Part shown: piece after piece, positions 1 through 64,000 of the stretch
Layout: each line of letters opens with the position of its first letter
Position numbering within the stretch: position 1 is the stretch's first letter
Assembly: GCA_036275915.1 (NCBI GenBank)
Contig: DASUCV010000018.1
Coordinates: 1-64,000 of the forward strand
Length of the DNA stretch: 64,000 nucleotides
Direction of reading: 5' to 3'
DNA from: Candidatus Polarisedimenticolaceae bacterium
Lineage (GTDB): Bacteria; Acidobacteriota; Polarisedimenticolia; Polarisedimenticolales; DASRJG01
Notes under the pieces: model-generated
Seen by the model: the letters and a program-made list of their open reading frames with translations, nothing else
The model's database searches: none
Told to the model about the DNA's origin: nothing
Program-made: the position numbers and the translations under genes

Positions 1-810
1 TTTCATCATCCCTTTCTTCTCTTGGAGCATGACCGAGTGGAGGAACGCCGTTCCGGTGAGCCACGGCATGAGCGACGCGTTCTCGACCGGGTCCCACGCC
101 CAGTAGCCGCCCCAGCCGAGCTCGATGTAGGCCCAGTACGAGCCCATCAGGATCCCGATCCCGAGGAAGAACCAGGCGAAGAGCGTCCAGCGCCGCGTCG
201 TCCGGAACCAGAGGTCGCCGGTTCGGCGCGTCATGAGCGCGGCGATCCCGAAGGCGAACGGGACGGTGAACCCGACGTACCCGAGGTAGAGGGTCGGCGG
301 GTGGATCATCATCCAGTAGTTCTTGAGCTGCGGATTGAGGCCGACGCCGTCGGCGCGCAGGGGACCGCTCTCGAACGGGCTCGAGATGAAGTTCGTGAGG
401 ATGAGGAAGAACGTCAGGACCGCGCCGAGGACATGGACGACCCACGGCATGAGCGCGCGGTTCTTGTCCCGGTTCGTGACGATCGTGAGCATCGACATCG
501 TCGAGAGGATGAGCGCCCAGAGGAGGAGGCTCCCCGCTTGGCTCCCCCAGAGCGCGCCGATCTTGTACGGCACCGGCTGGCTCACGCTCGAGTAGTGGTA
601 GACGGCGTCGAGCCGGAAGTCGTTCGTCAGCAGGCCGTGCTCGAGGCAGATCACGGCGACGACGATGAGACCCCAGGCCGAGAGCATGCTGCGCTCGGCG
701 CTCGCCTGGAGGCCGCGGCCGGAGGCGACGGTGGAGAGGAACGACGCCGCGACCGCCCACGCGGCGGCGAGGAGGGCGAGGAAGAGGGCAAAGTGACCGA
801 TCGTCGCCAT
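1..810 (-). CDS. ccmF: Cytochrome c biogenesis protein CcmF, N-terminal part (runs off left edge)
   Basis: CcmF is the membrane heme lyase subunit of System I cytochrome c maturation; it takes heme from CcmE and attaches it to apocytochrome c. About 270 residues are visible, reading leftwards from an ATG at 810. Several hydrophobic segments are seen, and the tryptophan-rich WWD-type heme motif WGGYWAWDPVENASLMPWL lies near residue 240. The ATG overlaps the TGA of the upstream ccmE (TGATG), so the two are translationally coupled in one operon. The 3' end lies outside the window. Confidence 0.95.
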   Translation of the reverse strand, partial: MATIGHFALFLALLAAAWAVAASFLSTVASGRGLQASAERSMLSAWGLIVVAVICLEHGLLTNDFRLDAVYHYSSVSQPVPYKIGALWGSQAGSLLLWALILSTMSMLTIVTNRDKNRALMPWVVHVLGAVLTFFLILTNFISSPFESGPLRADGVGLNPQLKNYWMMIHPPTLYLGYVGFTVPFAFGIAALMTRRTGDLWFRTTRRWTLFAWFFLGIGILMGSYWAYIELGWGGYWAWDPVENASLMPWLTGTAFLHSVMLQEKKGMMK

Positions 811-1226
811 CAGGATCGCTTGCCCGGATCGGCCGCCTCGTACTTCGAGGGGCACTTCGCGAGCAGGGTCGTTGCTTCGAACGTGCCGTCGGCGCGGCGC
901 TTCCCTTCGACGACCACGTCGGCGTCGTCGACGAAGGTGTCGGGGATCTCGCCGGTGAAGTCGACCGGCAGCGTGGCGGGGCTCGCCTTGTCGACGATCG
1001 TGAAGCGGACCTGCCGCCCGCCGGGGAGGCGCTCGATGCTGCCGGTCCTGACCTTCCCGTTGACCCGGAAGTGGCCGGGCAGCTCGCCCTTGGCGTTGAA
1101 CTCCTGGACGGTGACGTAGTAGGCGAGGCCGCCGTTCGATTTCTGGGTCGCCACGACGAGCATGAAGACGATCGTCGCCGCAATCCCGCACCCGATGAAG
1201 ATGAATTTTAGCCTGCGTCCGTTCAT
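810..1226 (-). CDS. ccmE: Heme chaperone CcmE, CxxxY variant
   Basis: CcmE is a periplasmic, membrane-anchored OB-fold protein that binds heme covalently and passes it to CcmF. The 138-residue protein has one N-terminal membrane helix (about residues 7-26) and the expected family length. The usual heme-binding His of the HxxxY motif is Cys here: the C-terminal motif reads AKCPSKY. A Cys ligand is known for the archaeal/Desulfovibrio-type CcmE (System I variant). The gene overlaps ccmF, its functional partner. Confidence 0.93.
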   Translation of the reverse strand: MNGRRLKFIFIGCGIAATIVFMLVVATQKSNGGLAYYVTVQEFNAKGELPGHFRVNGKVRTGSIERLPGGRQVRFTIVDKASPATLPVDFTGEIPDTFVDDADVVVEGKRRADGTFEATTLLAKCPSKYEAADPGKRS

Positions 1227-1366
1227 TCCAGCCGTCTCCCGGTCGCGTCCAAGGGGGGCATGGTAGGCCCGAGGCGAAGGGCCGTCAACGAATCCGGACC
1301 AATGCGATCCGGTTGGACACGCTCCGGCGCCGGATGGTATTTTCGACCGGTTCGCGGGAGGTTTTC

Positions 1367-1843
1367 GTGAAAGAGGCGCGCGCCAAACTCGAGGAGGAGC
1401 TCAAGCTGCTCGAGCGCGAGCTGACGATCGAGCTGCCCCGCGAGATCAAGACCGCGGTCGCGATGGGCGACCTCCGCGAGAACGCCGAGTACCACGCCGC
1501 GCTCGACCGGCAGCGGTTCGTCCGCGCCCGCATCGGCCAGCTCCGGACCCGCCTCTCCGAGCTCGGCACGATGAACCTCGACCGGATCCCGAAGGACCGC
1601 GTCGGCCTAGGCTCGACGGTCGTCTTGAACGACCTCGACGCGGGCGACGAAGTCACCTACGAGCTCGTCATCCCAGAGATGGCCGACCTCGACAAGGGGC
1701 TCGTCTCGATCGCGTCGCCGATCGGCCGCGGCCTCATCGGCAGGAAGGACGGGGAGACGGTCACCATCGAGATCCCGTCGGGAAAGAGGCGCTTCGAGAT
1801 CCTCGAGCTCAAGACGATCCACGAGAAAAACGGAGGATCGTGA
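1367..1843 (+). CDS. greA: Transcription elongation factor GreA
   Basis: GreA binds the RNA polymerase secondary channel and stimulates cleavage of backtracked transcripts. A GTG at 1367 is preferred over upstream ATGs at 1313 and 1334: a GGGAGG Shine-Dalgarno sits just before it and the product is then 158 residues, the standard GreA length. The N-terminal coiled coil carries the acidic-tip signature GDLRENAEYHAA, and the C-terminal FKBP-like domain has the IGRGLIGRKDGE stretch. The 3' end overlaps the convergent glycosyltransferase gene by 35 bases. Confidence 0.95.
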   Translation: MKEARAKLEEELKLLERELTIELPREIKTAVAMGDLRENAEYHAALDRQRFVRARIGQLRTRLSELGTMNLDRIPKDRVGLGSTVVLNDLDAGDEVTYELVIPEMADLDKGLVSIASPIGRGLIGRKDGETVTIEIPSGKRRFEILELKTIHEKNGGS

Positions 1844-2504
1844 TCACGATCTTCCACCCCGCCCCGATCGTCCCGCGCCACGTCCCCGCGATCTTCGAGC
1901 GTCCGAGCCGCCGCCGGTAGGAGACCGGAACCTCGCGATAACGCAGGCCGCGCCGGATCGCCTTGACCTGCATCTCCGCCGTCCACCCGTAGCCGCGGTC
2001 CTCCATCCCGAGGGCGACGAGCGACGGCCATCGGATCGCGCGGAACGGCCCGAGATCGGTGACGCGGACACCGTAGAGCGCGCGGATGAGGTGGGCCGCC
2101 ACGCGGTTGCCGGCGCGCTGCTGCGGGAGGAGCGCGCCCCGCTCCGCGCGTCCCGCCGCGCGCGAACCGACGACGAGGTCGGCCTCGCCGCTCTCGATCG
2201 GGAGGAGGAGCTGTATGAGCTCCTCCGAGTGGTCGGAGTGGTCCGCGTCGACGAACGCGACGACGTCCGGCGGCGGGACGGTCGAAGCCAGGGCGGCGAG
2301 CCCGGCGAGGCAGGCGCTCCCGTAGCCGCGGCGCGGCTCGGCGACGACGCGGCAGCCGTGGGACGCTGCGACGGCGGCCGTTCCGTCGGTCGATCCGTTG
2401 TCGACGACGACGATCTGCCGGATCGCATGGCGCGGGAGGTCGGCGAGGACGAGGGGAAGGGCGCGCTCCTCGTCGAGCGCCGGGATGACGAGGTCGACGA
2501 TCAC
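1809..2504 (-). CDS. Family 2 glycosyltransferase (dolichyl-phosphate-mannose-synthase-like)
   Basis: A soluble GT-A glycosyltransferase of 231 residues. Features seen are the N-terminal IPALDEE strand, VVDNGSTDGT, a DAD metal-binding motif in VAFVDADHSD, and GSRAAG; the C-terminal half contains GYGWTAEMQVKA, typical of polyprenyl-phosphate sugar synthases. The GTG start at 2504 is chosen because homology begins there; longer upstream frames run antisense to the neighbour. It is divergent from the UbiA-like gene with only 21 bp between starts, suggesting a shared control region and a role in lipid-linked sugar metabolism. The sugar donor is unknown. Confidence 0.85.
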   Translation of the reverse strand: MIVDLVIPALDEERALPLVLADLPRHAIRQIVVVDNGSTDGTAAVAASHGCRVVAEPRRGYGSACLAGLAALASTVPPPDVVAFVDADHSDHSEELIQLLLPIESGEADLVVGSRAAGRAERGALLPQQRAGNRVAAHLIRALYGVRVTDLGPFRAIRWPSLVALGMEDRGYGWTAEMQVKAIRRGLRYREVPVSYRRRLGRSKIAGTWRGTIGAGWKIVITILRFSRGSS

Positions 2505-2525
2505 CCGCCGTATGATAAGCGGCCC

Positions 2526-3419
2526 GTGCCGGAACCGACGCGCTCTCCCGCCGCCGCTCTCCTCGTCGCGCTGCGTCCGAAGCAGTGGGTCAAGAACGTC
2601 TTCGTCTTCGCGCCGCTCGTCTTCGCCGACCGCCTGTTCGACGCGCACGCCGTCGCCTTGGCCCTGGCGACGTTCGTCACATTCTGTCTTCTTTCCTCGG
2701 CCGTGTACCTGGCGAACGACGTCCGCGACCGCGAAGCCGACCGCCTGCACCCGGTGAAGTGCCGGCGGCCGATCGCCGCCGGCGAGCTGTCGCCCGCGGT
2801 CGCCATCGCGGCGTCGGTCGTGCTCGACGCGATGGCGCTCGCCGCCGCCTTCGTCATCGCGCCGCGCGTCGGCGGGGTCGCGACGGCCTACCTCGTCCTC
2901 AACATTCTTTACTCGTTCGGCCTCAAGCGCGTCGTCATCCTCGACGTGATGATCGTCGCGTCGGGCTTTCTCCTCCGCGCGGCCGCGGGGGCCTTCGCGC
3001 TCGACGTCTTGATCTCTCACTGGCTCGTGCTCTGCACGGGCCTGCTGGCGCTCTTCCTCGGCTTCGTCAAGCGCCGCCAGGAGATCGCGACGCTGACCGA
3101 CGGCCTCGGCACCCGCGCGATCCTCCGGGAATATTCGCTCCCGTTCCTCGACGAGATGATCGGGGTCGTCACCGCGGCGACGGTCGTCGCCTACGCGTTC
3201 TACGCCTTCGATCCGAAGACCGCCGAGAAGCTGCACACCGAGTACATGGGACTGACGATTCCCTTCGTCCTGTATGGAATCTTCCGGACCCTCTACCTCG
3301 TCCACCAGCGGGGGGAAGGGGAGAACCCGACCGGCCTCTTCCTGAGCGACCGGCCGCTGCAGGTCGCGGTCCTCTCGTGGGGCGTTTCCGTCGTCCTCCT
3401 GCTCTACTTCAGACCGTAA
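2526..3419 (+). CDS. UbiA-family decaprenyl-phosphate phosphoribosyltransferase-like protein
   Basis: Integral membrane prenyltransferase of 297 residues from a GTG start. The first aspartate-rich motif reads NDVRDREADRLHPVKCRRPI, the form typical of decaprenyl-phosphate phosphoribose synthases (Rv3806c type), which make a lipid-linked pentose donor; ubiquinone or heme O enzymes differ around the HPxKxxRPI tail. About eight hydrophobic helices are seen, with a second motif region near GLGTRAILREYS. The divergent glycosyltransferase next door supports a role in polyprenyl-linked sugar assembly. The substrate is inferred from the motif only. Confidence 0.85.
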   Translation: MPEPTRSPAAALLVALRPKQWVKNVFVFAPLVFADRLFDAHAVALALATFVTFCLLSSAVYLANDVRDREADRLHPVKCRRPIAAGELSPAVAIAASVVLDAMALAAAFVIAPRVGGVATAYLVLNILYSFGLKRVVILDVMIVASGFLLRAAAGAFALDVLISHWLVLCTGLLALFLGFVKRRQEIATLTDGLGTRAILREYSLPFLDEMIGVVTAATVVAYAFYAFDPKTAEKLHTEYMGLTIPFVLYGIFRTLYLVHQRGEGENPTGLFLSDRPLQVAVLSWGVSVVLLLYFRP

Positions 3420-3472
3420 GATCGTGGTTTCCTTGACTCGAAGGTAGCCGGTCCATACGATTCACCGGGCCC

Positions 3473-4987
3473 ATGAGCGTCACCGCCACGCAATCGGCCG
3501 TCCGTCATTCCGTCCTCGTGGTGGACGACTCGAATCTCCTTCGCGGCATCCTCAAGGAAGAGCTCGAAGCCGAGGGGTTCGAGGTCCACATGGCCGAGGA
3601 CGGCCCGCAGGCGCTCGAGCGCGCGCGCGACCTCCGTCCGGACGTCATCCTCCTCGACGTCGGCCTGCCCGGGATCGACGGCTACGAGGTCTGCCGCCGG
3701 GTCAAGGGCGACGCGGCGACGGCGGACATCCCGGTGCTCATGATCACGGCCTTGAACGAGCTCAAGGACAAGCTCGCCGGGTTCGAGGCCGGCGCCGACG
3801 ATTACCTGACGAAGCCGTTCTTCACGAAGGAGCTCTTGGCGCGCCTCCGGAAGAATCTCCGCATGCGCGAGTCGATCCACGCGAGCCGCCGGCTGGGGCA
3901 GTCGTACCTCGAGATGCTCTTCGGGATCGGCTCGGCGATCACGTCTCCGTTCAAGGTCGACGACGAGGTCGAGATCATCCTGCGGCAAGGGCTCGTCGCC
4001 GTCGGCGCAGCGAAGGGCGCGATCCTCCTGTTGGACCAGGACCACGGCATGCTCGAGGTCAAGGGGACGATGGGGATGGACGCCCCGTCCGATCCGCAGA
4101 TCGGTCAGCGGCATCGCATCTCGGACAAGCTCCCCGTCGTCGACGCCGCGGAAAGTGGCACGACCGGCATTCGCATCTACGAAGACCCGTCGCGATCCGT
4201 CGTCTTCGTCCCGATGGTCTCGAAGGAGAAGCTCGTCGGTGGGATCGAGCTGTACCTGGGCGAGCGCCGCGGCCGGCTCGCCGTCAACGAGCAGAAGGTC
4301 CTCTACGCGCTCGCGAGCCAAGCGGCGATCTTCCTCGTCAACGCGCGCCTCGAGCGCGACGTCCGCTCGATGTTCCTGAGCATCATCGTGTCGATGGCCG
4401 GCGCCGTCGACGCCAAGGACGCGTACACGCACGGGCACTCCCTCCGCGTGGCGCGCGTCTCGCTCATCGTCGCGCAGCAGAAGGGTCTCGCCCGGGAAGA
4501 GCTGGAGCCGCTCCTCCTCTCGGCGATCCTCCACGACGTCGGGAAGATCGGCATCCCGGACAACATCCTGAAGAAGCCCGAGAAGCTGAATCGCCAGGAG
4601 TTCGAGATCATGAAGGGCCACGCCGTGGCCGGCGCGAAGATGCTCCAGCACATCCGCGCGCTCGAGAACGTGATCCCCGGCATCCTCTACCACCACGAGT
4701 ACTGGAACGGTACGGGCTATCCGCACGGTCTCGCGGGCGAGGGGATCCCGCTCCAGGGCCGGATCATCCACATCGGCGATGCGTTCGACGCGATGACGAC
4801 CGACCGCGTGTACCGGACGAAGATCGGCGTCGCAGGCGCCATGAATGAGATCACGAAGCACGCGGGTCACCAGTTCGACCCGGACCTCGTCCAGTGCCTC
4901 GTCGAGGCGCACCGGCAAGGGCTCGTCCCCGACGGCCTCCCCGAATCGACCCCGACGCTCCACGAGCTCATCGACCGCATCCGATGA
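3473..4987 (+). CDS. Response regulator with GAF-like and HD-GYP (cyclic-di-GMP phosphodiesterase) domains
   Basis: A 504-residue signalling protein. A CheY receiver occupies about residues 12-128, with LVVDDS, the phospho-acceptor region VILLDVGLPGIDG and the conserved Lys in YLTKPF. A GAF-like sensory segment follows (about 150-300). The HD-GYP domain (about 305-480) has HDVGKIGIP and HHEYWNGTGYP, metal and substrate motifs of c-di-GMP hydrolases. Its stop overlaps the start of the next response regulator (ATGA), so the two are co-translated and probably act in one pathway. The partner kinase is not in the window. Confidence 0.95.
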   Translation: MSVTATQSAVRHSVLVVDDSNLLRGILKEELEAEGFEVHMAEDGPQALERARDLRPDVILLDVGLPGIDGYEVCRRVKGDAATADIPVLMITALNELKDKLAGFEAGADDYLTKPFFTKELLARLRKNLRMRESIHASRRLGQSYLEMLFGIGSAITSPFKVDDEVEIILRQGLVAVGAAKGAILLLDQDHGMLEVKGTMGMDAPSDPQIGQRHRISDKLPVVDAAESGTTGIRIYEDPSRSVVFVPMVSKEKLVGGIELYLGERRGRLAVNEQKVLYALASQAAIFLVNARLERDVRSMFLSIIVSMAGAVDAKDAYTHGHSLRVARVSLIVAQQKGLAREELEPLLLSAILHDVGKIGIPDNILKKPEKLNRQEFEIMKGHAVAGAKMLQHIRALENVIPGILYHHEYWNGTGYPHGLAGEGIPLQGRIIHIGDAFDAMTTDRVYRTKIGVAGAMNEITKHAGHQFDPDLVQCLVEAHRQGLVPDGLPESTPTLHELIDRIR

Positions 4988-5946
4988 CCGCGCCCGCGAA
5001 GCTCCGCCTCCTCGCGGTCGACGACAACCGGCTCATCCTCCGCGTCATCGCCGACTTCTTCACGCCGCGCGGCTTCACCGTCGTCACGGCGGAAGGGGTG
5101 GCCGAGGCACGGGAGGCGATCGACGAGCGGCTTCCCGACGTCATCGTCTCCGACATCCTCATGCCGGAGATCGACGGCTGGGAGTTCTTCGACGGCGTGC
5201 GCCGCGACCCGCGCACCGCCGCGATCCCGTTCGTCTTCCTCACGGTCGAGGGGGAGCTGCCGCAGCGCCTGCGCGGCCTCCACCTCGGCGCCGACGACTA
5301 TCTGACGAAGCCGTTCGCCGTCGAGGAGCTGCACGCCCGGCTCGTGAAGCTCGTCGAGAGGCGCCGCGGCGGCGGCACCGCCGACGCCCTGCTCGCGGGC
5401 TCCGTCGAGCATCTGGCGATCTCCGATCTTCTCCAGATCCTCTCGCTCAACGGCAAGGACGGCCTGGTCCAACTGAGCGAAGGCGACCTGAGCGGCCTCA
5501 TCGCGTTCGACCGCGGCCGGATCGTTCACGCCGAGACCGGCTCCTGCCGCGGCACCAAGGCTCTCTTCCGGATGCTCGGCTGGACGGCGGCGCGCTTCCG
5601 CGTCCTCCCGCGGCCCGCGTCGTTCACCGACGCGTCCATCACGGCACCCACCGCCGGCATCCTCATGGACGGCCTCGTCGCGCTCGACGAGTGGGTCCGC
5701 TTCAAGGAGTTGCTGCCGGAGGACGGCACGCGCCTCGCCCTCGCCGCGGACGCGCGGGCACGCCTGTCGGGCCAAGGCGTCAACCCCGTCGAGTTCGACG
5801 TCCTGGCGCGAGCGCGAATCGGCGCCACCGTCGCCGAGACGATCGCCGAGAGCCCGCATCCCGACGCGCAGGTCGCGGAGGCGATCTGCACGCTCCTGGG
5901 GCGAGGCGTGCTCGAGGTCGACCGCGGAGCGTCGCTGGCGGGGTAA
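4984..5946 (+). CDS. Response regulator with DUF4388 (PATAN-like) output domain
   Basis: A 320-residue protein. The receiver domain (about residues 8-125) has LLAVDDN, the Asp-containing VIVSDILMPEIDGW and DDYLTKPF. The C-terminal part begins with LAGSVEHLAISDLLQILSL, the usual opening of DUF4388/PATAN domains found in gliding and social Deltaproteobacteria, Acidobacteria and cyanobacteria, where they act as protein-interaction outputs. The ATG overlaps the stop of the HD-GYP regulator by 4 bases, implying coupled expression. Confidence 0.9.
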   Translation: MTAPAKLRLLAVDDNRLILRVIADFFTPRGFTVVTAEGVAEAREAIDERLPDVIVSDILMPEIDGWEFFDGVRRDPRTAAIPFVFLTVEGELPQRLRGLHLGADDYLTKPFAVEELHARLVKLVERRRGGGTADALLAGSVEHLAISDLLQILSLNGKDGLVQLSEGDLSGLIAFDRGRIVHAETGSCRGTKALFRMLGWTAARFRVLPRPASFTDASITAPTAGILMDGLVALDEWVRFKELLPEDGTRLALAADARARLSGQGVNPVEFDVLARARIGATVAETIAESPHPDAQVAEAICTLLGRGVLEVDRGASLAG

Positions 5947-5959
5947 ACTCTCCCGCCCC

Positions 5960-6946
5960 ATGGCGCTGCCGTCCGTTCTCATGATCTTCACCGGCGGGAC
6001 GATCTCCATGAAGATCGTTCCCGGCCGCGGCGCCGTCCCCGCGCGCGGCGGGCAGGAGCTCCTCGAGACCGTTCCGAAGATCGGGACGTTCGCGCGCATC
6101 ACGTGCGAGGACTTCGACCGCCTGCCCGGCCCGCACTGGACGGCGGCGCGGATGATGGACCTCGCGCGGCGGCTCGACGAGCGCCTCGAGGGCGACGCGT
6201 TCGACGGCGCGGTCGTCACGCACGGGACCGACACGCTCGAGGAGACGGCGTACCTCCTCGACCTCGTCCTCCGTACGGACAAGCCGGTCGTCCTCACCGG
6301 CGCCATGAAGACCGCCGACGACGCGATCTGGGACGGCCCGGGAAATCTCATCGCGTCGGTTCGCGCGGTGGCCGGCCTCCGCGGACGGCGCGTCGGCGTC
6401 GCGGCGATGATGGGCGAGACGCTCCACGCGGCGCGTCACGTCGCCAAGGCGCACACCGAGTCGTTCGGCGCGTTCTCGTCGAGCCAGGGCGGGCCGCTCG
6501 GCGAGCTGGAGAGCGAAGGGCTGCAGCTCTACGCCGCGCCGATGCGGGACGAGCGCTACGACGTCGCCGGGCTCGAGGCCGACGTCGCGCTCGTGACGGC
6601 GTGCGTCGGCGCCGATGCGCGCCCGCTGCGGCACGCGATCGCGGACGGCGCCAAGGGGATCGTCCTCGAGGCGCTCGGCCGCGGCAACGTTCCGCCGCCG
6701 ATGGTGCCCGCGATCCGTGACGCGCTGGCGGCCGGAATCCCGGTCGTCGTCGCGAGCCGCTGCGGCCACGGCCGCACGGGCCCGACCTACGGCTACGAGG
6801 GGGGCGGTCTCACGCTCCGCGAGGCGGGGGCGATCTTCGCCGGCGACCTCGCGGCGCCGAAGGCGCGGATCAAGCTGATGGTGCTGCTCGGCGCGGGGTA
6901 CGGTCTCGAGAAGATCCGGGACGCGTTCGAGCGCCCCCCACGGTGA
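5960..6946 (+). CDS. Asparaginase/glutaminase family protein
   Basis: Hydrolyses L-asparagine to aspartate and ammonia, if the family assignment holds for substrate. It has 328 residues without a signal peptide, so is probably cytoplasmic. Both catalytic threonine motifs are visible: TGGTIS near residue 12 and VVTHGTDTLEETAY near residue 82; KTADD follows in LTGAMKTADD. The C-terminal domain is present, so the gene looks intact. It starts 13 bases after the DUF4388 regulator and its TGA overlaps the GTG of recG, so all are transcribed together. Confidence 0.9.
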   Translation: MALPSVLMIFTGGTISMKIVPGRGAVPARGGQELLETVPKIGTFARITCEDFDRLPGPHWTAARMMDLARRLDERLEGDAFDGAVVTHGTDTLEETAYLLDLVLRTDKPVVLTGAMKTADDAIWDGPGNLIASVRAVAGLRGRRVGVAAMMGETLHAARHVAKAHTESFGAFSSSQGGPLGELESEGLQLYAAPMRDERYDVAGLEADVALVTACVGADARPLRHAIADGAKGIVLEALGRGNVPPPMVPAIRDALAAGIPVVVASRCGHGRTGPTYGYEGGGLTLREAGAIFAGDLAAPKARIKLMVLLGAGYGLEKIRDAFERPPR

Positions 6947-9039
6947 GCGAGCCCGCCGCCCTTCGCTTCGTGAAGGGGATCGGGCCGAAGCGCGCGGCGG
7001 CGCTCGAGGCCGTGGGCATCGCGTCGGCGGCAGGTCTCCTCGAAGTGCTTCCGTTCCGATGGGAGGACCGGCGCGCATTCGCGCGCGTCGCGGACCTCGT
7101 GCCGGGCGGGCCCGACACGACTCTCGACCTCCGCGTCGCGAGCGCACGGTTGATCCGCACGCGCCAGCGCGGCTTTTCGATCTTCCAGGCGACGCTCGAG
7201 GACGCGAGCGGGGCGATCAAGGCGGTCTGGTACAACCAGCCGTATCTCGAGCGGGTGTTCACGAAGGGCGCGCGCGTCGTCGTGTTCGGGCATGCCGAGA
7301 TCGACCGACGGGGGGAGATCGTCCTCGCGAACCCCGATTACGAGCGTCTCGATGCGGACGACGCGGCGGGGGTTCACACGGGCCGGATCGTGCCGGTCTA
7401 CCGGAAGCTCGGCGGCCTCACCTCGAAGGCGCTCCGCGCCGCGATGCACGGCGTCGTGGAGGGACTGGGCCCCGCCGACGTTCTCGATCCGGTTCCCGCC
7501 GAGGTCAGGCTTCGCCACGGGCTCCTGTCGCACGCCGACGCGCTCGCGGGCACGCACTTCCCTCCGGGAGAGGTCTCGATGACCGATCTCGCCGAGAGGC
7601 GGACGCCGCCGCAGCGCACGCTCGCCTTCACCGAGATCTTCCTCGTCCAGCTCGCCCTCGCCGCGCGACGGGACGCCGCCGTGAAGGCGCCGCGCGCCGC
7701 GCACTACGAGATCCCCGAGGCGCTCCGGGAGAAGCTCGCGAAGGTCCTCCCGTTCAAGCTCACGGGGGCGCAGAAGCGCGTCCTCCGCGAGATCGGCGAC
7801 GACCTCCGCTCGCCCCACCCGATGAGCCGCCTGCTCCAGGGGGACGTCGGGTCGGGGAAGACGATCGTCGCGCTCATGGCGCTCCTGGTCGCGATCGACA
7901 ACGGCCACCAGGGCGCGCTCATGGCGCCGACCGAGATCCTCGCCGACCAGCACGCGCGGAACATCCTCGCCCTCCTGCAACGCTCCGGGCTCCCGGTCAA
8001 GGTCGCGGTCCTGACCGGCTCGCAGAAGGCCGCGGCGCGCCGGCGCGCGCTCGCCGACATCGCAAACGGCCACGCGCAGCTCGTCATCGGAACGCACGCC
8101 CTCTTCGAGGCGGGGGTGACGTTCAAGCGGCTCGGCCTCGTCGTCGTCGACGAGCAGCACCGCTTCGGGGTCATGCAGCGCGCGGCGCTCGTGTCGAAGG
8201 GGAGCCGTCCCGACGTGCTCGTGATGACCGCGACCCCGATCCCGCGCTCGCTCGCGCTCACCCTCTACGGCGATCTCGACCTCTCGGTCCTGGACGAGCT
8301 GCCGCCGGGGCGGACCCCGATCACCACGGTCGTGAGGACCGAGAAGGACCGGGCGCGCGTCTACACCGGGCTGCGCCAGGAGATCGCGCGCGGCCGGCAG
8401 GCGTACGTCGTCGTCCCGCTCGTCGAGGAGACGGCGCGCACCGACCTGAAAGCCGCCACCGCCTTCGCCTCGTTCTTGAAGAAGGAGGTCATGCCCGACC
8501 TCGTCGTCGGACTCCTGCACGGGCGGATGAAGGGCGACGAGAAGGACAGGGTCATGAGCGCGTTCGCGCGCGGGGCGATCCAGGTGCTCGTCGCGACGAC
8601 GGTCGTGGAGGTCGGCGTCGACGTGCCGAACGCGTCCGTCATGATCGTCGAGCACGCGGAGCGTTTCGGCCTCTTCCAGCTCCATCAGCTCCGCGGGCGC
8701 GTCGGCCGCGGGTCGGCGAAGTCGTACTGCGTGCTGATGGTGGGCGAGGACGGACGCGGCGCCGCTAGCGAGCGGCTCCGCACGATGGAGGCAACCTCGG
8801 ACGGATTCAAGATCGCCGAGAAGGATCTCGAGCTGCGCGGCCCCGGGGCGGTCTTCGGGACCCAGCAGCACGGGCTCTCGGATCTTCAGTTCCTCGCCGT
8901 CATCCTGCGCGACCCGGCGCTCCTCGACGCGGCCCGCGCCGAGGCGCAGCGCCTCGCGTCGGAAGGACGCGCGGAGGGCCTCCTCGCCGAGCTCACCGGA
9001 GGCTGGCGGCAGCGCCTCGAGCTTCCGGCGCTCGGCTAG
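6943..9039 (+). CDS. recG: ATP-dependent DNA helicase RecG
   Basis: RecG remodels stalled replication forks and Holliday junctions. At 698 residues it matches the family (about 690). The N-terminal wedge/OB domain carries a helix-hairpin-like start (VKGIGPKRAAALE). The helicase core has Walker A GDVGSGKT, the DEQH box in VVVDEQHRFG, TATPIPRSLALTLYGDLD and LHQLRGRVGRG. The GTG start overlaps the asparaginase stop (GTGA). No missing motif is seen. Confidence 0.97.
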   Translation: MSEPAALRFVKGIGPKRAAALEAVGIASAAGLLEVLPFRWEDRRAFARVADLVPGGPDTTLDLRVASARLIRTRQRGFSIFQATLEDASGAIKAVWYNQPYLERVFTKGARVVVFGHAEIDRRGEIVLANPDYERLDADDAAGVHTGRIVPVYRKLGGLTSKALRAAMHGVVEGLGPADVLDPVPAEVRLRHGLLSHADALAGTHFPPGEVSMTDLAERRTPPQRTLAFTEIFLVQLALAARRDAAVKAPRAAHYEIPEALREKLAKVLPFKLTGAQKRVLREIGDDLRSPHPMSRLLQGDVGSGKTIVALMALLVAIDNGHQGALMAPTEILADQHARNILALLQRSGLPVKVAVLTGSQKAAARRRALADIANGHAQLVIGTHALFEAGVTFKRLGLVVVDEQHRFGVMQRAALVSKGSRPDVLVMTATPIPRSLALTLYGDLDLSVLDELPPGRTPITTVVRTEKDRARVYTGLRQEIARGRQAYVVVPLVEETARTDLKAATAFASFLKKEVMPDLVVGLLHGRMKGDEKDRVMSAFARGAIQVLVATTVVEVGVDVPNASVMIVEHAERFGLFQLHQLRGRVGRGSAKSYCVLMVGEDGRGAASERLRTMEATSDGFKIAEKDLELRGPGAVFGTQQHGLSDLQFLAVILRDPALLDAARAEAQRLASEGRAEGLLAELTGGWRQRLELPALG

Positions 9040-9056
9040 GAGGTCCTCCTCGAGAT

Positions 9057-9296
9057 CTAGTAGCGGCGCCGCGCCATCATGGCGCCGAGCAACAGGCCGA
9101 CGCCGGCGCCGATGCCCGCGGAGAGGAGAATCGTCTTCCCAGGATTCTCCCGGGCGTAGTTGCGCGTCTGCGCCCAGCCCTTGTCGATGTATTGCTCCTT
9201 GACGCTACGGGCCTGCTCACGCACGTCGCCGATGAACTCGTCCATCGCGTTGCCCGCTCGGCCGAGGCTTCCCTTTTTTCCCGACATCGGTTCCAT
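9057..9296 (-). CDS. Small DUF883/ElaB-YqjD-like membrane-anchored protein
   Basis: A 79-residue protein with a helical, charged N-terminal half and a C-terminal membrane helix of glycine-rich type (AGIGAGVGLLLGAMMARRR), the plan of ElaB/YqjD inner-membrane proteins that associate with ribosomes in E. coli. The ATG at 9296 is preceded by AGGAG at a good distance; longer frames are not supported. It is convergent with recG. The function is not known in this lineage. Confidence 0.7.
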   Translation of the reverse strand: MEPMSGKKGSLGRAGNAMDEFIGDVREQARSVKEQYIDKGWAQTRNYARENPGKTILLSAGIGAGVGLLLGAMMARRRY

Positions 9297-9468
9297 TGCC
9301 GGTTCTCCTATGCAATCGCACCCCTTCCAGGACGTTTGCCAGGAACGTGCCATCGCGGGGAACGCGGCGCTCCGGTGCAATCGGCTCCGGTATTTCCCTG
9401 CGTGTCATTCGGATGCTGCAAAGAGGGCGGCCTCGGTGGCGAGGATTTCCACACGTATAGTCTCGACC

Positions 9469-9738
9469 ATGTCTCGTCGTACCGTGATCCGGTCGATCGT
9501 CATCGCGGCCGCCGCACTCGTCACCGCCTGGGCCGTCTCGATCGACGTCCGCGGACCCGGCCGGGCAGCGACGAAGCCGGGCCTCGATTGCAAGCCGTGC
9601 ACCGATCCCTGCGTGGACGTGCCGAAGGTGACCACCGCATGCGTCGACAAGGAGACGGGGAGAACCTTTCCGGCGAGCTACACGTGCTGCTGCTGCAACG
9701 ACCAGTGGGAGCGCCGGAAGCTGATCTCTTCGCCCTAG
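9469..9738 (+). CDS. Small exported cysteine-rich protein
   Basis: An 89-residue protein with a hydrophobic signal-like stretch (about residues 9-25) and a cysteine-rich mature part: LDCKPCTDPC, one further Cys, then four consecutive cysteines (TCCCCND). It probably folds through disulfides or binds metal outside the cytoplasm. No family is recognised. It resembles in plan the small Cys-rich peptides between 53.9 and 59.3 kb. It is convergent with the next gene, with 6 bases between. Confidence 0.6.
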   Translation: MSRRTVIRSIVIAAAALVTAWAVSIDVRGPGRAATKPGLDCKPCTDPCVDVPKVTTACVDKETGRTFPASYTCCCCNDQWERRKLISSP

Positions 9739-9744
9739 GGCGCC

Positions 9745-10902
9745 TCAGGGAGTTCGCACGCAGTCGTCGGTGAGCGTGATTCTGGTTCCTGCGTCGATCA
9801 CGTCGAAGTCGGTGACCTTGATCGCGGCGAGGCCGGTCGACCCGCTCGGCAAGACGACGCTCCACTTCGCCGTTGTGAAGCGATCGTCGGCCGCGGTGAG
9901 CGCGATGTTGCCGCCGTCGGCAAGGATCATCCCGTACTTCTGGAGCGCGCGGGCGACCGTCCGCGTCCCCGCGTCGGGCAGCGTCGAGATCGGGTAGTCC
10001 GCGCGCAGGCGCAGTCTCGCCCCATAAGGCGGCATCCCTTGGCCCGAAGGCCCTCCGGCGTGCGTGGCCGGGTGAACGTAGACCCCGGCCTGCATCCTCG
10101 GGTTGGGCAGAATGAATCGAATCGCATGATCGATCGATCCCGCCTGCAGCTCATCCGCGGTGAAGAGGAGCGGAGCGATCGGCATGCCCGCGGCGTCGGC
10201 GCTCGTGCACTGGTCGCCGCGTCCCGACGGCGCGTAAACACGGCTCGAGTCCCAGATGGCGAGGCAGCCGCCGTGGAAGATGCCGTTCGTGATGTCGGCG
10301 CGCCACATCTCGTAGAGGGAATGGGTGAGGGGATCGTTCACGATGAGGTGGCAGTCGCCGTCGTGGACGCAGCTGTAGCCCGCCTCGCCTTCCACGGCGC
10401 CGCCCGCTGGAACAGGCACCGCGGCCAGGTCGCAGTCGGGGCTGTAGAAATCGCTCGTGGGGGTGAACGTTTGAAACGGCGTTGTCGCGTCCGCGCTGAG
10501 CACGACGATCGAGAAGTCGATCTGGAGGCGGCCGTTGCCGAAGCCGCCGGCTGCGTTGAGGTTGGCGATGATCGTCGCCGATTGAGGATCGACCGTGGCT
10601 TGCGAGACGTCGCGCTTCCAGAACGGAGCCGCGGTTACGCGATAGAAGAAGACGCTACCCGCAGGCGGCGTGTCGGTCCATGTCGAGGAGTCCGTCGTCC
10701 CGCGTGCGTTCGCCGGGCTCGCTTCCGGCGATCCCGCTGTCGACCGATAGATCGTGTAGGGTCCGGCGGCGCCGGCGGTCCAGCTCAGGGCGACGTCCGC
10801 GGAATTCGTACCGTGTGCGACGCGAAGCGTAAGGCCGTCCTTGACCTCGGCCGAGGCAGAAAGCGCGGCGGCGATGGCGAAGGCGAGGCCTGCGGTGCGC
10901 AC
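9745..10902 (-). CDS. Secreted protein with fibronectin type III-like N-terminal domain, function unknown
   Basis: A 385-residue protein from a GTG start with an N-terminal signal peptide (about 18 residues). Residues 25-105 look like a fibronectin type III module (LSWTAGAAGPYTIYRST ... VFFYRVTA), common in secreted Acidobacteria/Deltaproteobacteria proteins. The rest is a globular domain with paired cysteines (GYSCVHDGDCHL, HGGCLAIWD) that I do not recognise. It lies 6 bases downstream of the sensor kinase gene on the same strand, so they may be co-transcribed. Confidence 0.75.
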   Translation of the reverse strand: MRTAGLAFAIAAALSASAEVKDGLTLRVAHGTNSADVALSWTAGAAGPYTIYRSTAGSPEASPANARGTTDSSTWTDTPPAGSVFFYRVTAAPFWKRDVSQATVDPQSATIIANLNAAGGFGNGRLQIDFSIVVLSADATTPFQTFTPTSDFYSPDCDLAAVPVPAGGAVEGEAGYSCVHDGDCHLIVNDPLTHSLYEMWRADITNGIFHGGCLAIWDSSRVYAPSGRGDQCTSADAAGMPIAPLLFTADELQAGSIDHAIRFILPNPRMQAGVYVHPATHAGGPSGQGMPPYGARLRLRADYPISTLPDAGTRTVARALQKYGMILADGGNIALTAADDRFTTAKWSVVLPSGSTGLAAIKVTDFDVIDAGTRITLTDDCVRTP

Positions 10903-10908
10903 GCCTCG

Positions 10909-11937
10909 TTACGAAGCAGGATGTGTGCCCGGGTCTGTCCACGGAAGCTCGAGGACGAAGAGGCACCGGTGGCCGGGAAGGTCTTGCACGCGGATCGTGC
11001 CGCCGTGAGCTTCGATCGCCTGCCTCGCGATCGCGAGAGCGAGCCCTTCCGGATCGGGCCGTGGCTCCGGGTCCTGAACCTCGAAGTGGATGCGCCCGCC
11101 CCGAAGGCGCGCACGAAGCGTCACCGTTTCGCCGGCGGGCGTGCGCTCCACGGCGCTGCGAGCCAGGTGGCCGAGCACGGACTGCACGAACCGTACGTCG
11201 AGCACCACGGGCGCGTCCTCGGCCTCGAGGCGAAGCGTCACGTTCTTCGCTTCGGCCTTCTCGCTCACACCGGACCTGGCGTCTTCGAGGCGCTCCCGGA
11301 GCGTCGTCTCTTCCGGCTTGATCTCGACCGCGGAAGCGGCCCGCGCGAGGTCGAGGCTCTGCTCGAGGATCTCCAAGGTCTGGCCGAGTCCCCGTTCGAG
11401 CGCTCCCACCGCGTCGGAGTCGTCGGGGAGCTGGCCCGTGGTCCTGAGGATGCGGAGCGCCATCGAGGCCGAGAAGAGCGGGCTGCCCAGCTCGTGGGCG
11501 ATGAAGGCGAGGCTCTCGTTCGCTTGGTGTACGAACTCGGCGTCCCGGCGCCGGTTGTATTCCGAGACCGCGTAGCCGACTCCGTCGAGGATCGCATGGA
11601 AGAGCACGCGGGCCTCGCGATCCGCCGGCTCCTCTCCGGCCGCCCGTGCCGTTTCGAGGATCACATCGTGCAGCGATCGGTACTCGTGCACGAGGGCTCC
11701 GAGATCGAACCCCAGACGGAGACGTTGCTCGCCGTGGACGGCTGCGGCGGACGGCAGCTTGCGTGCGCTGGCCTTCTCGTCGCCGCGGAGCGCCGCGATC
11801 AACGCGTCGAGAAACTGGGGGAGATGATCGATCAGCTCGGGAGCGCTGACCCGCGGCGCGACGGCGTTTCGCACCCGCTCGGTCCAGCGTGCGACGATCT
11901 CGACGCGGCTCTTGGCGATGATCTCATGCAGCGGCAT
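10909..11937 (-). CDS. RsbRD-type sensor histidine kinase-like protein with degenerate ATPase motifs
   Basis: A 342-residue cytoplasmic protein. The N-terminal region (about 5-135) resembles RsbRD/RsbU-type sensor helices (MPLHEIIAKSRVEIVARWTE). A histidine phosphotransfer helix follows with the H-box FIAHELGSPL. The C-terminal part looks like a HATPase fold but is poor in motifs: the N-box position reads LGHLARSAVERTP without the usual Asn, and the DxGxG loop is replaced by DPEPRPDPEG. It may be a pseudokinase or bind ATP weakly. No response regulator is adjacent. Confidence 0.75.
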   Translation of the reverse strand: MPLHEIIAKSRVEIVARWTERVRNAVAPRVSAPELIDHLPQFLDALIAALRGDEKASARKLPSAAAVHGEQRLRLGFDLGALVHEYRSLHDVILETARAAGEEPADREARVLFHAILDGVGYAVSEYNRRRDAEFVHQANESLAFIAHELGSPLFSASMALRILRTTGQLPDDSDAVGALERGLGQTLEILEQSLDLARAASAVEIKPEETTLRERLEDARSGVSEKAEAKNVTLRLEAEDAPVVLDVRFVQSVLGHLARSAVERTPAGETVTLRARLRGGRIHFEVQDPEPRPDPEGLALAIARQAIEAHGGTIRVQDLPGHRCLFVLELPWTDPGTHPAS

Positions 11938-12180
11938 GCCGCGGTCGAGTGTAGTCAGGTCTCAGCCGCCCTGCATCATTAGCGGTGGCCTGCCTCGGCA
12001 TCCCCGACGAGCCGGTGGTGGACCCGATGTTTCGCCCGTCGCTGCCCCTCGCCCGCGCCGCATCGTTACCACCCTTCGCCAACTCTCGGCCGTCGCTGCG
12101 TCCAGGCTCCCGCCACCCTCGAAGTTGTCCCGTCACCCGGAGCGCCAGGATCGTCGTGTGAGCGGCCCCCTGGTCATTGA

Positions 12181-12792
12181 TCAGTTGGGAACACAGTCCC
12201 AAAAGGTGTGGCAGGACGTGTCGCACTTCGTCTGCGTGCGGTAGTCGGGCAACGCGCAAGGCAGCCCGTAGATAACGTCGTCCGTGTTGTTCGATCCCTG
12301 GTCGCACTCCTCTTCGGGATCGACGGTCCCGTCGCCGCAGATGTTGTCGAAAGCGACCTCGATGTCGATGGTCGTCCACGTCGGATCGTTGGGAACGTAG
12401 TCCTTGTCGCAGATGCACGTCACCGGGTCCCAAATGTCGGTGGGGCCGTTGCACCAGGACGGCTTGGGGGTCGTGCACTCGCTCGTGGGAGGGTTGTTCG
12501 GCGGAATCCGGATCGTGGCGCTACAGGAGCAGCTTACGGTGTTCTCCCACTTCCAGCCGTACCCCTCAATCCAGACTTCACCACGGAAGCAAGACGCACC
12601 AGTGGCGTGGCTCCATTGCAACGAACCGGGTGGGTTGCTGATCAGGTAGCCGGAACATTTTTCGTCGCAGTGGGCGGTCTGAATGGAATTGCAGGGGACC
12701 GGAGAGGCGTGCACGTAGCTGATTGCCGACCAGATGCACAGGAGCAGGAGTATGGCGCTACAGCCGAACCATCGAAGCGCTTTCTCGATCAT
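12181..12792 (-). CDS. Exported cysteine-rich protein with a CGDGTVDPEEECD motif
   Basis: A 203-residue protein starting at ATG 12792 behind AGGA. It has an N-terminal hydrophobic export segment (residues 8-26) followed by a mature part with more than fifteen cysteines. Near the C terminus, CGDGTVDPEEECDQG matches the cysteine-rich repeat common in secreted Myxococcota-type proteins. Probably extracellular and disulfide-bonded; function unknown. A longer frame upstream to 13,089 has no support. Confidence 0.7.
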   Translation of the reverse strand: MIEKALRWFGCSAILLLLCIWSAISYVHASPVPCNSIQTAHCDEKCSGYLISNPPGSLQWSHATGASCFRGEVWIEGYGWKWENTVSCSCSATIRIPPNNPPTSECTTPKPSWCNGPTDIWDPVTCICDKDYVPNDPTWTTIDIEVAFDNICGDGTVDPEEECDQGSNNTDDVIYGLPCALPDYRTQTKCDTSCHTFWDCVPN

Positions 12793-13314
12793 TTCGTTCC
12801 TCAGTACGTCAGTGACGCGTTGAGCGCCGGCGTACCTCATCACTTCACTCCCGTGGAGATAGGGGAGGTATACCTGACATCGTCGCGCGCACAACGGACC
12901 GAGTTGGGCGTTTACTCGCCGATCGGCTCCGCCAGCTCGGCGGCGAGGATCCTTACCGCCTCGCACCAGCAGGTGGCCGTCGCAGCGTCCATGATCCGGA
13001 CGCGCTCGAAAAGCGCGAGGCCATCCAGAACGTACGGCACCTCCGCGAGCGTGAGGAGCACGAGCGTCTCGCCATGTGGCTGGCGTCAATCACCGGGGGC
13101 CGGTTCCCTACCTCCTAGGCGGTGATGGGGGGAGGAACACGCTTCAAGAACTCGGCCGTGGGTTCGTCACCGATGTTCTCGCCCCGGCGCTCGGGGTGAC
13201 GCTCCACGAACACGAGGTAAGGGGTGTTCGCCGTTCGTGAACATCTGGTAGACGAGCACGCTGACCGGCATCACTACATCCGAGGCTCAGGCCGCCGTTC
13301 CCTGGGGAAAACGG
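12793..13314. other. Gene-free stretch; possible decayed ORF
   Basis: No intact gene seen. On the minus strand near 13,275-13,120 a short frame (MPVSVLVYQMFTNG) and, after a one-base shift, a second frame ending at ITA just before 13,119 could be one frameshifted small gene, but no homologue is recognised. The rest likely holds the promoter of the cysteine-rich gene at 12,792. Confidence 0.3.
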
Positions 13315-14766
<1,452 letters not shown>

Positions 14767-14811
14767 GGGATGATTCCTCTTGGTGGGTTCGGGGACTTGC
14801 GGCGAGACGGA

Positions 14812-15501
14812 CTATAGCACCGGCCTTTCGGGCAAGTAAAGCCGCAGCGTCGGCGCGAGCGCCGCGGTCTTCGGTGCGCGGCGTCGCTCGCTCTCGGTCC
14901 CGTCGAGGAGCGGGGCGAAATCCTCGACGCGATCGACGTCGAACCAGCCCTCGGTCTCCCGGAGGTCGAGGCCGGCGTCCCTCGCGCGGCGGCGCGTGAC
15001 CTCGAGCACGCGCTCGGTCCCCCACGGCACGTCGTGGAAGAGGGCGGGGCACCGGCCGGCGGTTGCGACGAGAACGTACCCGCCGTCCCGGGCCGGCGAC
15101 ACGACGGCGTCCGCGCCGTCCGCGAGGCGCCGGAACGCCTCGTCGACGATCCGCGCGGGAAGGGTGGGGGCGTCGGCGCCGACGATCGCGATCCGTCGCG
15201 TCCCCGCCGCATGGCCTCGGGCGAGCGTCCGCTCGAGGCGCGCACCGAGCGACCCTTCCCCTTGGAGCGTGTGCGGAAGCTTTTCGAGCCCGTCGGGCCT
15301 CGGCCGGTCCTCGGGCCACGTGGCGTCGAGACAGATCTCGGCGGTCCGCCCCGGCCCCGCGAACGAGGACACGAACGCGATCTGGTCGGCGAGCATCGCC
15401 TCGTGGAGGGCCAGGGCTTCGTCATCGGAAAGGGGCGGCGCAAGACGCGTCTTCACGGCGCCGCGGCGCGGCACCCGGGCGAAGAGGACGACGCGCTCCA
15501 T
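14812..15501 (-). CDS. TIGR04282-type transferase (rSAM/selenodomain-associated glycosyltransferase 1)
   Basis: A 229-residue nucleotidyl/glycosyltransferase-fold protein. Seen: FARVPRRGAVKTRL near the N terminus, VGADAPTLPARIVDEA, and SPARDGGYVL, the usual triad of the CofC-like TIGR04282 family. ATG 15501 is chosen; an alternative ATG 24 bases upstream would overlap the mobA leader. The family is linked by name and context to radical-SAM/selenodomain gene sets, but no such enzyme lies beside it here. It is divergent from mobA. Confidence 0.85.
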   Translation of the reverse strand: MERVVLFARVPRRGAVKTRLAPPLSDDEALALHEAMLADQIAFVSSFAGPGRTAEICLDATWPEDRPRPDGLEKLPHTLQGEGSLGARLERTLARGHAAGTRRIAIVGADAPTLPARIVDEAFRRLADGADAVVSPARDGGYVLVATAGRCPALFHDVPWGTERVLEVTRRRARDAGLDLRETEGWFDVDRVEDFAPLLDGTESERRRAPKTAALAPTLRLYLPERPVL

Positions 15502-15523
15502 CGAGGCATTGTACGATCGCGGC

Positions 15524-16108
15524 ATGGCGCAGACGATCGGGGTCGTTCTCGCGGGCGGCGAGGGGAAGCGTTTCGGGAAGCCGAAGGCGGCGATCGTGCT
15601 CGGCGGCCAGACCCTGGTCGATCGTGCCGCACGCACGCTCAAGCCGCTCTGCGGCAGCGTGGTGATCAGCGTCGCCCACGGCGTGCCTCCCGCGCAGGGA
15701 ACGCACGCCCTCATCCCCGATCGCGGGGCGGGGATGGGACCGCTCGCCGGCATCGCGGCGGCCTTCGCGGCGACGGGCCAAGCCGACCTGCTCGTCCTCG
15801 CGTGCGACTACCCGGCGGTCGGGACGAGCTTCCTCCGCTCGGTGCTCTTCGCCGCGACGGCGCCGGGCGATCTCGTCATGCCGGTCGACGCCGACGGCCG
15901 CGACCATCCGCTCGTCGCGCTCTGGCGGAGGAGCGCTCAGCCCGCCGTCGAGAAGGCGCTCGCGGAGCGCGCGCTCAAGGTGCAGGCGCTGTTTCCGGAC
16001 CTCGACGTCGTGCGTCTCAAGCCGGCGCTCTTCCCGAACTTCGATCTGAAGCGCGTGCTCACGAACGTGAACTGGCCGCGCGACATCGACATCTTCCAAG
16101 ACGCGTAG
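15524..16108 (+). CDS. mobA: Molybdenum cofactor guanylyltransferase MobA-like
   Basis: Attaches GMP to molybdopterin, using GTP. The 194-residue protein has the signature VVLAGGEGKRFGKPKA near the N terminus, a GMGPLAGIAAAF loop and LLVLACDYPAV with the catalytic/metal Asp. The C terminus (NVNWPRDIDIFQ) resembles the usual N-T-P-x-D element. Length fits the family. moaC at 17.7 kb is another cofactor gene nearby. The stop codon lies inside a perfect inverted repeat. Confidence 0.85.
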   Translation: MAQTIGVVLAGGEGKRFGKPKAAIVLGGQTLVDRAARTLKPLCGSVVISVAHGVPPAQGTHALIPDRGAGMGPLAGIAAAFAATGQADLLVLACDYPAVGTSFLRSVLFAATAPGDLVMPVDADGRDHPLVALWRRSAQPAVEKALAERALKVQALFPDLDVVRLKPALFPNFDLKRVLTNVNWPRDIDIFQDA

Positions 16109-16200
16109 AGAGAAGAAGGGGACAGTAACCAAGTTTTTCTTACACGCGAAGTGCGCGTGTAAGAAAAACTTGGTTACTGTCCCCTTCTTCTCTCTACGCG
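16102..16200. repeat. Perfect 47-bp inverted repeat (hairpin) joining mobA and pepD ends
   Basis: Left arm 16102-16148 and right arm 16154-16200 are exact reverse complements, with a 5-base loop (AAGTG). Each arm contains the TAG stop of the convergent gene on its side and a GGGGACAGTAACC core with a T-rich tract. It could act as a bidirectional terminator. The core resembles REP-type elements associated with Y1 transposases, by memory only. Confidence 0.9.
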
Positions 16201-17657
16201 GAGAGGCGGTCCAGCGTCTCCGCGAGCGCGCCCCAGAAGCGCTCGACCGACGGAACGTGGACGCGCTCGTCGGGCGAGTGCGCGCCTTCGATACGCGGGC
16301 CGAACGAGACCATGTCGAGGCCGGGGATCTTCTGGCCGAGGAGGCCGCACTCGAGCCCCGCGTGGATCGCGGTGACGAGCGGCTCCTTCCCCCAGCGCTT
16401 CCGGTAGACCTCGCGGACGACGGCGAGCGCCTGCGAGTCCATGTCCGGTTTCCAACCCGGATAGCCGTCCTTGAGGGTGACGCCGCCTCCCGCCAGCGCG
16501 GCGGCGGAGCGGATGCCGGCGAGGACGTACGAGAGCGACGGCGCGACGCTCGAGCGGCTCGACGTGACGATGCGGACCGCGGCGTCGCCGAACGCGACGA
16601 CCGCGACGTTGTTCGACGTCTCGACGAGGCCGGCGATGTCCTGGCTCATGCCGAGGACGCCGTGCGGGAGCGCGAGGAGGAGCCTGAGGAAGCGGTCGCG
16701 GTCGGCGCGGGCGAGGACGCGCGCGGGCATCGCGGCGTCGGTGATCGCGAGCTTGAGGCCGTCGTCGATCTTGTGCAGCTCGACCTGAAAGCCGGCGAGC
16801 TGCTGCTGCGCGACCTTCTCGAACACGGCGCGCGCGCCGGGATCGAGGACGATCGTCGCCTCGGCCTCGCGCGGGATCGCATTGTGCTTGGAGCCGCCGG
16901 CCATCGAGGCGATCTCGAAGGCCACGCCGGCGTCGCCGGCCGCGGCGAGGATGCGGCCCACGAGCTTGAGCGCGTTGCCGCGGTTCTCGATGATGTTGAG
17001 GCCCGAGTGCCCGCCCTTCAAGCCGGTGATCTCGATCTTGAGCGCCTTGGCTCCCGGCGCGGGAGCGGTCCAGGAAACGGGAAGGTCGATGAGCGAGTCC
17101 TCGCCGCCGGCGCAGCCGACGAAGATCGCGCCGTCCTCTTCCGAGTCGAGGTTCAAGAGCATGCGGCCCTTCAGGATCGACGGGTCGAGGTCGCGCGCGC
17201 CGGTGAGCCCCGTCTCCTCGTCGAGCGTGAAGAGCAGCTCGAGCGGGCCGTGGACGAGCGAGCCGTCGGTCGCGGTCGCGAGCGCCGCGGCGACGCCGAT
17301 CCCGTTGTCCGCGCCGAGCGTCGTGCCGCTCGCGTAGACCCACTCGCCTTCGATCCGGGGGCGGATCGGGTCGCGATCGAAGTCGTGCGTCACGCCCTTA
17401 TTCTTCTCGCACACCATGTCGAGGTGGGATTGGAGGATGACCGGCTTCGCCTTCTCGCGCCCGGGAGTGCCCGGAAGGGTCACGACGACGTTGCCGCGCG
17501 CATCGCGCGACGTCTTGGCGCCGGAGACCGACGCCGCCGTCTTGAGCACCCAATCGACCGCGCGCTCCTCGTGTCCGGACGGGCGGGGGATCGCGGCGAG
17601 CGACGCGAAGTGGCCCCAGAGGGCGTGCGGGGCGAGACGGTCGAGGGAGTCGGACAT
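16194..17657 (-). CDS. pepD: Aminoacyl-histidine dipeptidase (M20 family, PepD)
   Basis: A cytoplasmic zinc dipeptidase (carnosinase/peptidase D) of 487 residues, the family's usual length. Metal-site motifs are in place: SHLDMVCEKN, GTTLGADNGIG, TLDEETGLTGA, HAGLECG and AHSPDERVHV. The lid/dimerisation domain sits in the middle. No signal peptide. It ends inside the inverted repeat shared with mobA. Confidence 0.95.
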   Translation of the reverse strand: MSDSLDRLAPHALWGHFASLAAIPRPSGHEERAVDWVLKTAASVSGAKTSRDARGNVVVTLPGTPGREKAKPVILQSHLDMVCEKNKGVTHDFDRDPIRPRIEGEWVYASGTTLGADNGIGVAAALATATDGSLVHGPLELLFTLDEETGLTGARDLDPSILKGRMLLNLDSEEDGAIFVGCAGGEDSLIDLPVSWTAPAPGAKALKIEITGLKGGHSGLNIIENRGNALKLVGRILAAAGDAGVAFEIASMAGGSKHNAIPREAEATIVLDPGARAVFEKVAQQQLAGFQVELHKIDDGLKLAITDAAMPARVLARADRDRFLRLLLALPHGVLGMSQDIAGLVETSNNVAVVAFGDAAVRIVTSSRSSVAPSLSYVLAGIRSAAALAGGGVTLKDGYPGWKPDMDSQALAVVREVYRKRWGKEPLVTAIHAGLECGLLGQKIPGLDMVSFGPRIEGAHSPDERVHVPSVERFWGALAETLDRLSA

Positions 17658-17729
17658 GGCGGGCCTCCGGAAGAACGGAATGGCCGTTCACGGTAGCCCA
17701 CGGGCGGGCCGATCCGCCATAATCCGCGC

Positions 17730-18227
17730 ATGGCCCGCCGCCGCAAGCTCACGCACGCCGACGACTCGGGCGCCGCCGTCATGGTCGACGTCGGCGGGAA
17801 GTCAGCGACGAAACGGCGCGCGGTCGCGCGCGCGACGGTCGCCCTCGGGCCGGTCGCGTTCAAGAGCGTCCGCGAACACGCGCTCGCGAAGGGCGACGCG
17901 CTCGCGGTGGCGCGCCTCGCCGGCATCCAGGCCGGCAAGCGCACGGCGGAGTGGATCCCCCTGTGCCACACCGTCCCGCTCGATCGCCTCGACGTCGCGA
18001 TCGAGCTGTCCGCCCGGGACCGGCGCGCGGTGATCACCGCAACCGCCGAGGCGCGATGGGCGACCGGGGTCGAGATGGAGGCGCTCGTCGCCGCGTCGGC
18101 GGCGGCGCTGGCGCTCTACGACATGACGAAGGGGGTCGACCGCGCGATCGAGATCGAGCGGATCGCGCTCCTCGAGAAGAGCGGCGGCCGCTCCGGCACG
18201 TGGCGCCGGAAGGCCGGTCGCCTTTAG
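17730..18227 (+). CDS. moaC: Cyclic pyranopterin monophosphate synthase MoaC
   Basis: Catalyses the second half of cPMP formation in molybdenum cofactor synthesis. It has 165 residues. Conserved stretches are GIQAGKRTAEWIPLCHTVPL and TGVEMEALVAASAAALALYD followed by MTKGVDRA, which include the active-site residues (His in the LCH motif, Glu-Met-Glu, and the Asp-Met-x-Lys element). No moaA is visible; mobA lies 1.6 kb upstream. It is followed closely by an exported-protein gene. Confidence 0.95.
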   Translation: MARRRKLTHADDSGAAVMVDVGGKSATKRRAVARATVALGPVAFKSVREHALAKGDALAVARLAGIQAGKRTAEWIPLCHTVPLDRLDVAIELSARDRRAVITATAEARWATGVEMEALVAASAAALALYDMTKGVDRAIEIERIALLEKSGGRSGTWRRKAGRL

Positions 18228-18252
18228 CATGGCTGCCGCAAAGGAGAGGTGC

Positions 18253-18687
18253 ATGCGACAGATCGTCCGACGGATCCTTCCCGCGCTCGTCCTCGTCGCC
18301 GTCGCGACCGGAGCCGACGCCGCGCTCTTCAGCAAGACGTACGAGTTCAAGGCGAACACCGCGCTCAAGGTCGGCACCGAGATCCAGGAAGGGCTGAGGC
18401 TCGACGCGATCGAGTTCGTCATCCCCGGCGCCGGGACGCCGACCTCGACGTTCGGCGGGCCGAAGGTCAAGGTGACGATCTCGAACCTCGGCAAGACGTC
18501 GGTGACGGTCGCGATCGCGATCGCCGTCCTGAACGCCGACGGCCACCTCGTCGGCGTCGCCTCCGGCGGGACGAAGCTCTTCCCGCTCCGCGCCGAGCGG
18601 CAGATGGACTACACGCTCGACTTCGGCGGCGTGAACGGCGAGCTCGCGAACGGGACGACGTTCCATCTGAGCATCGAGCCGAAGTAA
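18253..18687 (+). CDS. Small exported protein, function unknown
   Basis: A 144-residue protein with a clear signal peptide (residues 1-24, ending ATGADA) and a beta-rich mature part with repeated valine strands (KVKVTISNLGKTSVTVAIAI). ATG 18253 is preferred because AGGAGAGGT precedes it; an in-frame ATG at 18229 lacks a site. No cysteines or catalytic motif are evident. It starts 25 bases after moaC and may be in its transcript. Confidence 0.7.
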   Translation: MRQIVRRILPALVLVAVATGADAALFSKTYEFKANTALKVGTEIQEGLRLDAIEFVIPGAGTPTSTFGGPKVKVTISNLGKTSVTVAIAIAVLNADGHLVGVASGGTKLFPLRAERQMDYTLDFGGVNGELANGTTFHLSIEPK

Positions 18688-18823
18688 GACGACGACAGGC
18701 TCGTCCCCCCAAGGGGACGCGTTCCGCTCCTTTAGCTACGCTTTCGTAGTCTGCACGACGAAGAAAGCCCGCGATTCCGCGGCGGCACGCCTCCTGCACT
18801 TCGATCGGGCCGGAGGTGGAACC

Positions 18824-19525
18824 ATGAAGTCTCTTGGACGCTGGCTCATGTCCGGGGCGATCGCCGCGAGCGTTTTCACGGCTCTCCCCAGTGCAGCTCA
18901 TGCCGGTGTGGACATCGCCTTCGGCGCCGCGGCGCCGATCGGTGACAACGGTCAGCTTTTCGTCTCGATCTCGTCCAACTACTTCAACCGTGAGCCCCAC
19001 GTCGTCGCCGACTGGAGCCAGCGCTTCACCGATCCGGACGACCTCTCGGTCTTCCTTCACATCTGCTCGCACACGCGCGTCTCGCCGGAGATGGTCTACT
19101 CGTACCGGCGCCAGGGGATGCCCTGGTTCGACGTCGGGATGCGGGTCGGCGTGCCGGTCGACACGTGGTTCGTTCCCGTCCAGGGCGACCCGGGCCCGCC
19201 GTACGGCAAGGCGTACGGGTACTGGCGCCAGCATCAGCGCGACCCGCGTTACGTGATGCACATCTCGGATCACCAGTGCCGCGACCTCGTCGCGGTTCGC
19301 ATGGCGCACGACTACTACCACGTGACGCCGCAGGTCGCGATGGATTGGCGTCGCGAAGGGCGCGACACGCGCGAGATGATGAACCGCGAGTACCGCAGCC
19401 GGCATCACGGCGAAGGCGATCATGGCCACGATCGCGCGGACGACAACGACCATCACGATCACGGCCACGGTCACGGCAACGGCCACGGTCACGACAAGGA
19501 CGACGACCATGGCGGTCGCCACTAA
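18824..19525 (+). CDS. Exported protein with histidine-rich C-terminal tail
   Basis: A 233-residue protein behind a GGAGGTGG ribosome site. Residues 1-27 form a signal peptide (SAAHAG). The middle has regular Tyr/Trp/His-rich sequence (YSYRRQGMPWFDVGMRVGVP). The last 45 residues are almost only His, Asp and Gly (HHDHGHGHGNGHGHDKD), a likely metal-binding tail, for example for Ni, Zn or Cu. No enzyme family is recognised. A strong hairpin follows. Confidence 0.7.
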   Translation: MKSLGRWLMSGAIAASVFTALPSAAHAGVDIAFGAAAPIGDNGQLFVSISSNYFNREPHVVADWSQRFTDPDDLSVFLHICSHTRVSPEMVYSYRRQGMPWFDVGMRVGVPVDTWFVPVQGDPGPPYGKAYGYWRQHQRDPRYVMHISDHQCRDLVAVRMAHDYYHVTPQVAMDWRREGRDTREMMNREYRSRHHGEGDHGHDRADDNDHHDHGHGHGNGHGHDKDDDHGGRH

Positions 19526-19557
19526 GACGAGTCAACAGTCAACAGTTAGTAGTCAAC

Positions 19558-19613
19558 AGTCGGTAGTCGGTGGTCGGTAGTTCCTAGGAACTATCGACGA
19601 TCGACTACCGACT
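19558..19613 (+). terminator. Hairpin terminator after the His-rich gene
   Basis: Arms 19558-19584 and 19587-19613 pair over 24 of 27 positions, with the mismatches partly G-T, and are followed by TTTT. It separates the His-rich gene from the convergent cystathionine synthase gene. Just upstream (19531-19560) the word AGTCAACAGT recurs, giving a small direct-repeat patch. Confidence 0.65.
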
Positions 19614-19620
19614 TTTCGTT

Positions 19621-20607
19621 TCAGAACATTCCGTCTTCGAGCAGCCCCTTCGCGCCGAGCCAGTCCGGGTTGAGCTTCGTGAGGTAGCGCTCGCCGGAAT
19701 CGGGGAAGAGGGTCACGACGATCGCGTCGGCCGGCGAGCGCTTCGCGACGATCCGCGCTCCGGCGGCGGCCGCTCCCGCCGACGATCCCACGAAGATCGC
19801 TTCCTTCCGCGCGAGCTCGAAGACGGCGCGGTAGGCGCTCTTGTCGTCGATCGTCACGATCTCGTCGATCGCGTCCCACCACACCGTCGAGGGAAGGAAG
19901 TCCTCGCCGATGCCGTCGATCAGGTACTGGTGGATCTGCTCGGCGGGCGGCAGCTTGCCGTGCTCCTTGTAGAACGCGTAGATGCTGCCGACCGTGTCGA
20001 CGCCGACGACGCGCACCTTCGGGTTCTGCTCCTTGAGGAAACGTCCGACACCGCTGATCGTGCCGCCGGTGCCGACGCCGCAGACCCAGTGCGTCACCTT
20101 GCCGTCGGTCTGCTGCCAGATCTCGGGGCCGGTCGTCTTGTAGTGCGCCTGCGGATTCGCGGGGTTGTAGTACTGGTAGGGGAGGTAGGCGCCTTCCTCG
20201 TCGCGGATGCGCTCGGCCACCTTGTAGTACGAGCGCGGATCGTCGGCGGCGACCTCCGTGGGACACGTGATCACCTTTGCGCCGAACGCGCGGAGGAGCG
20301 CCTGCTTCTCCTTCGAGATCTTGTCGGGCGCGGTGCAAATGAGCTTGTAGCCTCGGAGCGCCGCCGCCATCGCGAGCGCGAGCCCCGTGTTCCCCGACGT
20401 CGGCTCGACGATCGTGCCGCCCGGCTGGAGCTTGCCTTCGCGCTCGCCCGCTTCGATGAGCGCCATCCCCACGCGGTCCTTCACCGACGAGCCGGGGTTG
20501 AACGATTCGATCTTGGCCGCGACGAGCGCGCCTTCCGGATGGAAGCGCCGCAGCTTGACGAGCGGTGTGTTGCCCAGCGTGTCGAGGATGTTCTCGTACA
20601 TCGGCAT
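19621..20607 (-). CDS. Cystathionine beta-synthase-type PLP enzyme
   Basis: Fold-type II PLP enzyme of 328 residues from MPMYENI (ATG 20607). Seen are TLGNTPLVKL, the PLP lysine in NPGSSVKDRVG, the PTSGNTG loop and the phosphate-binding GVGTGGTISGVG. Sequence such as DGIGEDFLP and the SYYKVAERI region point to cystathionine beta-synthase rather than plain cysteine synthase; the C-terminal CBS pair of the human enzyme is absent. It is divergent from a cystathionine gamma-lyase-like gene, so the pair probably runs homocysteine to cysteine (reverse transsulfuration). Confidence 0.85.
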   Translation of the reverse strand: MPMYENILDTLGNTPLVKLRRFHPEGALVAAKIESFNPGSSVKDRVGMALIEAGEREGKLQPGGTIVEPTSGNTGLALAMAAALRGYKLICTAPDKISKEKQALLRAFGAKVITCPTEVAADDPRSYYKVAERIRDEEGAYLPYQYYNPANPQAHYKTTGPEIWQQTDGKVTHWVCGVGTGGTISGVGRFLKEQNPKVRVVGVDTVGSIYAFYKEHGKLPPAEQIHQYLIDGIGEDFLPSTVWWDAIDEIVTIDDKSAYRAVFELARKEAIFVGSSAGAAAAGARIVAKRSPADAIVVTLFPDSGERYLTKLNPDWLGAKGLLEDGMF

Positions 20608-20668
20608 CGGATCGGCCCCCGTGAGAAGCGCGCATGATAACCTCTCGCGTTCGCTCGGGAGGGATAAC

Positions 20669-21844
20669 GTGGCAGCGAGGAAGCGCGCGCGCGGCAAGCG
20701 CGAGCCGGGGTTCGCGACGAAGGCTCTGCACGCGGGGCAGGTCCCGGATCCGGCGACCGGCGCCGTCATGCAGCCGATCTACCAGACCTCGACCTATCGC
20801 CAGCCGGCGCTCGGCGCAGGGTGGCGCTACGACTACGCGCGCACGATCAACCCGACGCGCGAGGCGCTCGAGCGCAATCTCGCCGCGCTCGAAGGCGGCC
20901 TCTCGGCCCGCTGCTTCGCCTCGGGGATGTCGGCGATCAGCGCCACGATGAACCTGCTCCGCTCGGGCGATCACGTCGTCGTCTCGCGGAACGTCTACGG
21001 CGGCACGTATCGTCTGTTCGAAGGGCTGCTCCGCCAGTTCGGCCTCACCTTCACGTGGGTCGATACGACCGACCTCGGCACGATCGAGCGCGCGCTCACT
21101 CCGGCGACGAAGATGCTCTACGTCGAGACGCCGACGAACCCGGTGCTCGGCATCACCGATCTCGCCGGCGCCGCGAAGATCGCACGCAGGAACAAGCTGC
21201 GCCTCGTCGTCGACAACACCTTCATGAGCCCCTATTTCCAGCGGCCGATCGAGTACGGCGTGGACATCGTCGTGCACTCGACGACGAAGTACCTGAACGG
21301 CCACAGCGACAGCGTCGGCGGCACCGTGGTCACGACGTCGCAGGCCGACGCCGAGCGGATGGGCTGGCTCCAGAACTCGGTCGGCGCGGTGCTCTCGCCG
21401 ATGGACTCGTTCCTCGTGCTCCGCGGCATCAAGACGCTGCCGCTCCGCATGGAGCGGCACGACGCCTCGGGGCGTCAGGTCGCGGCGTGGCTCGACCGTC
21501 AGCCGAAGGTCGAGCAAGTCCACTACCCGGGGCTCAAGAGCCACCCGCAGCACGCGCTCGCCAAGAAGCAGATGTCGGGCTTCGGCGGCATGATCGCGTT
21601 CGAGCTGGGCTCGCTCGGCGCGGCGAAGCGCTTCCTCGGCAAGGTTCGCCTCTGCGCGCTCGCGGAGAGCCTCGGCGGCGTCGAGAGTCTGATCTCGCAC
21701 CCCGCGTCGATGACTCACGGCGCTGTCCCGAAGAAAGACCGCGTGAAGATCGGCGTCACCGACGGGCTCGTGAGAATCTCCGTCGGCCTCGAGGATCCGG
21801 CCGATCTGATCGACGATCTCTCGGGAGCGCTCGCTGCGGTCTAG
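20669..21844 (+). CDS. Cystathionine gamma-lyase/gamma-synthase family PLP enzyme
   Basis: Cys/Met metabolism PLP enzyme of 391 residues. The GTG at 20669 follows GGGAGGG at 5 bases; homology starts soon after (FATKALHAGQVPDPATGAV). Key motifs: YARTINPTREALE, SGMSAISA, VETPTNPVL, DNTFMSPYF and the PLP lysine in HSTTKYLNGHSD. Next to a cystathionine beta-synthase it is most likely the gamma-lyase of reverse transsulfuration, though gamma-synthase activity cannot be excluded. Its TAG shares bases with the stop of convergent cutA. Confidence 0.9.
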   Translation: MAARKRARGKREPGFATKALHAGQVPDPATGAVMQPIYQTSTYRQPALGAGWRYDYARTINPTREALERNLAALEGGLSARCFASGMSAISATMNLLRSGDHVVVSRNVYGGTYRLFEGLLRQFGLTFTWVDTTDLGTIERALTPATKMLYVETPTNPVLGITDLAGAAKIARRNKLRLVVDNTFMSPYFQRPIEYGVDIVVHSTTKYLNGHSDSVGGTVVTTSQADAERMGWLQNSVGAVLSPMDSFLVLRGIKTLPLRMERHDASGRQVAAWLDRQPKVEQVHYPGLKSHPQHALAKKQMSGFGGMIAFELGSLGAAKRFLGKVRLCALAESLGGVESLISHPASMTHGAVPKKDRVKIGVTDGLVRISVGLEDPADLIDDLSGALAAV

Positions 21845-22179
21845 CGCTCGGTCTCGGCCTCGATCCAGCGCAGATAGGCCTCATCGCCCTCCGCGATCTC
21901 GAGCCGCACGACTTCCGGCTGCTCGTAACTGTGCAGCTCGCGGATCGCGGTGCGCACCTCTTCGAACCGCTCGGCGCGGGTCTTGATGACGAGGAGCCAC
22001 TCGGCCTCGTCCTTCACGGCGCCCTCCCAGCGGTAGATCGAGCGCACCCCGGGAACGACGTTCACGCAGGCGGCGAGGTGCCGGCCGACGAGGGCGCGGG
22101 CGATGGAGCGGGCCTCGGCCTCGCTTCCGGCGGTCGAGAGGATGACGGCGTACGGGGACACGGCGGCGGACTCTATCAC
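21841..22179 (-). CDS. cutA: Divalent-cation tolerance protein CutA
   Basis: A small trimeric protein (112 residues), linked to copper tolerance and protein stability. Conserved motifs are LVGRHLAACVNVVPGVRSIY followed by RWEG, then E-WLLVIKTRAERF and LHSYEQPEVV. Length and motifs are complete. Its stop codon overlaps that of the convergent lyase gene on the sequence CTAG. Confidence 0.95.
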   Translation of the reverse strand: MIESAAVSPYAVILSTAGSEAEARSIARALVGRHLAACVNVVPGVRSIYRWEGAVKDEAEWLLVIKTRAERFEEVRTAIRELHSYEQPEVVRLEIAEGDEAYLRWIEAETER

Positions 22180-22195
22180 GATGAAGGATTAGGAC

Positions 22196-22225
22196 TTGTG
22201 GCCCGGTGAACCACTGGGCTATAGT
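22196..22225 (+). promoter_or_regulatory. Candidate sigma-70 promoter of eno
   Basis: TTGTGG at 22196-22201 and TATAGT at 22220-22225 are separated by 18 bases, about 75 bases ahead of the eno start. The -10 box is near consensus and the -35 box is weak. Confidence 0.4.
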
Positions 22226-22239
22226 CGCGCCGCGCCTGA

Positions 22240-23613
<1,374 letters not shown>

Positions 23614-23624
23614 GAACATCGCGC

Positions 23625-24167
23625 GTGGGCAAGCTCATCCGGTTCCCGCGAAAGTCGAAGCTCAAGGACGAGCGTGCGCGGCCTCTGTTCCCACCGTTCA
23701 AGATCCCGCTCGGCTCGACCGACGCCCATCGCGCGCGCGTCCCTTCCGACGCCGCTCCCGATCTCCCGCGCGAAGGCCAGCCGATCGATCCCGAGGTCGA
23801 GCGGAAGCTCCGCCTGCGTCGCACCAGCACGATCGCTGCGTTCGTGCTCCTCTTCGCCGTCGGCGTCGCCGCCGCGCTGTTCGGCGATCACGGCTACCTC
23901 GACGTCCGCCGCCAGACGATCCGCCTCGGCGAGATGCAGAAGGCCTACGACGACCACCTGAAGCGAGTGAAGGATCTCGAGAGCGACATCAAGGGCCTCA
24001 AGACCGAATCGGCGCCCGTCGAGCGCATCGCGCGGGAGCAGCTCGGCATGACGGCGAAGGGCGAGGTGACGCTCCTTTTGCCCGGAGGCGGCACGTCGCC
24101 TTTTCTTGACCCGAAGCCGGAATCTGCTATCGTGCCCCCGGCTTCATCGACTGAAAGATCACATTGA
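23625..24167 (+). CDS. ftsB: FtsB/DivIC-family septum formation initiator
   Basis: Cell-division protein of 180 residues from GTG 23625. A charged cytoplasmic N terminus (about 70 residues, longer than in E. coli) precedes one membrane helix (IAAFVLLFAVGVAAALFG) and a periplasmic coiled coil (LGEMQKAYDDHLKRVKDLES). The family tail REQLGMTAKGEV is present. Position right behind eno matches ftsB synteny. Its TGA ends one base before the tRNA begins. Confidence 0.88.
   Translation: MGKLIRFPRKSKLKDERARPLFPPFKIPLGSTDAHRARVPSDAAPDLPREGQPIDPEVERKLRLRRTSTIAAFVLLFAVGVAAALFGDHGYLDVRRQTIRLGEMQKAYDDHLKRVKDLESDIKGLKTESAPVERIAREQLGMTAKGEVTLLLPGGGTSPFLDPKPESAIVPPASSTERSH
24106..24133 (+). promoter_or_regulatory. 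Candidate promoter of tRNA-fMet inside ftsB
   Basis: TTGACC (24106-24111) and TATCGT (24128-24133) are 16 bases apart within the ftsB 3' end, about 35 bases before the tRNA. This would give the tRNA its own transcript. Confidence 0.4.
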
Positions 24168-24244
<77 letters not shown>

Positions 24245-24558
24245 CATCACAGTTGAAATTCTCCGAACCGATCGCGGGGAATTTCTTCATCTGCAAGTCC
24301 AGGAGGCCGTCGTCGGGGCGCACCGTGATGCCGCCGACGAACACGATGTCACCCTACGGAGCACGCCAAAGCAGAGGTGACGGTGCGAGAAGACTCTGTT
24401 GAGTCTGTGAAGGGCGCGATCGCCCGCGGCCAGGAGGCTCTGAAACACGGAGGCAGCGTCGCGCGCCGTAAAGCGGGCGCTAGGTATTGACAGCTGGCAA
24501 TCGTTCACGAGTGATTCCGGAGGTCGGCGATGAGACCTGAGAACTTGGCGTGCGCTGC
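24245..24558. other. Gene-free stretch behind tRNA-fMet; composition boundary
   Basis: No intact gene. A minus-strand frame runs into the tRNA (GDIVFVGGITVRPDDG) and a short plus frame after 24377 (VREDSVESVKGAIARG) ends at TGA 24488; both could be scraps of lost genes. Base composition becomes visibly less GC-rich from here. I found no second copy of the tRNA 3' end in the window. Confidence 0.4.
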
Positions 24559-25635
24559 ATGAGTACGGATGATTCAGATTATGGTCACCAAATGTTTCGA
24601 CGCTATCGGATTTGGGGACTGTTTGCGGTTAGCGCGCTGCTGCTCTTACTCATGGTTCCACATCTACTGTCGATGTCCGTACCGATTCTGTTCCTTCTTG
24701 CTGGAGGAGCGGCGTTTGTTGTTCTGGTGACTCGCGATTCTGTACTTGATCATGCTCCAGACTGGAAAGGCAGTCTGACGCTGAAGTGCTGCTCGATCTG
24801 GGCCGGGGGCGCCCTGACGCTCTTAATTGTCTTGCGCTTTTCGTTCCCCGACTATGCTCCGGACCCACTCACCACAATCGCGATTCCCACGGGTCACATC
24901 CAGATACGTTCGCTCTTGGACGTACTCTTGATAGCCGCGATAGTTCTAATTGCATACCGCGTTCTGAATAGTTTTCGCACGGTGGGTGCTTTGCTGGCAC
25001 TGATTGCCTTGGGGCTGCTGAGCCTGGGAGTCCAGTTTGAGACGGTAAAGGGTCCGATCGCTATCTTTCTTGCGGACGTCGACCCCGGCGACCGCGCGTT
25101 TCGTCTGTTCGACCTGGCGAATATTGTCTGGTGTTTGGGAGTACTGCCGTTGTCGATGGCCGTAGACCGATATCCTCTTTTGACCCGGCAAATGCTGAAG
25201 CCGCGGCTACGAACTAACCGCGACTATCTTGTTATTGCTGCTACCAGTGCGTCAATATTGATAATCGGTTATGCGGTGATCGCGTATTCCAACGTCAAGA
25301 TCGATTCGCTCCCCGCCGGTTGGTGGCTGAGAAAATTCTCAGCTTCCGCTCTGTCTGTCGGTATTCCAGAAGAAGCTCTCTGGCGAGTATTCGGCGGTGC
25401 GCTAATTGTCGCGGCGCTACATGGCAGGACCGAAGAGCGAGCGCGCGAGTGGCTCGCGATTATCGGAACGACTCTCGTTTTTGCTGGGTTTCACTCTAGG
25501 GCCGGACTGTTGTCGGAGCTTCTGGCACTGCTGTTCGGCGCGTGCGCGGGAATACTCGTGATTCGGTACGGTCTCTTCTGGGTGGCAATTTTGCTTCACG
25601 CATCACTCAATACATTGCTTGGTGGCTGGAACTAA
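24559..25635 (+). CDS. CPBP-family intramembrane glutamic protease
   Basis: Polytopic membrane protein of 358 residues with about eight to nine helices. The three CPBP/Abi motifs are in order near the C terminus: EEALWR (EExxxR), FAGFH (FxxxH) and HASLN (HxxxN). The family includes CAAX-type proteases and bacteriocin-immunity proteins. ATG 24559 is preferred over GTG 24550. Codon use is less GC-rich than in the first 24 kb, suggesting transfer. Its substrate is unknown. Confidence 0.85.
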   Translation: MSTDDSDYGHQMFRRYRIWGLFAVSALLLLLMVPHLLSMSVPILFLLAGGAAFVVLVTRDSVLDHAPDWKGSLTLKCCSIWAGGALTLLIVLRFSFPDYAPDPLTTIAIPTGHIQIRSLLDVLLIAAIVLIAYRVLNSFRTVGALLALIALGLLSLGVQFETVKGPIAIFLADVDPGDRAFRLFDLANIVWCLGVLPLSMAVDRYPLLTRQMLKPRLRTNRDYLVIAATSASILIIGYAVIAYSNVKIDSLPAGWWLRKFSASALSVGIPEEALWRVFGGALIVAALHGRTEERAREWLAIIGTTLVFAGFHSRAGLLSELLALLFGACAGILVIRYGLFWVAILLHASLNTLLGGWN

Positions 25636-25721
25636 CCGTGGTGCTCGTGGCTAATCGGTGTGCCATGGCACGTCCGCCGCACGACATCGAAGCTTTTTAC
25701 CGCCCATAAGCGGACCTGCGG

Positions 25722-25780
25722 CCGCATGTCGTGGACCGTAAGACGATATGTCACATGGCTTTCGTGAAATGCATGCACTC
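25722..25780. repeat. Degenerate copy of the 92-bp intergenic repeat
   Basis: CATGTCGTGG, CCGTAAGACGATATGTC and TTTCGTGAAATGC match the core of the two near-identical repeats at 50516 and 53749. Part of the inverted pair ATGTCGT / ACGATAT is retained, so it can fold into a hairpin. Confidence 0.5.
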
Positions 25781-25813
25781 ACGACGAAGAAGTCTTGTGT
25801 GGTGATAGGGCCA

Positions 25814-26260
25814 ATGACGTCCAGGATGCGTGTGATCGTCGTCGTATTTCTCACTGCCTTCATTTTGGCGTGTGGGTTCTTTCCCGACTCGAACTTCATG
25901 TTGTCACCGGAATCACGATTGCCGCGATGGTTCCACCCGCCTGCGGATGTACCACGGAGCGACCTTAGTGTCGAATTGTTCTACTACTACGACCATGCAA
26001 CGTTCGTTCTCCGAAATGAACGGACGGGCCGTCAGCTTGCGAAGATCAGAGCGCATAAGATTCATAAAGACACTCTCTATCTCCCAAACTCACGTCGAGC
26101 GGACGGAGTAATGCCGACGTATACGATCATGATGGCGGACGGGATCGTTGAAGTGGTGGAGCACCGCAGAGTGGAGCCCGTCTTTGACATCTCGGACGAT
26201 CCTGATGTTCGCGCGAAGCTTCTCACCATGACGGGTAACGAAGCGTTGTTGAAGAAGTGA
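25814..26260 (+). CDS. Putative lipoprotein, function unknown
   Basis: A 148-residue protein whose N terminus is a lipoprotein signal: basic start, hydrophobic VIVVVFLTAFILAC with a lipobox ending in Cys. The mature part has no recognised domain (VELFYYYDHATFVLRNERTG). ATG 25814 or ATG 25826 are both possible. GC is low like its upstream neighbour. A degenerate copy of the 92-bp repeat lies just upstream (25722-25780). Confidence 0.6.
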   Translation: MTSRMRVIVVVFLTAFILACGFFPDSNFMLSPESRLPRWFHPPADVPRSDLSVELFYYYDHATFVLRNERTGRQLAKIRAHKIHKDTLYLPNSRRADGVMPTYTIMMADGIVEVVEHRRVEPVFDISDDPDVRAKLLTMTGNEALLKK

Positions 26261-26268
26261 ACGATTCG

Positions 26269-27501
26269 TCAGTGTTCGGGCGACGAGAACTCGATGTCGT
26301 CCTTCGTGTTGGATTTCATATCTGGCCCAACGCTCCAGAGCCAGAATCGGCGCCCGTCGGTCCCGTAACCGTACCAATGGCCATCGAACGGATCGTGCGG
26401 AACCCGCGCGTTAGGCTTTTCCTCATCCCATGCATCGTACAGAGCATCGTCATCGGCTGGGAGTCGCCCGTGCTCCTTGCGGAATGTCTCTGCTACGGCT
26501 GCGAGCGAGGTGAAGTCCTCAGCGACCTGATTGCGAGCAAAAACGATTTCGCTTGCGCCGAGCGGCTTCGGCTGAGGAGCTGGTGCGATCCTGCCGGTTT
26601 GCGCTTGCTTGACCTGCTCGATGAACTTGTGGCCGAATCGCCCGAGCGCGTACGCTCCCAGGAAGGGAACCATGAGTAACAGCGCGATGATCCCAAGTGC
26701 CCGGATCATTCCACGAGCAGAGGGCCCGCTCGTCGCCCCGAGTGAAGGGTCGAGGGCGGCCATGCGCTGCGAAAGCGGAGGGTGTGTCGCCAGCCACGTG
26801 CCGAGAGTCATGAATCCGGTATCTAGATCTTGCCGCTGCGCGACCAGGGCTTCGAGATTGACCGCGCGCGCGTGGTGACCACCCGCAGAGAGGATGGCAA
26901 GCCCGCGGAGTGCGCCGCGCGGGTCGCCGCAGAGCGCCGCACCGTAACGATCACAGGTGTACTCGCAGGCGCGAGAGTAGGCCGACCCGACGAAGGGGAC
27001 GAGCAGCCCCGGAAAAAGCAACCAACGCCATCGCAGGTGACCACAACGCACGTGTCCTATCTCGTGAGCGATCACCATATCTCGCGCGGCATCGTCCCCG
27101 TCGCATGCGTCGAGCAAGTCGGAATACAACACGAGAAGGTGCGTGCCGAGGAACTTGGTCGCGAACGCGTTCAACGCGCCGCCCGCCTGCATGAGATACG
27201 CGTCGGGCGGGCGCCGAAGACCGGCTTGACTGGCGATCGTCTGGACCCGCCTATGGAGTTCGGGGAATTGCTCCGGTCGCAGCTTGACCGCGCTGCCACG
27301 GACGTGAGCGATCAACGCGAGATGCGTCGTGAACAGGAAGATCCCGATCAGCACCGCATAAACGATCCCGATGATCGAAAAGGCCATCAGCACCCAGATC
27401 CCGAGCGCCAGGATGGCCACCAGGAAGCGCAGTACAAGCTCTGTGGGCCAGCGTTGCACGCGTATGACCTCGGGCGAAGTTTCCCCGTGACTCAATTCCA
27501 T
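26269..27501 (-). CDS. M48-family membrane metalloprotease with pseudopilin-like C-terminal tail
   Basis: A 410-residue protein. Two N-terminal membrane helices (about 25-65) precede an M48/HtpX-type zinc protease domain: HEIGHVRCGH holds the HExxH site and the downstream Glu is probably in SRACEYTCDRYG. A further helix lies near residue 270. The last 80 residues (HDPFDGHWYGYGTDG, WSVGPDMKSNTKDDI) look like the C-terminal part of type II secretion pseudopilins (GspG). This fusion is unusual; the tail may be a periplasmic calcium-binding module. Confidence 0.8.
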   Translation of the reverse strand: MELSHGETSPEVIRVQRWPTELVLRFLVAILALGIWVLMAFSIIGIVYAVLIGIFLFTTHLALIAHVRGSAVKLRPEQFPELHRRVQTIASQAGLRRPPDAYLMQAGGALNAFATKFLGTHLLVLYSDLLDACDGDDAARDMVIAHEIGHVRCGHLRWRWLLFPGLLVPFVGSAYSRACEYTCDRYGAALCGDPRGALRGLAILSAGGHHARAVNLEALVAQRQDLDTGFMTLGTWLATHPPLSQRMAALDPSLGATSGPSARGMIRALGIIALLLMVPFLGAYALGRFGHKFIEQVKQAQTGRIAPAPQPKPLGASEIVFARNQVAEDFTSLAAVAETFRKEHGRLPADDDALYDAWDEEKPNARVPHDPFDGHWYGYGTDGRRFWLWSVGPDMKSNTKDDIEFSSPEH

Positions 27502-27522
27502 GGAGCCTCCCCGTCATCCAGC

Positions 27523-30500
27523 TCACGGACAAGGATTGGCGTTCGGCCTCGGCGCCCCCGCGCTGTTCGTCCCTAGGCTTCCTTCCGCACCCGCAGTCAC
27601 ACCTGAGACAAGCATGTACTCCACGCTCGCCGGCTCGGGGATGACCGGGTCGTAGGCGTTCAGATCGGCGAGGCCACACTGTCGTGAAGCGAGTGGGCCG
27701 GACCCGGGCGCCTGGGTGTACTGGCCGGTCGAGCGGAGCACCGCGAGATCTCCCGTGTAGACGTTCCAGCTGTCGTAGCCGACCTCGGGCTGCCATTCGA
27801 TCCGGCTCTTGTCGTCGCTGCCGTACACGTAGATCAACCCGTCGTTGACGTCGCACGCGTCGCCGACACCGTCATGGTTCTGGTCGGTCTGATCGGTGTT
27901 GGAGATCGATGGACAGTTGTCGCAGGCGTTGTGAACGCCGTCGGCGTCGGAATCGACGCCGTTCGCGTCCTCGTCGATCTGACCGTCACAGTTGTCGTCG
28001 ATTCCGTTGCAGATCTCGCCGGCGCCGGGATGGACGTTGGGATCCGAATCGTCGCAGTCGAGCTGATTGGCGACATACCCCGGAGCGATCGATCCGTCGC
28101 AGCTCGGTGCGGGATAGGCCGAGTCACCGTATCCGTCGCCATCGTTGTCCCGATAGACGAGAAGGCCCGATGGACAAGCGCAGTACACACCCCCGGCCGA
28201 CGTTCCCGTTTGACCACCCCAGACGATCATCGCGGTACCCGTCCACACGGAGACGGCGTTCGTGCGCGCGATCGGTGCGGGATATGTTGCGGAGAGTTCC
28301 GACCACTTATCCGGCGCCGGAGCGTAAATACCTCCTCCGTTGGCAGCAATCGAGCTGGGCCAAGTTCCTCCCCAGACGATCATGCCGGACCCCGTCCAGG
28401 CGGCCTGATGGCCGGACCGTGGAGAAGCCACGCCGCTTCCATTCGACATTGGTACCCAGCTGTCGGTGATCGGGTTGTACCGCGCTCCGGTATTCACGAA
28501 GCCACCGCTCCAGCCGCCCCAGACGAGCATCTCACTTCCGGACCAGACCGCGGAATACCCGCTGCGGACTCCCAGGAGAGCCGCCCCGGACGCCATCGAC
28601 GCCCAGGTATCGGTCCGCGGGTCGTAGCGTCCTCCCGGCGAAGACTCGCCATTCCACACGATCATCCGGGTTCCGGACCACACCGCCGAGGAGCCGCCCG
28701 ACGGCACGTTCGCGCCCGTCGACGTAGGGGTCCACGAATCGGAGCCGGGATCGTACCGTCCACCGGTTTTGATATTGCTTCCGCCCCACACGATCATCTC
28801 GCGTCCCGTCCAGACTGCGCTGCGGCCCGCATTCGCGGACGGCGTGCTCGCGTCGTTCGAGGTCGGTTTCCAGTTGTCCGTGAGCGGATCGTATCGGCCG
28901 CCACTCGTCAGCCAGGCGGCGCCGTTGTAGACGGGGTTCCCGCCCCACACGATCATCTCGGTTCCCGTCCACACGGCGATGTGCCCGTAGCGTGATTCGG
29001 GCGCGTTGGTGTTGCTCATCGGAACCCAACTGTCAGTCGCAGGCAGGTACCGACCGCCCGTGCTCAAGGTGCTGGGAGCAGGAAGCAGGGCCGAATCGAG
29101 ACCGCCCCACACGATCATCTCGGCACCGGTCCAGACCGCCGCAGCATTCTGCCGGCCCGTGGGAACGGTCATGTTCGAAGACATGGTGATCCAGGTATCG
29201 CTCGCGGGGTCGTATCGCGCGCCCGTGTTGGTGTCGCGGCTTTGATCCCACCCGCCCCAAACGACCATCTCCGTACCCGTCCAGACAGCGGTGTGGCTAG
29301 TCCTCGCGCCGAGGGGATTCACGGCTGTGGCTCGCCAGGTGTTTCCCACCGGATCATAAATCGCACCCGCGCTCGTCCCGCCGCCCACGTCTCCGCCCCA
29401 CAGGATCATCGCCGAGCCGGACCAGATAGCCGTGTGACTGGAAGAACCCGGGGGAACGCCTGCACCGGTTGATGTCGGTTGCCACGTGTTCGAAACCGGG
29501 TCGTAAAGACCTCCCGTGTTCGTCGGATTTCCGCTGAATCCGTTTCCTCCCCAGACGATCATGCGGTTCCCCGTCCAGACCGCAGTGTGATACTCCCTCA
29601 CGAAGGGAACGTTCGTTCCAGTCGACGTCGGCGTCCATGTGTCGTTCGAAGGGTCATACTTCCCGCCGGTGTTGAGCGGTGTTCCCACATGGTCGCCACC
29701 CCACACGATCATCTCTCTGCCGGTCCAAACCGCGGTGTGCCTGTACCGTGAGGAAGGTGTGTTCGGTCCATTGGACACGGGCTGCCAGGTGTCCGTCGCG
29801 GGGTCGTATCGCCCACCGGTGTTCAAGTAGACGTTACCGTAGTAGGGATCGTACACGTAGCCGCCCCACACGATCATCTCGGTTCCCGTCCACACGGCGG
29901 TATGCCTGTGACGTTCTGTGGGCGTGTTGGATCCCGTGGACACCGGCTGCCAGGAGTCCGTCGCGGGGGAATAGCGGGCGCCGGAGTTCATGTAAGTGGC
30001 ACCGGCGACGGGGTCGTCGTAGAGCCCGCCCCACACGATCATCTCGGAGCCCGTCCAGACGACCGTCGCGTTCTCCACGGAGACCGGCACGCCGTCCGCC
30101 ATCGATGTGGGGATCCATGTGTCTGTCAACGGGTTGTACCGGCCGCCGCTCTGCAGGTCGATCGCGAAGTATGTGCTGCCTCCCCAGATGATCATCTCGG
30201 TCCCGGTCCACACGGCGTAGTGTCCGAGGCGCCTGTCCGGGACGTCCATGTGAGTGGGCGCCCAGGTGCTCAGCTCGCAAGAACCGGTCTCGAGCTTCGG
30301 CATCCGATAGGGAAAGGTGGCGGATTCGGGAACGACGTCGGCGAACGTCGCGAGGTCCCGGGAGTCATCCGCGACGGCCGATTGCTCGGCGAGCGTTTGG
30401 CGCGCGAGCGTCTCGGCGATCACGAACGCATCGTTGCCCAACGCGTCGAACAGCTCGCGCAGCATCCTTCGGTCGCGCGAATCGCGCGCCATCCGATCGA

Positions 30501-30798
30501 GTTCGGCCTGCAAGTCGCTCGCAGTGACGACACGGCTGGCATTTGCAGAAGGCCAGCGCGTCTTCCGTAGATAGCTTTCGACCCGAGCGCGAATTGCCTC
30601 GTCCGGCATGACTTTCGACAGCGGCGGCTTGAGTCCTGGATTGCCGCTTGGCCAGATCCGATGATCCCAGTAGACCTGCTCGATAGCCTTCTGCGCCCTG
30701 ACGCGATCTTCGAATGTCAGAGTGCGCTGAGTCGATTCGGCGGCGACGACCGTCCCGAAAACTAGCAAAGTCATTGCGGCAAGCGAACTGTGGCGCAC
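27523..30798 (-). CDS. Large secreted kelch-repeat protein with MopE-type metal-binding motif (paralogue 1)
   Basis: A 1091-residue exported protein from GTG 30798 behind GAGGGGG. After a signal peptide comes a helical N-terminal domain (about 25-150; [33 protein letters not shown]) shared with the paralogue at 43.6 kb. Then about fifteen kelch blades each carry a variant of [13 protein letters not shown], forming one or more beta-propellers. Near the C terminus are MopE-type motifs ([28 protein letters not shown]) and thrombospondin-3-like Asp repeats ([18 protein letters not shown]), likely calcium- or metal-binding. Probably a cell-surface or matrix protein. Confidence 0.85.
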
Positions 30799-30875
30799 AG
30801 CGACCCCCTCGAGGCGAGATGTGCGCTATCTATACGTCAAACTGGCCGAGCAAATGGAGACAAAAGCGGTTGGGG

Positions 30876-30963
30876 TCAGCAGCGCAGCCCGCGCACGCGC
30901 CGGGCAAGATCTCTTGGTCCGAAGGGTGGGTGTAGACGGTCGTGGTGAGAGTGAGGCGTGGCA
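30876..30963 (-). pseudogene. Tyrosine recombinase C-terminal remnant (copy 1)
   Basis: Read leftwards, one frame gives LTLTTTVYTHPSDQE, the end of a phage-type integrase with the active-site Tyr, and a neighbouring frame continues DLARRVRGLRC to a TGA at 30876-30878. The two parts need one frameshift to join. No upstream catalytic box is seen. A related remnant is at 54640-54760. Confidence 0.5.
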
Positions 30964-31038
30964 GGCGAAGCGTTGGTCCAAGTGCAGGTCGGACGCTCGT
31001 TCCAGTAGAGTGTGCCGCACGCGGTGCGGGAGGAACCG

Positions 31039-31458
31039 ATGGAGCTGTTCCAGATCGACGACGCCGGCCACCTGTTCATCTCGCCGGCCATCCAGGATTG
31101 GAGCGTCCTGAAGCACCATCGGATCGACACCGTCATCGACCTCGACGGTGGGCTCGACCCCGGCGTGCCCACGGTCCCCAACGAGTGGCTCTACGTTTAC
31201 TTTCCGATCTACGACGAGGATCTCCCGAACATCTCGAAGCTGGAGGCGGTCGCGCGCCTCGGCGCCTCTCTCGTCCGCGCGCGGCACCGGGTTCTCTCCC
31301 ACTGTGGCCTGGGGTTCAATCGCTCCGCCCTGATCGCTGGATTGATCCTCTGCGAGCTCGGATACAGCGGACCCGACGCCGTGTCCAGATTGAGGGCGCG
31401 ACGCCCCGGCGCCCTGTTCAACGACAGGTTCGCAGATTACCTGAGCTCCCGAACCTAG
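31039..31458 (+). CDS. Dual-specificity/tyrosine phosphatase-like protein
   Basis: A 139-residue cytoplasmic protein. ATG 31039 follows GGGAGGAACCG, an excellent ribosome site. The P-loop HCGLGFNRS matches the HCxxGxxR signature of Cys-based phosphatases, and an upstream Asp (YDEDLPN) could be the general acid. Small size matches single-domain dual-specificity phosphatases. Substrate unknown. It stands alone between a recombinase remnant and a gene-poor stretch. Confidence 0.75.
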   Translation: MELFQIDDAGHLFISPAIQDWSVLKHHRIDTVIDLDGGLDPGVPTVPNEWLYVYFPIYDEDLPNISKLEAVARLGASLVRARHRVLSHCGLGFNRSALIAGLILCELGYSGPDAVSRLRARRPGALFNDRFADYLSSRT

Positions 31459-31780
31459 ATCGAGGAGGTGGGGACCCATCGGCGGGGCCTTTCAGCGCCG
31501 CCCCCGCGGCTCCGGCGGCAGCGGCCGCTTGAGCTTGGCGTTGCCGAAGTTCCACCACCTGCGGCGATCTCAGCGGCAACGCGGCTACTTGCGTAGGGCG
31601 TGGATGATCTTTTCGCCTTGGCTCACGTCGACGCTCACCCGGGCGGGGCAAGGGCTTTCCTCAGCCGACAAAACCGATCGAGCGGCGGAAGTGGGGTGTC
31701 ACAGGAACGCGTCCGAGCGCCTATCCGGGAGAGGTCGCGACGTCGTGGCCTCGCAGCGAACTTCTCCTGAGGAGGAACCG
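31459..31780. other. Gene-free stretch
   Basis: No gene supported. On the minus strand a 17-codon tail (VSVDVSQGEKIIHALRK) ends at TAG near 31,588 and could be the end of a lost gene. The last 40 bases are the leader of the next gene, with GAGGAGGAACCG before its ATG. Confidence 0.35.
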
Positions 31781-32197
31781 ATGATCAGACTGGCGACTCT
31801 TTCCGCCGTTCTCGTCTTGTCGGCCGGAACCCTCTCGACGGCGCGTAGCCCCGAGCACGCGGCACAGGCCGGGAGGAGCGCTCCCTCGGGCCACTATTGC
31901 AACATGGGGTTCTTCACCCCGGAAGCGCTCACTCGGCACCAGGTCCTGGTGCAGAAGATCGCGGCCGCGGTGACGGAGAGCGAAGAGCTCGAGAACGGGT
32001 ATCTGTTCAAGTTCTCCGGACAATTCCGGGAGGCCGGGGAGTGGCTCGACGGCGTCCGTGGCTGTTGTCCCACGCTCGAGTACTCCGTCGCGTTTGCGCC
32101 GCAGAGCGGGCCGGTCACAATGCGCATCTCGGGCGGCGCCGGCGCCAAGGAGTTCATTCGAGAGGAATTCAGCAAGATCATTCAGAAGAAGGGATGA
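31781..32197 (+). CDS. Exported protein with paired-cysteine domain, heavy-metal-region type
   Basis: A 138-residue protein with a signal peptide (residues 1-21) and a compact mature domain. CNMGFFTPEALTRHQVL and the later RGCCPTLEYSVAF with SGGAGAKEFI resemble small proteins of mercury/arsenic resistance regions that carry a CC pair, but no transporter or regulator of such an operon is here. The ribosome site GAGGAGGAACCG is strong. A thioredoxin-fold gene follows after 6 bases, suggesting thiol chemistry outside the cytoplasm. Confidence 0.6.
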   Translation: MIRLATLSAVLVLSAGTLSTARSPEHAAQAGRSAPSGHYCNMGFFTPEALTRHQVLVQKIAAAVTESEELENGYLFKFSGQFREAGEWLDGVRGCCPTLEYSVAFAPQSGPVTMRISGGAGAKEFIREEFSKIIQKKG

Positions 32198-32203
32198 GCG
32201 GCG

Positions 32204-32680
32204 GTGTCGATCCACACGATGCTCGCGGGGTTCGTCTGCGTCACGCTCTTCGGTGCCATGCCGGCGCCTGTCGCATCAGCTTCGCCGGAAGAGACGCCCG
32301 CGGTGAAGTGGAGCTACACGATTTCCGGCACGGACGCGAGCGCGTCGTCGCATCTCAACGGTGTCCTCGCGTCCGCGAGGGCCGCCCAGAGACCGGTCAT
32401 GATCGAGTTCTACGCCGCTTGGTGCGCCGCGTGTCGCTTGCTCGATCGGAACGCGTATTCGGCTCCCGATGTCATCCAGAGCGCGGACCGCTTCGTCACC
32501 ATCCGAGTCGACACTTCGAACGGTGGCGAAGCCACGGATGTGCTCGCCAAACGCTTCGGCGTCCGCGGACTGCCGACGGTGGCGTTCGTGTCGTCGCGCG
32601 GCGCCGCGCTCGCGTCGTCGAACATCGTCGGACTGGTCGACGCCTCGACGCTCGCACGAGAGCTGCGGAAGATCCCCTGA
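32204..32680 (+). CDS. Exported thioredoxin-fold protein (DsbD-gamma-like)
   Basis: A 158-residue protein with a signal peptide (ending ASASPEE) and one thioredoxin domain. The redox motif is CAAC in FYAAWCAACRLLDRN, as in the C-terminal domain of DsbD, and the cis-Pro loop is RGLPTVAFV. GTG 32204 is used. Close coupling with the preceding CC-pair protein suggests they work together in periplasmic thiol reduction. No membrane electron donor (CcdA/DsbD core) is nearby. Confidence 0.8.
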   Translation: MSIHTMLAGFVCVTLFGAMPAPVASASPEETPAVKWSYTISGTDASASSHLNGVLASARAAQRPVMIEFYAAWCAACRLLDRNAYSAPDVIQSADRFVTIRVDTSNGGEATDVLAKRFGVRGLPTVAFVSSRGAALASSNIVGLVDASTLARELRKIP

Positions 32681-32721
32681 TTGCGGCCGTCATGGATCGT
32701 CGTTCCGGGTTGGACTGATCC

Positions 32722-33258
32722 GTGACACCGCACGCGCGGAAAGAGATTCAGGAGCTGCTCGAGCGCCTGGCCGGCGGGGATCGCGGCGCGATCGAGCCGG
32801 CGTTCGCCGCGCTCTGGCCGCTTCTCCGAGTGTTCGCCGCGCGCGCGTTACGTGACGACGGCCATGGGGAAGATGCCGCACAGCAGGCGATGATCAAGCT
32901 GTTCGCGCAGGTGGCCGATTTCGACCCGTCCCGCGACGGCGTCGCTTGGGCGATCGCGATCGTCTCGTACGAGGTCCGATCGCTCCGGCGGAAAGGCATG
33001 AGACGCCGAGAGGACACGCTCGACCACGCTGGTGACGCCCCCACGACGACCGACACGCCCGAGGCGTTGGTCGTCGAGCGGGATCTCGCGCGCGCCGCGC
33101 GCGAGGTGCTCTCGGACATGAAAGAGGAGGACATGGCCACGATCCTCGCGGCGATCGGCGAACGTCGCCCCGTCGACGATGCCAGGTTCAGAAAACGCCT
33201 TCAGCGCGCCCTTGCGCGACTGCGGCGCGCGTGGGGGGCCAAGCATGAGATCCACTGA
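32722..33258 (+). CDS. ECF-type RNA polymerase sigma factor
   Basis: A 178-residue protein from GTG 32722. The sigma-2 region is seen as LLRVFAARALRDDGHGEDAAQQAMIKL read in part as GEDAAQQAMIKLF and DGVAWAIAIVSYEVRS. The sigma-4 part (EEDMATILAAIGERRPVDDA, RFRKRLQRALARLRR) is present but less typical, lacking an obvious helix-turn-helix consensus. The next gene overlaps by 14 bases and encodes a membrane protein, the usual place for an anti-sigma factor. Confidence 0.75.
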   Translation: MTPHARKEIQELLERLAGGDRGAIEPAFAALWPLLRVFAARALRDDGHGEDAAQQAMIKLFAQVADFDPSRDGVAWAIAIVSYEVRSLRRKGMRRREDTLDHAGDAPTTTDTPEALVVERDLARAAREVLSDMKEEDMATILAAIGERRPVDDARFRKRLQRALARLRRAWGAKHEIH

Positions 33259-33781
33259 TCAGGTCCTACGCGACGTTCGGCGGGCCTACGAGCGTGGACG
33301 TATTCTCCGCGCCTTGAGCACGTCCTCCGTGGTCGTGCCGATGGTGCTGGTCTCGTTCGGCGGTTGTGGTCGCCCAGCCTCAGCGATCGCTATCGGCCTT
33401 GTTCTCGCGACCCTGGCCACCTGGCTGGTGTGGCGCGGGGGGACCGCGGGTCGCGCCGTGCCGCCCGGACTCGTCGCAGGGCTCGCATCACTCCTGTTCC
33501 CGCTCGTCGCGTGCAGGGTGCTCGAGTACTGCGAAGTCGGCGGCGTTCTACCCCTCGTCGCCTGCGTCCTGGGCGGTCTCGGATCGGGCGTGATCGTGAC
33601 GCGATACGCGATGCGCGAGGATGAAGATCGTGCGCTCTTCGTCCTCGCGGGCGGCACGACTGCCGCGCTCGTCGGATCCCTCGGCTGCATCAGCGCGGGG
33701 CTCGGTGGGATCGTGGCGATGGCCGCCGGTCTTCTCGTCGTCACGCCGTTCGCTCTGCGGACCGCCATGCGTCGGTCTTGA
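33245..33781 (+). CDS. Membrane protein, possible anti-sigma partner
   Basis: A 178-residue protein starting at ATG 33245 inside the sigma factor gene. A short basic cytoplasmic head (MRSTDQVLRDVRRAYERGR) precedes five to six hydrophobic helices. There is no zinc-binding HxxxCxxC anti-sigma motif. The overlap with the sigma gene and small cytoplasmic head suggest it controls that factor; this is inferred from context alone. Confidence 0.6.
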   Translation: MRSTDQVLRDVRRAYERGRILRALSTSSVVVPMVLVSFGGCGRPASAIAIGLVLATLATWLVWRGGTAGRAVPPGLVAGLASLLFPLVACRVLEYCEVGGVLPLVACVLGGLGSGVIVTRYAMREDEDRALFVLAGGTTAALVGSLGCISAGLGGIVAMAAGLLVVTPFALRTAMRRS

Positions 33782-33863
33782 AACGGAGACTGTCGTCTCC
33801 AAGCGAACCCGTTTGAAGAGGCTCGGTATCACGCGTCCGATCTGATCACCCCGCGTTGGCATT

Positions 33864-33929
33864 AGTCGGGTCAAGGGCTCGGTAGGGTATCGCCCCATAC
33901 ACAGCGCCGGTGTGGGAGGTGTACGGTAA
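33864..33929. repeat. 66-bp repeat, copy 1
   Basis: Identical over 66 bases to 53082-53147. It contains GGTATCGCCCCATACACAGC and GTGTGGGAGGTGTACGG, with a weak inverted pair CCCATACAC / GTGTGGG. It is intergenic in both places and not part of a recognised insertion sequence. Confidence 0.85.
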
Positions 33930-33996
33930 TGCCTCGCAAACCGCTGCGCCAGGAACAGATCCCTCGAACCCAGGTACCCAGACGAGTGCCCGCCGA

Positions 33997-34230
33997 CTAT
34001 GACTGCGTCGATGCCTGGATCAGCCCCACGATCTCACCTCGGCCCGGCAAGCGCCGTTCAGCTCGGTACGAGAAGATCGTCTTGCCGTCAAGCACCACGT
34101 CCAGTACGCCCTTCTCTGCGAAGCTCATCTTCGGCGAAAGGTTCAACTGGTTCTTGATTTCCCGCTTGAGGCGCACGGCCCCCAGAAGAAGGTTGATTCA
34201 GGTAACACAACGTTTGATCTCGATGGTCAA
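33997..34230 (-). CDS. Candidate selenoprotein: SelW/Rdx-family protein with in-frame TGA at the CxxU position
   Basis: Read leftwards from TTG 34230 (GGAGGAG just upstream) the frame gives 77 codons to TAG 33997 with one internal TGA at 34198-34200 (codon 11). The sequence around it is IEIKRCVT-TGA-INLLLGAVRLKREI, so the TGA stands at the redox position of the Rdx CxxC/CxxU motif. Downstream, GVLDVVLDGKTIFSYRAERR is the conserved core of SelW/SelT/SelH proteins. A hairpin (GGGGC / GCCUC, loop CGUGC) can form about 14 bases after the TGA, where bacterial SECIS elements lie. The alternative is a nonsense-mutated Cys gene. No sel genes are in the window. Confidence 0.7.
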
Positions 34231-34256
34231 GACTCCTCCGTTCCGTCGACGCCCGA

Positions 34257-34490
34257 TTACCGCTCGTCACCACGAGCGTCCCGTTCTTGCTGTGCCCGCA
34301 ACGCGCGGAACTTGTCAACAGCACCCGCAGCCTCGAACGTTGCACCAGCCGGCGTGGACACGAATGCTTGTCGGCAGTCATTGCTGCAAAAATAGTATGT
34401 TCTTCCATCGCGTTCGGCGTGGGGAGCGGTTGCTTCGTCAACGGGCATTGCGCAGACAGGGTCTTTGGTCACGGATTGTGATTCGATCAT
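34257..34490 (-). CDS. YHS-domain protein
   Basis: A 77-residue protein with one YHS domain, a small metal-associated module found in copper/mercury ATPases and on its own: KDPVCAMPVDEATAP and YYFCSNDCRQAF hold the three conserved cysteines. No signal peptide, so cytoplasmic. It is 26 bases upstream of the SelW-like frame on the same strand and probably in one transcript with it, suggesting a shared thiol/metal role. Confidence 0.85.
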   Translation of the reverse strand: MIESQSVTKDPVCAMPVDEATAPHAERDGRTYYFCSNDCRQAFVSTPAGATFEAAGAVDKFRALRAQQERDARGDER

Positions 34491-34822
34491 CGTCGTGATT
34501 CCCTTATTGGTTTCCGCCGGTGGTCAGCGTGCGCCGTCGGACGTTGCGTCGCCATGGGGCAAAACCCTACCGTCGACCTTAGCTGCACGGCCCGGCGGAG
34601 CCCCACGTCTTTGCACGAAACGAGGCCAACGAGCCGTTACGCCAGTCGCAAAGGACTCGACGAGTGTCGCCGGTTCGATGCTGGCAAAACCTGGAAAACA
34701 CTGGTGCGGCTCGTTGGCCCGATCGATAGCGGAAATCCACTCGGGGCTTAAGATAGCGTCCGCGAAGAGCGGGCCTCGTCATCCCACGCGGTGAGATTTC
34801 CCGCTTGTTAGGAGAAGACCCG
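34491..34822. other. Gene-free stretch
   Basis: No coding sequence is supported. It separates the YHS gene (leftward) from the Trp/Pro-rich gene (rightward) and should carry both promoters. AGGAGAAG at 34811 serves the next gene. Confidence 0.4.
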
Positions 34823-36460
34823 ATGCCCAGTCGTATCTCCGGAACAATCGTCGTGTCCTTGGCTTTGACATTCTTGACCTACGGTCAGTCGACGGCGCAA
34901 ACCGACGTTCCGGGTTCCGGTACGAATCAGCCACCGCCAATTCCACCGGAGGAGCAGCCCGCGGGGGCGGAGGTACTCACCCGCGGTCCGGTGAACGAGG
35001 CGTTCGACGAACCGGTGACGTTGCGACCCCAAGCCGGCCTTCTCGCGCCGAGTGAGCCGCCACCGTGCATCAAGGAAGTCCCTCCGGCGGACGTACCGGA
35101 AGGGGACGAGTATGTCTGGGTCCCTGGGTATTGGAGCTGGGATTCGGAACGAACGAGCTACATCTGGGTGAGCGGATGCTGGCGCGTCGCTCCGCCGAAC
35201 AGGTACTGGGTCCCAGGGTACTGGACACGGGCTTCCGAGGGTTGGGAGTGGGTTCCGGGCTTCTGGCAGGCGGCCGGCGCGCAATCGATCGAATACTTGC
35301 CGGCTCCGCCAAGCACCACAGACGTCGAACCATCGGGTCCGCCTCCGACACCCGACCAGGTCTGGGTGCCCAGCTGTTGGCGCTGGTCGGACGGCCGCTA
35401 CTTCCTTCGGTCGGGTTATTGGCTCCAGGAGCAACCAGGTTGGGTCTGGCTTCCGTCCCACTACCAGTGGAGCCCACGCGGGTACGTCTTCATCGATGGG
35501 CACTGGGATGTCGCTATCGAGCGGCGCGGAGTGTTGTTCGCGCCGGTCTATTTCCCTCCGTCGGCCTACATCCGAGTCGGGTTCTCTTACGCTCCAACGA
35601 TCGCCATCGATCTTGGATTGATGATTGGCCACCTGTTCGCGTGTCCGCGCTATACCCATTATTACTTCGGGGACTACTACGACGAGGCGTATGTTCGCGC
35701 CGGGATCTTCCCGAGGTTCGACGGCGATCGCGTCCATACGTGGTACGACCCGGACTACCAACGCGACCGCTCGCGCTACAGCCGCACCGACCCGCATTGG
35801 GAAGAGCATCAACGGCAGGAATATGCCCGTCGCCAGAACGATGCGAGCCTCCGTCCGGTGCGAACTTACCGCGAGCTCCAGGCCCGCTCGGAGGCCGTAC
35901 CGGAGGCGCAGCGGCGGAGCGTTGCATTGGCCGGGCCGGTGCGGGTGATTGCCGCGAGGCAGGCGAGCCCGCTGAGTTTCAAGCAAGTCAACCCTGCGCA
36001 ACGGCAGCAAATTGCCGCGAGCGGGTCTCAGGTACACCGGTTTCATGATGACCGCGCGAATTGGGAGGCTCCTGGCGGTGTGCGCGCGACCGCGCCTCCG
36101 ATGGGCGAGAGCAGAGGCCGGGCAACCCGAGAGAGCGGAAGCGCAGGATCGGCGCCGCGTTCATCAACCGAATCCAGTGCCGCGGTTGCCCATCCGACAG
36201 AGGAACAGACGCATGCGCCCCGAGGCGAGGCCCGAAGCCAGACTGGGGGACTAGCGCAGGCACCACGGTTCGTCGCTCCCCATCCCGTGAGTCTCACGAA
36301 GCCCGAGCGCGTAACGATCCCGACTCCACCGGTTGTCGCCAAAGCGGTCGAGAGATCGAACGACGGTCAGAGAGTCCCGCCGCCACCCGTGAGTGAGCGC
36401 AAGCATCAAGTCCAGCAATCGAAGGGCGACAAGAAGGAACAGCCAAAGCAGGACAAGTAG
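34823..36460 (+). CDS. Exported Trp/Pro/Tyr-rich protein with YXWGXW-like repeats
   Basis: A 545-residue protein with a signal peptide (to about residue 26). Residues 80-270 carry repeated units such as YVWVPGYWSWDSE, YIWVSGCWRV, YWVPGYWTRA and WVWLPSHYQWSPRGYVF, the pattern named YXWGXW repeats. The last 200 residues are hydrophilic, rich in Pro, Gln, Ser and Lys, and end KKEQPKQDK. Probably a surface or periplasmic structural protein. ATG 34823 follows AGGAGAAGACCCG. Confidence 0.75.
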   Translation: MPSRISGTIVVSLALTFLTYGQSTAQTDVPGSGTNQPPPIPPEEQPAGAEVLTRGPVNEAFDEPVTLRPQAGLLAPSEPPPCIKEVPPADVPEGDEYVWVPGYWSWDSERTSYIWVSGCWRVAPPNRYWVPGYWTRASEGWEWVPGFWQAAGAQSIEYLPAPPSTTDVEPSGPPPTPDQVWVPSCWRWSDGRYFLRSGYWLQEQPGWVWLPSHYQWSPRGYVFIDGHWDVAIERRGVLFAPVYFPPSAYIRVGFSYAPTIAIDLGLMIGHLFACPRYTHYYFGDYYDEAYVRAGIFPRFDGDRVHTWYDPDYQRDRSRYSRTDPHWEEHQRQEYARRQNDASLRPVRTYRELQARSEAVPEAQRRSVALAGPVRVIAARQASPLSFKQVNPAQRQQIAASGSQVHRFHDDRANWEAPGGVRATAPPMGESRGRATRESGSAGSAPRSSTESSAAVAHPTEEQTHAPRGEARSQTGGLAQAPRFVAPHPVSLTKPERVTIPTPPVVAKAVERSNDGQRVPPPPVSERKHQVQQSKGDKKEQPKQDK

Positions 36461-36601
36461 CGGATCGAACGAATCGCGCCGCCGCTAGCATTCCGACGTG
36501 CGGCACACCCTCGGCTTACGCACGCGGAAGGAACTTACGCTCTCGATCGGGCAGCGCCTATTCCCGCCATTAGGGCCGGGGGAATTGCCAGTTCTCTCTC
36601 G

Positions 36602-37087
36602 TCAGCTCGAGCCATCGCCAACATCGGACCTCGCTGCGGCGAATCGATTCACGATCCGCTCGGCGTGACCTCCGAAAATGAGAATCAGCAGGGCCAACCC
36701 AAAAGCTGAGAGGGTGCTTCCCCACAATCCCGCGCCACACCCGATGCCGAGGCCAGCAACGACCCAGAGGCTTGCGGCGGTCGTCAAGCCGAGAACGCTT
36801 CCCTGGTTCGCGGGGTGAAGAATGACGCCCGCACCGAGGAACCCGATCCCGGTGATGATCCCCTGTACCGCCCGGAGCACGCCGCCGGGATCGCCTGCGC
36901 CCGAAAGCTGGACGCTCGTCAAAGTGATCGCCGCGGCTCCGAGACCCACGAGCCCGTGCGTCCGCAACCCTGCCGGCTTGTGGCGGAGCTCACGATCGAG
37001 CCCAATCGCGCTTCCGATGGCCACGGCTGCGATTAGCCGGACCAAGGTCATGGCGAGCGGCATGGGTGATCCCGTGCTTTCCGTCAT
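36602..37087 (-). CDS. MgtC/SapB-family membrane protein
   Basis: A 161-residue protein with four to five helices, family MgtC/SapB. Typical stretches are GSAIGLDRELRHKPAGLRTH and GIGFLGAGVIL, then VLGLTTAASLWVVAGLGIGC. Family members help survival in low Mg2+ or in hosts. The gene is complete here; a truncated copy lies at 48668. It is divergent from a decayed GIY-YIG gene. Confidence 0.9.
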   Translation of the reverse strand: MTESTGSPMPLAMTLVRLIAAVAIGSAIGLDRELRHKPAGLRTHGLVGLGAAAITLTSVQLSGAGDPGGVLRAVQGIITGIGFLGAGVILHPANQGSVLGLTTAASLWVVAGLGIGCGAGLWGSTLSAFGLALLILIFGGHAERIVNRFAAARSDVGDGSS

Positions 37088-37188
37088 CGGTTCTCCTCGC
37101 CCTTTCTGTCCCTCGCTCGGCTGGTTGCGTCACGGACACGATCGTGAGTTGATCTTACCGCGATCTCCCACATTGATATCTTGGCAGG

Positions 37189-37459
37189 ATGAACGGCTGG
37201 CATGTCTACATCCTGCGCTGTCGCGATGGAACGCTGTACACGGGCATCACGATATTTCGAGGCGGCTGGATGAACATCAGACCGGGGTCGGCGCGCGAAG
37301 TACACCTGCAGCCGGTTACCCGTCACCCTCGTCTACCACGAGCGTCAGCCCAATCGCTCCAGCGCGCTCAGGCGCGAGGCGGCGCTGCGACGGATGGGAC
37401 GTGCGGCCAAGCTCGCGCTGATCACCCATTCGGCTCCGCTTCAGCCGCTACCTCCTTGA
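37189..37459 (+). pseudogene. GIY-YIG nuclease, frameshifted copy
   Basis: The N terminus reads MNGWHVYILRCRDGTLYTGI, as in the intact copies at 49128 and 62394. Sequence around 37250-37290 has indels, after which another frame continues with TLVYHERQPNRSSALRREA and RMGRAAKLALI to a TGA at 37457. The catalytic domain is therefore split. It is part of a block duplicated at 48.7-49.5 kb. Confidence 0.85.
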
Positions 37460-37533
37460 ACCGCGCGAAGTCTACGGCGAGCGCCGAGCGGCGCATTGCT
37501 TCCCGTTGAACTTTGCAACATCGGGGTTGTTAG

Positions 37534-37815
37534 CGGGGAAAACCGAAACAGGCTGTTGAGTCTATCCAGAAGGCGATCGAGATCGAAGCTCGCAACGCGA
37601 CGTACTACAACAACCTTGGGAATGCGTTCCTATTGCAGCGCGACGCCGATCACGCCATCGAATGCTACCGCAAGGCAATTCAGATCGACGAGGCATATGC
37701 GATGGCCTATAGGAATCTTGCAAGGGCGCTGAGAGAGAAGGGACTGCCAATCGAATCTGGCGACGCCGATCAGAGAGCCTGGGAGCTCGACTCCAAACAG
37801 AAAAACGGGAAGTAG
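37534..37815 (+). pseudogene. TPR-repeat gene fragment (5' truncated)
   Basis: An open frame after a TAG at 37531 encodes about 93 residues with two tetratricopeptide repeats (YNNLGNAFLLQRDADHAIEC, AYRNLARALREKGL). It begins inside a repeat without a plausible start codon or ribosome site. It sits between the GIY-YIG remnant and the downstream repeat, where the second copy of the block has nothing, so it looks like an inserted gene tail. Confidence 0.7.
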
Positions 37816-37844
37816 TAGCGGTGCTAGCTAATCGCGCCGTCTGC

Positions 37845-37995
37845 AGAGGGCCCAACCTCCTCGCTCGCACCGAATTGGGGGAAAGCACGAGAGTGGTGGG
37901 CTGGGCGCTCGCCGGCCAGGAACTACGCCGAGGCGGTCGTCGAGTCCACCGGTCGCGGTGAGTTGGGTTGCGGGGCCGCAACATTCACGCTGACC
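37845..37995. repeat. Intergenic repeat downstream of the mgtC/GIY-YIG block, copy 1
   Basis: About 150 bases similar to 49383-49532. The first part has GCCCAACCTCCTCGCTCGCA and ends GGGCTGGGCGCTC, an imperfect inverted repeat able to fold. The second part shares GAGTTGGGTTGC. No coding content is seen. Confidence 0.75.
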
Positions 37996-38308
37996 GGTGA
38001 GAGTCGAGGCCCAGTCTCGCGTCGTCCCATCGCAGCCCCCCTCGACGCTCACGATCAAGACCCAAGAATTCACTTGAACTCGAATCGCATGGGAGTACCC
38101 TCTCGCGCAACAAGAGCCGGGGATTAGATTCTGCGGACGAGGCTCAGCAAACGACGGACTCCGCTCTATCTGGGCGTCGGTTCTTGTGCGCGTCGTTTCG
38201 TAAGGTAACGCGGCGCATAGCAGGCGGGAACCGCATGCACGGGTGAGTGTCAGGTAACTCAGGCGATCAGTTCCGTTCCATCCTGGGACGCGAGGAAGGG
38301 GGCTCTAC
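37996..38308. other. Gene-free stretch before the exosortase cassette
   Basis: No coding sequence is supported. It probably holds the promoter of the sorting substrate gene at 38309. A clear -35/-10 pair is not seen. Confidence 0.35.
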
Positions 38309-39523
38309 ATGTATTCATCATCGCTCACGCGGGGGGGTCTTCTTGCGGCGGGTATCTTCTTCGCCCTTGCGTTCTTTCAGCCCGATACTCGCGCGCAACA
38401 ACTCATGTGCAAGGACCAGGCTTGCCCAACGCTTTGCAAGCCTCCATTCGCTTACCTCGTGTCTCTACCGGTCACGAGCTCGATCACGAACGAAACACAA
38501 CTGTTCGCGAGCATTCCGCACGCGCTCTACGTGGAGAAGCTCATCGAGTCCGAGGATCACTTCTGGCGGTGGAGCGGCAGCGGATCCTGCGAAGTGTGGG
38601 ACGCGATCAAGGGGGGCAATCTCGTTCGAACTGATAAGGAGCCGAGCGCTACGACGTGTTTCAATGTGAACCCAGGCGAAGGATTCGCGGTCGTTGTGGA
38701 CCAGGCGGCGGAGTATACGATCCTCGGAACAGACGGTTCGACCGTCCTCAGCCTGGACGCCGTCGGTCTGAATAGCCTTTCCGGCTCAAATCTTGTGTCG
38801 CTCCCGTTCTGCACGAACGTTTCAACCGCGAGTCAACTGTTGAACAGTATCGGGTTCGCGAACACCGCCGCCGTGGAGCGGTACATCTGTGCGACTGACA
38901 CCTTCCAAGCCTACACTGGGAGGAAGGCTTCATCGCCCGATTTTGCGTTGTCTCCAGGCGAGGGCTACCTCGTCAAGATGAACACGACGACGAACTACAC
39001 CACGCAGAAGACGAGCTGCACTCTTCCGCTGTGTACCTCTGGATTAGCGACGTACGGAGTCAGCGGTTCCGCGAATACTGCTACGTTCGCGTTCAAGATC
39101 GACAACGGGCTCGGCGAGACGACCTGCTTCAACAATTGTGTTGCGTTCACGACAGCAGGGGAAAACTCCGACGCGATCGCGGACGACTTCGCAAACGCGA
39201 TCAACAGTGCTTGCGGAGCCGTGGCAACCGCATCCCATCCGGTCAACACGTCGACGTTTTCGATCGTGTTCAATCAAGTCTCGCCCCACCACCTCTGGGT
39301 GGGAAGCGGTGCCGGTGATCCGCCGGGATGCGCGAACGCTTGTTCGATCGCGAATTGCGACGTCTTTGCCAGCGGCTCGGCCGGCTGCACATTCAACCCG
39401 ACGATTACTTTGCTCAGCGGTGCGTCGACGGCGACCCCCTTGCTCGGAACGTCGGGACTGATCGGGCTCGGTATGTTGGTCGTAGCTACGGGCGCGTTCA
39501 TGCTGCACCGTCGCATGGCTTAG
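38309..39523 (+). CDS. Exported protein with variant IPTL-type C-terminal sorting signal
   Basis: A 404-residue protein. The signal peptide is residues 1-29. The mature part has many Cys and Thr/Ser and two similar halves (NLVSLPFCTN; PGEGFAVVVD and PGEGYLVKM). The C terminus is tripartite: TPLLGTSGLIGLG, a hydrophobic helix (MLVVATGAFML) and HRRMA. This aligns to the IPTLxxWG-CTERM signal with Pro, Leu, Gly and Leu-Ile kept but the Trp replaced by Ser. The exosortase gene follows directly, so this is its likely dedicated substrate, cut and anchored at the membrane. Confidence 0.8.
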   Translation: MYSSSLTRGGLLAAGIFFALAFFQPDTRAQQLMCKDQACPTLCKPPFAYLVSLPVTSSITNETQLFASIPHALYVEKLIESEDHFWRWSGSGSCEVWDAIKGGNLVRTDKEPSATTCFNVNPGEGFAVVVDQAAEYTILGTDGSTVLSLDAVGLNSLSGSNLVSLPFCTNVSTASQLLNSIGFANTAAVERYICATDTFQAYTGRKASSPDFALSPGEGYLVKMNTTTNYTTQKTSCTLPLCTSGLATYGVSGSANTATFAFKIDNGLGETTCFNNCVAFTTAGENSDAIADDFANAINSACGAVATASHPVNTSTFSIVFNQVSPHHLWVGSGAGDPPGCANACSIANCDVFASGSAGCTFNPTITLLSGASTATPLLGTSGLIGLGMLVVATGAFMLHRRMA

Positions 39524-39553
39524 AGGACGACCTCGGTCGACCTGGAGCGATCG

Positions 39554-40120
39554 ATGGGACGAGGGGCTGCAGCGAGGCAATCGGGGCATGTGACTCGCGC
39601 GGCCGGATCGTCGTCAATGCACCGGCCGAGCGATGGCGTCATTCGCTTTTGTGCGACGTTTGCGGGACTTCAGGTGGTCGCGCAAGCAGGTTATTACGGC
39701 TTCTTCTTGAAGAGCCGTCTCTTCCCAGCATATCTACATCTTCTTGCGGAGTCCGCGGCCATACTGCTGCGGCTCGTGGGACGGACTGTGACGTGTGAGT
39801 TCGACACGCTTCACGGTGGGTTCGAGATGTCGATCCGCACCGGCTGCGACGGCATCCAGGCCATCGCGATATTGGCAACGGCAGTCCTCGCGTTTCCATC
39901 TTCGTGGAGGCGACGCGCGCAAGGGATTCTCGCCGGCGTGATCCTGCTTCTGGGCATCAACATTCTCCGCATCGCGACACTCTTCGTCGTCGGGACCGAC
40001 TGGCCGCAGCACTTCCAGTCCTTCCACGTCGAGGTTTGGCCCGCGCTGCTCATTCTCTGCACGGCGCTGCTATGGGTCGCCTGGGCTTCGACGCTTGCCG
40101 CACCGCGACGGCTGGCGTAG
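39554..40120 (+). CDS. Exosortase/archaeosortase-family transpeptidase (XrtH-like)
   Basis: An integral membrane Cys peptidase of 188 residues. The active-site triad of exosortases is visible: Cys in RTGCDGIQAIAIL, Arg in GINILRIATL and His in FQSFHVEVWP. Small size and neighbours suit exosortase H. ATG 39554 has GGAG at 6 bases; an in-frame ATG at 39617 would drop a hydrophilic head of 21 residues. It lies between its probable target and a partner membrane protein, with 2 bases to the latter. Confidence 0.85.
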   Translation: MGRGAAARQSGHVTRAAGSSSMHRPSDGVIRFCATFAGLQVVAQAGYYGFFLKSRLFPAYLHLLAESAAILLRLVGRTVTCEFDTLHGGFEMSIRTGCDGIQAIAILATAVLAFPSSWRRRAQGILAGVILLLGINILRIATLFVVGTDWPQHFQSFHVEVWPALLILCTALLWVAWASTLAAPRRLA

Positions 40121-40122
40121 CC

Positions 40123-40809
40123 GTGTCGTCGCGCCACCCGGTCCTGCGGTTGTTGGTCGTGACGGTCGCGACGTTTGCGACTCTCATGCTCGTGAGACCT
40201 GCATCGTTCTATCCAGCCGTCTACCGCGTGATTGGCGAGCGGCTCTTCGGTAATTTCGGAGGGGACCGCGTGACCCACTTCGAGCCGATCCCAGGAGATG
40301 ACGGCCTTCACGACACGCGAATCGCCATCGGTCTTCGCGACGGCGGAGGGGTCGTGGTCGCCTCTAGACTTCCGGTCAATAGCGTTCGCGAAGGGTATGT
40401 CCCAATTGCCGTCGTCCTGGCCCTGTGTGCGGGGTTGTGCTCCGTCCGGCGGCCGACAGTGTGGTCTGTGCTGCGCGCGGTCGCAGCGACCGAGACGTTC
40501 GTCCTTCTGCGCGTTGCGATCGCGCTGGTCTGCGGGTTTTCTCGCGTCGGCATCGGCGATCACCACCTACTTCAAATCGCCCCGTGGGTTCGCGTGCTCG
40601 TGGACTTCGCGAACGATCTCCTCGGAACCGACATTCACGGAACTTACGTCATCCCCGCTGTCATCTGGGCACTGACGTGCCTCCGGACTTCCGGGCTTCT
40701 GGCGGATCTCGCCGCGAATCAAGAGCCTCCGAGAGGCCTCGATTGGCAATCGGGCGCGTGGGTACCGCGCCGCACGCGCCGTGGGCTGGTCCGTGGTTCC
40801 AACAGGTGA
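40123..40809 (+). CDS. Exosortase-associated membrane protein
   Basis: A 228-residue protein from GTG 40123, 2 bases after the exosortase stop. It has an N-terminal helix (VLRLLVVTVATFATLMLV), a periplasmic loop of about 80 residues and about three more helices (VPIAVVLALCAGL). Exosortase H loci often carry a partner membrane protein in this position; I assign it by context. The 3' end is hydrophilic and Arg-rich. Confidence 0.65.
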   Translation: MSSRHPVLRLLVVTVATFATLMLVRPASFYPAVYRVIGERLFGNFGGDRVTHFEPIPGDDGLHDTRIAIGLRDGGGVVVASRLPVNSVREGYVPIAVVLALCAGLCSVRRPTVWSVLRAVAATETFVLLRVAIALVCGFSRVGIGDHHLLQIAPWVRVLVDFANDLLGTDIHGTYVIPAVIWALTCLRTSGLLADLAANQEPPRGLDWQSGAWVPRRTRRGLVRGSNR

Positions 40810-40886
40810 GGGTCTTCCCGAGTAGCCGTCGCACTTGAAACGTCGGCGTATGCGACGCGCGAGCGTGCGACTCGCGAGTGCGCGCC

Positions 40887-40925
40887 GCATGTCCTCGTTG
40901 AGCACTAAGACGATATGTCGAGCAT
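40887..40925. repeat. Degenerate copy of the 92-bp repeat core
   Basis: CGCATGTCCTCGTTGAGC and TAAGACGATATGTCG match the hairpin core of the repeats at 50516 and 53749; the rest is not conserved. Confidence 0.4.
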
Positions 40926-41019
40926 CCCCGTTGTGAGCTCCAGACGAGGAACTCTTGGGCACTTGGTGTAAGAAACCAGCTCAGCGACCGACTACCTCAG
41001 ATGGAGGACACGGGAATCA

Positions 41020-41553
41020 ATGCCTCAGCTCGCCACCACCCGGGACGCGCTCTACGAGGAAGCATCGGCCGCCCACGGCGCTGCGATTCATCGCCTCGCC
41101 CGCTCGTATGAGCTCGATCCGGACAAGCAACGCGACCTGCTCCAGGAGATCCACATCGCGATCTGGCACAGCCTCGCGGGGTTCGAGTCACAGTGCTCTC
41201 TCCGGACGTGGGTTTACCGCGTCGCGCACAACGTGGCGGCGTCGCACGTCGTCCGGCACACCCGGATGCGGTTGTCGCGATTCGTAACGCTCGAAGAGGC
41301 TGCAACGCTCGCCGACCGCACCGACAATCAGGAGGCGCTTGAGCGAAGCGATGCCGTCGAGCAGATCCACGCCCTTATCCGCGAACTGGAGCCGATCGAG
41401 CGGCAGGTGATCTTGCTCTATCTGGAGGGAGAGGATGCGGCGTCGATCGGCGTGATCACGGGCATTTCAGCGGGAAACGTGGCGACCCGCATTCATCGGA
41501 TCAAGAAGATCCTGGCAAGCCGGTTCCAACACGGAGAACGCGATGGCCAATAG
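41020..41553 (+). CDS. ECF-type RNA polymerase sigma factor
   Basis: A 177-residue sigma-70 family protein. Region 2 is seen as DKQRDLLQEIHIAIWHSLAG followed by TWVYRVAHNVAASHV, and region 4 as LEPIERQVILLYLEGEDAAS with ISAGNVATRIHRIKKIL. Both DNA-binding regions look intact. The next gene overlaps by 11 bases and encodes a membrane protein that may be its antagonist; a serine hydrolase follows. Confidence 0.92.
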   Translation: MPQLATTRDALYEEASAAHGAAIHRLARSYELDPDKQRDLLQEIHIAIWHSLAGFESQCSLRTWVYRVAHNVAASHVVRHTRMRLSRFVTLEEAATLADRTDNQEALERSDAVEQIHALIRELEPIERQVILLYLEGEDAASIGVITGISAGNVATRIHRIKKILASRFQHGERDGQ

Positions 41554-42139
41554 CAACGAGCGAGACAGGATCCAGAACCTCTGGCAGCAGCAAAGCAGCG
41601 AATCCTTCCGCATGTCCCCGGAAGAGATCCGCCGGAGAGTGAAAGGGATGGAAAAGAACCTTCGCGTGAAAACCTGCGTCGGGATAGCGGCCTGCGCGCT
41701 CGTCGTGGTCGGCGCTATCTGGTGGCTGACAATCTTCGAGGATCGCTTGCAGCAAGTCGGATCGCTGCTCACGATCGCAGGCGTCGCCTATCTGGCGTGG
41801 CAACTGAGGAGGGCGACCAGCTCGGCCGGCTTCGACCTTGCGCATGCCGCGGCCAGCGGTGGTATGGAATCAACCGCCTTTTACCGCGCCGCGCTGGATC
41901 GCATGCGCGACTTCCATCGCGGCGGAGGATTCTGGTTGCGACTGGCGATCTTCGTCCCGGGTCCGGTGATGTTCATGGTCGGGTTCGCGCACGCGCACCC
42001 CGAAGTCGGCAAGACGATCCGCATCGAAGGGCTCGTGATGGTCGCGCTCCTCATAGCCGCAATTCCGTTGAACCTCTGGCTCGGCAGCCGCTACGCGCGA
42101 CGAATCGCGGAGCTCGACCAACTCCGGAAGGAGGCCTAG
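41543..42139 (+). CDS. Two- to four-helix membrane protein, probable anti-sigma partner
   Basis: A 198-residue protein whose start overlaps the sigma gene. A cytoplasmic head (NLWQQQSSESFRMSPEEIRR) precedes a helix pair (about 45-85) and another pair near the C terminus. No zinc motif. The plan is common for membrane proteins encoded with ECF sigma factors in Acidobacteria. Function is inferred from overlap and topology. Confidence 0.65.
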   Translation: MANSNERDRIQNLWQQQSSESFRMSPEEIRRRVKGMEKNLRVKTCVGIAACALVVVGAIWWLTIFEDRLQQVGSLLTIAGVAYLAWQLRRATSSAGFDLAHAAASGGMESTAFYRAALDRMRDFHRGGGFWLRLAIFVPGPVMFMVGFAHAHPEVGKTIRIEGLVMVALLIAAIPLNLWLGSRYARRIAELDQLRKEA

Positions 42140-43543
42140 ATGAAACGAGTCGCGTGTTCCTTCCTGAGTGTGGTCACCCTCCTCACACTCTTCGCCTTTT
42201 CAGCCATCGCACAGACGTTGCCGCCTCGCGTAGCCGGTGACGCGGAGATCCGGAAGATCCTCGCCGACCGCGTCGACGCGGAGCACCAGGGCGTCGGCAT
42301 CGTCGTCGGCGTGATCGAACCGGCCGGCCGCAGGGTGGTTGCCTACGGAACGCTCGACGCCGGCGACTCGCGGCCACTCAACGGCGACACACTGTTCGAG
42401 ATCGGTTCGACCACGAAGGTGTTCACCTCCCTTCTCCTCGCCGACATGGTGTCGAAGGGCGAGGTGGCCCTGACCGACCCGGTGTCGAACTTCCTGCCGG
42501 AAGGAGTGAAGATGCCGGAGCGCAATGGGCGGAAGATCACGCTCGTGGACCTGGCCACTCATACGTCCGGCCTGCCGCGACTGCCGTCGAACCTCGCGCC
42601 GAGGGATACTTCGAATCCCTACGCGGACTACACGGTCCGGCAGCTTTACGATTTCCTCTCTGGCTACCGCCTCTCGCGCGACGTCGGATCTCAGTACGAG
42701 TACTCGAATCTGGGTGCTGGCCTCCTCGGTCACGTTCTCGCGCTGCACGTGGGCCAGGACTACGAGACGCTCGTCCGGACGCGCATCTGCGGTCCGCTCG
42801 GCATGAAGGACACATCCGTCACCCTCTCCGATGCGATGAAGAAACGTCTCGCTGTCGGGCACGACGCGCAGAGGAAACCTGTTCCGAACTGGGACATACC
42901 GACGCTAGCTGGAGCCGGTGCTCTCCACTCCAGTGCGAACGACCTCCTGACCTTCCTCGCCGACAACCTGGGCTACCAGACGACGCCGCTCGCGCCCGCG
43001 ATGGCCATCATGCTCGCGACGCGACGGCCGACTGGCGTGTCGTCGATGGAGATCGCTCTCGGCTGGCACGTCACAAAGACCGGCGATACCGAAATTGTCT
43101 GGCACAACGGCGGCACGGGCGGCTCGCGCTCATGGATCGGCTTCGATCAAAAGAACCGGACCGGCGTCGTCATCCTCGCCAACATGTTCACGAACGCTGG
43201 AGTGGATGACATCGGCCAGCATCTGCTCGTCCCGAGCGCGCCTCTTGTGCACGCGCCAAGAGAGCACGCAATCGCGAAGGTCGATCCCGCGGTCGTTGCC
43301 CGTTATGTGGGACGCTATCAGCTCGCTCCGAACTTCATCCTGAGCATCACGCGCGAGGGGGATCAACTCTTCGCCCAAGCCACGGGACAGCCGCGATTGG
43401 AGATCTTTCCGGAAGGCCAGCAGGACTACTTCTTCAAAGCCGTGGATGCGCAGATCACCTTCGAAACGGACGCGAACAACCGGGCGACGGGGCTGGTCTT
43501 GCACCAAAGCGGGGATCACCGCGCCACTAGGATTCAAGAGTGA
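42140..43543 (+). CDS. Exported serine hydrolase, class C beta-lactamase family
   Basis: A 467-residue protein with a signal peptide (to about residue 25). The penicillin-binding fold motifs are SxxK in EIGSTTKVF, the Tyr motif YSN in YEYSNLGAGLLGHVL, and HNGGTGGSRSW in place of KTG. A small C-terminal domain (about 375-465; YVGRYQLAPNFILSITREGD) is the usual beta-barrel tail. Likely a peptidase or esterase rather than a true beta-lactamase. It begins directly after the stop of the membrane protein, so it may be under the adjacent sigma factor. Confidence 0.88.
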   Translation: MKRVACSFLSVVTLLTLFAFSAIAQTLPPRVAGDAEIRKILADRVDAEHQGVGIVVGVIEPAGRRVVAYGTLDAGDSRPLNGDTLFEIGSTTKVFTSLLLADMVSKGEVALTDPVSNFLPEGVKMPERNGRKITLVDLATHTSGLPRLPSNLAPRDTSNPYADYTVRQLYDFLSGYRLSRDVGSQYEYSNLGAGLLGHVLALHVGQDYETLVRTRICGPLGMKDTSVTLSDAMKKRLAVGHDAQRKPVPNWDIPTLAGAGALHSSANDLLTFLADNLGYQTTPLAPAMAIMLATRRPTGVSSMEIALGWHVTKTGDTEIVWHNGGTGGSRSWIGFDQKNRTGVVILANMFTNAGVDDIGQHLLVPSAPLVHAPREHAIAKVDPAVVARYVGRYQLAPNFILSITREGDQLFAQATGQPRLEIFPEGQQDYFFKAVDAQITFETDANNRATGLVLHQSGDHRATRIQE

Positions 43544-43619
43544 AACGGATCGCGGCGCGCCACGGGCTCCGCGCTGGCTGCGAGCCGAGCGCGAGGGAGA
43601 TGATCGTGTGGTCGCGATC

Positions 43620-46600
43620 TCACGGGCAGGCAGCGGCGGCTGCATCGATCGCAGGATCTCTTCCGCCGTGCTGACTCGGCGATCCGTCGTCGTAAGTTCC
43701 TGCGCCGCTGCACGAGTTGACCGCTCGCACGAGATACCACAGGCCGTCGCCGGGTGCCGGAATCGCCGTGTCCTGCGCAGCGGTCGTGGCCAGGTCGTTC
43801 CCGATACAGGCCGTCGTGCTGGACGTGAAATTTCCGAGCGAGCTTTGAAGCGTCGACAGGTTTCCCGTCACCGCGTCGTATCCCGTGGCGTCGGCTTCAC
43901 CGTTCCAGGACAAATCGGCGTTCGTCCCCGCCTTGGACACCAGCAGCGTGGGCCGACCGGAGGGCGTGGGTAGGCCGTTGTCGATCAGGCCGTCGCAGTT
44001 GTCGTCGATACCGTTGCAGACCTCGGTCGCGCCGGGGTGGACGGCGGGGTTCGTGTCATCGCAGTCGGTGTCGTTCAGCACGTAGCCGGCAGGCACGGAA
44101 CCGTCGCACGACCCGATCGCGCCCCCGGCAGCTCCATAGCCGTCGCCGTCGGCATCGCGATAAACGAGAACCCCGTTTGGGCAAGCGCAATAGAGGCCTC
44201 CGGTGGCCGTCAGACTGAGGCTGCCCGGGAAGCGTCCTCCCCAGACGATCATCTGCGCGCCGTTCCAGACCCCACTCGCGAGAGTTCTGGCGTTGGTGGT
44301 CGAGGAGCTCGCCATTGGCTGCCACGAATCGATCGAAGGGTCGTACCTGTCGCCTTCGCCGCCATAGGAGACGAGCATCTCGTGGCCTGTCCATTCGCCG
44401 ACATGATTCGCCCGCGCGGAGGGCGCGCCTGGAGCCGCGGCGGTCGGTTGCCAGGTGTCGGTCGTCGGATCGTAGCGGCCCCCCGTGTTCATCGCGAGAT
44501 CGAGTGTGCCGCCGATTCCCCCCCAGACGATCATCTGGGTGCCGGTCCATACGGCCGTGTGCTCCTCTCGGGGGTCAGGGACGCCGGTGCCGGTCGAGGT
44601 TGCGGTCCAACTGTCCGACGCCGGATCGTACCGTCCACCGTCGTTGAGGTGAGGGAAGTCCCCGCCACCCCACACGATCATCAGTGTGCCGGTCCAGATC
44701 GCGGTGTGGAACCAGCGCGCGCTTGGCACCCCCGAGCCCGTCGAAGTGGGGATCCACGAGTCGGCGACCGGATCGTAGAGCGCCCCCGTATTCAAGACTC
44801 CGCCGACGTTGGAGCCGCCCCAGACGATCATTCGCTGACCGGTCCAGACCGCAGTGTGGTAGTAACGACCAGCCGGGGCATTTGTGCCCGTAGACGTCGA
44901 TAGCCACGTGTCGGTGCCCGGGTCGTACCGTCCCCCGGTCTGCAGATAGACGCTCGAGCTGAAACCACCCCACACGATCATCCTCGTGCCAGTCCACACG
45001 GCCGTGTGGTTATGCCGAGCAGAAGGGCAGCCGTTGCCGGTGGTGGTCGGCGTCCAGGCGTCCGTTGCAGGTGTGTATCGACCTCCGGTATTGAGGGTGG
45101 TCCCGTTGGGGTCATTGCCGCCCCAGACGATCATTTCCGCACCGGTCCAGACGCCCGACGCGAAGACCCGAGCGTTGGGAACGGTGCCGCGGGAAGTCGC
45201 AGTCCAGGTGTCGGACGATGGGGAGTAGCGCCCGCCGTCGTTCGCACCGGTGCCGATGATCCCTCCCCAGACGATCATGTCGGTCCCCGTCCAGACCGCG
45301 GTGTGCCCATCACGCGCGGACGGCGTCGCCGCGCTCGTTCGGCCCGTCGACCAGGTGTTCGTGGAAGGGTTGTACCGGCCAGGTGCGTTGTCCTGGGTGA
45401 CGCCCCCCCAGACGATCATCTCCATCCCGGTCCATACCGCGGTCTGCATGTAGCGGGCCGAAGGGACGTTCGTCCCCGTTGACGTCGCGGTCCACGCGTT
45501 CGTGCTCGGGTTGTAGTTTCCGCCGCTGTTCACGGGACCGGAGGTGGCCGATCCTCCCCACACGGTCATTACCGTCCCCGTCCACACGGCGGTGTGACTG
45601 GCGCGGGCCGCCGGGACGTTCGTCCCCGTCGACGTCGCGGACCAGGTATTCGTTCCCGGCGTGTAGCGGCTCCCGGTGTTCAGGACGCCGCTTGATGTGC
45701 TGCCGCCCCAGATGATCATCACGGACCCCGTCCAGACGGCCGTGTGGTCGATCCTCGCCGACGGCACACCCGTTCCCGTCGAGGTCGCCGTCCAAGTGTC
45801 CGACGAGGCGGTGTACACACCTCCCGTACTCAGCGCGGTGCCTGAAGTGGTCTCACCGCCCCAAACGATCATCTGAGTGCCGGTCCAGACGGCGGTCTGA
45901 TTGGTACGGGCCGCCGGGCAGTTGGTGCCCGTCGAAGTGGCCGTCCAGGAATCGGTCGCCGGATTGTACCGACCACCCGTGTTCGTCGCTGTCGGCCCTC
46001 CGCCCCAGATCACCATCTCCGACCCTGTCCATACGGCCGTGTGATTGGCTCGGGCCGTCGGGCAATTGGCCCCCGTTGACGTCGCCGTCCACGTGTCGGT
46101 CGCCGGGTTGTAGCGTCCGCCGGTGTTGAACGCCGATCCGCTTCCGCCCCACACGATCATCTCCGATCCGGTCCAGACGGCCGTGTGGGAGTCGCGCGGG
46201 TCCGGAACGTCGAGGCGGGTAGGGGACCAGGTGTCCTGCGTGCACGCGGGCGCGTCGAGGATGGATGGCAGAGTGAAGGCGTCCTTCACGGGCGCAACCT
46301 GGACGGGAGATACGCCGCGTTGCCGCGCCCACCAGGCATCGAACGATGATTTCGGTGGAAGAGGATCTGCCGCGTAGGCGTTTCGCAGGAGTCTGTCCGC
46401 GAGTGTTTCTCGCGCCAGGGTTTCCGCGATCAGGAATGGGTCGTCGCCGAGCGCGTCGAACAGTTCGCGAAGGACCCGCGTGTCGCGCGAGTGAGCGGCC
46501 ATTCGGTCCAGCTCGGCCTGGAGCTGCGCGGCGGTGATCGGACGGTGCCACAGGGTTTCCAGCGCCTGGGACTTCCAAAGTGCGTCGTCGACTTTGGCGC

Positions 46601-46811
46601 GCAGCGCGGTGTCGGACATCACCTCCGACAAGCGCGGCTTCGCGCCGGGGTTGTCAGTCGGCCAGATGCGGTGGCTCCAGTAGACCTGCTCGATCGCCCG
46701 CTGAGCGGCGACACGGTCATCGATGCTGAGCTCTCGGGCGAAGGTGGACGGGCCCAATGTGATGAGCAACCCGCAGCAGGCAACCGTGGCAAACGCAATT
46801 CGAGTTCCCAT
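43620..46811 (-). CDS. Large secreted kelch-repeat protein with MopE-type motif (paralogue 2)
   Basis: A 1063-residue exported protein. The signal peptide and helical N-terminal domain ([33 protein letters not shown]) match paralogue 1 at 27.5 kb. Some sixteen kelch units follow, each with AVWTG-x-x-MIVWGG and NTGGRY. Towards the C terminus lie DADGDGYG and DCDDTNPAVHPGATEVCNG, a MopE-type metal-binding motif, then a small domain with two cysteines. Probably a surface propeller protein. The DNA repeats inside are coding repeats. Confidence 0.87.
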   Translation of the reverse strand: MGTRIAFATVACCGLLITLGPSTFARELSIDDRVAAQRAIEQVYWSHRIWPTDNPGAKPRLSEVMSDTALRAKVDDALWKSQALETLWHRPITAAQLQAELDRMAAHSRDTRVLRELFDALGDDPFLIAETLARETLADRLLRNAYAADPLPPKSSFDAWWARQRGVSPVQVAPVKDAFTLPSILDAPACTQDTWSPTRLDVPDPRDSHTAVWTGSEMIVWGGSGSAFNTGGRYNPATDTWTATSTGANCPTARANHTAVWTGSEMVIWGGGPTATNTGGRYNPATDSWTATSTGTNCPAARTNQTAVWTGTQMIVWGGETTSGTALSTGGVYTASSDTWTATSTGTGVPSARIDHTAVWTGSVMIIWGGSTSSGVLNTGSRYTPGTNTWSATSTGTNVPAARASHTAVWTGTVMTVWGGSATSGPVNSGGNYNPSTNAWTATSTGTNVPSARYMQTAVWTGMEMIVWGGVTQDNAPGRYNPSTNTWSTGRTSAATPSARDGHTAVWTGTDMIVWGGIIGTGANDGGRYSPSSDTWTATSRGTVPNARVFASGVWTGAEMIVWGGNDPNGTTLNTGGRYTPATDAWTPTTTGNGCPSARHNHTAVWTGTRMIVWGGFSSSVYLQTGGRYDPGTDTWLSTSTGTNAPAGRYYHTAVWTGQRMIVWGGSNVGGVLNTGALYDPVADSWIPTSTGSGVPSARWFHTAIWTGTLMIVWGGGDFPHLNDGGRYDPASDSWTATSTGTGVPDPREEHTAVWTGTQMIVWGGIGGTLDLAMNTGGRYDPTTDTWQPTAAAPGAPSARANHVGEWTGHEMLVSYGGEGDRYDPSIDSWQPMASSSTTNARTLASGVWNGAQMIVWGGRFPGSLSLTATGGLYCACPNGVLVYRDADGDGYGAAGGAIGSCDGSVPAGYVLNDTDCDDTNPAVHPGATEVCNGIDDNCDGLIDNGLPTPSGRPTLLVSKAGTNADLSWNGEADATGYDAVTGNLSTLQSSLGNFTSSTTACIGNDLATTAAQDTAIPAPGDGLWYLVRAVNSCSGAGTYDDGSPSQHGGRDPAIDAAAAACP

Positions 46812-46954
46812 GATCCCCCCAACACCGCCGCGACGGACTGCTGTAGATCCGTCCCTGCCTCGACGCGTGCAACCGAGAACGGTGTTGCTTCACAGCGCAT
46901 CGACTCGACCGTGGCTCGCCGGGATCGCGCGGGCCCTCGAAGCTCGCGACCCCG

Positions 46955-48268
46955 TCACTTCACGGTGAGCAGGTAGGGATCCGAGACCGCTCCGTCGGGG
47001 GGTGGATCGGCGACCGTCACTGAGACCATCGCCGGTCTCTTGATGTCACTGGGTGACAGCGAGGCCCGGAGAGCGGTGGGGCCGACGAACGCGGTCGGTC
47101 GATCGGCGCCATTCCACCGTACGACCGCGCCGGTGACGAACCCACTTCCAGACACCTCGAGAACGACCGTGGAGCCTTGTCCCTTCGTCTTTGCGATCGT
47201 GGCGCCCGTGATCACCGGCTTGGCGGCGTCTGGGGGCGGCGCGGGAGGTGTGGGGGCGTCGACGACGATCGGCGGGCCGGTGTCCACCACCGTGTTGTTC
47301 TGTCCGACGCCCCTCCCCGTCAAGTACTGGTGGGTGTGGTTCTCGAAGTCGGAGCGGAGCTTGTCGATCTCGTTTTGCAGATCGGCGAGGTTCCTCTGAA
47401 AGTCCGTCCCGATGTTGAACGTGATGTCGCCGGGCACCACGCCAGGCTCGTCGAAGCCGACTTGCTTGACCATGAAATCGACGAGGGGGTGCGCACCGGC
47501 CGGCGGCAGCCCCGGAAGATTGATCTCCGCATCGTCGGTGTGAATCTCACCGTCGATGTCCACCTCGATGTCGTAGGTTTTCCCGGTCTCGATAACGCCA
47601 TTCAAGGTCACGGTCTGGGATCCCGACTCCTGGCTCAGCGCGGCTATGGCACACTTGACACTCGTGGTCGCCACGCTGACCAACGAAGTCGGCACGGTGA
47701 GGCACTTCGAGATCCCGCCGTGGGACGCGCCGCTGAACCGGAAATCGTGGAGGATCGCGCCCTGGGTGTCCGGGTGCGCGGCATCGCCTTCGCGCAGCCG
47801 CACGTACATGTTGTCGTTGGCCCAGGCGAAGAAGCTGCCGGGGACCAGATTGTCGTTGAACAGCAGGCCCGCCCAGCTCACGGGCACAGTGACCGTGACC
47901 GGAACGAAGCTGGGCGCGGTGGCCCCGGCGACCGCGGGGACTCGGAACTCAGTCACGAACCTGGCGGTGGCGGTGGCATCCACGGGCTTGGGGAGTGTGG
48001 ACTCGCCGCTGTCGAGCTCGACGCGAAGTCGACCGCCATCGCACGACGCTTTGGCCGTGGTGAGGCGGATTCCTCCGCTCGGAACGGAATTCGGGATATT
48101 GATGGCAGTGAAGCAGGACGCCGCCGCCGCCGGGACGACGTGCACCCCGCCGGGATCCAGCACCTGCTCGACCGCCATCACTGGAGGCGGCGTGGCGAAG
48201 TTGGCGATGACGAGGAAAAAGAGAGTCGAGAACGACGATCGGAATCCGCGTCGTGTCGAAGCGCCCAT
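46955..48268 (-). CDS. Exported protein with IPT/TIG-like C-terminal domain
   Basis: A 437-residue protein. Signal peptide to about residue 32. The N-terminal 250 residues are beta-rich with three or four cysteines and are not recognised. A short coiled coil (LADLQNEIDKLRSDFENHTH) and Pro-rich linker (PTPPAPPPDAA) lead to an IPT/TIG-type immunoglobulin domain (KPVITGATIAKTKGQGSTVV, VSGSGFVTGAVVRWNG). Likely extracellular. It lies 143 bases upstream of the second kelch gene on the same strand. Confidence 0.75.
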   Translation of the reverse strand: MGASTRRGFRSSFSTLFFLVIANFATPPPVMAVEQVLDPGGVHVVPAAAASCFTAINIPNSVPSGGIRLTTAKASCDGGRLRVELDSGESTLPKPVDATATARFVTEFRVPAVAGATAPSFVPVTVTVPVSWAGLLFNDNLVPGSFFAWANDNMYVRLREGDAAHPDTQGAILHDFRFSGASHGGISKCLTVPTSLVSVATTSVKCAIAALSQESGSQTVTLNGVIETGKTYDIEVDIDGEIHTDDAEINLPGLPPAGAHPLVDFMVKQVGFDEPGVVPGDITFNIGTDFQRNLADLQNEIDKLRSDFENHTHQYLTGRGVGQNNTVVDTGPPIVVDAPTPPAPPPDAAKPVITGATIAKTKGQGSTVVLEVSGSGFVTGAVVRWNGADRPTAFVGPTALRASLSPSDIKRPAMVSVTVADPPPDGAVSDPYLLTVK

Positions 48269-48667
48269 GCTGACACCCCCACGCAGGCCCGAAAAGCCCT
48301 TCCGATCGGGTACGGTCTCGACGGGACTGCGTCAACCTCGAACTAGGGCCGGCGCGAGCAAGGGCACTCGGGTCGACCCCTGAGAGCGTCTCCAGGATGT
48401 CTCTACGGCTGCCCCGAATTGAGCGGATTCCAGCGGACTCCTGGGCAGTTGATCGATGATCGAACCGACGAGAAATGACGCCACGTCGTCAAACGGCGAT
48501 TCCCATCGCTGTTCTGTCTTGGTTCAGGGAACGAGTTCGATTCCTGCGCTCGAGGGCGCTAGGCTGCCCTACGCACCCCCGCCAGGAACCTCTCCAGCGG
48601 CGTGAGTACTTGCAGGGCTCACACGCCCCATGGTCCGCGCTCCTTCTCCCTTCTTCTCCGGGGAAGT
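48269..48667. other. Gene-free stretch
   Basis: No coding sequence is supported. The right part ends at the breakpoint (48692) where the duplicated mgtC block begins. Confidence 0.4.
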
Positions 48668-49024
48668 CTAGCGCGCATCAGGCGCGGCCTGAGCAACGAC
48701 CCAGAGGCTTGCGGCGGTCGTCAAGCCGAGAACGCTTCCCTGGTTCGCGGGGTGAAGAATGACGCCCGCACCGAGGAACCCGATCCCGGTGATGATCCCC
48801 TGCACAGCCCTGAGCACGCCGCCGGGATCGCCTGCGCCCGAAAGCTGGACGCTCGTCAAGGTGATCGCCGCGGCCCCGAGACCCACGAGCCCGTGCGTCC
48901 GCAGCCCTGCCGGCTTGTGGCGGAGCTCACGATCGAGCCCAATCACGCTTCTGATGGCCACCGCTGCGATTAGCCGGACCAAGGTCATGGCGAGCGGCAT
49001 GGGTGATCCCGTGCTTTCTGTCAT
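48668..49024 (-). pseudogene. MgtC/SapB-family gene, 3'-truncated duplicate
   Basis: The first 112 residues equal the intact gene at 36602-37087 except for a few changes (for example IRSVIGLDRE for IGSAIGLDRE). Similarity stops abruptly after SLWVVA at 48692, and the frame adds QAAPDAR and a stop. The last helices are lost, so the product is probably not functional. Confidence 0.9.
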
Positions 49025-49127
49025 CGGTTCTCCTCGCCCTTCCTGTCGCTCGCTCGGCTGGTTGCGTCACGGACACCCGATCGTGAGTTGATCTTACCGC
49101 GATCTACCACATTGATATCTTGGCAGG

Positions 49128-49373
49128 ATGAACGGCTGGCATGTCTACGTCCTGCGGTGTCGCGATGCCACGCTCTATACCGGTGTTACCGTCGATGTTC
49201 CAAGGCGCCTAGTTGAGCATGAGGCCGGGACCGGCGCGAAGTACACCCGCAGCCGGCTACCGGTCGTCCTCGTCTACCACGAGCATCAGCCCAGTCGCTC
49301 CAGCGCGCTCAGGCGCGAGGCGGAGCTGCGACGGATGGGACGTGAGGCCAAGCTCGCGTTGATCGAACGGTAG
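49128..49373 (+). CDS. Small GIY-YIG nuclease-family protein (intact copy)
   Basis: An 81-residue single-domain protein of the UvrC-N/YhbQ type. The GIY and YIG equivalents are HVYVLRCRDATLYTGVT; the conserved Arg and Glu are in RRLVEHEAGTGAKYTRSR and SALRREAELRRMGREAK. It is divergent from the truncated mgtC. A related gene is at 62394 and a decayed one at 37189. Confidence 0.88.
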   Translation: MNGWHVYVLRCRDATLYTGVTVDVPRRLVEHEAGTGAKYTRSRLPVVLVYHEHQPSRSSALRREAELRRMGREAKLALIER

Positions 49374-49382
49374 TCGGTTCGA

Positions 49383-49532
49383 GCGCCCAACCTCCTCGCT
49401 CGCACCAAATTGGGGGAAAGCACGAGGGTGGTGGGGCTGGGCGCTCGCCTGCGATGAAGTACGCGGACCCTGGCTTGGAGTCCACATCTCACGGCGAGTT
49501 GGGTTGCCGGCCGGCAACACGCGGCGGTGACA
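49383..49532. repeat. Intergenic repeat downstream of the mgtC/GIY-YIG block, copy 2
   Basis: Similar to 37845-37995: GCGCCCAACCTCCTCGCTCG near the left end and GGGGCTGGGCGCTC further on form an imperfect inverted repeat; GAGTTGGGTTGC follows. It travels with the mgtC/GIY-YIG block. Confidence 0.75.
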
Positions 49533-49596
49533 ATCAGCAATACACCGAAACGGCACTTGCCAGTAGGATCTAAAAACTCGCGCTAGGAGACTGCCT

Positions 49597-49683
49597 ATGG
49601 GCGATCGACTCCGCCGCTGGATCGGACTTGTCGCGGCGAGCTTTGGGGTGATTCTGCTCGGCTTCCTGAGAAGATTGGGATGA
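49597..49683 (+). CDS. 28-residue membrane microprotein
   Basis: ATG 49597 follows AGGAGA by 6 bases. The peptide has a basic head (MGDRLRRW), one hydrophobic stretch (IGLVAASFGVILLGFL) and a basic tail (RRLG). Its TGA overlaps the ATG of the next small membrane gene (ATGA), which argues for real translation. Function unknown. Confidence 0.5.
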   Translation: MGDRLRRWIGLVAASFGVILLGFLRRLG

Positions 49684-49883
49684 AACAGCTTTCGTGGTGG
49701 TGGTTGATCGCCATCGTTGTCATGAATGTCCTCGCTCTTCACATGGGGATTACAACAAAAGTTGACAGCGAGGATCCGCGAGTAAGGGCGCTGCAGGGGT
49801 ACGCTCGCAACGCGGGCTTTATAATTGGTATCGGCGGTTGGTTGTTCGCAATCAAAGTCTTGCTATTTCTGCTAGACCAATAG
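49680..49883 (+). CDS. Small two-helix membrane protein
   Basis: A 67-residue protein with two hydrophobic helices (WWWLIAIVVMNVLALHMGI; FIIGIGGWLFAIKVLLFLL) joined by a charged loop. It is coupled by a 4-base overlap to the 28-residue peptide gene upstream. No family recognised. Such pairs occur in toxin-like or stress membrane peptides, but nothing here proves that. Confidence 0.55.
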   Translation: MKQLSWWWLIAIVVMNVLALHMGITTKVDSEDPRVRALQGYARNAGFIIGIGGWLFAIKVLLFLLDQ

Positions 49884-49900
49884 AAACCAGGCCCTCTTCA

Positions 49901-50398
49901 GTGCGCGCACGCTCTCGGATCGGTCAGGCAGTCCTGCTTTGCGGTGGCCTTCTAATGGGGGAGGCGAGGGCCGATATCGCTACGTCCATTAAGTACTCCA
50001 CCTCAGCGGAGGTCGCGAGTTGTCTTGCACGACTTGGCAACGATTTCCAAGTCAACGCCGACGTGAATCCGTTCTACCTGGGCGGCGACTTCAACGGTGA
50101 CGGTCGAACGGATTACGCGGTTGCGATTCGTCATGCGAGATCGCGAGGCATAGCAGTCTGTTGGGCTGATGGAAGTCACGTGGTCCTTGGAGCCGGCTCG
50201 ACGTTCCACGGGATGAGCGATCTCGATTTCGCCGGTTGGACGTTTCATTCCAAGCGACAACCTGTCCAGCGCGGAGTAGGGGAGGCCAAACTCCCCAAGC
50301 TCATCGGCGATGCGATTCTTCTCAGATGGGAGGAGTCCGCTAGCGCGCTCGTGCTCTGGAACGGCAATCAGTTTCAGTGGTACCAACAGGGAGACTAG
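49901..50398 (+). CDS. Exported protein with FG-GAP-like motif
   Basis: A 165-residue protein from GTG 49901 with a signal peptide (QAVLLCGGLLMGEARA). The motif GGDFNGDGRTDYAVA resembles a calcium-binding FG-GAP/integrin-type loop. Two cysteines are in the mature part. Function unknown. It starts 17 bases after the two-helix protein and is likely in the same transcript. Confidence 0.6.
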   Translation: MRARSRIGQAVLLCGGLLMGEARADIATSIKYSTSAEVASCLARLGNDFQVNADVNPFYLGGDFNGDGRTDYAVAIRHARSRGIAVCWADGSHVVLGAGSTFHGMSDLDFAGWTFHSKRQPVQRGVGEAKLPKLIGDAILLRWEESASALVLWNGNQFQWYQQGD

Positions 50399-50840
50399 CT
50401 CGAAGTCCGTCATCTTGATTGGAAGGGACGCGAGCGATTCAGTGACGACGCCGTTATCTCGCCGTTTAGTCCGATAAGCCTCGAAGATGAGCCGTTCGCT
50501 GTCTCGAACACGTGCCGCGTGTCGTGGTTGAACCGTAAGACGACATGTCGCGGACGTTCGTGAAATGCGTTCATGAATCTCGGCGGTCAGAGTTCCGCTG
50601 CACCTTGAGCTACCCGTCGATGGCCGCGGGAGCGAACGCGGACTCGATCGCGCACCACTTCACGCGAAGCTGTCGACGTCGCTCGCGTGCGGCACGACGA
50701 TCTCGTTCCGGATCGACTTCGCGGCGAATGAGGGGTCACGGAGCAGCACGTCCAGACGGTCGGCCAGCCCTTTGCGCCCAGTAGCGGAACCAACTCGACT
50801 CGCTCCCGGCCGTTCCGGGAGCGAGCCGCCAGGCCACAGG
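50399..50840. other. Gene-free stretch with a repeat and a possible gene tail
   Basis: Contains the 92-bp repeat (50516-50607). On the minus strand a frame reading LADRLDVLLRDPSFAA and on to AIDG, then TAG near 50,620, could be the end of a lost gene; no start is found. Confidence 0.35.
50516..50607. repeat. 92-bp intergenic repeat, copy 1
   Basis: Matches 53749-53840 at 91 of 92 bases. Contains the palindrome GGTTGAACC and the inverted pair TGTCGT / ACGACA, so the left half can form a hairpin. Degenerate copies are at 25722 and 40887. Confidence 0.9.
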
Positions 50841-51149
50841 TCAGGCGTGGACGACGTCGGGGGTCAGCGCGAGGACCGTCTCGTACATGTGGACGGTCGG
50901 CGTTCCTTCGAGGACGGCGTTGAGCTTCTTGAGGACCTCGGGGAAGGTCTTCGTGTTGTAGGTCTCAGCACAGGCGCGATCGTCCCACACCGAGAGGCTC
51001 AAGCCCGTGTTCTTCTCCACGACCGTGACGATCTGGCGGAACCCCTTCTCCTTCTTCATGACCGGTAAGACGTCCGTGTTCATGAGACGCTTGAACTCGT
51101 CGACTTTGCCGGCCTTGACCGTGAACTGAACGTTGCGACCGAAACTCAT
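50841..51149 (-). CDS. Small ABM/dimeric alpha-beta barrel-type protein
   Basis: A 102-residue cytoplasmic protein starting at ATG 51149 behind GGGAG. The sequence has the alternating plan of antibiotic biosynthesis monooxygenase-like domains: VQFTVKAGKVDEFKRLM, EKGFRQIVTVV and SVWDDRACAETYNTKTFPEV. Such proteins act as small oxygenases or stress proteins. No catalytic residue can be assigned. It is next to the Hsp20 gene on the same strand. Confidence 0.65.
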   Translation of the reverse strand: MSFGRNVQFTVKAGKVDEFKRLMNTDVLPVMKKEKGFRQIVTVVEKNTGLSLSVWDDRACAETYNTKTFPEVLKKLNAVLEGTPTVHMYETVLALTPDVVHA

Positions 51150-51294
51150 GGTAAAGCTCCCTTCGTCCTTGTAGGTGCGGAATGCATGGATTCCCGGAGC
51201 ATCCCCCGCACAAGGTTTGCGAAGGTGGCTGCGACTGGACCAGGGGGGAACCCGGATCAAGGCGTCGCGTGACGCCGGTGGGGACTTCGAGCGA

Positions 51295-51735
51295 TCAGGC
51301 GGCGTTGATCTCGACCCGCTTGGGCTTCGCCATCTCGGCCTTGGGCACGATCACCTCGAGCACGCCGTCCTTGTAGGTCGCGGCGATCCTCGCGGCATCG
51401 ACCGTGGTGGGAAGCGAGAAGCTCCGGGTGAACGCCCCATACACCCTCTCCAGCCTGTACGCGCTCTCTTCTTGGACATCGGTGTCGCGCTCGCGCCGCC
51501 CGTGGAGGGTCAGCACGCCGTTCTCGATCTGGACGTCCATGTCGTCCTTCCGGACGCCCGGGACCTCGGCACGAATGACGAGTTGTTCTTGGGTTTCGAA
51601 GATGTCGACGGGCGGGGCCCACGTATCAACTGACTCTTTGACACGCGGAGCGTGGTTGTTGCCGACGGCGGCAGGGTCGATCTCCTGGTTTCTTGCGAGG
51701 TACTCGCGTACCGGATCCAAGCGAACGAGTCTCAT
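51295..51735 (-). CDS. Small heat-shock protein (Hsp20/alpha-crystallin family)
   Basis: ATP-independent holdase of 146 residues. The alpha-crystallin domain spans about 40-140: WAPPVDIFETQEQLVIRAEV, GVRKDDMDVQIENGVLTLHG, and AATYKDGVLEVIVPK. The C-terminal tail has KPKRVEINA. ATG 51735 follows GAGG. It is divergent from a CIRCE-controlled groES-derived gene, so heat-shock control is likely. Confidence 0.93.
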   Translation of the reverse strand: MRLVRLDPVREYLARNQEIDPAAVGNNHAPRVKESVDTWAPPVDIFETQEQLVIRAEVPGVRKDDMDVQIENGVLTLHGRRERDTDVQEESAYRLERVYGAFTRSFSLPTTVDAARIAATYKDGVLEVIVPKAEMAKPKRVEINAA

Positions 51736-51925
51736 GACGTAATCCTCTTTGGGGTCGCGATGCAGGGTGGGCTGCGACATCCCCTGAGATAAGACGCGGA
51801 TCGTAGGAGTCAAGCCTGCTTGCGAAGTCGTACTGCGACGACCCTGCTCCGCGCTCGATCGCAAACCTCTGCGCCAGGAACCGGGGGACTCGCCGCTCAT
51901 TGTCGAACGACTCCGCGCGCGGGCC

Positions 51926-51954
51926 TTGACAGCTGCCTTGGCGAGTTCCATAGC
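51926..51954 (+). promoter_or_regulatory. Candidate heat-shock promoter of the groES-derived gene
   Basis: A perfect -35 box TTGACA (51926-51931) is followed 17 bases on by CATAGC (51949-51954), a weak -10. The CIRCE-like operator begins right behind, where HrcA would block initiation. Confidence 0.45.
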
Positions 51955-51955
51955 G

Positions 51956-51982
51956 ATAACACTCGGCATGAGCGAGTGCTAT
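51956..51982. promoter_or_regulatory. CIRCE-like HrcA operator
   Basis: ATAACACTC, 9 spacer bases, GAGTGCTAT: an inverted repeat matching the CIRCE consensus TTAGCACTC-N9-GAGTGCTAA at most positions, with the exact spacer. It lies about 58 bases before the groES-derived start, the usual place in groESL operons. Confidence 0.75.
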
Positions 51983-52039
51983 CGGGGCTCTCCAACTCTG
52001 TTGGCCGACATGATTCTCAAGACCATGGAGGTGGAGCAT

Positions 52040-52912
52040 ATGAAGTTCCGGGCGCTCGAAGACCGAATCCTCGTTCAGCGGATCGACGTAAAGGAACAGA
52101 AGCACGGCAACATCATCGTCCCGGACTCGGCGAAGGAGAAGCTGATGGAGGGGAAAGTGATCGCGGTCGGGTCGGGCATGAAGACTGGAACCGGAGTTCT
52201 CCTCTTGCTCCTTTTGACGAGTCTCTCCGCCGTCGCATCGACTCCGGCGGCTCCATCCCCTCCGCATTCGCACGCGAAAAGCTATGGCAGCGGGTGGGAG
52301 TGCGACCGCGGCTACCAGATGAATGAGAACTCGTGCGCGGCCGTCATGGTGCCGGTGAATGCTCGCCTGGATTCCAGCGGGAATGGATGGGACTGCGACC
52401 GAGGCTATCGTAGCGTCGCGGGCGTGTGCGAGGCGATTCAGGTGCCGCCGCACGCGTACCTCGATTCGCGCGGTCGCGGATGGCAATGCGATCGGGGTTA
52501 TCACGAGCTCCGCGACGCCTGCAGCGCCGTCGTGGTCCCCGCGAACGCCTATCTGGCCTCCGACGGCGCCCGTTGGAATTGCGACCGGGGCTACCGGATG
52601 ATCGACCAGTCGTGCGTGGCCGTCATGGTGCCCGCGAACGCTTACCTGGCGTGTTCCAGCGATGATTGGGAGTGCGGCCGCGGCTTTCGCAAAGTCGGCG
52701 AATCGTGTGAAGCACTCAAGGTCCCGCAGCATGGCTACCTCGTGCGCTCGGGGAACGACTGGGACTGCGATCGGGGCTACCGGAGAGATGGCGACTTCTG
52801 CGCCACCCTGACAACGCCGCCGAATGCGCATCTCGATTACTCGGGAAACGACTGGGCATGTGACGCCGGCTTCGATCGCAGCGCGGGAGGCTGCCATGCC
52901 TCAACTCCCTGA
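52040..52912 (+). CDS. Chimera: GroES N terminus fused in frame to an exported cysteine-rich repeat protein
   Basis: ATG 52040 follows GGAGGTGGAGCAT. Residues 1-46 are GroES (ALEDRILVQRID, GNIIVPDSAKEKLMEGKVIA, VGSG) and stop halfway through the fold. Residue 47 is Met (ATG 52178) and opens a signal-peptide-like stretch (MKTGTGVLLLLLLTSLSAVA). Seven repeats of about 31 residues follow, each built on W-x-CDRGY ... C-x-x-x-x-x-P-x-N/H-A-x-L. No stop separates the parts. Either a true fusion under heat-shock control, or translation re-starts at 52178. No groEL follows. Confidence 0.8.
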   Translation: MKFRALEDRILVQRIDVKEQKHGNIIVPDSAKEKLMEGKVIAVGSGMKTGTGVLLLLLLTSLSAVASTPAAPSPPHSHAKSYGSGWECDRGYQMNENSCAAVMVPVNARLDSSGNGWDCDRGYRSVAGVCEAIQVPPHAYLDSRGRGWQCDRGYHELRDACSAVVVPANAYLASDGARWNCDRGYRMIDQSCVAVMVPANAYLACSSDDWECGRGFRKVGESCEALKVPQHGYLVRSGNDWDCDRGYRRDGDFCATLTTPPNAHLDYSGNDWACDAGFDRSAGGCHASTP

Positions 52913-53302
52913 CGAGCCAATCGGGAAACGGGCCTTATCCGGCTACCTTACCGGCCAGATCCTGGTCCAAGGGATCGGTGTAACGCGGATGTGAGCAGAT
53001 CGAGCCCGGAGATGTGGCAGGGCATCACCGACCGCGACTGCGGCGTGTACTTCCTCGGCAAACCCCCGCTGCCGCGCTCGGAGTCGGGTCAAGGGCTCGG
53101 TAGGGTATCGCCCCATACACAGCGCCGGTGTGGGAGGTGTACGGTAAGTCTGGGTTCTGGCCCGCATCTTCTCGTACTGAAACGAAAGTGCGGTGCGCCG
53201 AAGCGTGTTGAACGCTAGGCGTTTCTGTTTGACCCGACGGATCGGGTGGATGGCTAGAACCCGAGGAGAGGCGTCCCAATTGAGGTCGCCAGGAGTTTCA
53301 GC
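52913..53302. other. Gene-free stretch with a repeat
   Basis: Holds the 66-bp repeat (53082-53147) and the 5' leader of the RRM gene. A short frame before the repeat (MWQGITDRDCGVYFLG) is not recognised. Confidence 0.35.
53082..53147. repeat. 66-bp repeat, copy 2
   Basis: Identical over its whole length to 33864-33929; the flanks differ. Confidence 0.85.
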
Positions 53303-53623
53303 ATGGGCAGCAGACTGTATGTCGGCAATCTTCCTTTCACGGCGGACGACTCACAAGTCCGCGAACTCTTTTCCCAGGGCGGACGCACGGTCACCGAGGT
53401 CAAGCTGGTGACCGACCGGGATACTGGCCGCCCCCGCGGCTTCGGCTTCGTCGAGATGGGTAATTCCGCCGACGCCGACGGCGCGATCCGCGATCTGAAC
53501 GGCCAAGATTTCGGCGGCCGGGCCCTGACGGTGAACGAGGCGAAAGAGCGCACGCCTGGCGGTGGCGGATTCGGCGGGGGTAACGGCGGCGGTGGCGGTC
53601 GCGGTGAGAATCGTCGCTACTAG
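53303..53623 (+). CDS. RRM-type RNA-binding protein
   Basis: A 106-residue protein with one RNA recognition motif: RNP2 is LYVGNL at residues 5-10 and RNP1 is RGFGFVEM near residue 46. A Gly-rich tail (GGGGFGGGNGGGGGRG) follows. This plan is that of the bacterial glycine-rich RNA-binding proteins, often cold-induced. ATG 53303 follows AGGAG. A textbook terminator is just downstream, so it is a single-gene unit. Confidence 0.95.
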   Translation: MGSRLYVGNLPFTADDSQVRELFSQGGRTVTEVKLVTDRDTGRPRGFGFVEMGNSADADGAIRDLNGQDFGGRALTVNEAKERTPGGGGFGGGNGGGGGRGENRRY

Positions 53624-53652
53624 TCTTTGTAGTCAATTTGACGATTTCATTG

Positions 53653-53684
53653 GGGGCACAGCTTCGGCTGTGCCCCTTCTTCTT
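53653..53684 (+). terminator. Rho-independent terminator of the RRM gene
   Basis: A perfect 10-bp stem (GGGGCACAGC / GCTGTGCCCC) closed by a TTCG tetraloop and followed by TTCTTCTT, 29 bases after the stop codon. Confidence 0.9.
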
Positions 53685-53748
53685 ACGCCGGCCGAGTTAG
53701 ACACGCTCGCAGGACACATGTGAGCCGTTCGATGTCCCCAACGCGCGT

Positions 53749-53840
53749 CGCGTGTCGTGGTTTAACCGTAAGACGACATGTCGCGGACGTTCGTGAAATG
53801 CGTTCATGAATCTCGGCGGTCAGAGTTCCGCTGCACCTTG
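53749..53840. repeat. 92-bp intergenic repeat, copy 2
   Basis: Differs from 50516-50607 at one base (GGTTTAACC in place of GGTTGAACC). It lies about 80 bases before a small secreted-peptide gene, while copy 1 precedes no gene on the same strand. Confidence 0.9.
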
Positions 53841-53922
53841 GCTGCTCCACGTCGCCGGTCGTGTAACATCCGTCGTCGAATCCGTACGGGCGGAACCCCG
53901 TCTCTCTTTCGAGGAGGAAACC

Positions 53923-54144
53923 ATGATTCGTCGAGCAATGCAGTTCATCTTCGGCGCCGCGCTCGTAACTGCCTTCGTCGTCGGTGTTTCGGTTTTCGCC
54001 ACCCCCGCTCAGGCCTTCTTCGGGCACTGCATCTGCCCCGACAACTATGCCCCTGTGACGTGCTCAAACGGTGTCACGTATGCAAATTCCTGCCTGGCCG
54101 GCTGCGCCCACGCGACCGGCTGCGTGCGCAGCGGAGACATTTGA
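53923..54144 (+). CDS. Small exported Kazal-like protein
   Basis: A 73-residue protein behind GAGGAGGAAACC. Signal peptide of about 29 residues (ending TPAQA). The mature part CICPDNYAPVTCSNGVTYAN and SCLAGCAHATGC follows the Kazal serine-protease-inhibitor pattern (C-x-C-P...PVC...NG-x-TY-x-N-x-C). Likely a secreted protease inhibitor. It is the first of several tiny cysteine-rich exported genes in the next 5 kb. Confidence 0.75.
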   Translation: MIRRAMQFIFGAALVTAFVVGVSVFATPAQAFFGHCICPDNYAPVTCSNGVTYANSCLAGCAHATGCVRSGDI

Positions 54145-54346
54145 GCGGTTTTCCTGCGAGACGACCGTCCGGCTCCGGTCACCGGGCGGACCGAGCACGC
54201 GTGTCGATTGCGGAGATCCCGAACAGGCACTTTGTTTCGAAGGCGGACCGGAATCGGTGGGTGCCCTCACTCTTGCGGCCGGAGCTTCCCGCGTGGGAGT
54301 AAAATCGGCGACGGTCGTTTGGCGTAAGTTAACAGGAGGAACGCTC

Positions 54347-54529
54347 ATGCGCAGAAAACTCTTGGTCACTTTGCTTGTAGCGTCCGCTATCTTCGGAATC
54401 GCCTCTGTTCTGACGACTCCGGCCGCTGCAGCGAGCTCGTGCCCGAAGGGCTCCCACTTGATCACCTGCGCGGATGGACGCCACTTCTGTTGTCCGAACA
54501 ACGCGCTCTGCATCTTTTGCCTGAACTAG
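54347..54529 (+). CDS. Small exported six-cysteine peptide
   Basis: A 60-residue product behind AGGAGGAACGCTC. Signal peptide about 30 residues (ending TPAAAA). The mature peptide has CPKGSHLITCADGRHFCCPN and then NALCIFCLN, six cysteines with a CC pair. A decayed homologue is at 56139-56252 on the other strand; both are followed by a GC-rich hairpin. Role unknown; toxin, signal or metal carrier are all possible. Confidence 0.65.
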   Translation: MRRKLLVTLLVASAIFGIASVLTTPAAAASSCPKGSHLITCADGRHFCCPNNALCIFCLN

Positions 54530-54542
54530 CTCTGTCCTGATC

Positions 54543-54564
54543 CCCGGCCGCGCTGGCGGCCGGG
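54543..54564 (+). terminator. GC-rich hairpin after the six-cysteine gene
   Basis: A perfect 9-bp stem, CCCGGCCGC / GCGGCCGGG, with loop GCTG, 13 bases after the stop. There is no T tract, so Rho-independent termination is uncertain. Confidence 0.5.
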
Positions 54565-54639
54565 TGCGCGTCCCGTCGACCAGCTCTCGTGCCGATCGCG
54601 AGCGCGTCTTGCTCGGGCAATTAGTACGGAGCGTGGGGC

Positions 54640-54760
54640 TCAGCAGGTCAGCCCGCGCAGCCTCCCGGCCATTTCCTGGTCCGAAGGATGGGTGTACACG
54701 ATCGTGGTACGCGGCGACGTTCCCCGCCTATTTTCGTGCGCCCATTTCCGCCGGAACGCG
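54640..54760 (-). pseudogene. Tyrosine recombinase C-terminal remnant (copy 2)
   Basis: The minus frame ends TTIVYTHPSDQEMAGRLRGL-TC at TGA 54640-54642: the terminal helix of a phage-type integrase with the nucleophilic Tyr. The preceding codons (AFRRKWAHENRRGTSPR) do not show the usual H-x-x-R or GH boxes, so only about the last 25 codons are clearly integrase. It is similar in DNA to copy 1 at 30871-30946. Confidence 0.55.
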
Positions 54761-54950
54761 CGAATGAGCGGTCGCGGGCGAGGAAGTACTCATCAAATGT
54801 TGGAGCGCCTTCCGAGGTGCATTCTAAGAAACCCGGGGGCGAACCAGTTTGGAAGGATTAACGGCCGCCGACACTTGTATGTCGTCGCGTCCGCAGATTG
54901 CAACCGCCGCCGTCCGGAGAATCGCGCCAAAAGGGAGGTAGGATCACCTT

Positions 54951-55364
54951 GTGGCGCTGGTGTACCGGATCGATCGAAACGCCAAGCTCGTCGTGGCGGC
55001 GGGGTACGGGACGCTCACCGACGCCGACCTCTTCAGATACGAGCGGGAGACCGGTGCGCGATCCGACATGATCGGTTACGACGAGTTGATCGACGTGTCC
55101 TCGGTGACCGACATCGACGTCGCCTCGGAGGAGCGCATGGAAAATCTCGCGGCCGAGGCCGCTGCGAGGGACGCCTTCCATGGACCAGCGAAGCTGGCCA
55201 TCGTCGCGCCGGGCGAGTTCGCGTTCGGGTTGGGCCGCATATTCCAGATCCATCGGCGGGTCGAACCCGGGAGCACCAAGAACGTCGGCGTGTTCCGGAC
55301 CATGGATGCGGCGCTCGAGTTTCTCGGCATCGATCACCCGCTCGACTTGCCAGGCTTGGAGTGA
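54951..55364 (+). CDS. STAS/SpoIIAA-like small cytoplasmic protein
   Basis: A 137-residue protein from GTG 54951. The sequence MALVYRIDRNAKLVVAAGYG, then DELIDVSSVTDIDV and KLAIVAPGEFAFGLGRIFQ, is like SpoIIAA/STAS-type proteins of the form seen in many environmental bacteria, where they have unknown roles. No signal peptide. It stands alone among exported-peptide genes. Confidence 0.6.
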   Translation: MALVYRIDRNAKLVVAAGYGTLTDADLFRYERETGARSDMIGYDELIDVSSVTDIDVASEERMENLAAEAAARDAFHGPAKLAIVAPGEFAFGLGRIFQIHRRVEPGSTKNVGVFRTMDAALEFLGIDHPLDLPGLE

Positions 55365-55578
55365 TCAAAGCCGGTCGCATTCGATTGCCGTAGGCGAGCG
55401 GGGTGCGACCGCCGAGGGCGGCCGCGCGGCGAGCGGATACACCGCAACACGTTCGTGACATCGCGTGGCCTAACGAAGGCTAAACGGGTGCACCCCGATA
55501 GGGAGATTCTGGAAAACGCCCTCATCGGACCGGCGTAGCATGCCCCAAATCAATAATCGCACCAGGAGGTACGACGTC

Positions 55579-55770
55579 ATGAAGAAGCTCTTCGGCACGG
55601 CGCTCCTGATCGTCGTCGCTCTCGGGACGATCGCGATCGCGCTCCCCGTCCCCGACGCGATTGCATGTCTCCACTGCACCGCCATCCGATGTCCGCCGTG
55701 CACCCGTCTCGGCGGAGGCAGCTGCTTCAAGTGTCCGACCTGTCAGCCCATTCCCGGTTGCACTCCCTGA
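55579..55770 (+). CDS. Small exported eight-cysteine peptide (tandem paralogue A)
   Basis: A 63-residue product behind CAGGAGGT. Signal peptide MKKLFGTALLIVVALGT to about residue 28. The mature peptide has eight cysteines: ACLHC, IRCPPCTRLGGGSCFKCPTC and PGC. The next gene encodes a close paralogue 26 bases downstream. Probably a secreted disulfide-rich or metal-binding peptide. Confidence 0.7.
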   Translation: MKKLFGTALLIVVALGTIAIALPVPDAIACLHCTAIRCPPCTRLGGGSCFKCPTCQPIPGCTP

Positions 55771-55796
55771 GGGGAGAGCCAAGAGGAGGCCTCGGC

Positions 55797-55991
55797 ATGA
55801 AGAAACTGTTCGGCTCCGCTCTTCTCGTCGTGATCGCGTTGGGCACGCTCGCCGTGGTGATTCCAACCCCGATCAGCAACGCATGCTTGTTTTGCGTGCC
55901 GCCCGCCGACTGTCCGCCGTGCACTCATCTGGGCGGCGGGAGCTGCTTCAGGTGTCCGTACTGCGTGCCGACCCCGGGCTGCAAACACTAG
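55797..55991 (+). CDS. Small exported eight-cysteine peptide (tandem paralogue B)
   Basis: A 64-residue product with the same plan as its upstream neighbour: MKKLFGSALLVVIALGT signal, then ACLFC, DCPPCTHLGGGSCFRCPYC and PGC. All eight cysteines and the LGGGSCF core are conserved while the spacers vary, which argues that both genes are under selection. Ribosome site GAGG lies 8 bases upstream. Likely co-transcribed with paralogue A. Confidence 0.7.
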   Translation: MKKLFGSALLVVIALGTLAVVIPTPISNACLFCVPPADCPPCTHLGGGSCFRCPYCVPTPGCKH

Positions 55992-56100
55992 CTCGCAATG
56001 GCGCGGGGAAGATCGCTGATGCGAAGGGTGCGCCCCGCACAGCAGCGGTAGGTCACGAGCGGTCACGAGGCTGACTCGCTCGCATTCTCGACAGGTAAGA

Positions 56101-56130
56101 GGTCCCCGGCCGCAAGCTCGGCCGGGGACC
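56101..56130 (-). terminator. GC-rich hairpin after the decayed six-cysteine gene
   Basis: A perfect 12-bp stem, GGTCCCCGGCCG / CGGCCGGGGACC, with a 6-base loop. It follows the minus-strand remnant at 56139 as the similar hairpin at 54543 follows its homologue, and could also stop transcripts of the tandem peptide genes. Confidence 0.5.
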
Positions 56131-56138
56131 GGAGAGTT

Positions 56139-56252
56139 CTACCCCGCCCAACGGATGCAGAGCGCGTTGTTCGGGCAGCAGAAGCTATGCCCGTCCCCGC
56201 AGGTAACCAGGTGCAGCACGCAAGGTTTCGCAACTTCGCGGCTGTCTTCTGG
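56139..56252 (-). pseudogene. Fragment of a six-cysteine exported peptide gene
   Basis: The minus frame ending at TAG 56139 reads PCVLHLVTCGDGHSFCCPNN then ALCIRWAG, clearly homologous to the peptide at 54347. A TGA lies at 56253-56255 directly upstream, and the signal peptide and start are missing. It is therefore a 5'-truncated copy. Confidence 0.7.
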
Positions 56253-56255
56253 TCA

Positions 56256-56283
56256 CTAGGTGGGTCTAGACCGTCGTTGTAAG
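56256..56283 (-). pseudogene. Possible tyrosine recombinase scar (copy 3)
   Basis: The minus frame LTTTV-stop-THLV resembles the integrase tail LTTTVYTHPSD, with the active-site Tyr codon replaced by TAG. DNA similarity to 30921-30950 supports it, but the piece is very short. Confidence 0.35.
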
Positions 56284-56342
56284 AGGCGACGAGTGGCGGG
56301 CGAGGCACCAACGGGGACGATGTTGGGGGAGTCGCAGCGCCA

Positions 56343-56999
56343 CTACGGCGATCGAGACTTTCCATTCGCCGGGTAAAGTCTGAGGAGCTGACGCTTTTCG
56401 TCGTCCATGAGCGGAAAGATTCGACGCTCGTCCGAGCGAAACAAGCTGGGCCGACAGGGAGCAGGACGGCCGCACATCGGCATGGTGGGGTCGCTGTTGT
56501 GCCCCAGGCCGATGGCGTGACCCAGTTCGTGAGTGATCACGTTGAGCGCCACGTTCGGGAGGTTGATCGGAGGAAAGTCAGGCCCGCGAATGCCGATGAC
56601 GCGTTTCGAAGCCGCATCAAACGGTCCTGTGAACGAGACAAACTCAGATTGCCCAAGCAGAATCGTGAGATCGCCGGGTAGGTCTCGGAGTGCCGGGGGG
56701 ATGTCCACGCGTCCGTTCGAGGCGCCGACCACGGAATGGCTTAGCGACTGCAATGCTTCTTCCGGCACCGGGCGCACGAGTCGTTGGACGGGCCCGAGCC
56801 TGAAACCCGAGCCAAGGTCTTCCAGCGTCTGATTCCAGAACGACACGGCTTCATCGACGAGCTTCAGACGAGGGTCGCCTTCGGCACCGATGACCACGAT
56901 CTTTGGGCTGTGACGCCACGGCACACCGAACTGTGCGTGAGCGGGCGCTGTGGTAACGCTCGCGATGATCATCGAGACGCACGCCAAGGTCGATTTCAT
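56343..56999 (-). CDS. Exported matrixin-like zinc metalloprotease
   Basis: A 218-residue protein with a signal peptide (to about residue 22). The zinc site is HELGHAIGLGHNSDPTMPM: HExxHxxGxxH with the Met-turn soon after, the metzincin signature. Upstream FWNQTLEDLGSGFRL is the start of the catalytic domain. Probably secreted. It lies amid genes for small secreted peptides and could process such products, but this is speculation. Confidence 0.88.
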   Translation of the reverse strand: MKSTLACVSMIIASVTTAPAHAQFGVPWRHSPKIVVIGAEGDPRLKLVDEAVSFWNQTLEDLGSGFRLGPVQRLVRPVPEEALQSLSHSVVGASNGRVDIPPALRDLPGDLTILLGQSEFVSFTGPFDAASKRVIGIRGPDFPPINLPNVALNVITHELGHAIGLGHNSDPTMPMCGRPAPCRPSLFRSDERRIFPLMDDEKRQLLRLYPANGKSRSP

Positions 57000-57052
57000 G
57001 GTCGCTGCTCCTGCTGGTAGCGCGAGGGTGCGGCACCCGCACAGGTTCGCTC

Positions 57053-57072
57053 GGTGGGGGAGGAAGTCAAGG
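57053..57072 (+). repeat. 20-bp repeat GGTGGGGGAGGAAGTCAAGG, copy 1
   Basis: Identical words are at 59364-59383 and 60175-60194, all on this strand and all close to the upstream or downstream end of a minus-strand gene. Confidence 0.8.
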
Positions 57073-57134
57073 AGAGCAATTGTGCCGTGCGTGGGCGACT
57101 CAACACGAACGGTCTCAGAGAAACGCCGGGCGAT

Positions 57135-58124
57135 TCAACTGTGACCAGCGTCGGAAATCGAGCGTGGCGTGGCACCCAGCGCGAAGGTTGTACCTAGCCC
57201 AGCAAAAAGATAACGATCACCAAATGCTTTCTTGAGTGCGGTGAAAGTCGGCTCGCCAGTGCAGTGGCCAGGTGCGATGAAGGCCACTTTGAAAGTATCG
57301 CGCAGAGTCGCGACGATCTTCTCGATTTCCTGGTCGTTGGATACCACCATATGGAAACCGCCAGCTAGGAAGTGGATTCGTGGGTTGATCGCGGCCGCGG
57401 CTGCGACGATGTTGTCGATGCCCGGATGCGAGCAGCCCACCACGATCACTATGCCGTCGGGCGTGTTGATCGCGAGCGACAGCTCGCGCAACTCTAGCGT
57501 CCCCGGTTTGTCCGAGACCAGCGCGATCAGATGGATGCCGGGGGCAACCTCCGTGGTCTTGTCGATCAACTCGAAGTTGACGCCGGGCCAGGCGGCTCCG
57601 AACCGCATCACTGCGGGTGGCGCGCCGTCGTAGTAGCGTTGCTCAGGGGGCAGAGAGGCATCCTTGCGATAGAAGGTGCTCGGCAGGTCGCTGCCATACA
57701 CGCCGAAACCCTCCTTGGGCGCGTAGATCTTCACCTTGGGATTCACACTCAGGACATAGGCCATGCCTCCCATGTGATCGCCATGGCGGTGGGACATGAC
57801 GACGAAGTCGAGCTTGGATAGATCGATGCCTTTTGCCTTCGCGTTCTGGGCCAGGATGTCGGAGTTGTTGCCTGTGTCGAAGAGGATGCGCTTGCCACCA
57901 TATTCGATGAGTGCGGCATACCCCCAGTCCTTCTGCATGGCGGAAGACTTGCCGAAGGCGTCGTAGAGAATGGTGATCTGCGCCTTGGTCGAGTCGCCGC
58001 CCGCCGCAGCCGGTGGCGAGCTCGTCGTTGCGAATCCGGCGAGAAGCATGGCCAGTGGTGCAAGCCCAAAGCAGCTCGCTAGCCCGCGCACCCCGCGGCG
58101 AGCCGCTTGCCTTCGCCTCAGCAT
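57135..58124 (-). CDS. Exported MBL-fold metallohydrolase
   Basis: A 329-residue protein with an N-terminal twin-Arg-like/Sec leader (LRRRQAARRGVRGLASCFGL, then a hydrophobic stretch). The metallo-beta-lactamase motif is SHRHGDHMGG; further ligands are in VVGCSHPG and the C-terminal FIAPGHCTGE. The arrangement fits the DHPPP-synthase-like MBL subgroup, here moved outside the cytoplasm. The substrate is unknown. A TonB-like protein is encoded just upstream. Confidence 0.85.
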   Translation of the reverse strand: MLRRRQAARRGVRGLASCFGLAPLAMLLAGFATTSSPPAAAGGDSTKAQITILYDAFGKSSAMQKDWGYAALIEYGGKRILFDTGNNSDILAQNAKAKGIDLSKLDFVVMSHRHGDHMGGMAYVLSVNPKVKIYAPKEGFGVYGSDLPSTFYRKDASLPPEQRYYDGAPPAVMRFGAAWPGVNFELIDKTTEVAPGIHLIALVSDKPGTLELRELSLAINTPDGIVIVVGCSHPGIDNIVAAAAAINPRIHFLAGGFHMVVSNDQEIEKIVATLRDTFKVAFIAPGHCTGEPTFTALKKAFGDRYLFAGLGTTFALGATPRSISDAGHS

Positions 58125-58144
58125 TGTTAGACCGTCAGCGCGTT

Positions 58145-58564
58145 TCACTTCGAGCCCGAGGGAACGATATCGACCTTCACTACCGAGTCGAACGCGATGG
58201 CCTTGTCGTCTTTGACCGCCGGTTGATATTTCCACTTGGACACTCCGCCGCGAATTTCCTGGTCGATCGGATCACAGATCTCCTTCGAAGCCTTGCTAAG
58301 CTCGCTCTCGCCCTCGTTCCGCGTGCCGCACAACAAGAGTTCAATCACGCCTACCGACCCGTCCGGTTCGATGTGTACGCGGTAGAGCAGTTTCACTCGG
58401 AATCGAGCGTTCTCCAGCACCTTGGGCGGTGGGAGTTCGGTCGGGTTTAGTCGTACAGGAGGAGTGACCCCGTCGGGGGGATCTTCCCAGGCAATGACGG
58501 CAGTGGTGCACAACACGAACGCCGACGCGACAATGAGTATTCGGCGCATCTGGTCAGTGTTCAT
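58145..58564 (-). CDS. Exported TonB C-terminal-like domain protein
   Basis: A 139-residue protein with a signal peptide (to about residue 25). The mature part (LLYRVHIEPDGSVGVIELLL, GGVSKWKYQPAVKDDKAIA, VVKVDIV) is a TonB C-terminal fold of the type found without the membrane anchor and Pro-rich spacer. Such domains occur in many Acidobacteria exported proteins. It is 20 bases upstream of the MBL gene on the same strand. Confidence 0.75.
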   Translation of the reverse strand: MNTDQMRRILIVASAFVLCTTAVIAWEDPPDGVTPPVRLNPTELPPPKVLENARFRVKLLYRVHIEPDGSVGVIELLLCGTRNEGESELSKASKEICDPIDQEIRGGVSKWKYQPAVKDDKAIAFDSVVKVDIVPSGSK

Positions 58565-58786
58565 CAGATCGGTTTAACGTCGCGCGTCGCCCGCGCGCCC
58601 GGCGGCGAGGCGCGTGCCACTCCGAGTTCGGCCAGCGGTGGCACGTCGTCCCCGGCTACTACGACCCCTGGGACATGGCGTCCATCCGTGGCCTCGACGG
58701 CCGGGAATCGCCCTAGGCCGCAGTTTGTATCCCTGCGTCGAACAGGCCGGGGGAACCACCCTTCCCTCGGCCTCTGCCCCGTCGAC

Positions 58787-58939
58787 TTACTTCTTGGTGG
58801 TGGCGAGTCGGAGTGTCGTATTGAAGCACGGACAGGTACAAAGCCGGCTCGTAGACGACGACGTGTTGCACCCTCCACTGCGCTCGCGGGATTCGATCTC
58901 CTCCACCTCGAGGTCCAGGGCCTGCATGTTCTCCTTCAT
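58787..58939 (-). CDS. Candidate RiPP precursor peptide with GG leader
   Basis: A 50-residue product from ATG 58939 behind GAGGAGAAACTC. The first 23 residues are an acidic leader (MQALDLEVEEIESRERSGG) ending in Gly-Gly. The remaining 27 form a core rich in Cys, Ser and Thr (CNTSSSTSRLCTCPCFNTT) with four cysteines. This is the plan of lanthipeptide or thiopeptide-type precursors. There is no hydrophobic signal peptide, unlike its neighbours. No modifying enzyme or transporter is found in the window, so the class is open. Confidence 0.55.
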   Translation of the reverse strand: MKENMQALDLEVEEIESRERSGGCNTSSSTSRLCTCPCFNTTLRLATTKK

Positions 58940-59092
58940 GAGTTTCTCCTCGCCCGCGCCTGGTAATGCAGCGTCGACCATCGAACGCCGGCGATCTTCG
59001 GGATCGGAGCGCGGGTGCGTTCACCATTACCCCCGAACTAAGAACGCGTCAAGCGGTCGCGCGGGGCGTGTTGCCGGCAGCGCAGGTCTGAA

Positions 59093-59269
59093 CTACGAGC
59101 AAAGGCGCTGCGTGCAGATGACTTTGCCGCCGACCTGACAACAGGTGTTGCAGTCGACCTTCCAGCACGACCCGGCGGAGGCCGTCGGCGAGGCTAACAG
59201 TGCCGCAATTCCCGTGGCGACGACGGCGGCAATCAGAACCGAAGTTACCAACCTTGCCTTCTTATTCAT
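59093..59269 (-). CDS. Small exported six-cysteine peptide
   Basis: A 58-residue product behind GGAGGTGGATA. Signal peptide MNKKARLVTSVLIAAVVATG to about residue 32 (ending TASA). The mature peptide is GSCWKVDCNTCCQVGGKVIC and TQRLCS, six cysteines including a CC pair. Not similar in sequence to the other small peptides, but the same plan. It is 153 bases upstream of the RiPP-like gene on the same strand. Confidence 0.65.
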   Translation of the reverse strand: MNKKARLVTSVLIAAVVATGIAALLASPTASAGSCWKVDCNTCCQVGGKVICTQRLCS

Positions 59270-59363
59270 TATCCACCTCCTCGGTGCGGAACTTACCATC
59301 CTAGGCCGGGTGAGCGTCGTGCTTTCTACCGACGGTGGCCGAAGCAATCGACGTGCCCAGCCC

Positions 59364-59383
59364 GGTGGGGGAGGAAGTCAAGG
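59364..59383 (+). repeat. 20-bp repeat GGTGGGGGAGGAAGTCAAGG, copy 2
   Basis: Exact copy of 57053-57072; it overlaps the 3' end of the membrane protein gene. Confidence 0.8.
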
Positions 59384-60052
59384 CGTGGTCGCGGTCGAGC
59401 CTCTGACGTCGCGGGGGCGGCGATCAGCTATCCACCAGATCACCAGCGCAAAGAGCACGTAGGCGGTCAGTGCAGTGTAGGCGAACGCACGATCTGACCT
59501 TGGGGGCGGTGAGACGAAGGTCGTGAATGCCTGAATGAGCAGCAGCGTCGTGCCGAACACAACGGTTCCGACCGGGCGGCGGGCGCCGCCGCGCAGGTAA
59601 TACGAGAGCCCGCCACCAAGTATGAGAGCTTCGACGGCGAACGCGATCAAGGGGGCGTTCCAGAGGCCAAAGCCGACCTTGGCAGTATTCGCGTAAAGCG
59701 GCAAGTCCGCGACATGGACGACAAGATCGAGGGCCCAGTGTGAGAACACCGCGGCCCCAAGCACGACGCCTGCTTGCCACCGCGCAGGGTGGATGATCGC
59801 TCGGTAGAGAACCGCAACCAGGAGTGCCCAAGCGAGCGCGGTCAGTAGCCCGTGTGTGAACGGCATGTAGTAGAGATCAAGCGCGTTGGAGCCAGTGAAG
59901 TGGGGCACGATCCTAACTCTCTCGATTCCAAGCAAGACCAAGGGCGCCCAGAGAACGTCTAGGAACTGGACCGCGATGAAGAGCAGCCAGAGAGGGATCG
60001 ATGGTTCAAGGCGCTTCGCCACAAACGCGGGGCCGTAGTGACCAACAAACAT
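59378..60052 (-). CDS. Polytopic membrane protein of unknown function
   Basis: A 224-residue protein with six or seven helices. Conserved-looking His/Asp positions occur in MFVGHYGPAFVAKRL, MPFTHGLLTALAW and SHWALDLVVHVAD, the pattern of YdjM-like membrane proteins annotated as metal-dependent hydrolases. It is an orphan gene here. The enzymatic label is not proven for this family. Confidence 0.65.
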   Translation of the reverse strand: MFVGHYGPAFVAKRLEPSIPLWLLFIAVQFLDVLWAPLVLLGIERVRIVPHFTGSNALDLYYMPFTHGLLTALAWALLVAVLYRAIIHPARWQAGVVLGAAVFSHWALDLVVHVADLPLYANTAKVGFGLWNAPLIAFAVEALILGGGLSYYLRGGARRPVGTVVFGTTLLLIQAFTTFVSPPPRSDRAFAYTALTAYVLFALVIWWIADRRPRDVRGSTATTP

Positions 60053-60174
60053 CAGGATCTCCGATGCGTGGCCTGCGGGAGCCGCCTAACGTGGCGCGCA
60101 GTCCACGCGCCCAGTGCCGCGGCGAGCGTGAGCGTGGCGGCGGACAGATGCGGCATCTCGGACAGGAGGGCCGA

Positions 60175-60194
60175 GGTGGGGGAGGAAGTCAAGG
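60175..60194 (+). repeat. 20-bp repeat GGTGGGGGAGGAAGTCAAGG, copy 3
   Basis: Exact copy of 57053-57072, in the gap between two minus-strand genes. Confidence 0.8.
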
Positions 60195-60210
60195 CCCGCC
60201 CTGGACGAAT

Positions 60211-61722
60211 TTACGGACAGCCTCCCGACAGGTTCTGCGGGTAGTCACACCCCGGCAGTCCGATCGCCTCGGGGCGCTCGCCCCCTCCAGAGGCCTTCCC
60301 GTACGATCCCTCCAGCGTCGGAGTGTTCCCGACGATCACCCAGAAGAAGCTCCCCGCCCCTGGATTGAATGTCGCCGTGCCGTGGTTCCCGACGCCGCAG
60401 GCTTGCCCACTGTACCCATACGTGGAGACGCTCGACAGCGGCCCGTACACGATGTGATGGTCGGTGGCGAAGCAGGCGGACCCGTAGCTCACGGTGATGT
60501 CGCCCGTGGCCTTGTTGTACGCGGTGACAATCATCGCTTCCGAGACCGCCGCCTCTCCCGGTGCGGGGGGAGTCAGGCCGCCGTCGACGATGAACACAGT
60601 GCCGTACCCGCTGGGTCCGCTGCTTGACGCGGTGCCGTAGAGCTTGCCGTCGCTCGCCTGCACGAGACTGTCCATCACGAACTTGCCCGTGTCCACCGTG
60701 AAGGAAGCGGATTGCAGGAGCGTCCCGCTCGTGTTGATCGAGAAGACCATCCCGCCGGACTGTGTTCCCCCGCCGGTCGTCGTGTCCCACAGATTCTGGT
60801 CGGCCGTCTGCACCACTCCGTTTGGGCGCTGGCCTTCCGCTGCTGTCGTGAGGTCGAGGATCCTCTGGTAGTTGTTGCCGTCCCGATCCACCGCGAAGAT
60901 GATTCCCACGTTGGCCGCGCCGCCCTGGTAGGTCGCGCCGTACAACCTGCCGTCGACCCCCTCGATGAGTGGACCGGTTCCGTAGAACCCCTCGCCGGTG
61001 CCGAAGAGGTGCACGATCTGTAAAGCTCCTCCACGCGTAATCTCGTAGACGCCTCCCGCCGCAAGACCATAGAGGTTCCTGTCGGAACCCAGGATCAGAC
61101 CGTTCGAGGGCGTGCCGAGCCCGGTGTTGTAGAGCCCGTACAGCGCGGTATAAGCCCCGCTCGTGCTGATCCGGAAGAGGTACGGGTTGATGATCGGGCT
61201 CGTCGTGACGCCGTAGAGGTAGCCGTCGGCGCCGAACGCGAGGCTACCCTGCGGGTTCGCGCCGTCGGAGCAGGGCGTCGTCGAACAGAAATCGTAGAGC
61301 TTTTGGAACTGACCGGTCTTGCTGATCTTGTAGACGATGCCGTCGCTGTGTGGGACGCCGCCCATGTACGTCGTACCGTAGAGCCAACCGTCCGGCCCCT
61401 CGACGAGACCGCCCTCCGGCTCGCTGCCGTTTCCGTACGGCGCTGCGGAGCTTTCGTAAGCGAACGTGTGAAGGACCGTGAGCTGTCCCTGCGGCGTGAG
61501 CTTGAAGACGGTCCCGTTGCACGGTTGAGCGCAGCCGAGACCGTCGTCTCCTCCCTGCGCCGTTGTGCCGTAGAAGTTGCCGTCGGACGCTTGGAGGAGC
61601 GGCGCGAGCGGGTCCCCTCCCGTGGTCGCGGTGAACGGGACGAGGCGGGTGATCGTCGCCGCGAGCGTCGGACCAAACGTTGTCGTGATCGTGAGAGCGA
61701 GGCAGACCGCGAGCTTCTTCAA
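60211..61722 (-). CDS. Secreted GloVer-repeat beta-propeller-like protein
   Basis: About 503 residues. The likely start is TTG 61722 behind GAGGGG at 8 bases; GTG 61731 overlaps that site. A signal peptide (LKKLAVCLALTITTTFG) precedes about eight repeats such as DGNFYGTTAQGG, DGWLYGTTYMGG and DGRLYGATYQGG, each followed by an FKL/FAVD strand: the TIGR03803 (GloVer) repeat. The C-terminal part is a separate small domain (VSYGSACFATDHHIVYGP) with paired cysteines. Probably extracellular. Confidence 0.82.
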   Translation of the reverse strand: MKKLAVCLALTITTTFGPTLAATITRLVPFTATTGGDPLAPLLQASDGNFYGTTAQGGDDGLGCAQPCNGTVFKLTPQGQLTVLHTFAYESSAAPYGNGSEPEGGLVEGPDGWLYGTTYMGGVPHSDGIVYKISKTGQFQKLYDFCSTTPCSDGANPQGSLAFGADGYLYGVTTSPIINPYLFRISTSGAYTALYGLYNTGLGTPSNGLILGSDRNLYGLAAGGVYEITRGGALQIVHLFGTGEGFYGTGPLIEGVDGRLYGATYQGGAANVGIIFAVDRDGNNYQRILDLTTAAEGQRPNGVVQTADQNLWDTTTGGGTQSGGMVFSINTSGTLLQSASFTVDTGKFVMDSLVQASDGKLYGTASSSGPSGYGTVFIVDGGLTPPAPGEAAVSEAMIVTAYNKATGDITVSYGSACFATDHHIVYGPLSSVSTYGYSGQACGVGNHGTATFNPGAGSFFWVIVGNTPTLEGSYGKASGGGERPEAIGLPGCDYPQNLSGGCP

Positions 61723-61898
61723 GGTTGCCACCCCTCGATGCGCTCCGTGCGGAGGCGAGACTCCCCAACCCATGCTTGAAATTTCGAGGAATGATACGTC
61801 GAGAAACACCGCCGAGCTATCGATCGGTGTTCCCATCCCCGCAACCCCATGGGGAGGCCGATCTGAGATTCCGGCCAACGCGAGCTATTCTCGTCAGG

Positions 61899-62381
61899 AT
61901 GCGTCCCATACCCGCCCGCCTTCTGCTGTCCACTGTCATGGTCGGCGCGCTTGTCGCCGGCGTCCTGACGTCGAAGCCCATCTTCGTCGTCCTCGCGCTT
62001 GTCGCCGGCGTTCTGCTTGCGACGAGCCTCGCCACGGGTCGTCGCCCCATCACGCGTGCGATTCAACGCTTCAGGAATCAACCAGTCGAGGTCCGCATCT
62101 GGGGAGCCCCGCCTCCTGCTTCGTCCGGCGACGCGTTGATTGTGAGCTCCGTGAACGCGCTGGGCGCAGGTGTCCACGTATTCTTCAGCGCCGAAGGGCG
62201 TGCACGTATGCATCTCAAGGTGGCTCAACCCACGGAGTTGAACGTCACGTCCGACAGCGTCGTGATTGGAGCTGCAAGGTACGTGCAATGGGAAGGGAAG
62301 AAGATGTCTCGCGCCGATTCCGCACCGGCGGTGGCCATCGTGTGTACGCGCGCGGTTCCGTTCCCACCCGCGCCGCATTGA
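61899..62381 (+). CDS. Membrane-anchored protein of unknown function
   Basis: A 160-residue protein with an N-terminal hydrophobic pair (LLLSTVMVGALVAGVL, IFVVLALVAGVLLAT) and a soluble domain of about 95 residues (HVFFSAEGRARMHLKVAQPT). ATG 61899 follows AGG. No family recognised. It is 12 bases upstream of a GIY-YIG gene on the same strand. Confidence 0.55.
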   Translation: MRPIPARLLLSTVMVGALVAGVLTSKPIFVVLALVAGVLLATSLATGRRPITRAIQRFRNQPVEVRIWGAPPPASSGDALIVSSVNALGAGVHVFFSAEGRARMHLKVAQPTELNVTSDSVVIGAARYVQWEGKKMSRADSAPAVAIVCTRAVPFPPAPH

Positions 62382-62393
62382 TATGATCGTCCG

Positions 62394-62663
62394 GTGAAGG
62401 GTTGGTTCGTCTACATCCTCCGGTGTTGCGACGGGACGCTGTACACCGGCACCACCGTCGATGTCGCAAGGCGCTTGGTCGCGCATCAGACCGGCGTCGG
62501 TGCGAAGTACACCCGCAGTCGGCTACCAGTCACGCTCGTCTACCACGAGCGTCACCCCAATCGCTCCAGCGCGCTCAGACGGGAGGCGGCGTTGCGGCGG
62601 ATGGGACGAGAGGCCAAGCAGACGCTGATCACGCGTCCGGCTGCGCCCGACGCGTATTCTTAA
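62394..62663 (+). CDS. Small GIY-YIG nuclease-family protein (third copy)
   Basis: An 89-residue protein from GTG 62394. Motifs FVYILRCCDGTLYTGTT, RRLVAHQTGVGAKYTRSR and SALRREAALRRMGREAK match the copy at 49128 at most positions. No mgtC copy accompanies it. Its stop overlaps the stop of the convergent gene. Confidence 0.88.
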   Translation: MKGWFVYILRCCDGTLYTGTTVDVARRLVAHQTGVGAKYTRSRLPVTLVYHERHPNRSSALRREAALRRMGREAKQTLITRPAAPDAYS

Positions 62664-63340
62664 GTGCGCGACCGTAACGGCAAACCGAGCGCCGCGCGGA
62701 GCTGATTGAAGTCGTAGTCAGGAGCTCGTGGGCGGTCGCTGCCTTGGCTCTCCTCGAAGGCGGTCAGCAATGCCTCGACACGCTGTCGACCGTCTTCGGT
62801 TTGCAGGGCCGTTCGCGGCGTCTGTCCGTCCAATGCCGGAAGAGGAGCGTCCGGCCACGTCGCGTAATGTGTCGCATTCATCTCCGCGATCGCCGCGCGA
62901 ACTTCAGCGGGGTCTTGCACTGCGTGTTCGCGTTTACGCGCCGACCGGTCAAGTGTCGAGTCCGGGCGCGTCGGTGATTCGTGCGCCGCATCGTCGGGCG
63001 AATTCTGATCATTCGGAGCAAGCGTGTCGAGCTCAGGCACGATGCTCGCGATCTCAGCGGTGGTCCCAGAGTGACTCTTGTGGCGAACGCGGCGGCGTTG
63101 CTCGACGGGAACGGGCACGCTCGGGCGGACCACGGCGCGATCTCCACGCCGCGCAGGGCGCCGCGGAGCCGGGTCATCCGTGTGTTCAAGTTGGACCATG
63201 GCGCTCAAGAACTTTCTTGTTCCATGGTCGTCGAACACAATAGTCGTGTACTGGTCATTGGCGTCCTTGATCGTTCCCAACCCGTAGGTGGGATTGTTGA
63301 CACGATGACCTTCGGAAAAGGGACTAGGGGCCTTTGGCAT
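62660..63340 (-). CDS. Protein with DUF3553/CarD-like N terminus and a PLPALDGxTPR C-terminal motif
   Basis: A 226-residue cytoplasmic protein. The N terminus (EGHRVNNPTYGLGTIKDAND, VFDDHGTRKFL) resembles the small beta-barrel found in CarD/DUF3553 and at the end of UvrD-like helicases. A polar, Arg- and Asp-rich linker follows. The C-terminal 60 residues (HYATWPDAPLPALDGQTPR, EDGRQRVEALLTAFEE) look like the domain that often follows SEC-C or antitoxin-like modules. Possibly an RNA polymerase or helicase accessory protein. Assignment is tentative. Confidence 0.6.
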   Translation of the reverse strand: MPKAPSPFSEGHRVNNPTYGLGTIKDANDQYTTIVFDDHGTRKFLSAMVQLEHTDDPAPRRPARRGDRAVVRPSVPVPVEQRRRVRHKSHSGTTAEIASIVPELDTLAPNDQNSPDDAAHESPTRPDSTLDRSARKREHAVQDPAEVRAAIAEMNATHYATWPDAPLPALDGQTPRTALQTEDGRQRVEALLTAFEESQGSDRPRAPDYDFNQLRAALGLPLRSRT

Positions 63341-63513
63341 TTAGGGCCTTAGAGGGAAGCGTGGAAAGTTGCTTCTCGCTTCCCGTTGCGAGGATAGCCC
63401 CTCTAGCGACATCTCGCACGCCCAAGGGCGGCATCATACGCGTCAAAGCCCAGGTCTCCCGCTGGCGAGGTGCGCACTCGCCGCGACGCCGGAGGGCGGC
63501 GGGGTGACCCAGT

Positions 63514-63789
63514 CTAGATCTGACGGCCGGTGGCCTCGTCGAAGTCGGCCAAAGTGAAGGTGGTCAGCGCGATGATCTTGGCCTTCGCGCGGAAAGGTGG
63601 CGGCAGCACCAGCTGCGCTTCTTCCTTGCTGTCCGCGTCGATGACGACCCACCCGCTGTGCACGCCGTCCTTGCATCCCCAGTCGGCCTGCGTCAGGAAG
63701 TGCGAGCCGGACTTCAGTGCCAACCTGACGAAGGTGACGCACGCCCTTCCGTCGGCCTCGTGTGGGAATTCGATAAGGAATCTCGCCAT
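63514..63789 (-). CDS. Conserved small cytoplasmic protein, alpha-beta barrel type
   Basis: A 91-residue protein (MARFLIEFPHEADGRACVTF, SGWVVIDADSKEEAQLVLPP) with the size and rhythm of dimeric alpha-beta barrel proteins. ATG 63789 is used; TTG 63828 would add 13 residues and is closer to no better ribosome site. Function unknown. Confidence 0.55.
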   Translation of the reverse strand: MARFLIEFPHEADGRACVTFVRLALKSGSHFLTQADWGCKDGVHSGWVVIDADSKEEAQLVLPPPFRAKAKIIALTTFTLADFDEATGRQI

Positions 63790-63974
63790 CGACGTGACTT
63801 TGTACTCCTGGGGGAGCGGATAGGGCAAGAGTTTTCCTCAGGGCTCACCATGGCGTTGGTCGCGCAACGCCTCTCCCGATACGCGCCTGGGACCAACCGG
63901 AACAGATCCTTCGAGGCACGGTATCCGGCACCGTCAAGCCGACCTAAGATAGGCCTCCGCTCAAGGAGGCTTTC

Positions 63975-64000
63975 ATGCGCATAAAGACGCTTGGGATTGG
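63975..64000 (+). CDS. Start of a gene running off the right edge
   Basis: ATG 63975 is preceded by AAGGAGG at about 6 bases, an ideal ribosome site. Only MRIKTLGI is visible; the basic start suggests a signal peptide, but this is too little to judge. Confidence 0.5.

Follow-up and report, generated by a model that had tools for sequence, protein, structure and literature searches.

An acidobacterial SelW-like gene with an in-frame TGA: very probably a selenoprotein from an apparently undescribed, selenocysteine-only branch

The SelW-like (SELENOW-like) selenoproteins of bacteria belong to the Rdx family (Pfam PF10262) and carry a CxxU redox motif (PMC1088965, PMC1794560, PMC9312934). For the bacterial SECIS element (bSECIS), a published model gives a loop of 3-9 nt with a G in the first two loop positions and a spacing of 16-37 nt (PMC13188914). 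The gene described here, SelW2, has in common with these proteins its fold, its length, the CxxU at the beta1-alpha1 turn and a putative SECIS just past the UGA, and by predicted fold and motif it is of a known kind, a member of the SelW-like selenoprotein family. It differs in that its clade has [KR]RCxxU in place of [EIT]YCxxUNY and stands separately (support 0.99), and in that no Cys form of the clade was found, whereas Cys Rdx forms (EYCTQC) are present in the phylum. Since the TGA is kept in 27 related genes, the hairpin is conserved and the selenocysteine (Sec) machinery is complete, SelW2 very probably encodes a genuine bacterial selenoprotein, as a sequence-only reading had proposed: a SelW-like protein of thioredoxin fold from a Sec-only clade, in which UGA codon 11 would be read as Sec by means of the hairpin. 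Computation established the conservation of the TGA, the machinery, the covariation of the hairpin and the fold; from these sequences we infer Sec insertion itself for SelW2.

In the window, that is, the whole stretch of 64,000 nt that was analysed, SelW2 occupies positions 33997-34230 of the minus strand. A TTG start (34230-34228) stands 4 nt after a Shine-Dalgarno GGAGG (34239-34235) and is followed by nine codons, the TGA (34200-34198, codon 11), sixty-six sense codons and a TAG stop (33999-33997). The frame is otherwise open, and with the TGA read as U the product has 77 residues: LTIEIKRCVTUINLLLGAVRLKREIKNQLNLSPKMSFAEKGVLDVVLDGKTIFSYRAERRLPGRGEIVGLIQASTQS (N-terminus also written MTIEIKRC). 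Direct reading thus agrees with the sequence-only reading, which had given no strand, on the continuous frame, the ribosome site, the start and the stop, and also on the position of the lone TGA exactly at the CxxU motif (C8-V-T-U11). Beside the gene, on the plus strand, a gene for a thioredoxin-like protein (Pfam Thioredoxin_7) adjoins one for an ECF-type sigma factor (32204-32680 and 32722-33258).

The window protein matches Pfam Rdx barely over the cut-off (24.1 bits against 22.6) and stays under the cut-offs of the NCBIfam SelT/SelW/SelH models (TIGR02174, 15.8 of 34.2 bits; NF041051, 36.4 of 88 bits). Its AlphaFold2 model (three sequences) has a pLDDT of 92.6 and a beta-alpha-beta-beta-beta-alpha fold, in which the redox motif sits past the first strand (strand 3-8, helix 12-29); C8 ends strand 1 and U11 directly precedes helix 1. 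The best matches among solved structures were the SelW-related 2obk, 2fa8, 2ojl, 2oka, 2p0g and 3dex (Z 12.5-13.0), followed by MIEN1 (Z 9.5) and mouse SelW (Z 8.4), with ordinary thioredoxins lower, near 7. Indeed, the solved Cys/SelW-related Rdx proteins 2fa8, 2obk, 2p0g and 3dex resemble the model over 74-76 residues (rmsd 1.4-1.5), although their identity to the window protein is only 17-23%. The Rdx fold suggested earlier is therefore supported by the Pfam match and by the predicted structure, which together place the U-containing translation in the Rdx/SelW family.

The genome that holds the window (4.53 Mb, 98% complete) decodes Sec. It contains a tRNA-Sec (72.4 bits; ARAGORN calls it tRNA-SeC, anticodon TCA), SelA (518 bits), SelB (over the cut-off at 291 bits, or 314 with a neighbouring piece) and SelD (361 bits), and the earlier reservation that this machinery might be missing does not hold. 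The frame of SelD (L051, G000:C11:265241-266182) has one in-frame TGA of its own, hence SelD is probably itself a selenoprotein, as is known from other bacteria. A second SelW gene is also present (L015, G000:C9:428494), which begins MTIEIEYCTQUNYKPRAAGLAAEL and, with its TGA read through, passes both NCBIfam models (TIGR02174, NF041051). This canonical SelW shares with SelW2 the TGA at the CxxU, the Rdx fold and a hairpin-forming sequence after the UGA (GCCGCC-GGUCU-GGCGGC, a candidate picked by eye), but it belongs to the EYCxxUNY clade and is only 38% identical. SelW2 is its paralogue, within the Sec-only [KR]RCxxU clade. The name SelW that the sequence-only reading had given to the gene is thus right for the Rdx/SelW family as a whole and was refined below that level, to a separate branch, distinct from the ordinary SelW that this genome also has.

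Searches of the phylum brought up a set of genes starting xIEI[KR]RCxxU. The nearest relative of SelW2, L057 (beginning MNVEIKRCFTULSILFEAGRLKREIREKLNIKPKMSFGGVGVLDVMVDGRTIFSHQAERR), is 60% identical to it in a gapless alignment; L061 and L062 are 43% and 42% identical. A tree built from 58 Rdx sequences joins the [KR]RCxxU genes in one clade (support 0.987), with SelW2 beside L057; the canonical EYCxxUNY genes, the Cys forms (EYCTQC) and a third group with TGA (CPTU) all fall outside it. The idea that SelW2 is a decayed copy of the canonical paralogue was rejected because of this separate placement. Of the 30 clade members, 28 (SelW2 and 27 related genes) have Cys as codon 8, the TGA as codon 11 and codons 1-70 otherwise free of stops, and none of the 30 has Cys at the Sec site. 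The relatives are therefore not further decayed, which had been considered beforehand as a possible sign of a broken gene. An error of sequencing or assembly that turned TGC or TGT into TGA might be suspected in a source that looks like a draft assembly (24 contigs), yet 27 further related genes independently show this TGA, and we regard such an error as exceedingly improbable. Moreover, of the 27 genomes with clade members, selA exceeds the cut-off in 25, and a match to RF01852 exceeds its cut-off in 25; that match reaches only 49-51 bits in G690 and G883 and may be a tRNA-Ser there, and G778 and G956, without a selA match, have a tRNA-Sec at 63-65 bits.

The remaining two members carry CFWE and PLFP at the redox site. 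One (L064/L095:1501-1734, G651) has lost the site altogether (IQTPLFP, neither Cys nor Sec), and in the other (L098, G870, minus strand) Sec is replaced by Glu (RRCFWE); both keep the conserved neighbours. Loss of the machinery as the cause was rejected, since both genomes retain selA and tRNA-Sec. The third Rdx-like group of the same phylum (L066, L069, L072, L073, L074 and L075, around 1501) has its TGA in C-P-T-U and a C-terminal GGNWxTRSFGAGYPDLDSV segment, and looks like a further SelW-related selenoprotein branch. Named records with clade members belong to Terriglobia and Acidobacteriaceae. Contigs of named genomes gave only two relatives (35-38% identity), both of which turned out to be clade members with the TGA; viral contigs and plasmids gave none, and an orthologue of the window copy was found in no other close genome. 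A search of the open-access literature, which covered part of the possible synonyms, found no description of the [KR]RCxxU branch. The clade is thus, apparently, an undescribed Sec-only branch of the SelW-like family.

A stem-loop shortly past the TGA had been noted from the sequence. The core of the putative SECIS hairpin lies at 34182-34168 of the minus strand; its 5-bp stem (GGGGC/GCCUC) starts 16 nt past the UGA, and its apical loop (CGUGC) begins 21 nt past it, with 20 nt between. The sequence GGGGC-CGUGC-GCCUC agrees with the published bSECIS model (PMC13188914), but this agreement alone is not discriminating: a loose bSECIS-like filter, useless by itself, was also passed by 147 of 200 random TGAs of the GC-rich window, and in single-sequence folding the minimum free energy of the hairpin was no better than that of shuffles. 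Since a lone stem-loop is therefore weak evidence, it is only the comparison across relatives that establishes the predicted hairpin as real. Among 21 members aligned without gaps, a set that omits seven Ala17 members by a decision taken after the data were seen, nt 16-20 after the UGA pair with nt 26-30 in 95% of cells. RNAalifold predicted exactly the same stem on the relatives. None of 500 shuffles matched the observed pairing or covariation, and the pairing was lost when the partners were shifted by 1-3 bases.

Of the same 21 members, 11 have C-G as the outermost pair (nt 16-30) and 8 have G-C; on one side this pair involves the third base of Leu21, a synonymous position. Members with GAG or GGG as codon 17 have CTC at Leu21, and those with CAG or CGG have CTG, except for two CGG members with CTA. 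Over all members, CTC accompanies G in 9 of 15 cases and CTG accompanies C in 11 of 13; the six G cases without CTC all fall among the seven Ala17 members, which have another stem register, and most of these seem to use GCGC-GGC/GCC-U-GCGC. When all 28 members are counted, 20 have a standard outer pair. At Leu21, 20 of 27 CTN codons show complementarity to the base 14 nt upstream, against 44 of 158 Leu codons elsewhere in these genes (p=1e-5, indicative only, as the sequences are related). The two states are mixed on the tree, with G-C in L057 and SelW2, C-G in L082 of the same clade and G-C again elsewhere (L016/L017/L055/L056), so that more than one switch is needed. At the level of sequence, this covariation of the stem, which runs by way of a synonymous Leu codon, gives direct evidence that a bacterial SECIS element is functional here. 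To our knowledge, support of this kind at synonymous sites has rarely been shown for such elements.

The gene next to SelW2 encodes a YHS-domain protein of 77 aa (34257-34490, minus strand; Pfam YHS, 41.6 bits), upstream on the same strand and separated by a gap of 26 nt. The two genes are probably co-transcribed, as the sequence-only reading had suggested in calling the pairing unusual; the adjacency is real, and the pairing was found in no relative examined (tblastn; most loci cover 1.5 kb on each side). A conserved YHS operon was accordingly rejected. In the family that is rich in clade members, the gene is as a rule flanked by a threonine-aldolase-like gene and an SRPBCC protein on one side and by an acyl-CoA dehydrogenase on the other. 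The order threonine-aldolase-like / SRPBCC / selW2 / acyl-CoA dehydrogenase was seen in this one acidobacterial family at L057, L061, L062, L031/L054, L082, L093 and others, and it suggests a functional link to those neighbours. The clade occurs mainly in another class of Acidobacteriota, and the examined members of the window genome's own class have the canonical SelW type. Thus, the distribution points to lateral acquisition, and SelW2 probably reached this genome in that way.

Past the TGA, dN/dS was 0.05 in two pairs of relatives (L087/L088, L063/L078), 0.19-0.24 in three others (L016/L017, L054/L091, L061/L062) and 0.33 between SelW2 and L057; against more distant members SelW2 gave 0.5-0.8, with dS near saturation, so that these values have little weight. 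The low values indicate that the sequence beyond the TGA is translated. It is formally possible for any lone in-frame stop that a nonsense mutation has killed a Cys gene and that the TGA is a true stop, but the TGA in 28 sequences with Cys never at the site, the complete machinery, the covarying stem and the purifying selection past the TGA in relatives leave this explanation next to no probability. Decay might also be recent and limited to the window copy, within a genuine selenoprotein clade: the UGA would still be decodable, and the gene would be under relaxed selection and redundant beside the genome's canonical SelW. SelW2 does sit on a long branch, its neighbourhood is unlike that of all relatives examined, and it has odd residues near the Sec (V9, N13, G17), with CVTU where near relatives have CFTU; constraint may be relaxed in this one copy. 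Yet the frame is open except for the TGA, the start and ribosome site are intact, the hairpin is intact and in register, the identity to L057 is 60% without gaps and the fold is predicted with confidence, and we consider decay of the copy very unlikely.

As a functional selenoprotein gene, SelW2 would work as follows. The hairpin just past the UGA would recruit SelB carrying Sec-tRNA(Sec) during translation, and UGA codon 11 would then be read as Sec and not as a stop. At its beta1-alpha1 turn the product would bear the redox pair Cys8-x-x-Sec11, and by analogy with its family it would probably act as a thiol/selenol oxidoreductase on some partner. For the clade as a whole, we see about an even chance that it forms an Rdx selenoprotein family in its own right in Acidobacteriota, with obligate Sec and a distinct task; its neighbourhood would link it to the acyl-CoA dehydrogenase, the SRPBCC protein and the threonine-aldolase-like enzyme, and it would have been overlooked for want of Cys homologues and because of its scores below cut-offs. 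Indeed, standard gene callers end or drop SelW2 at the TGA, the curated SelW family models also miss the branch, and the clade, which yielded no Cys form, would for that reason escape searches for Cys/TGA pairs. The two natural variants without the site, PxxP and CxxE, both from genomes that still decode Sec, offer a handle on function. Thus, the SelW-like family gains a Sec-only branch whose SECIS is backed by covariation at synonymous sites.
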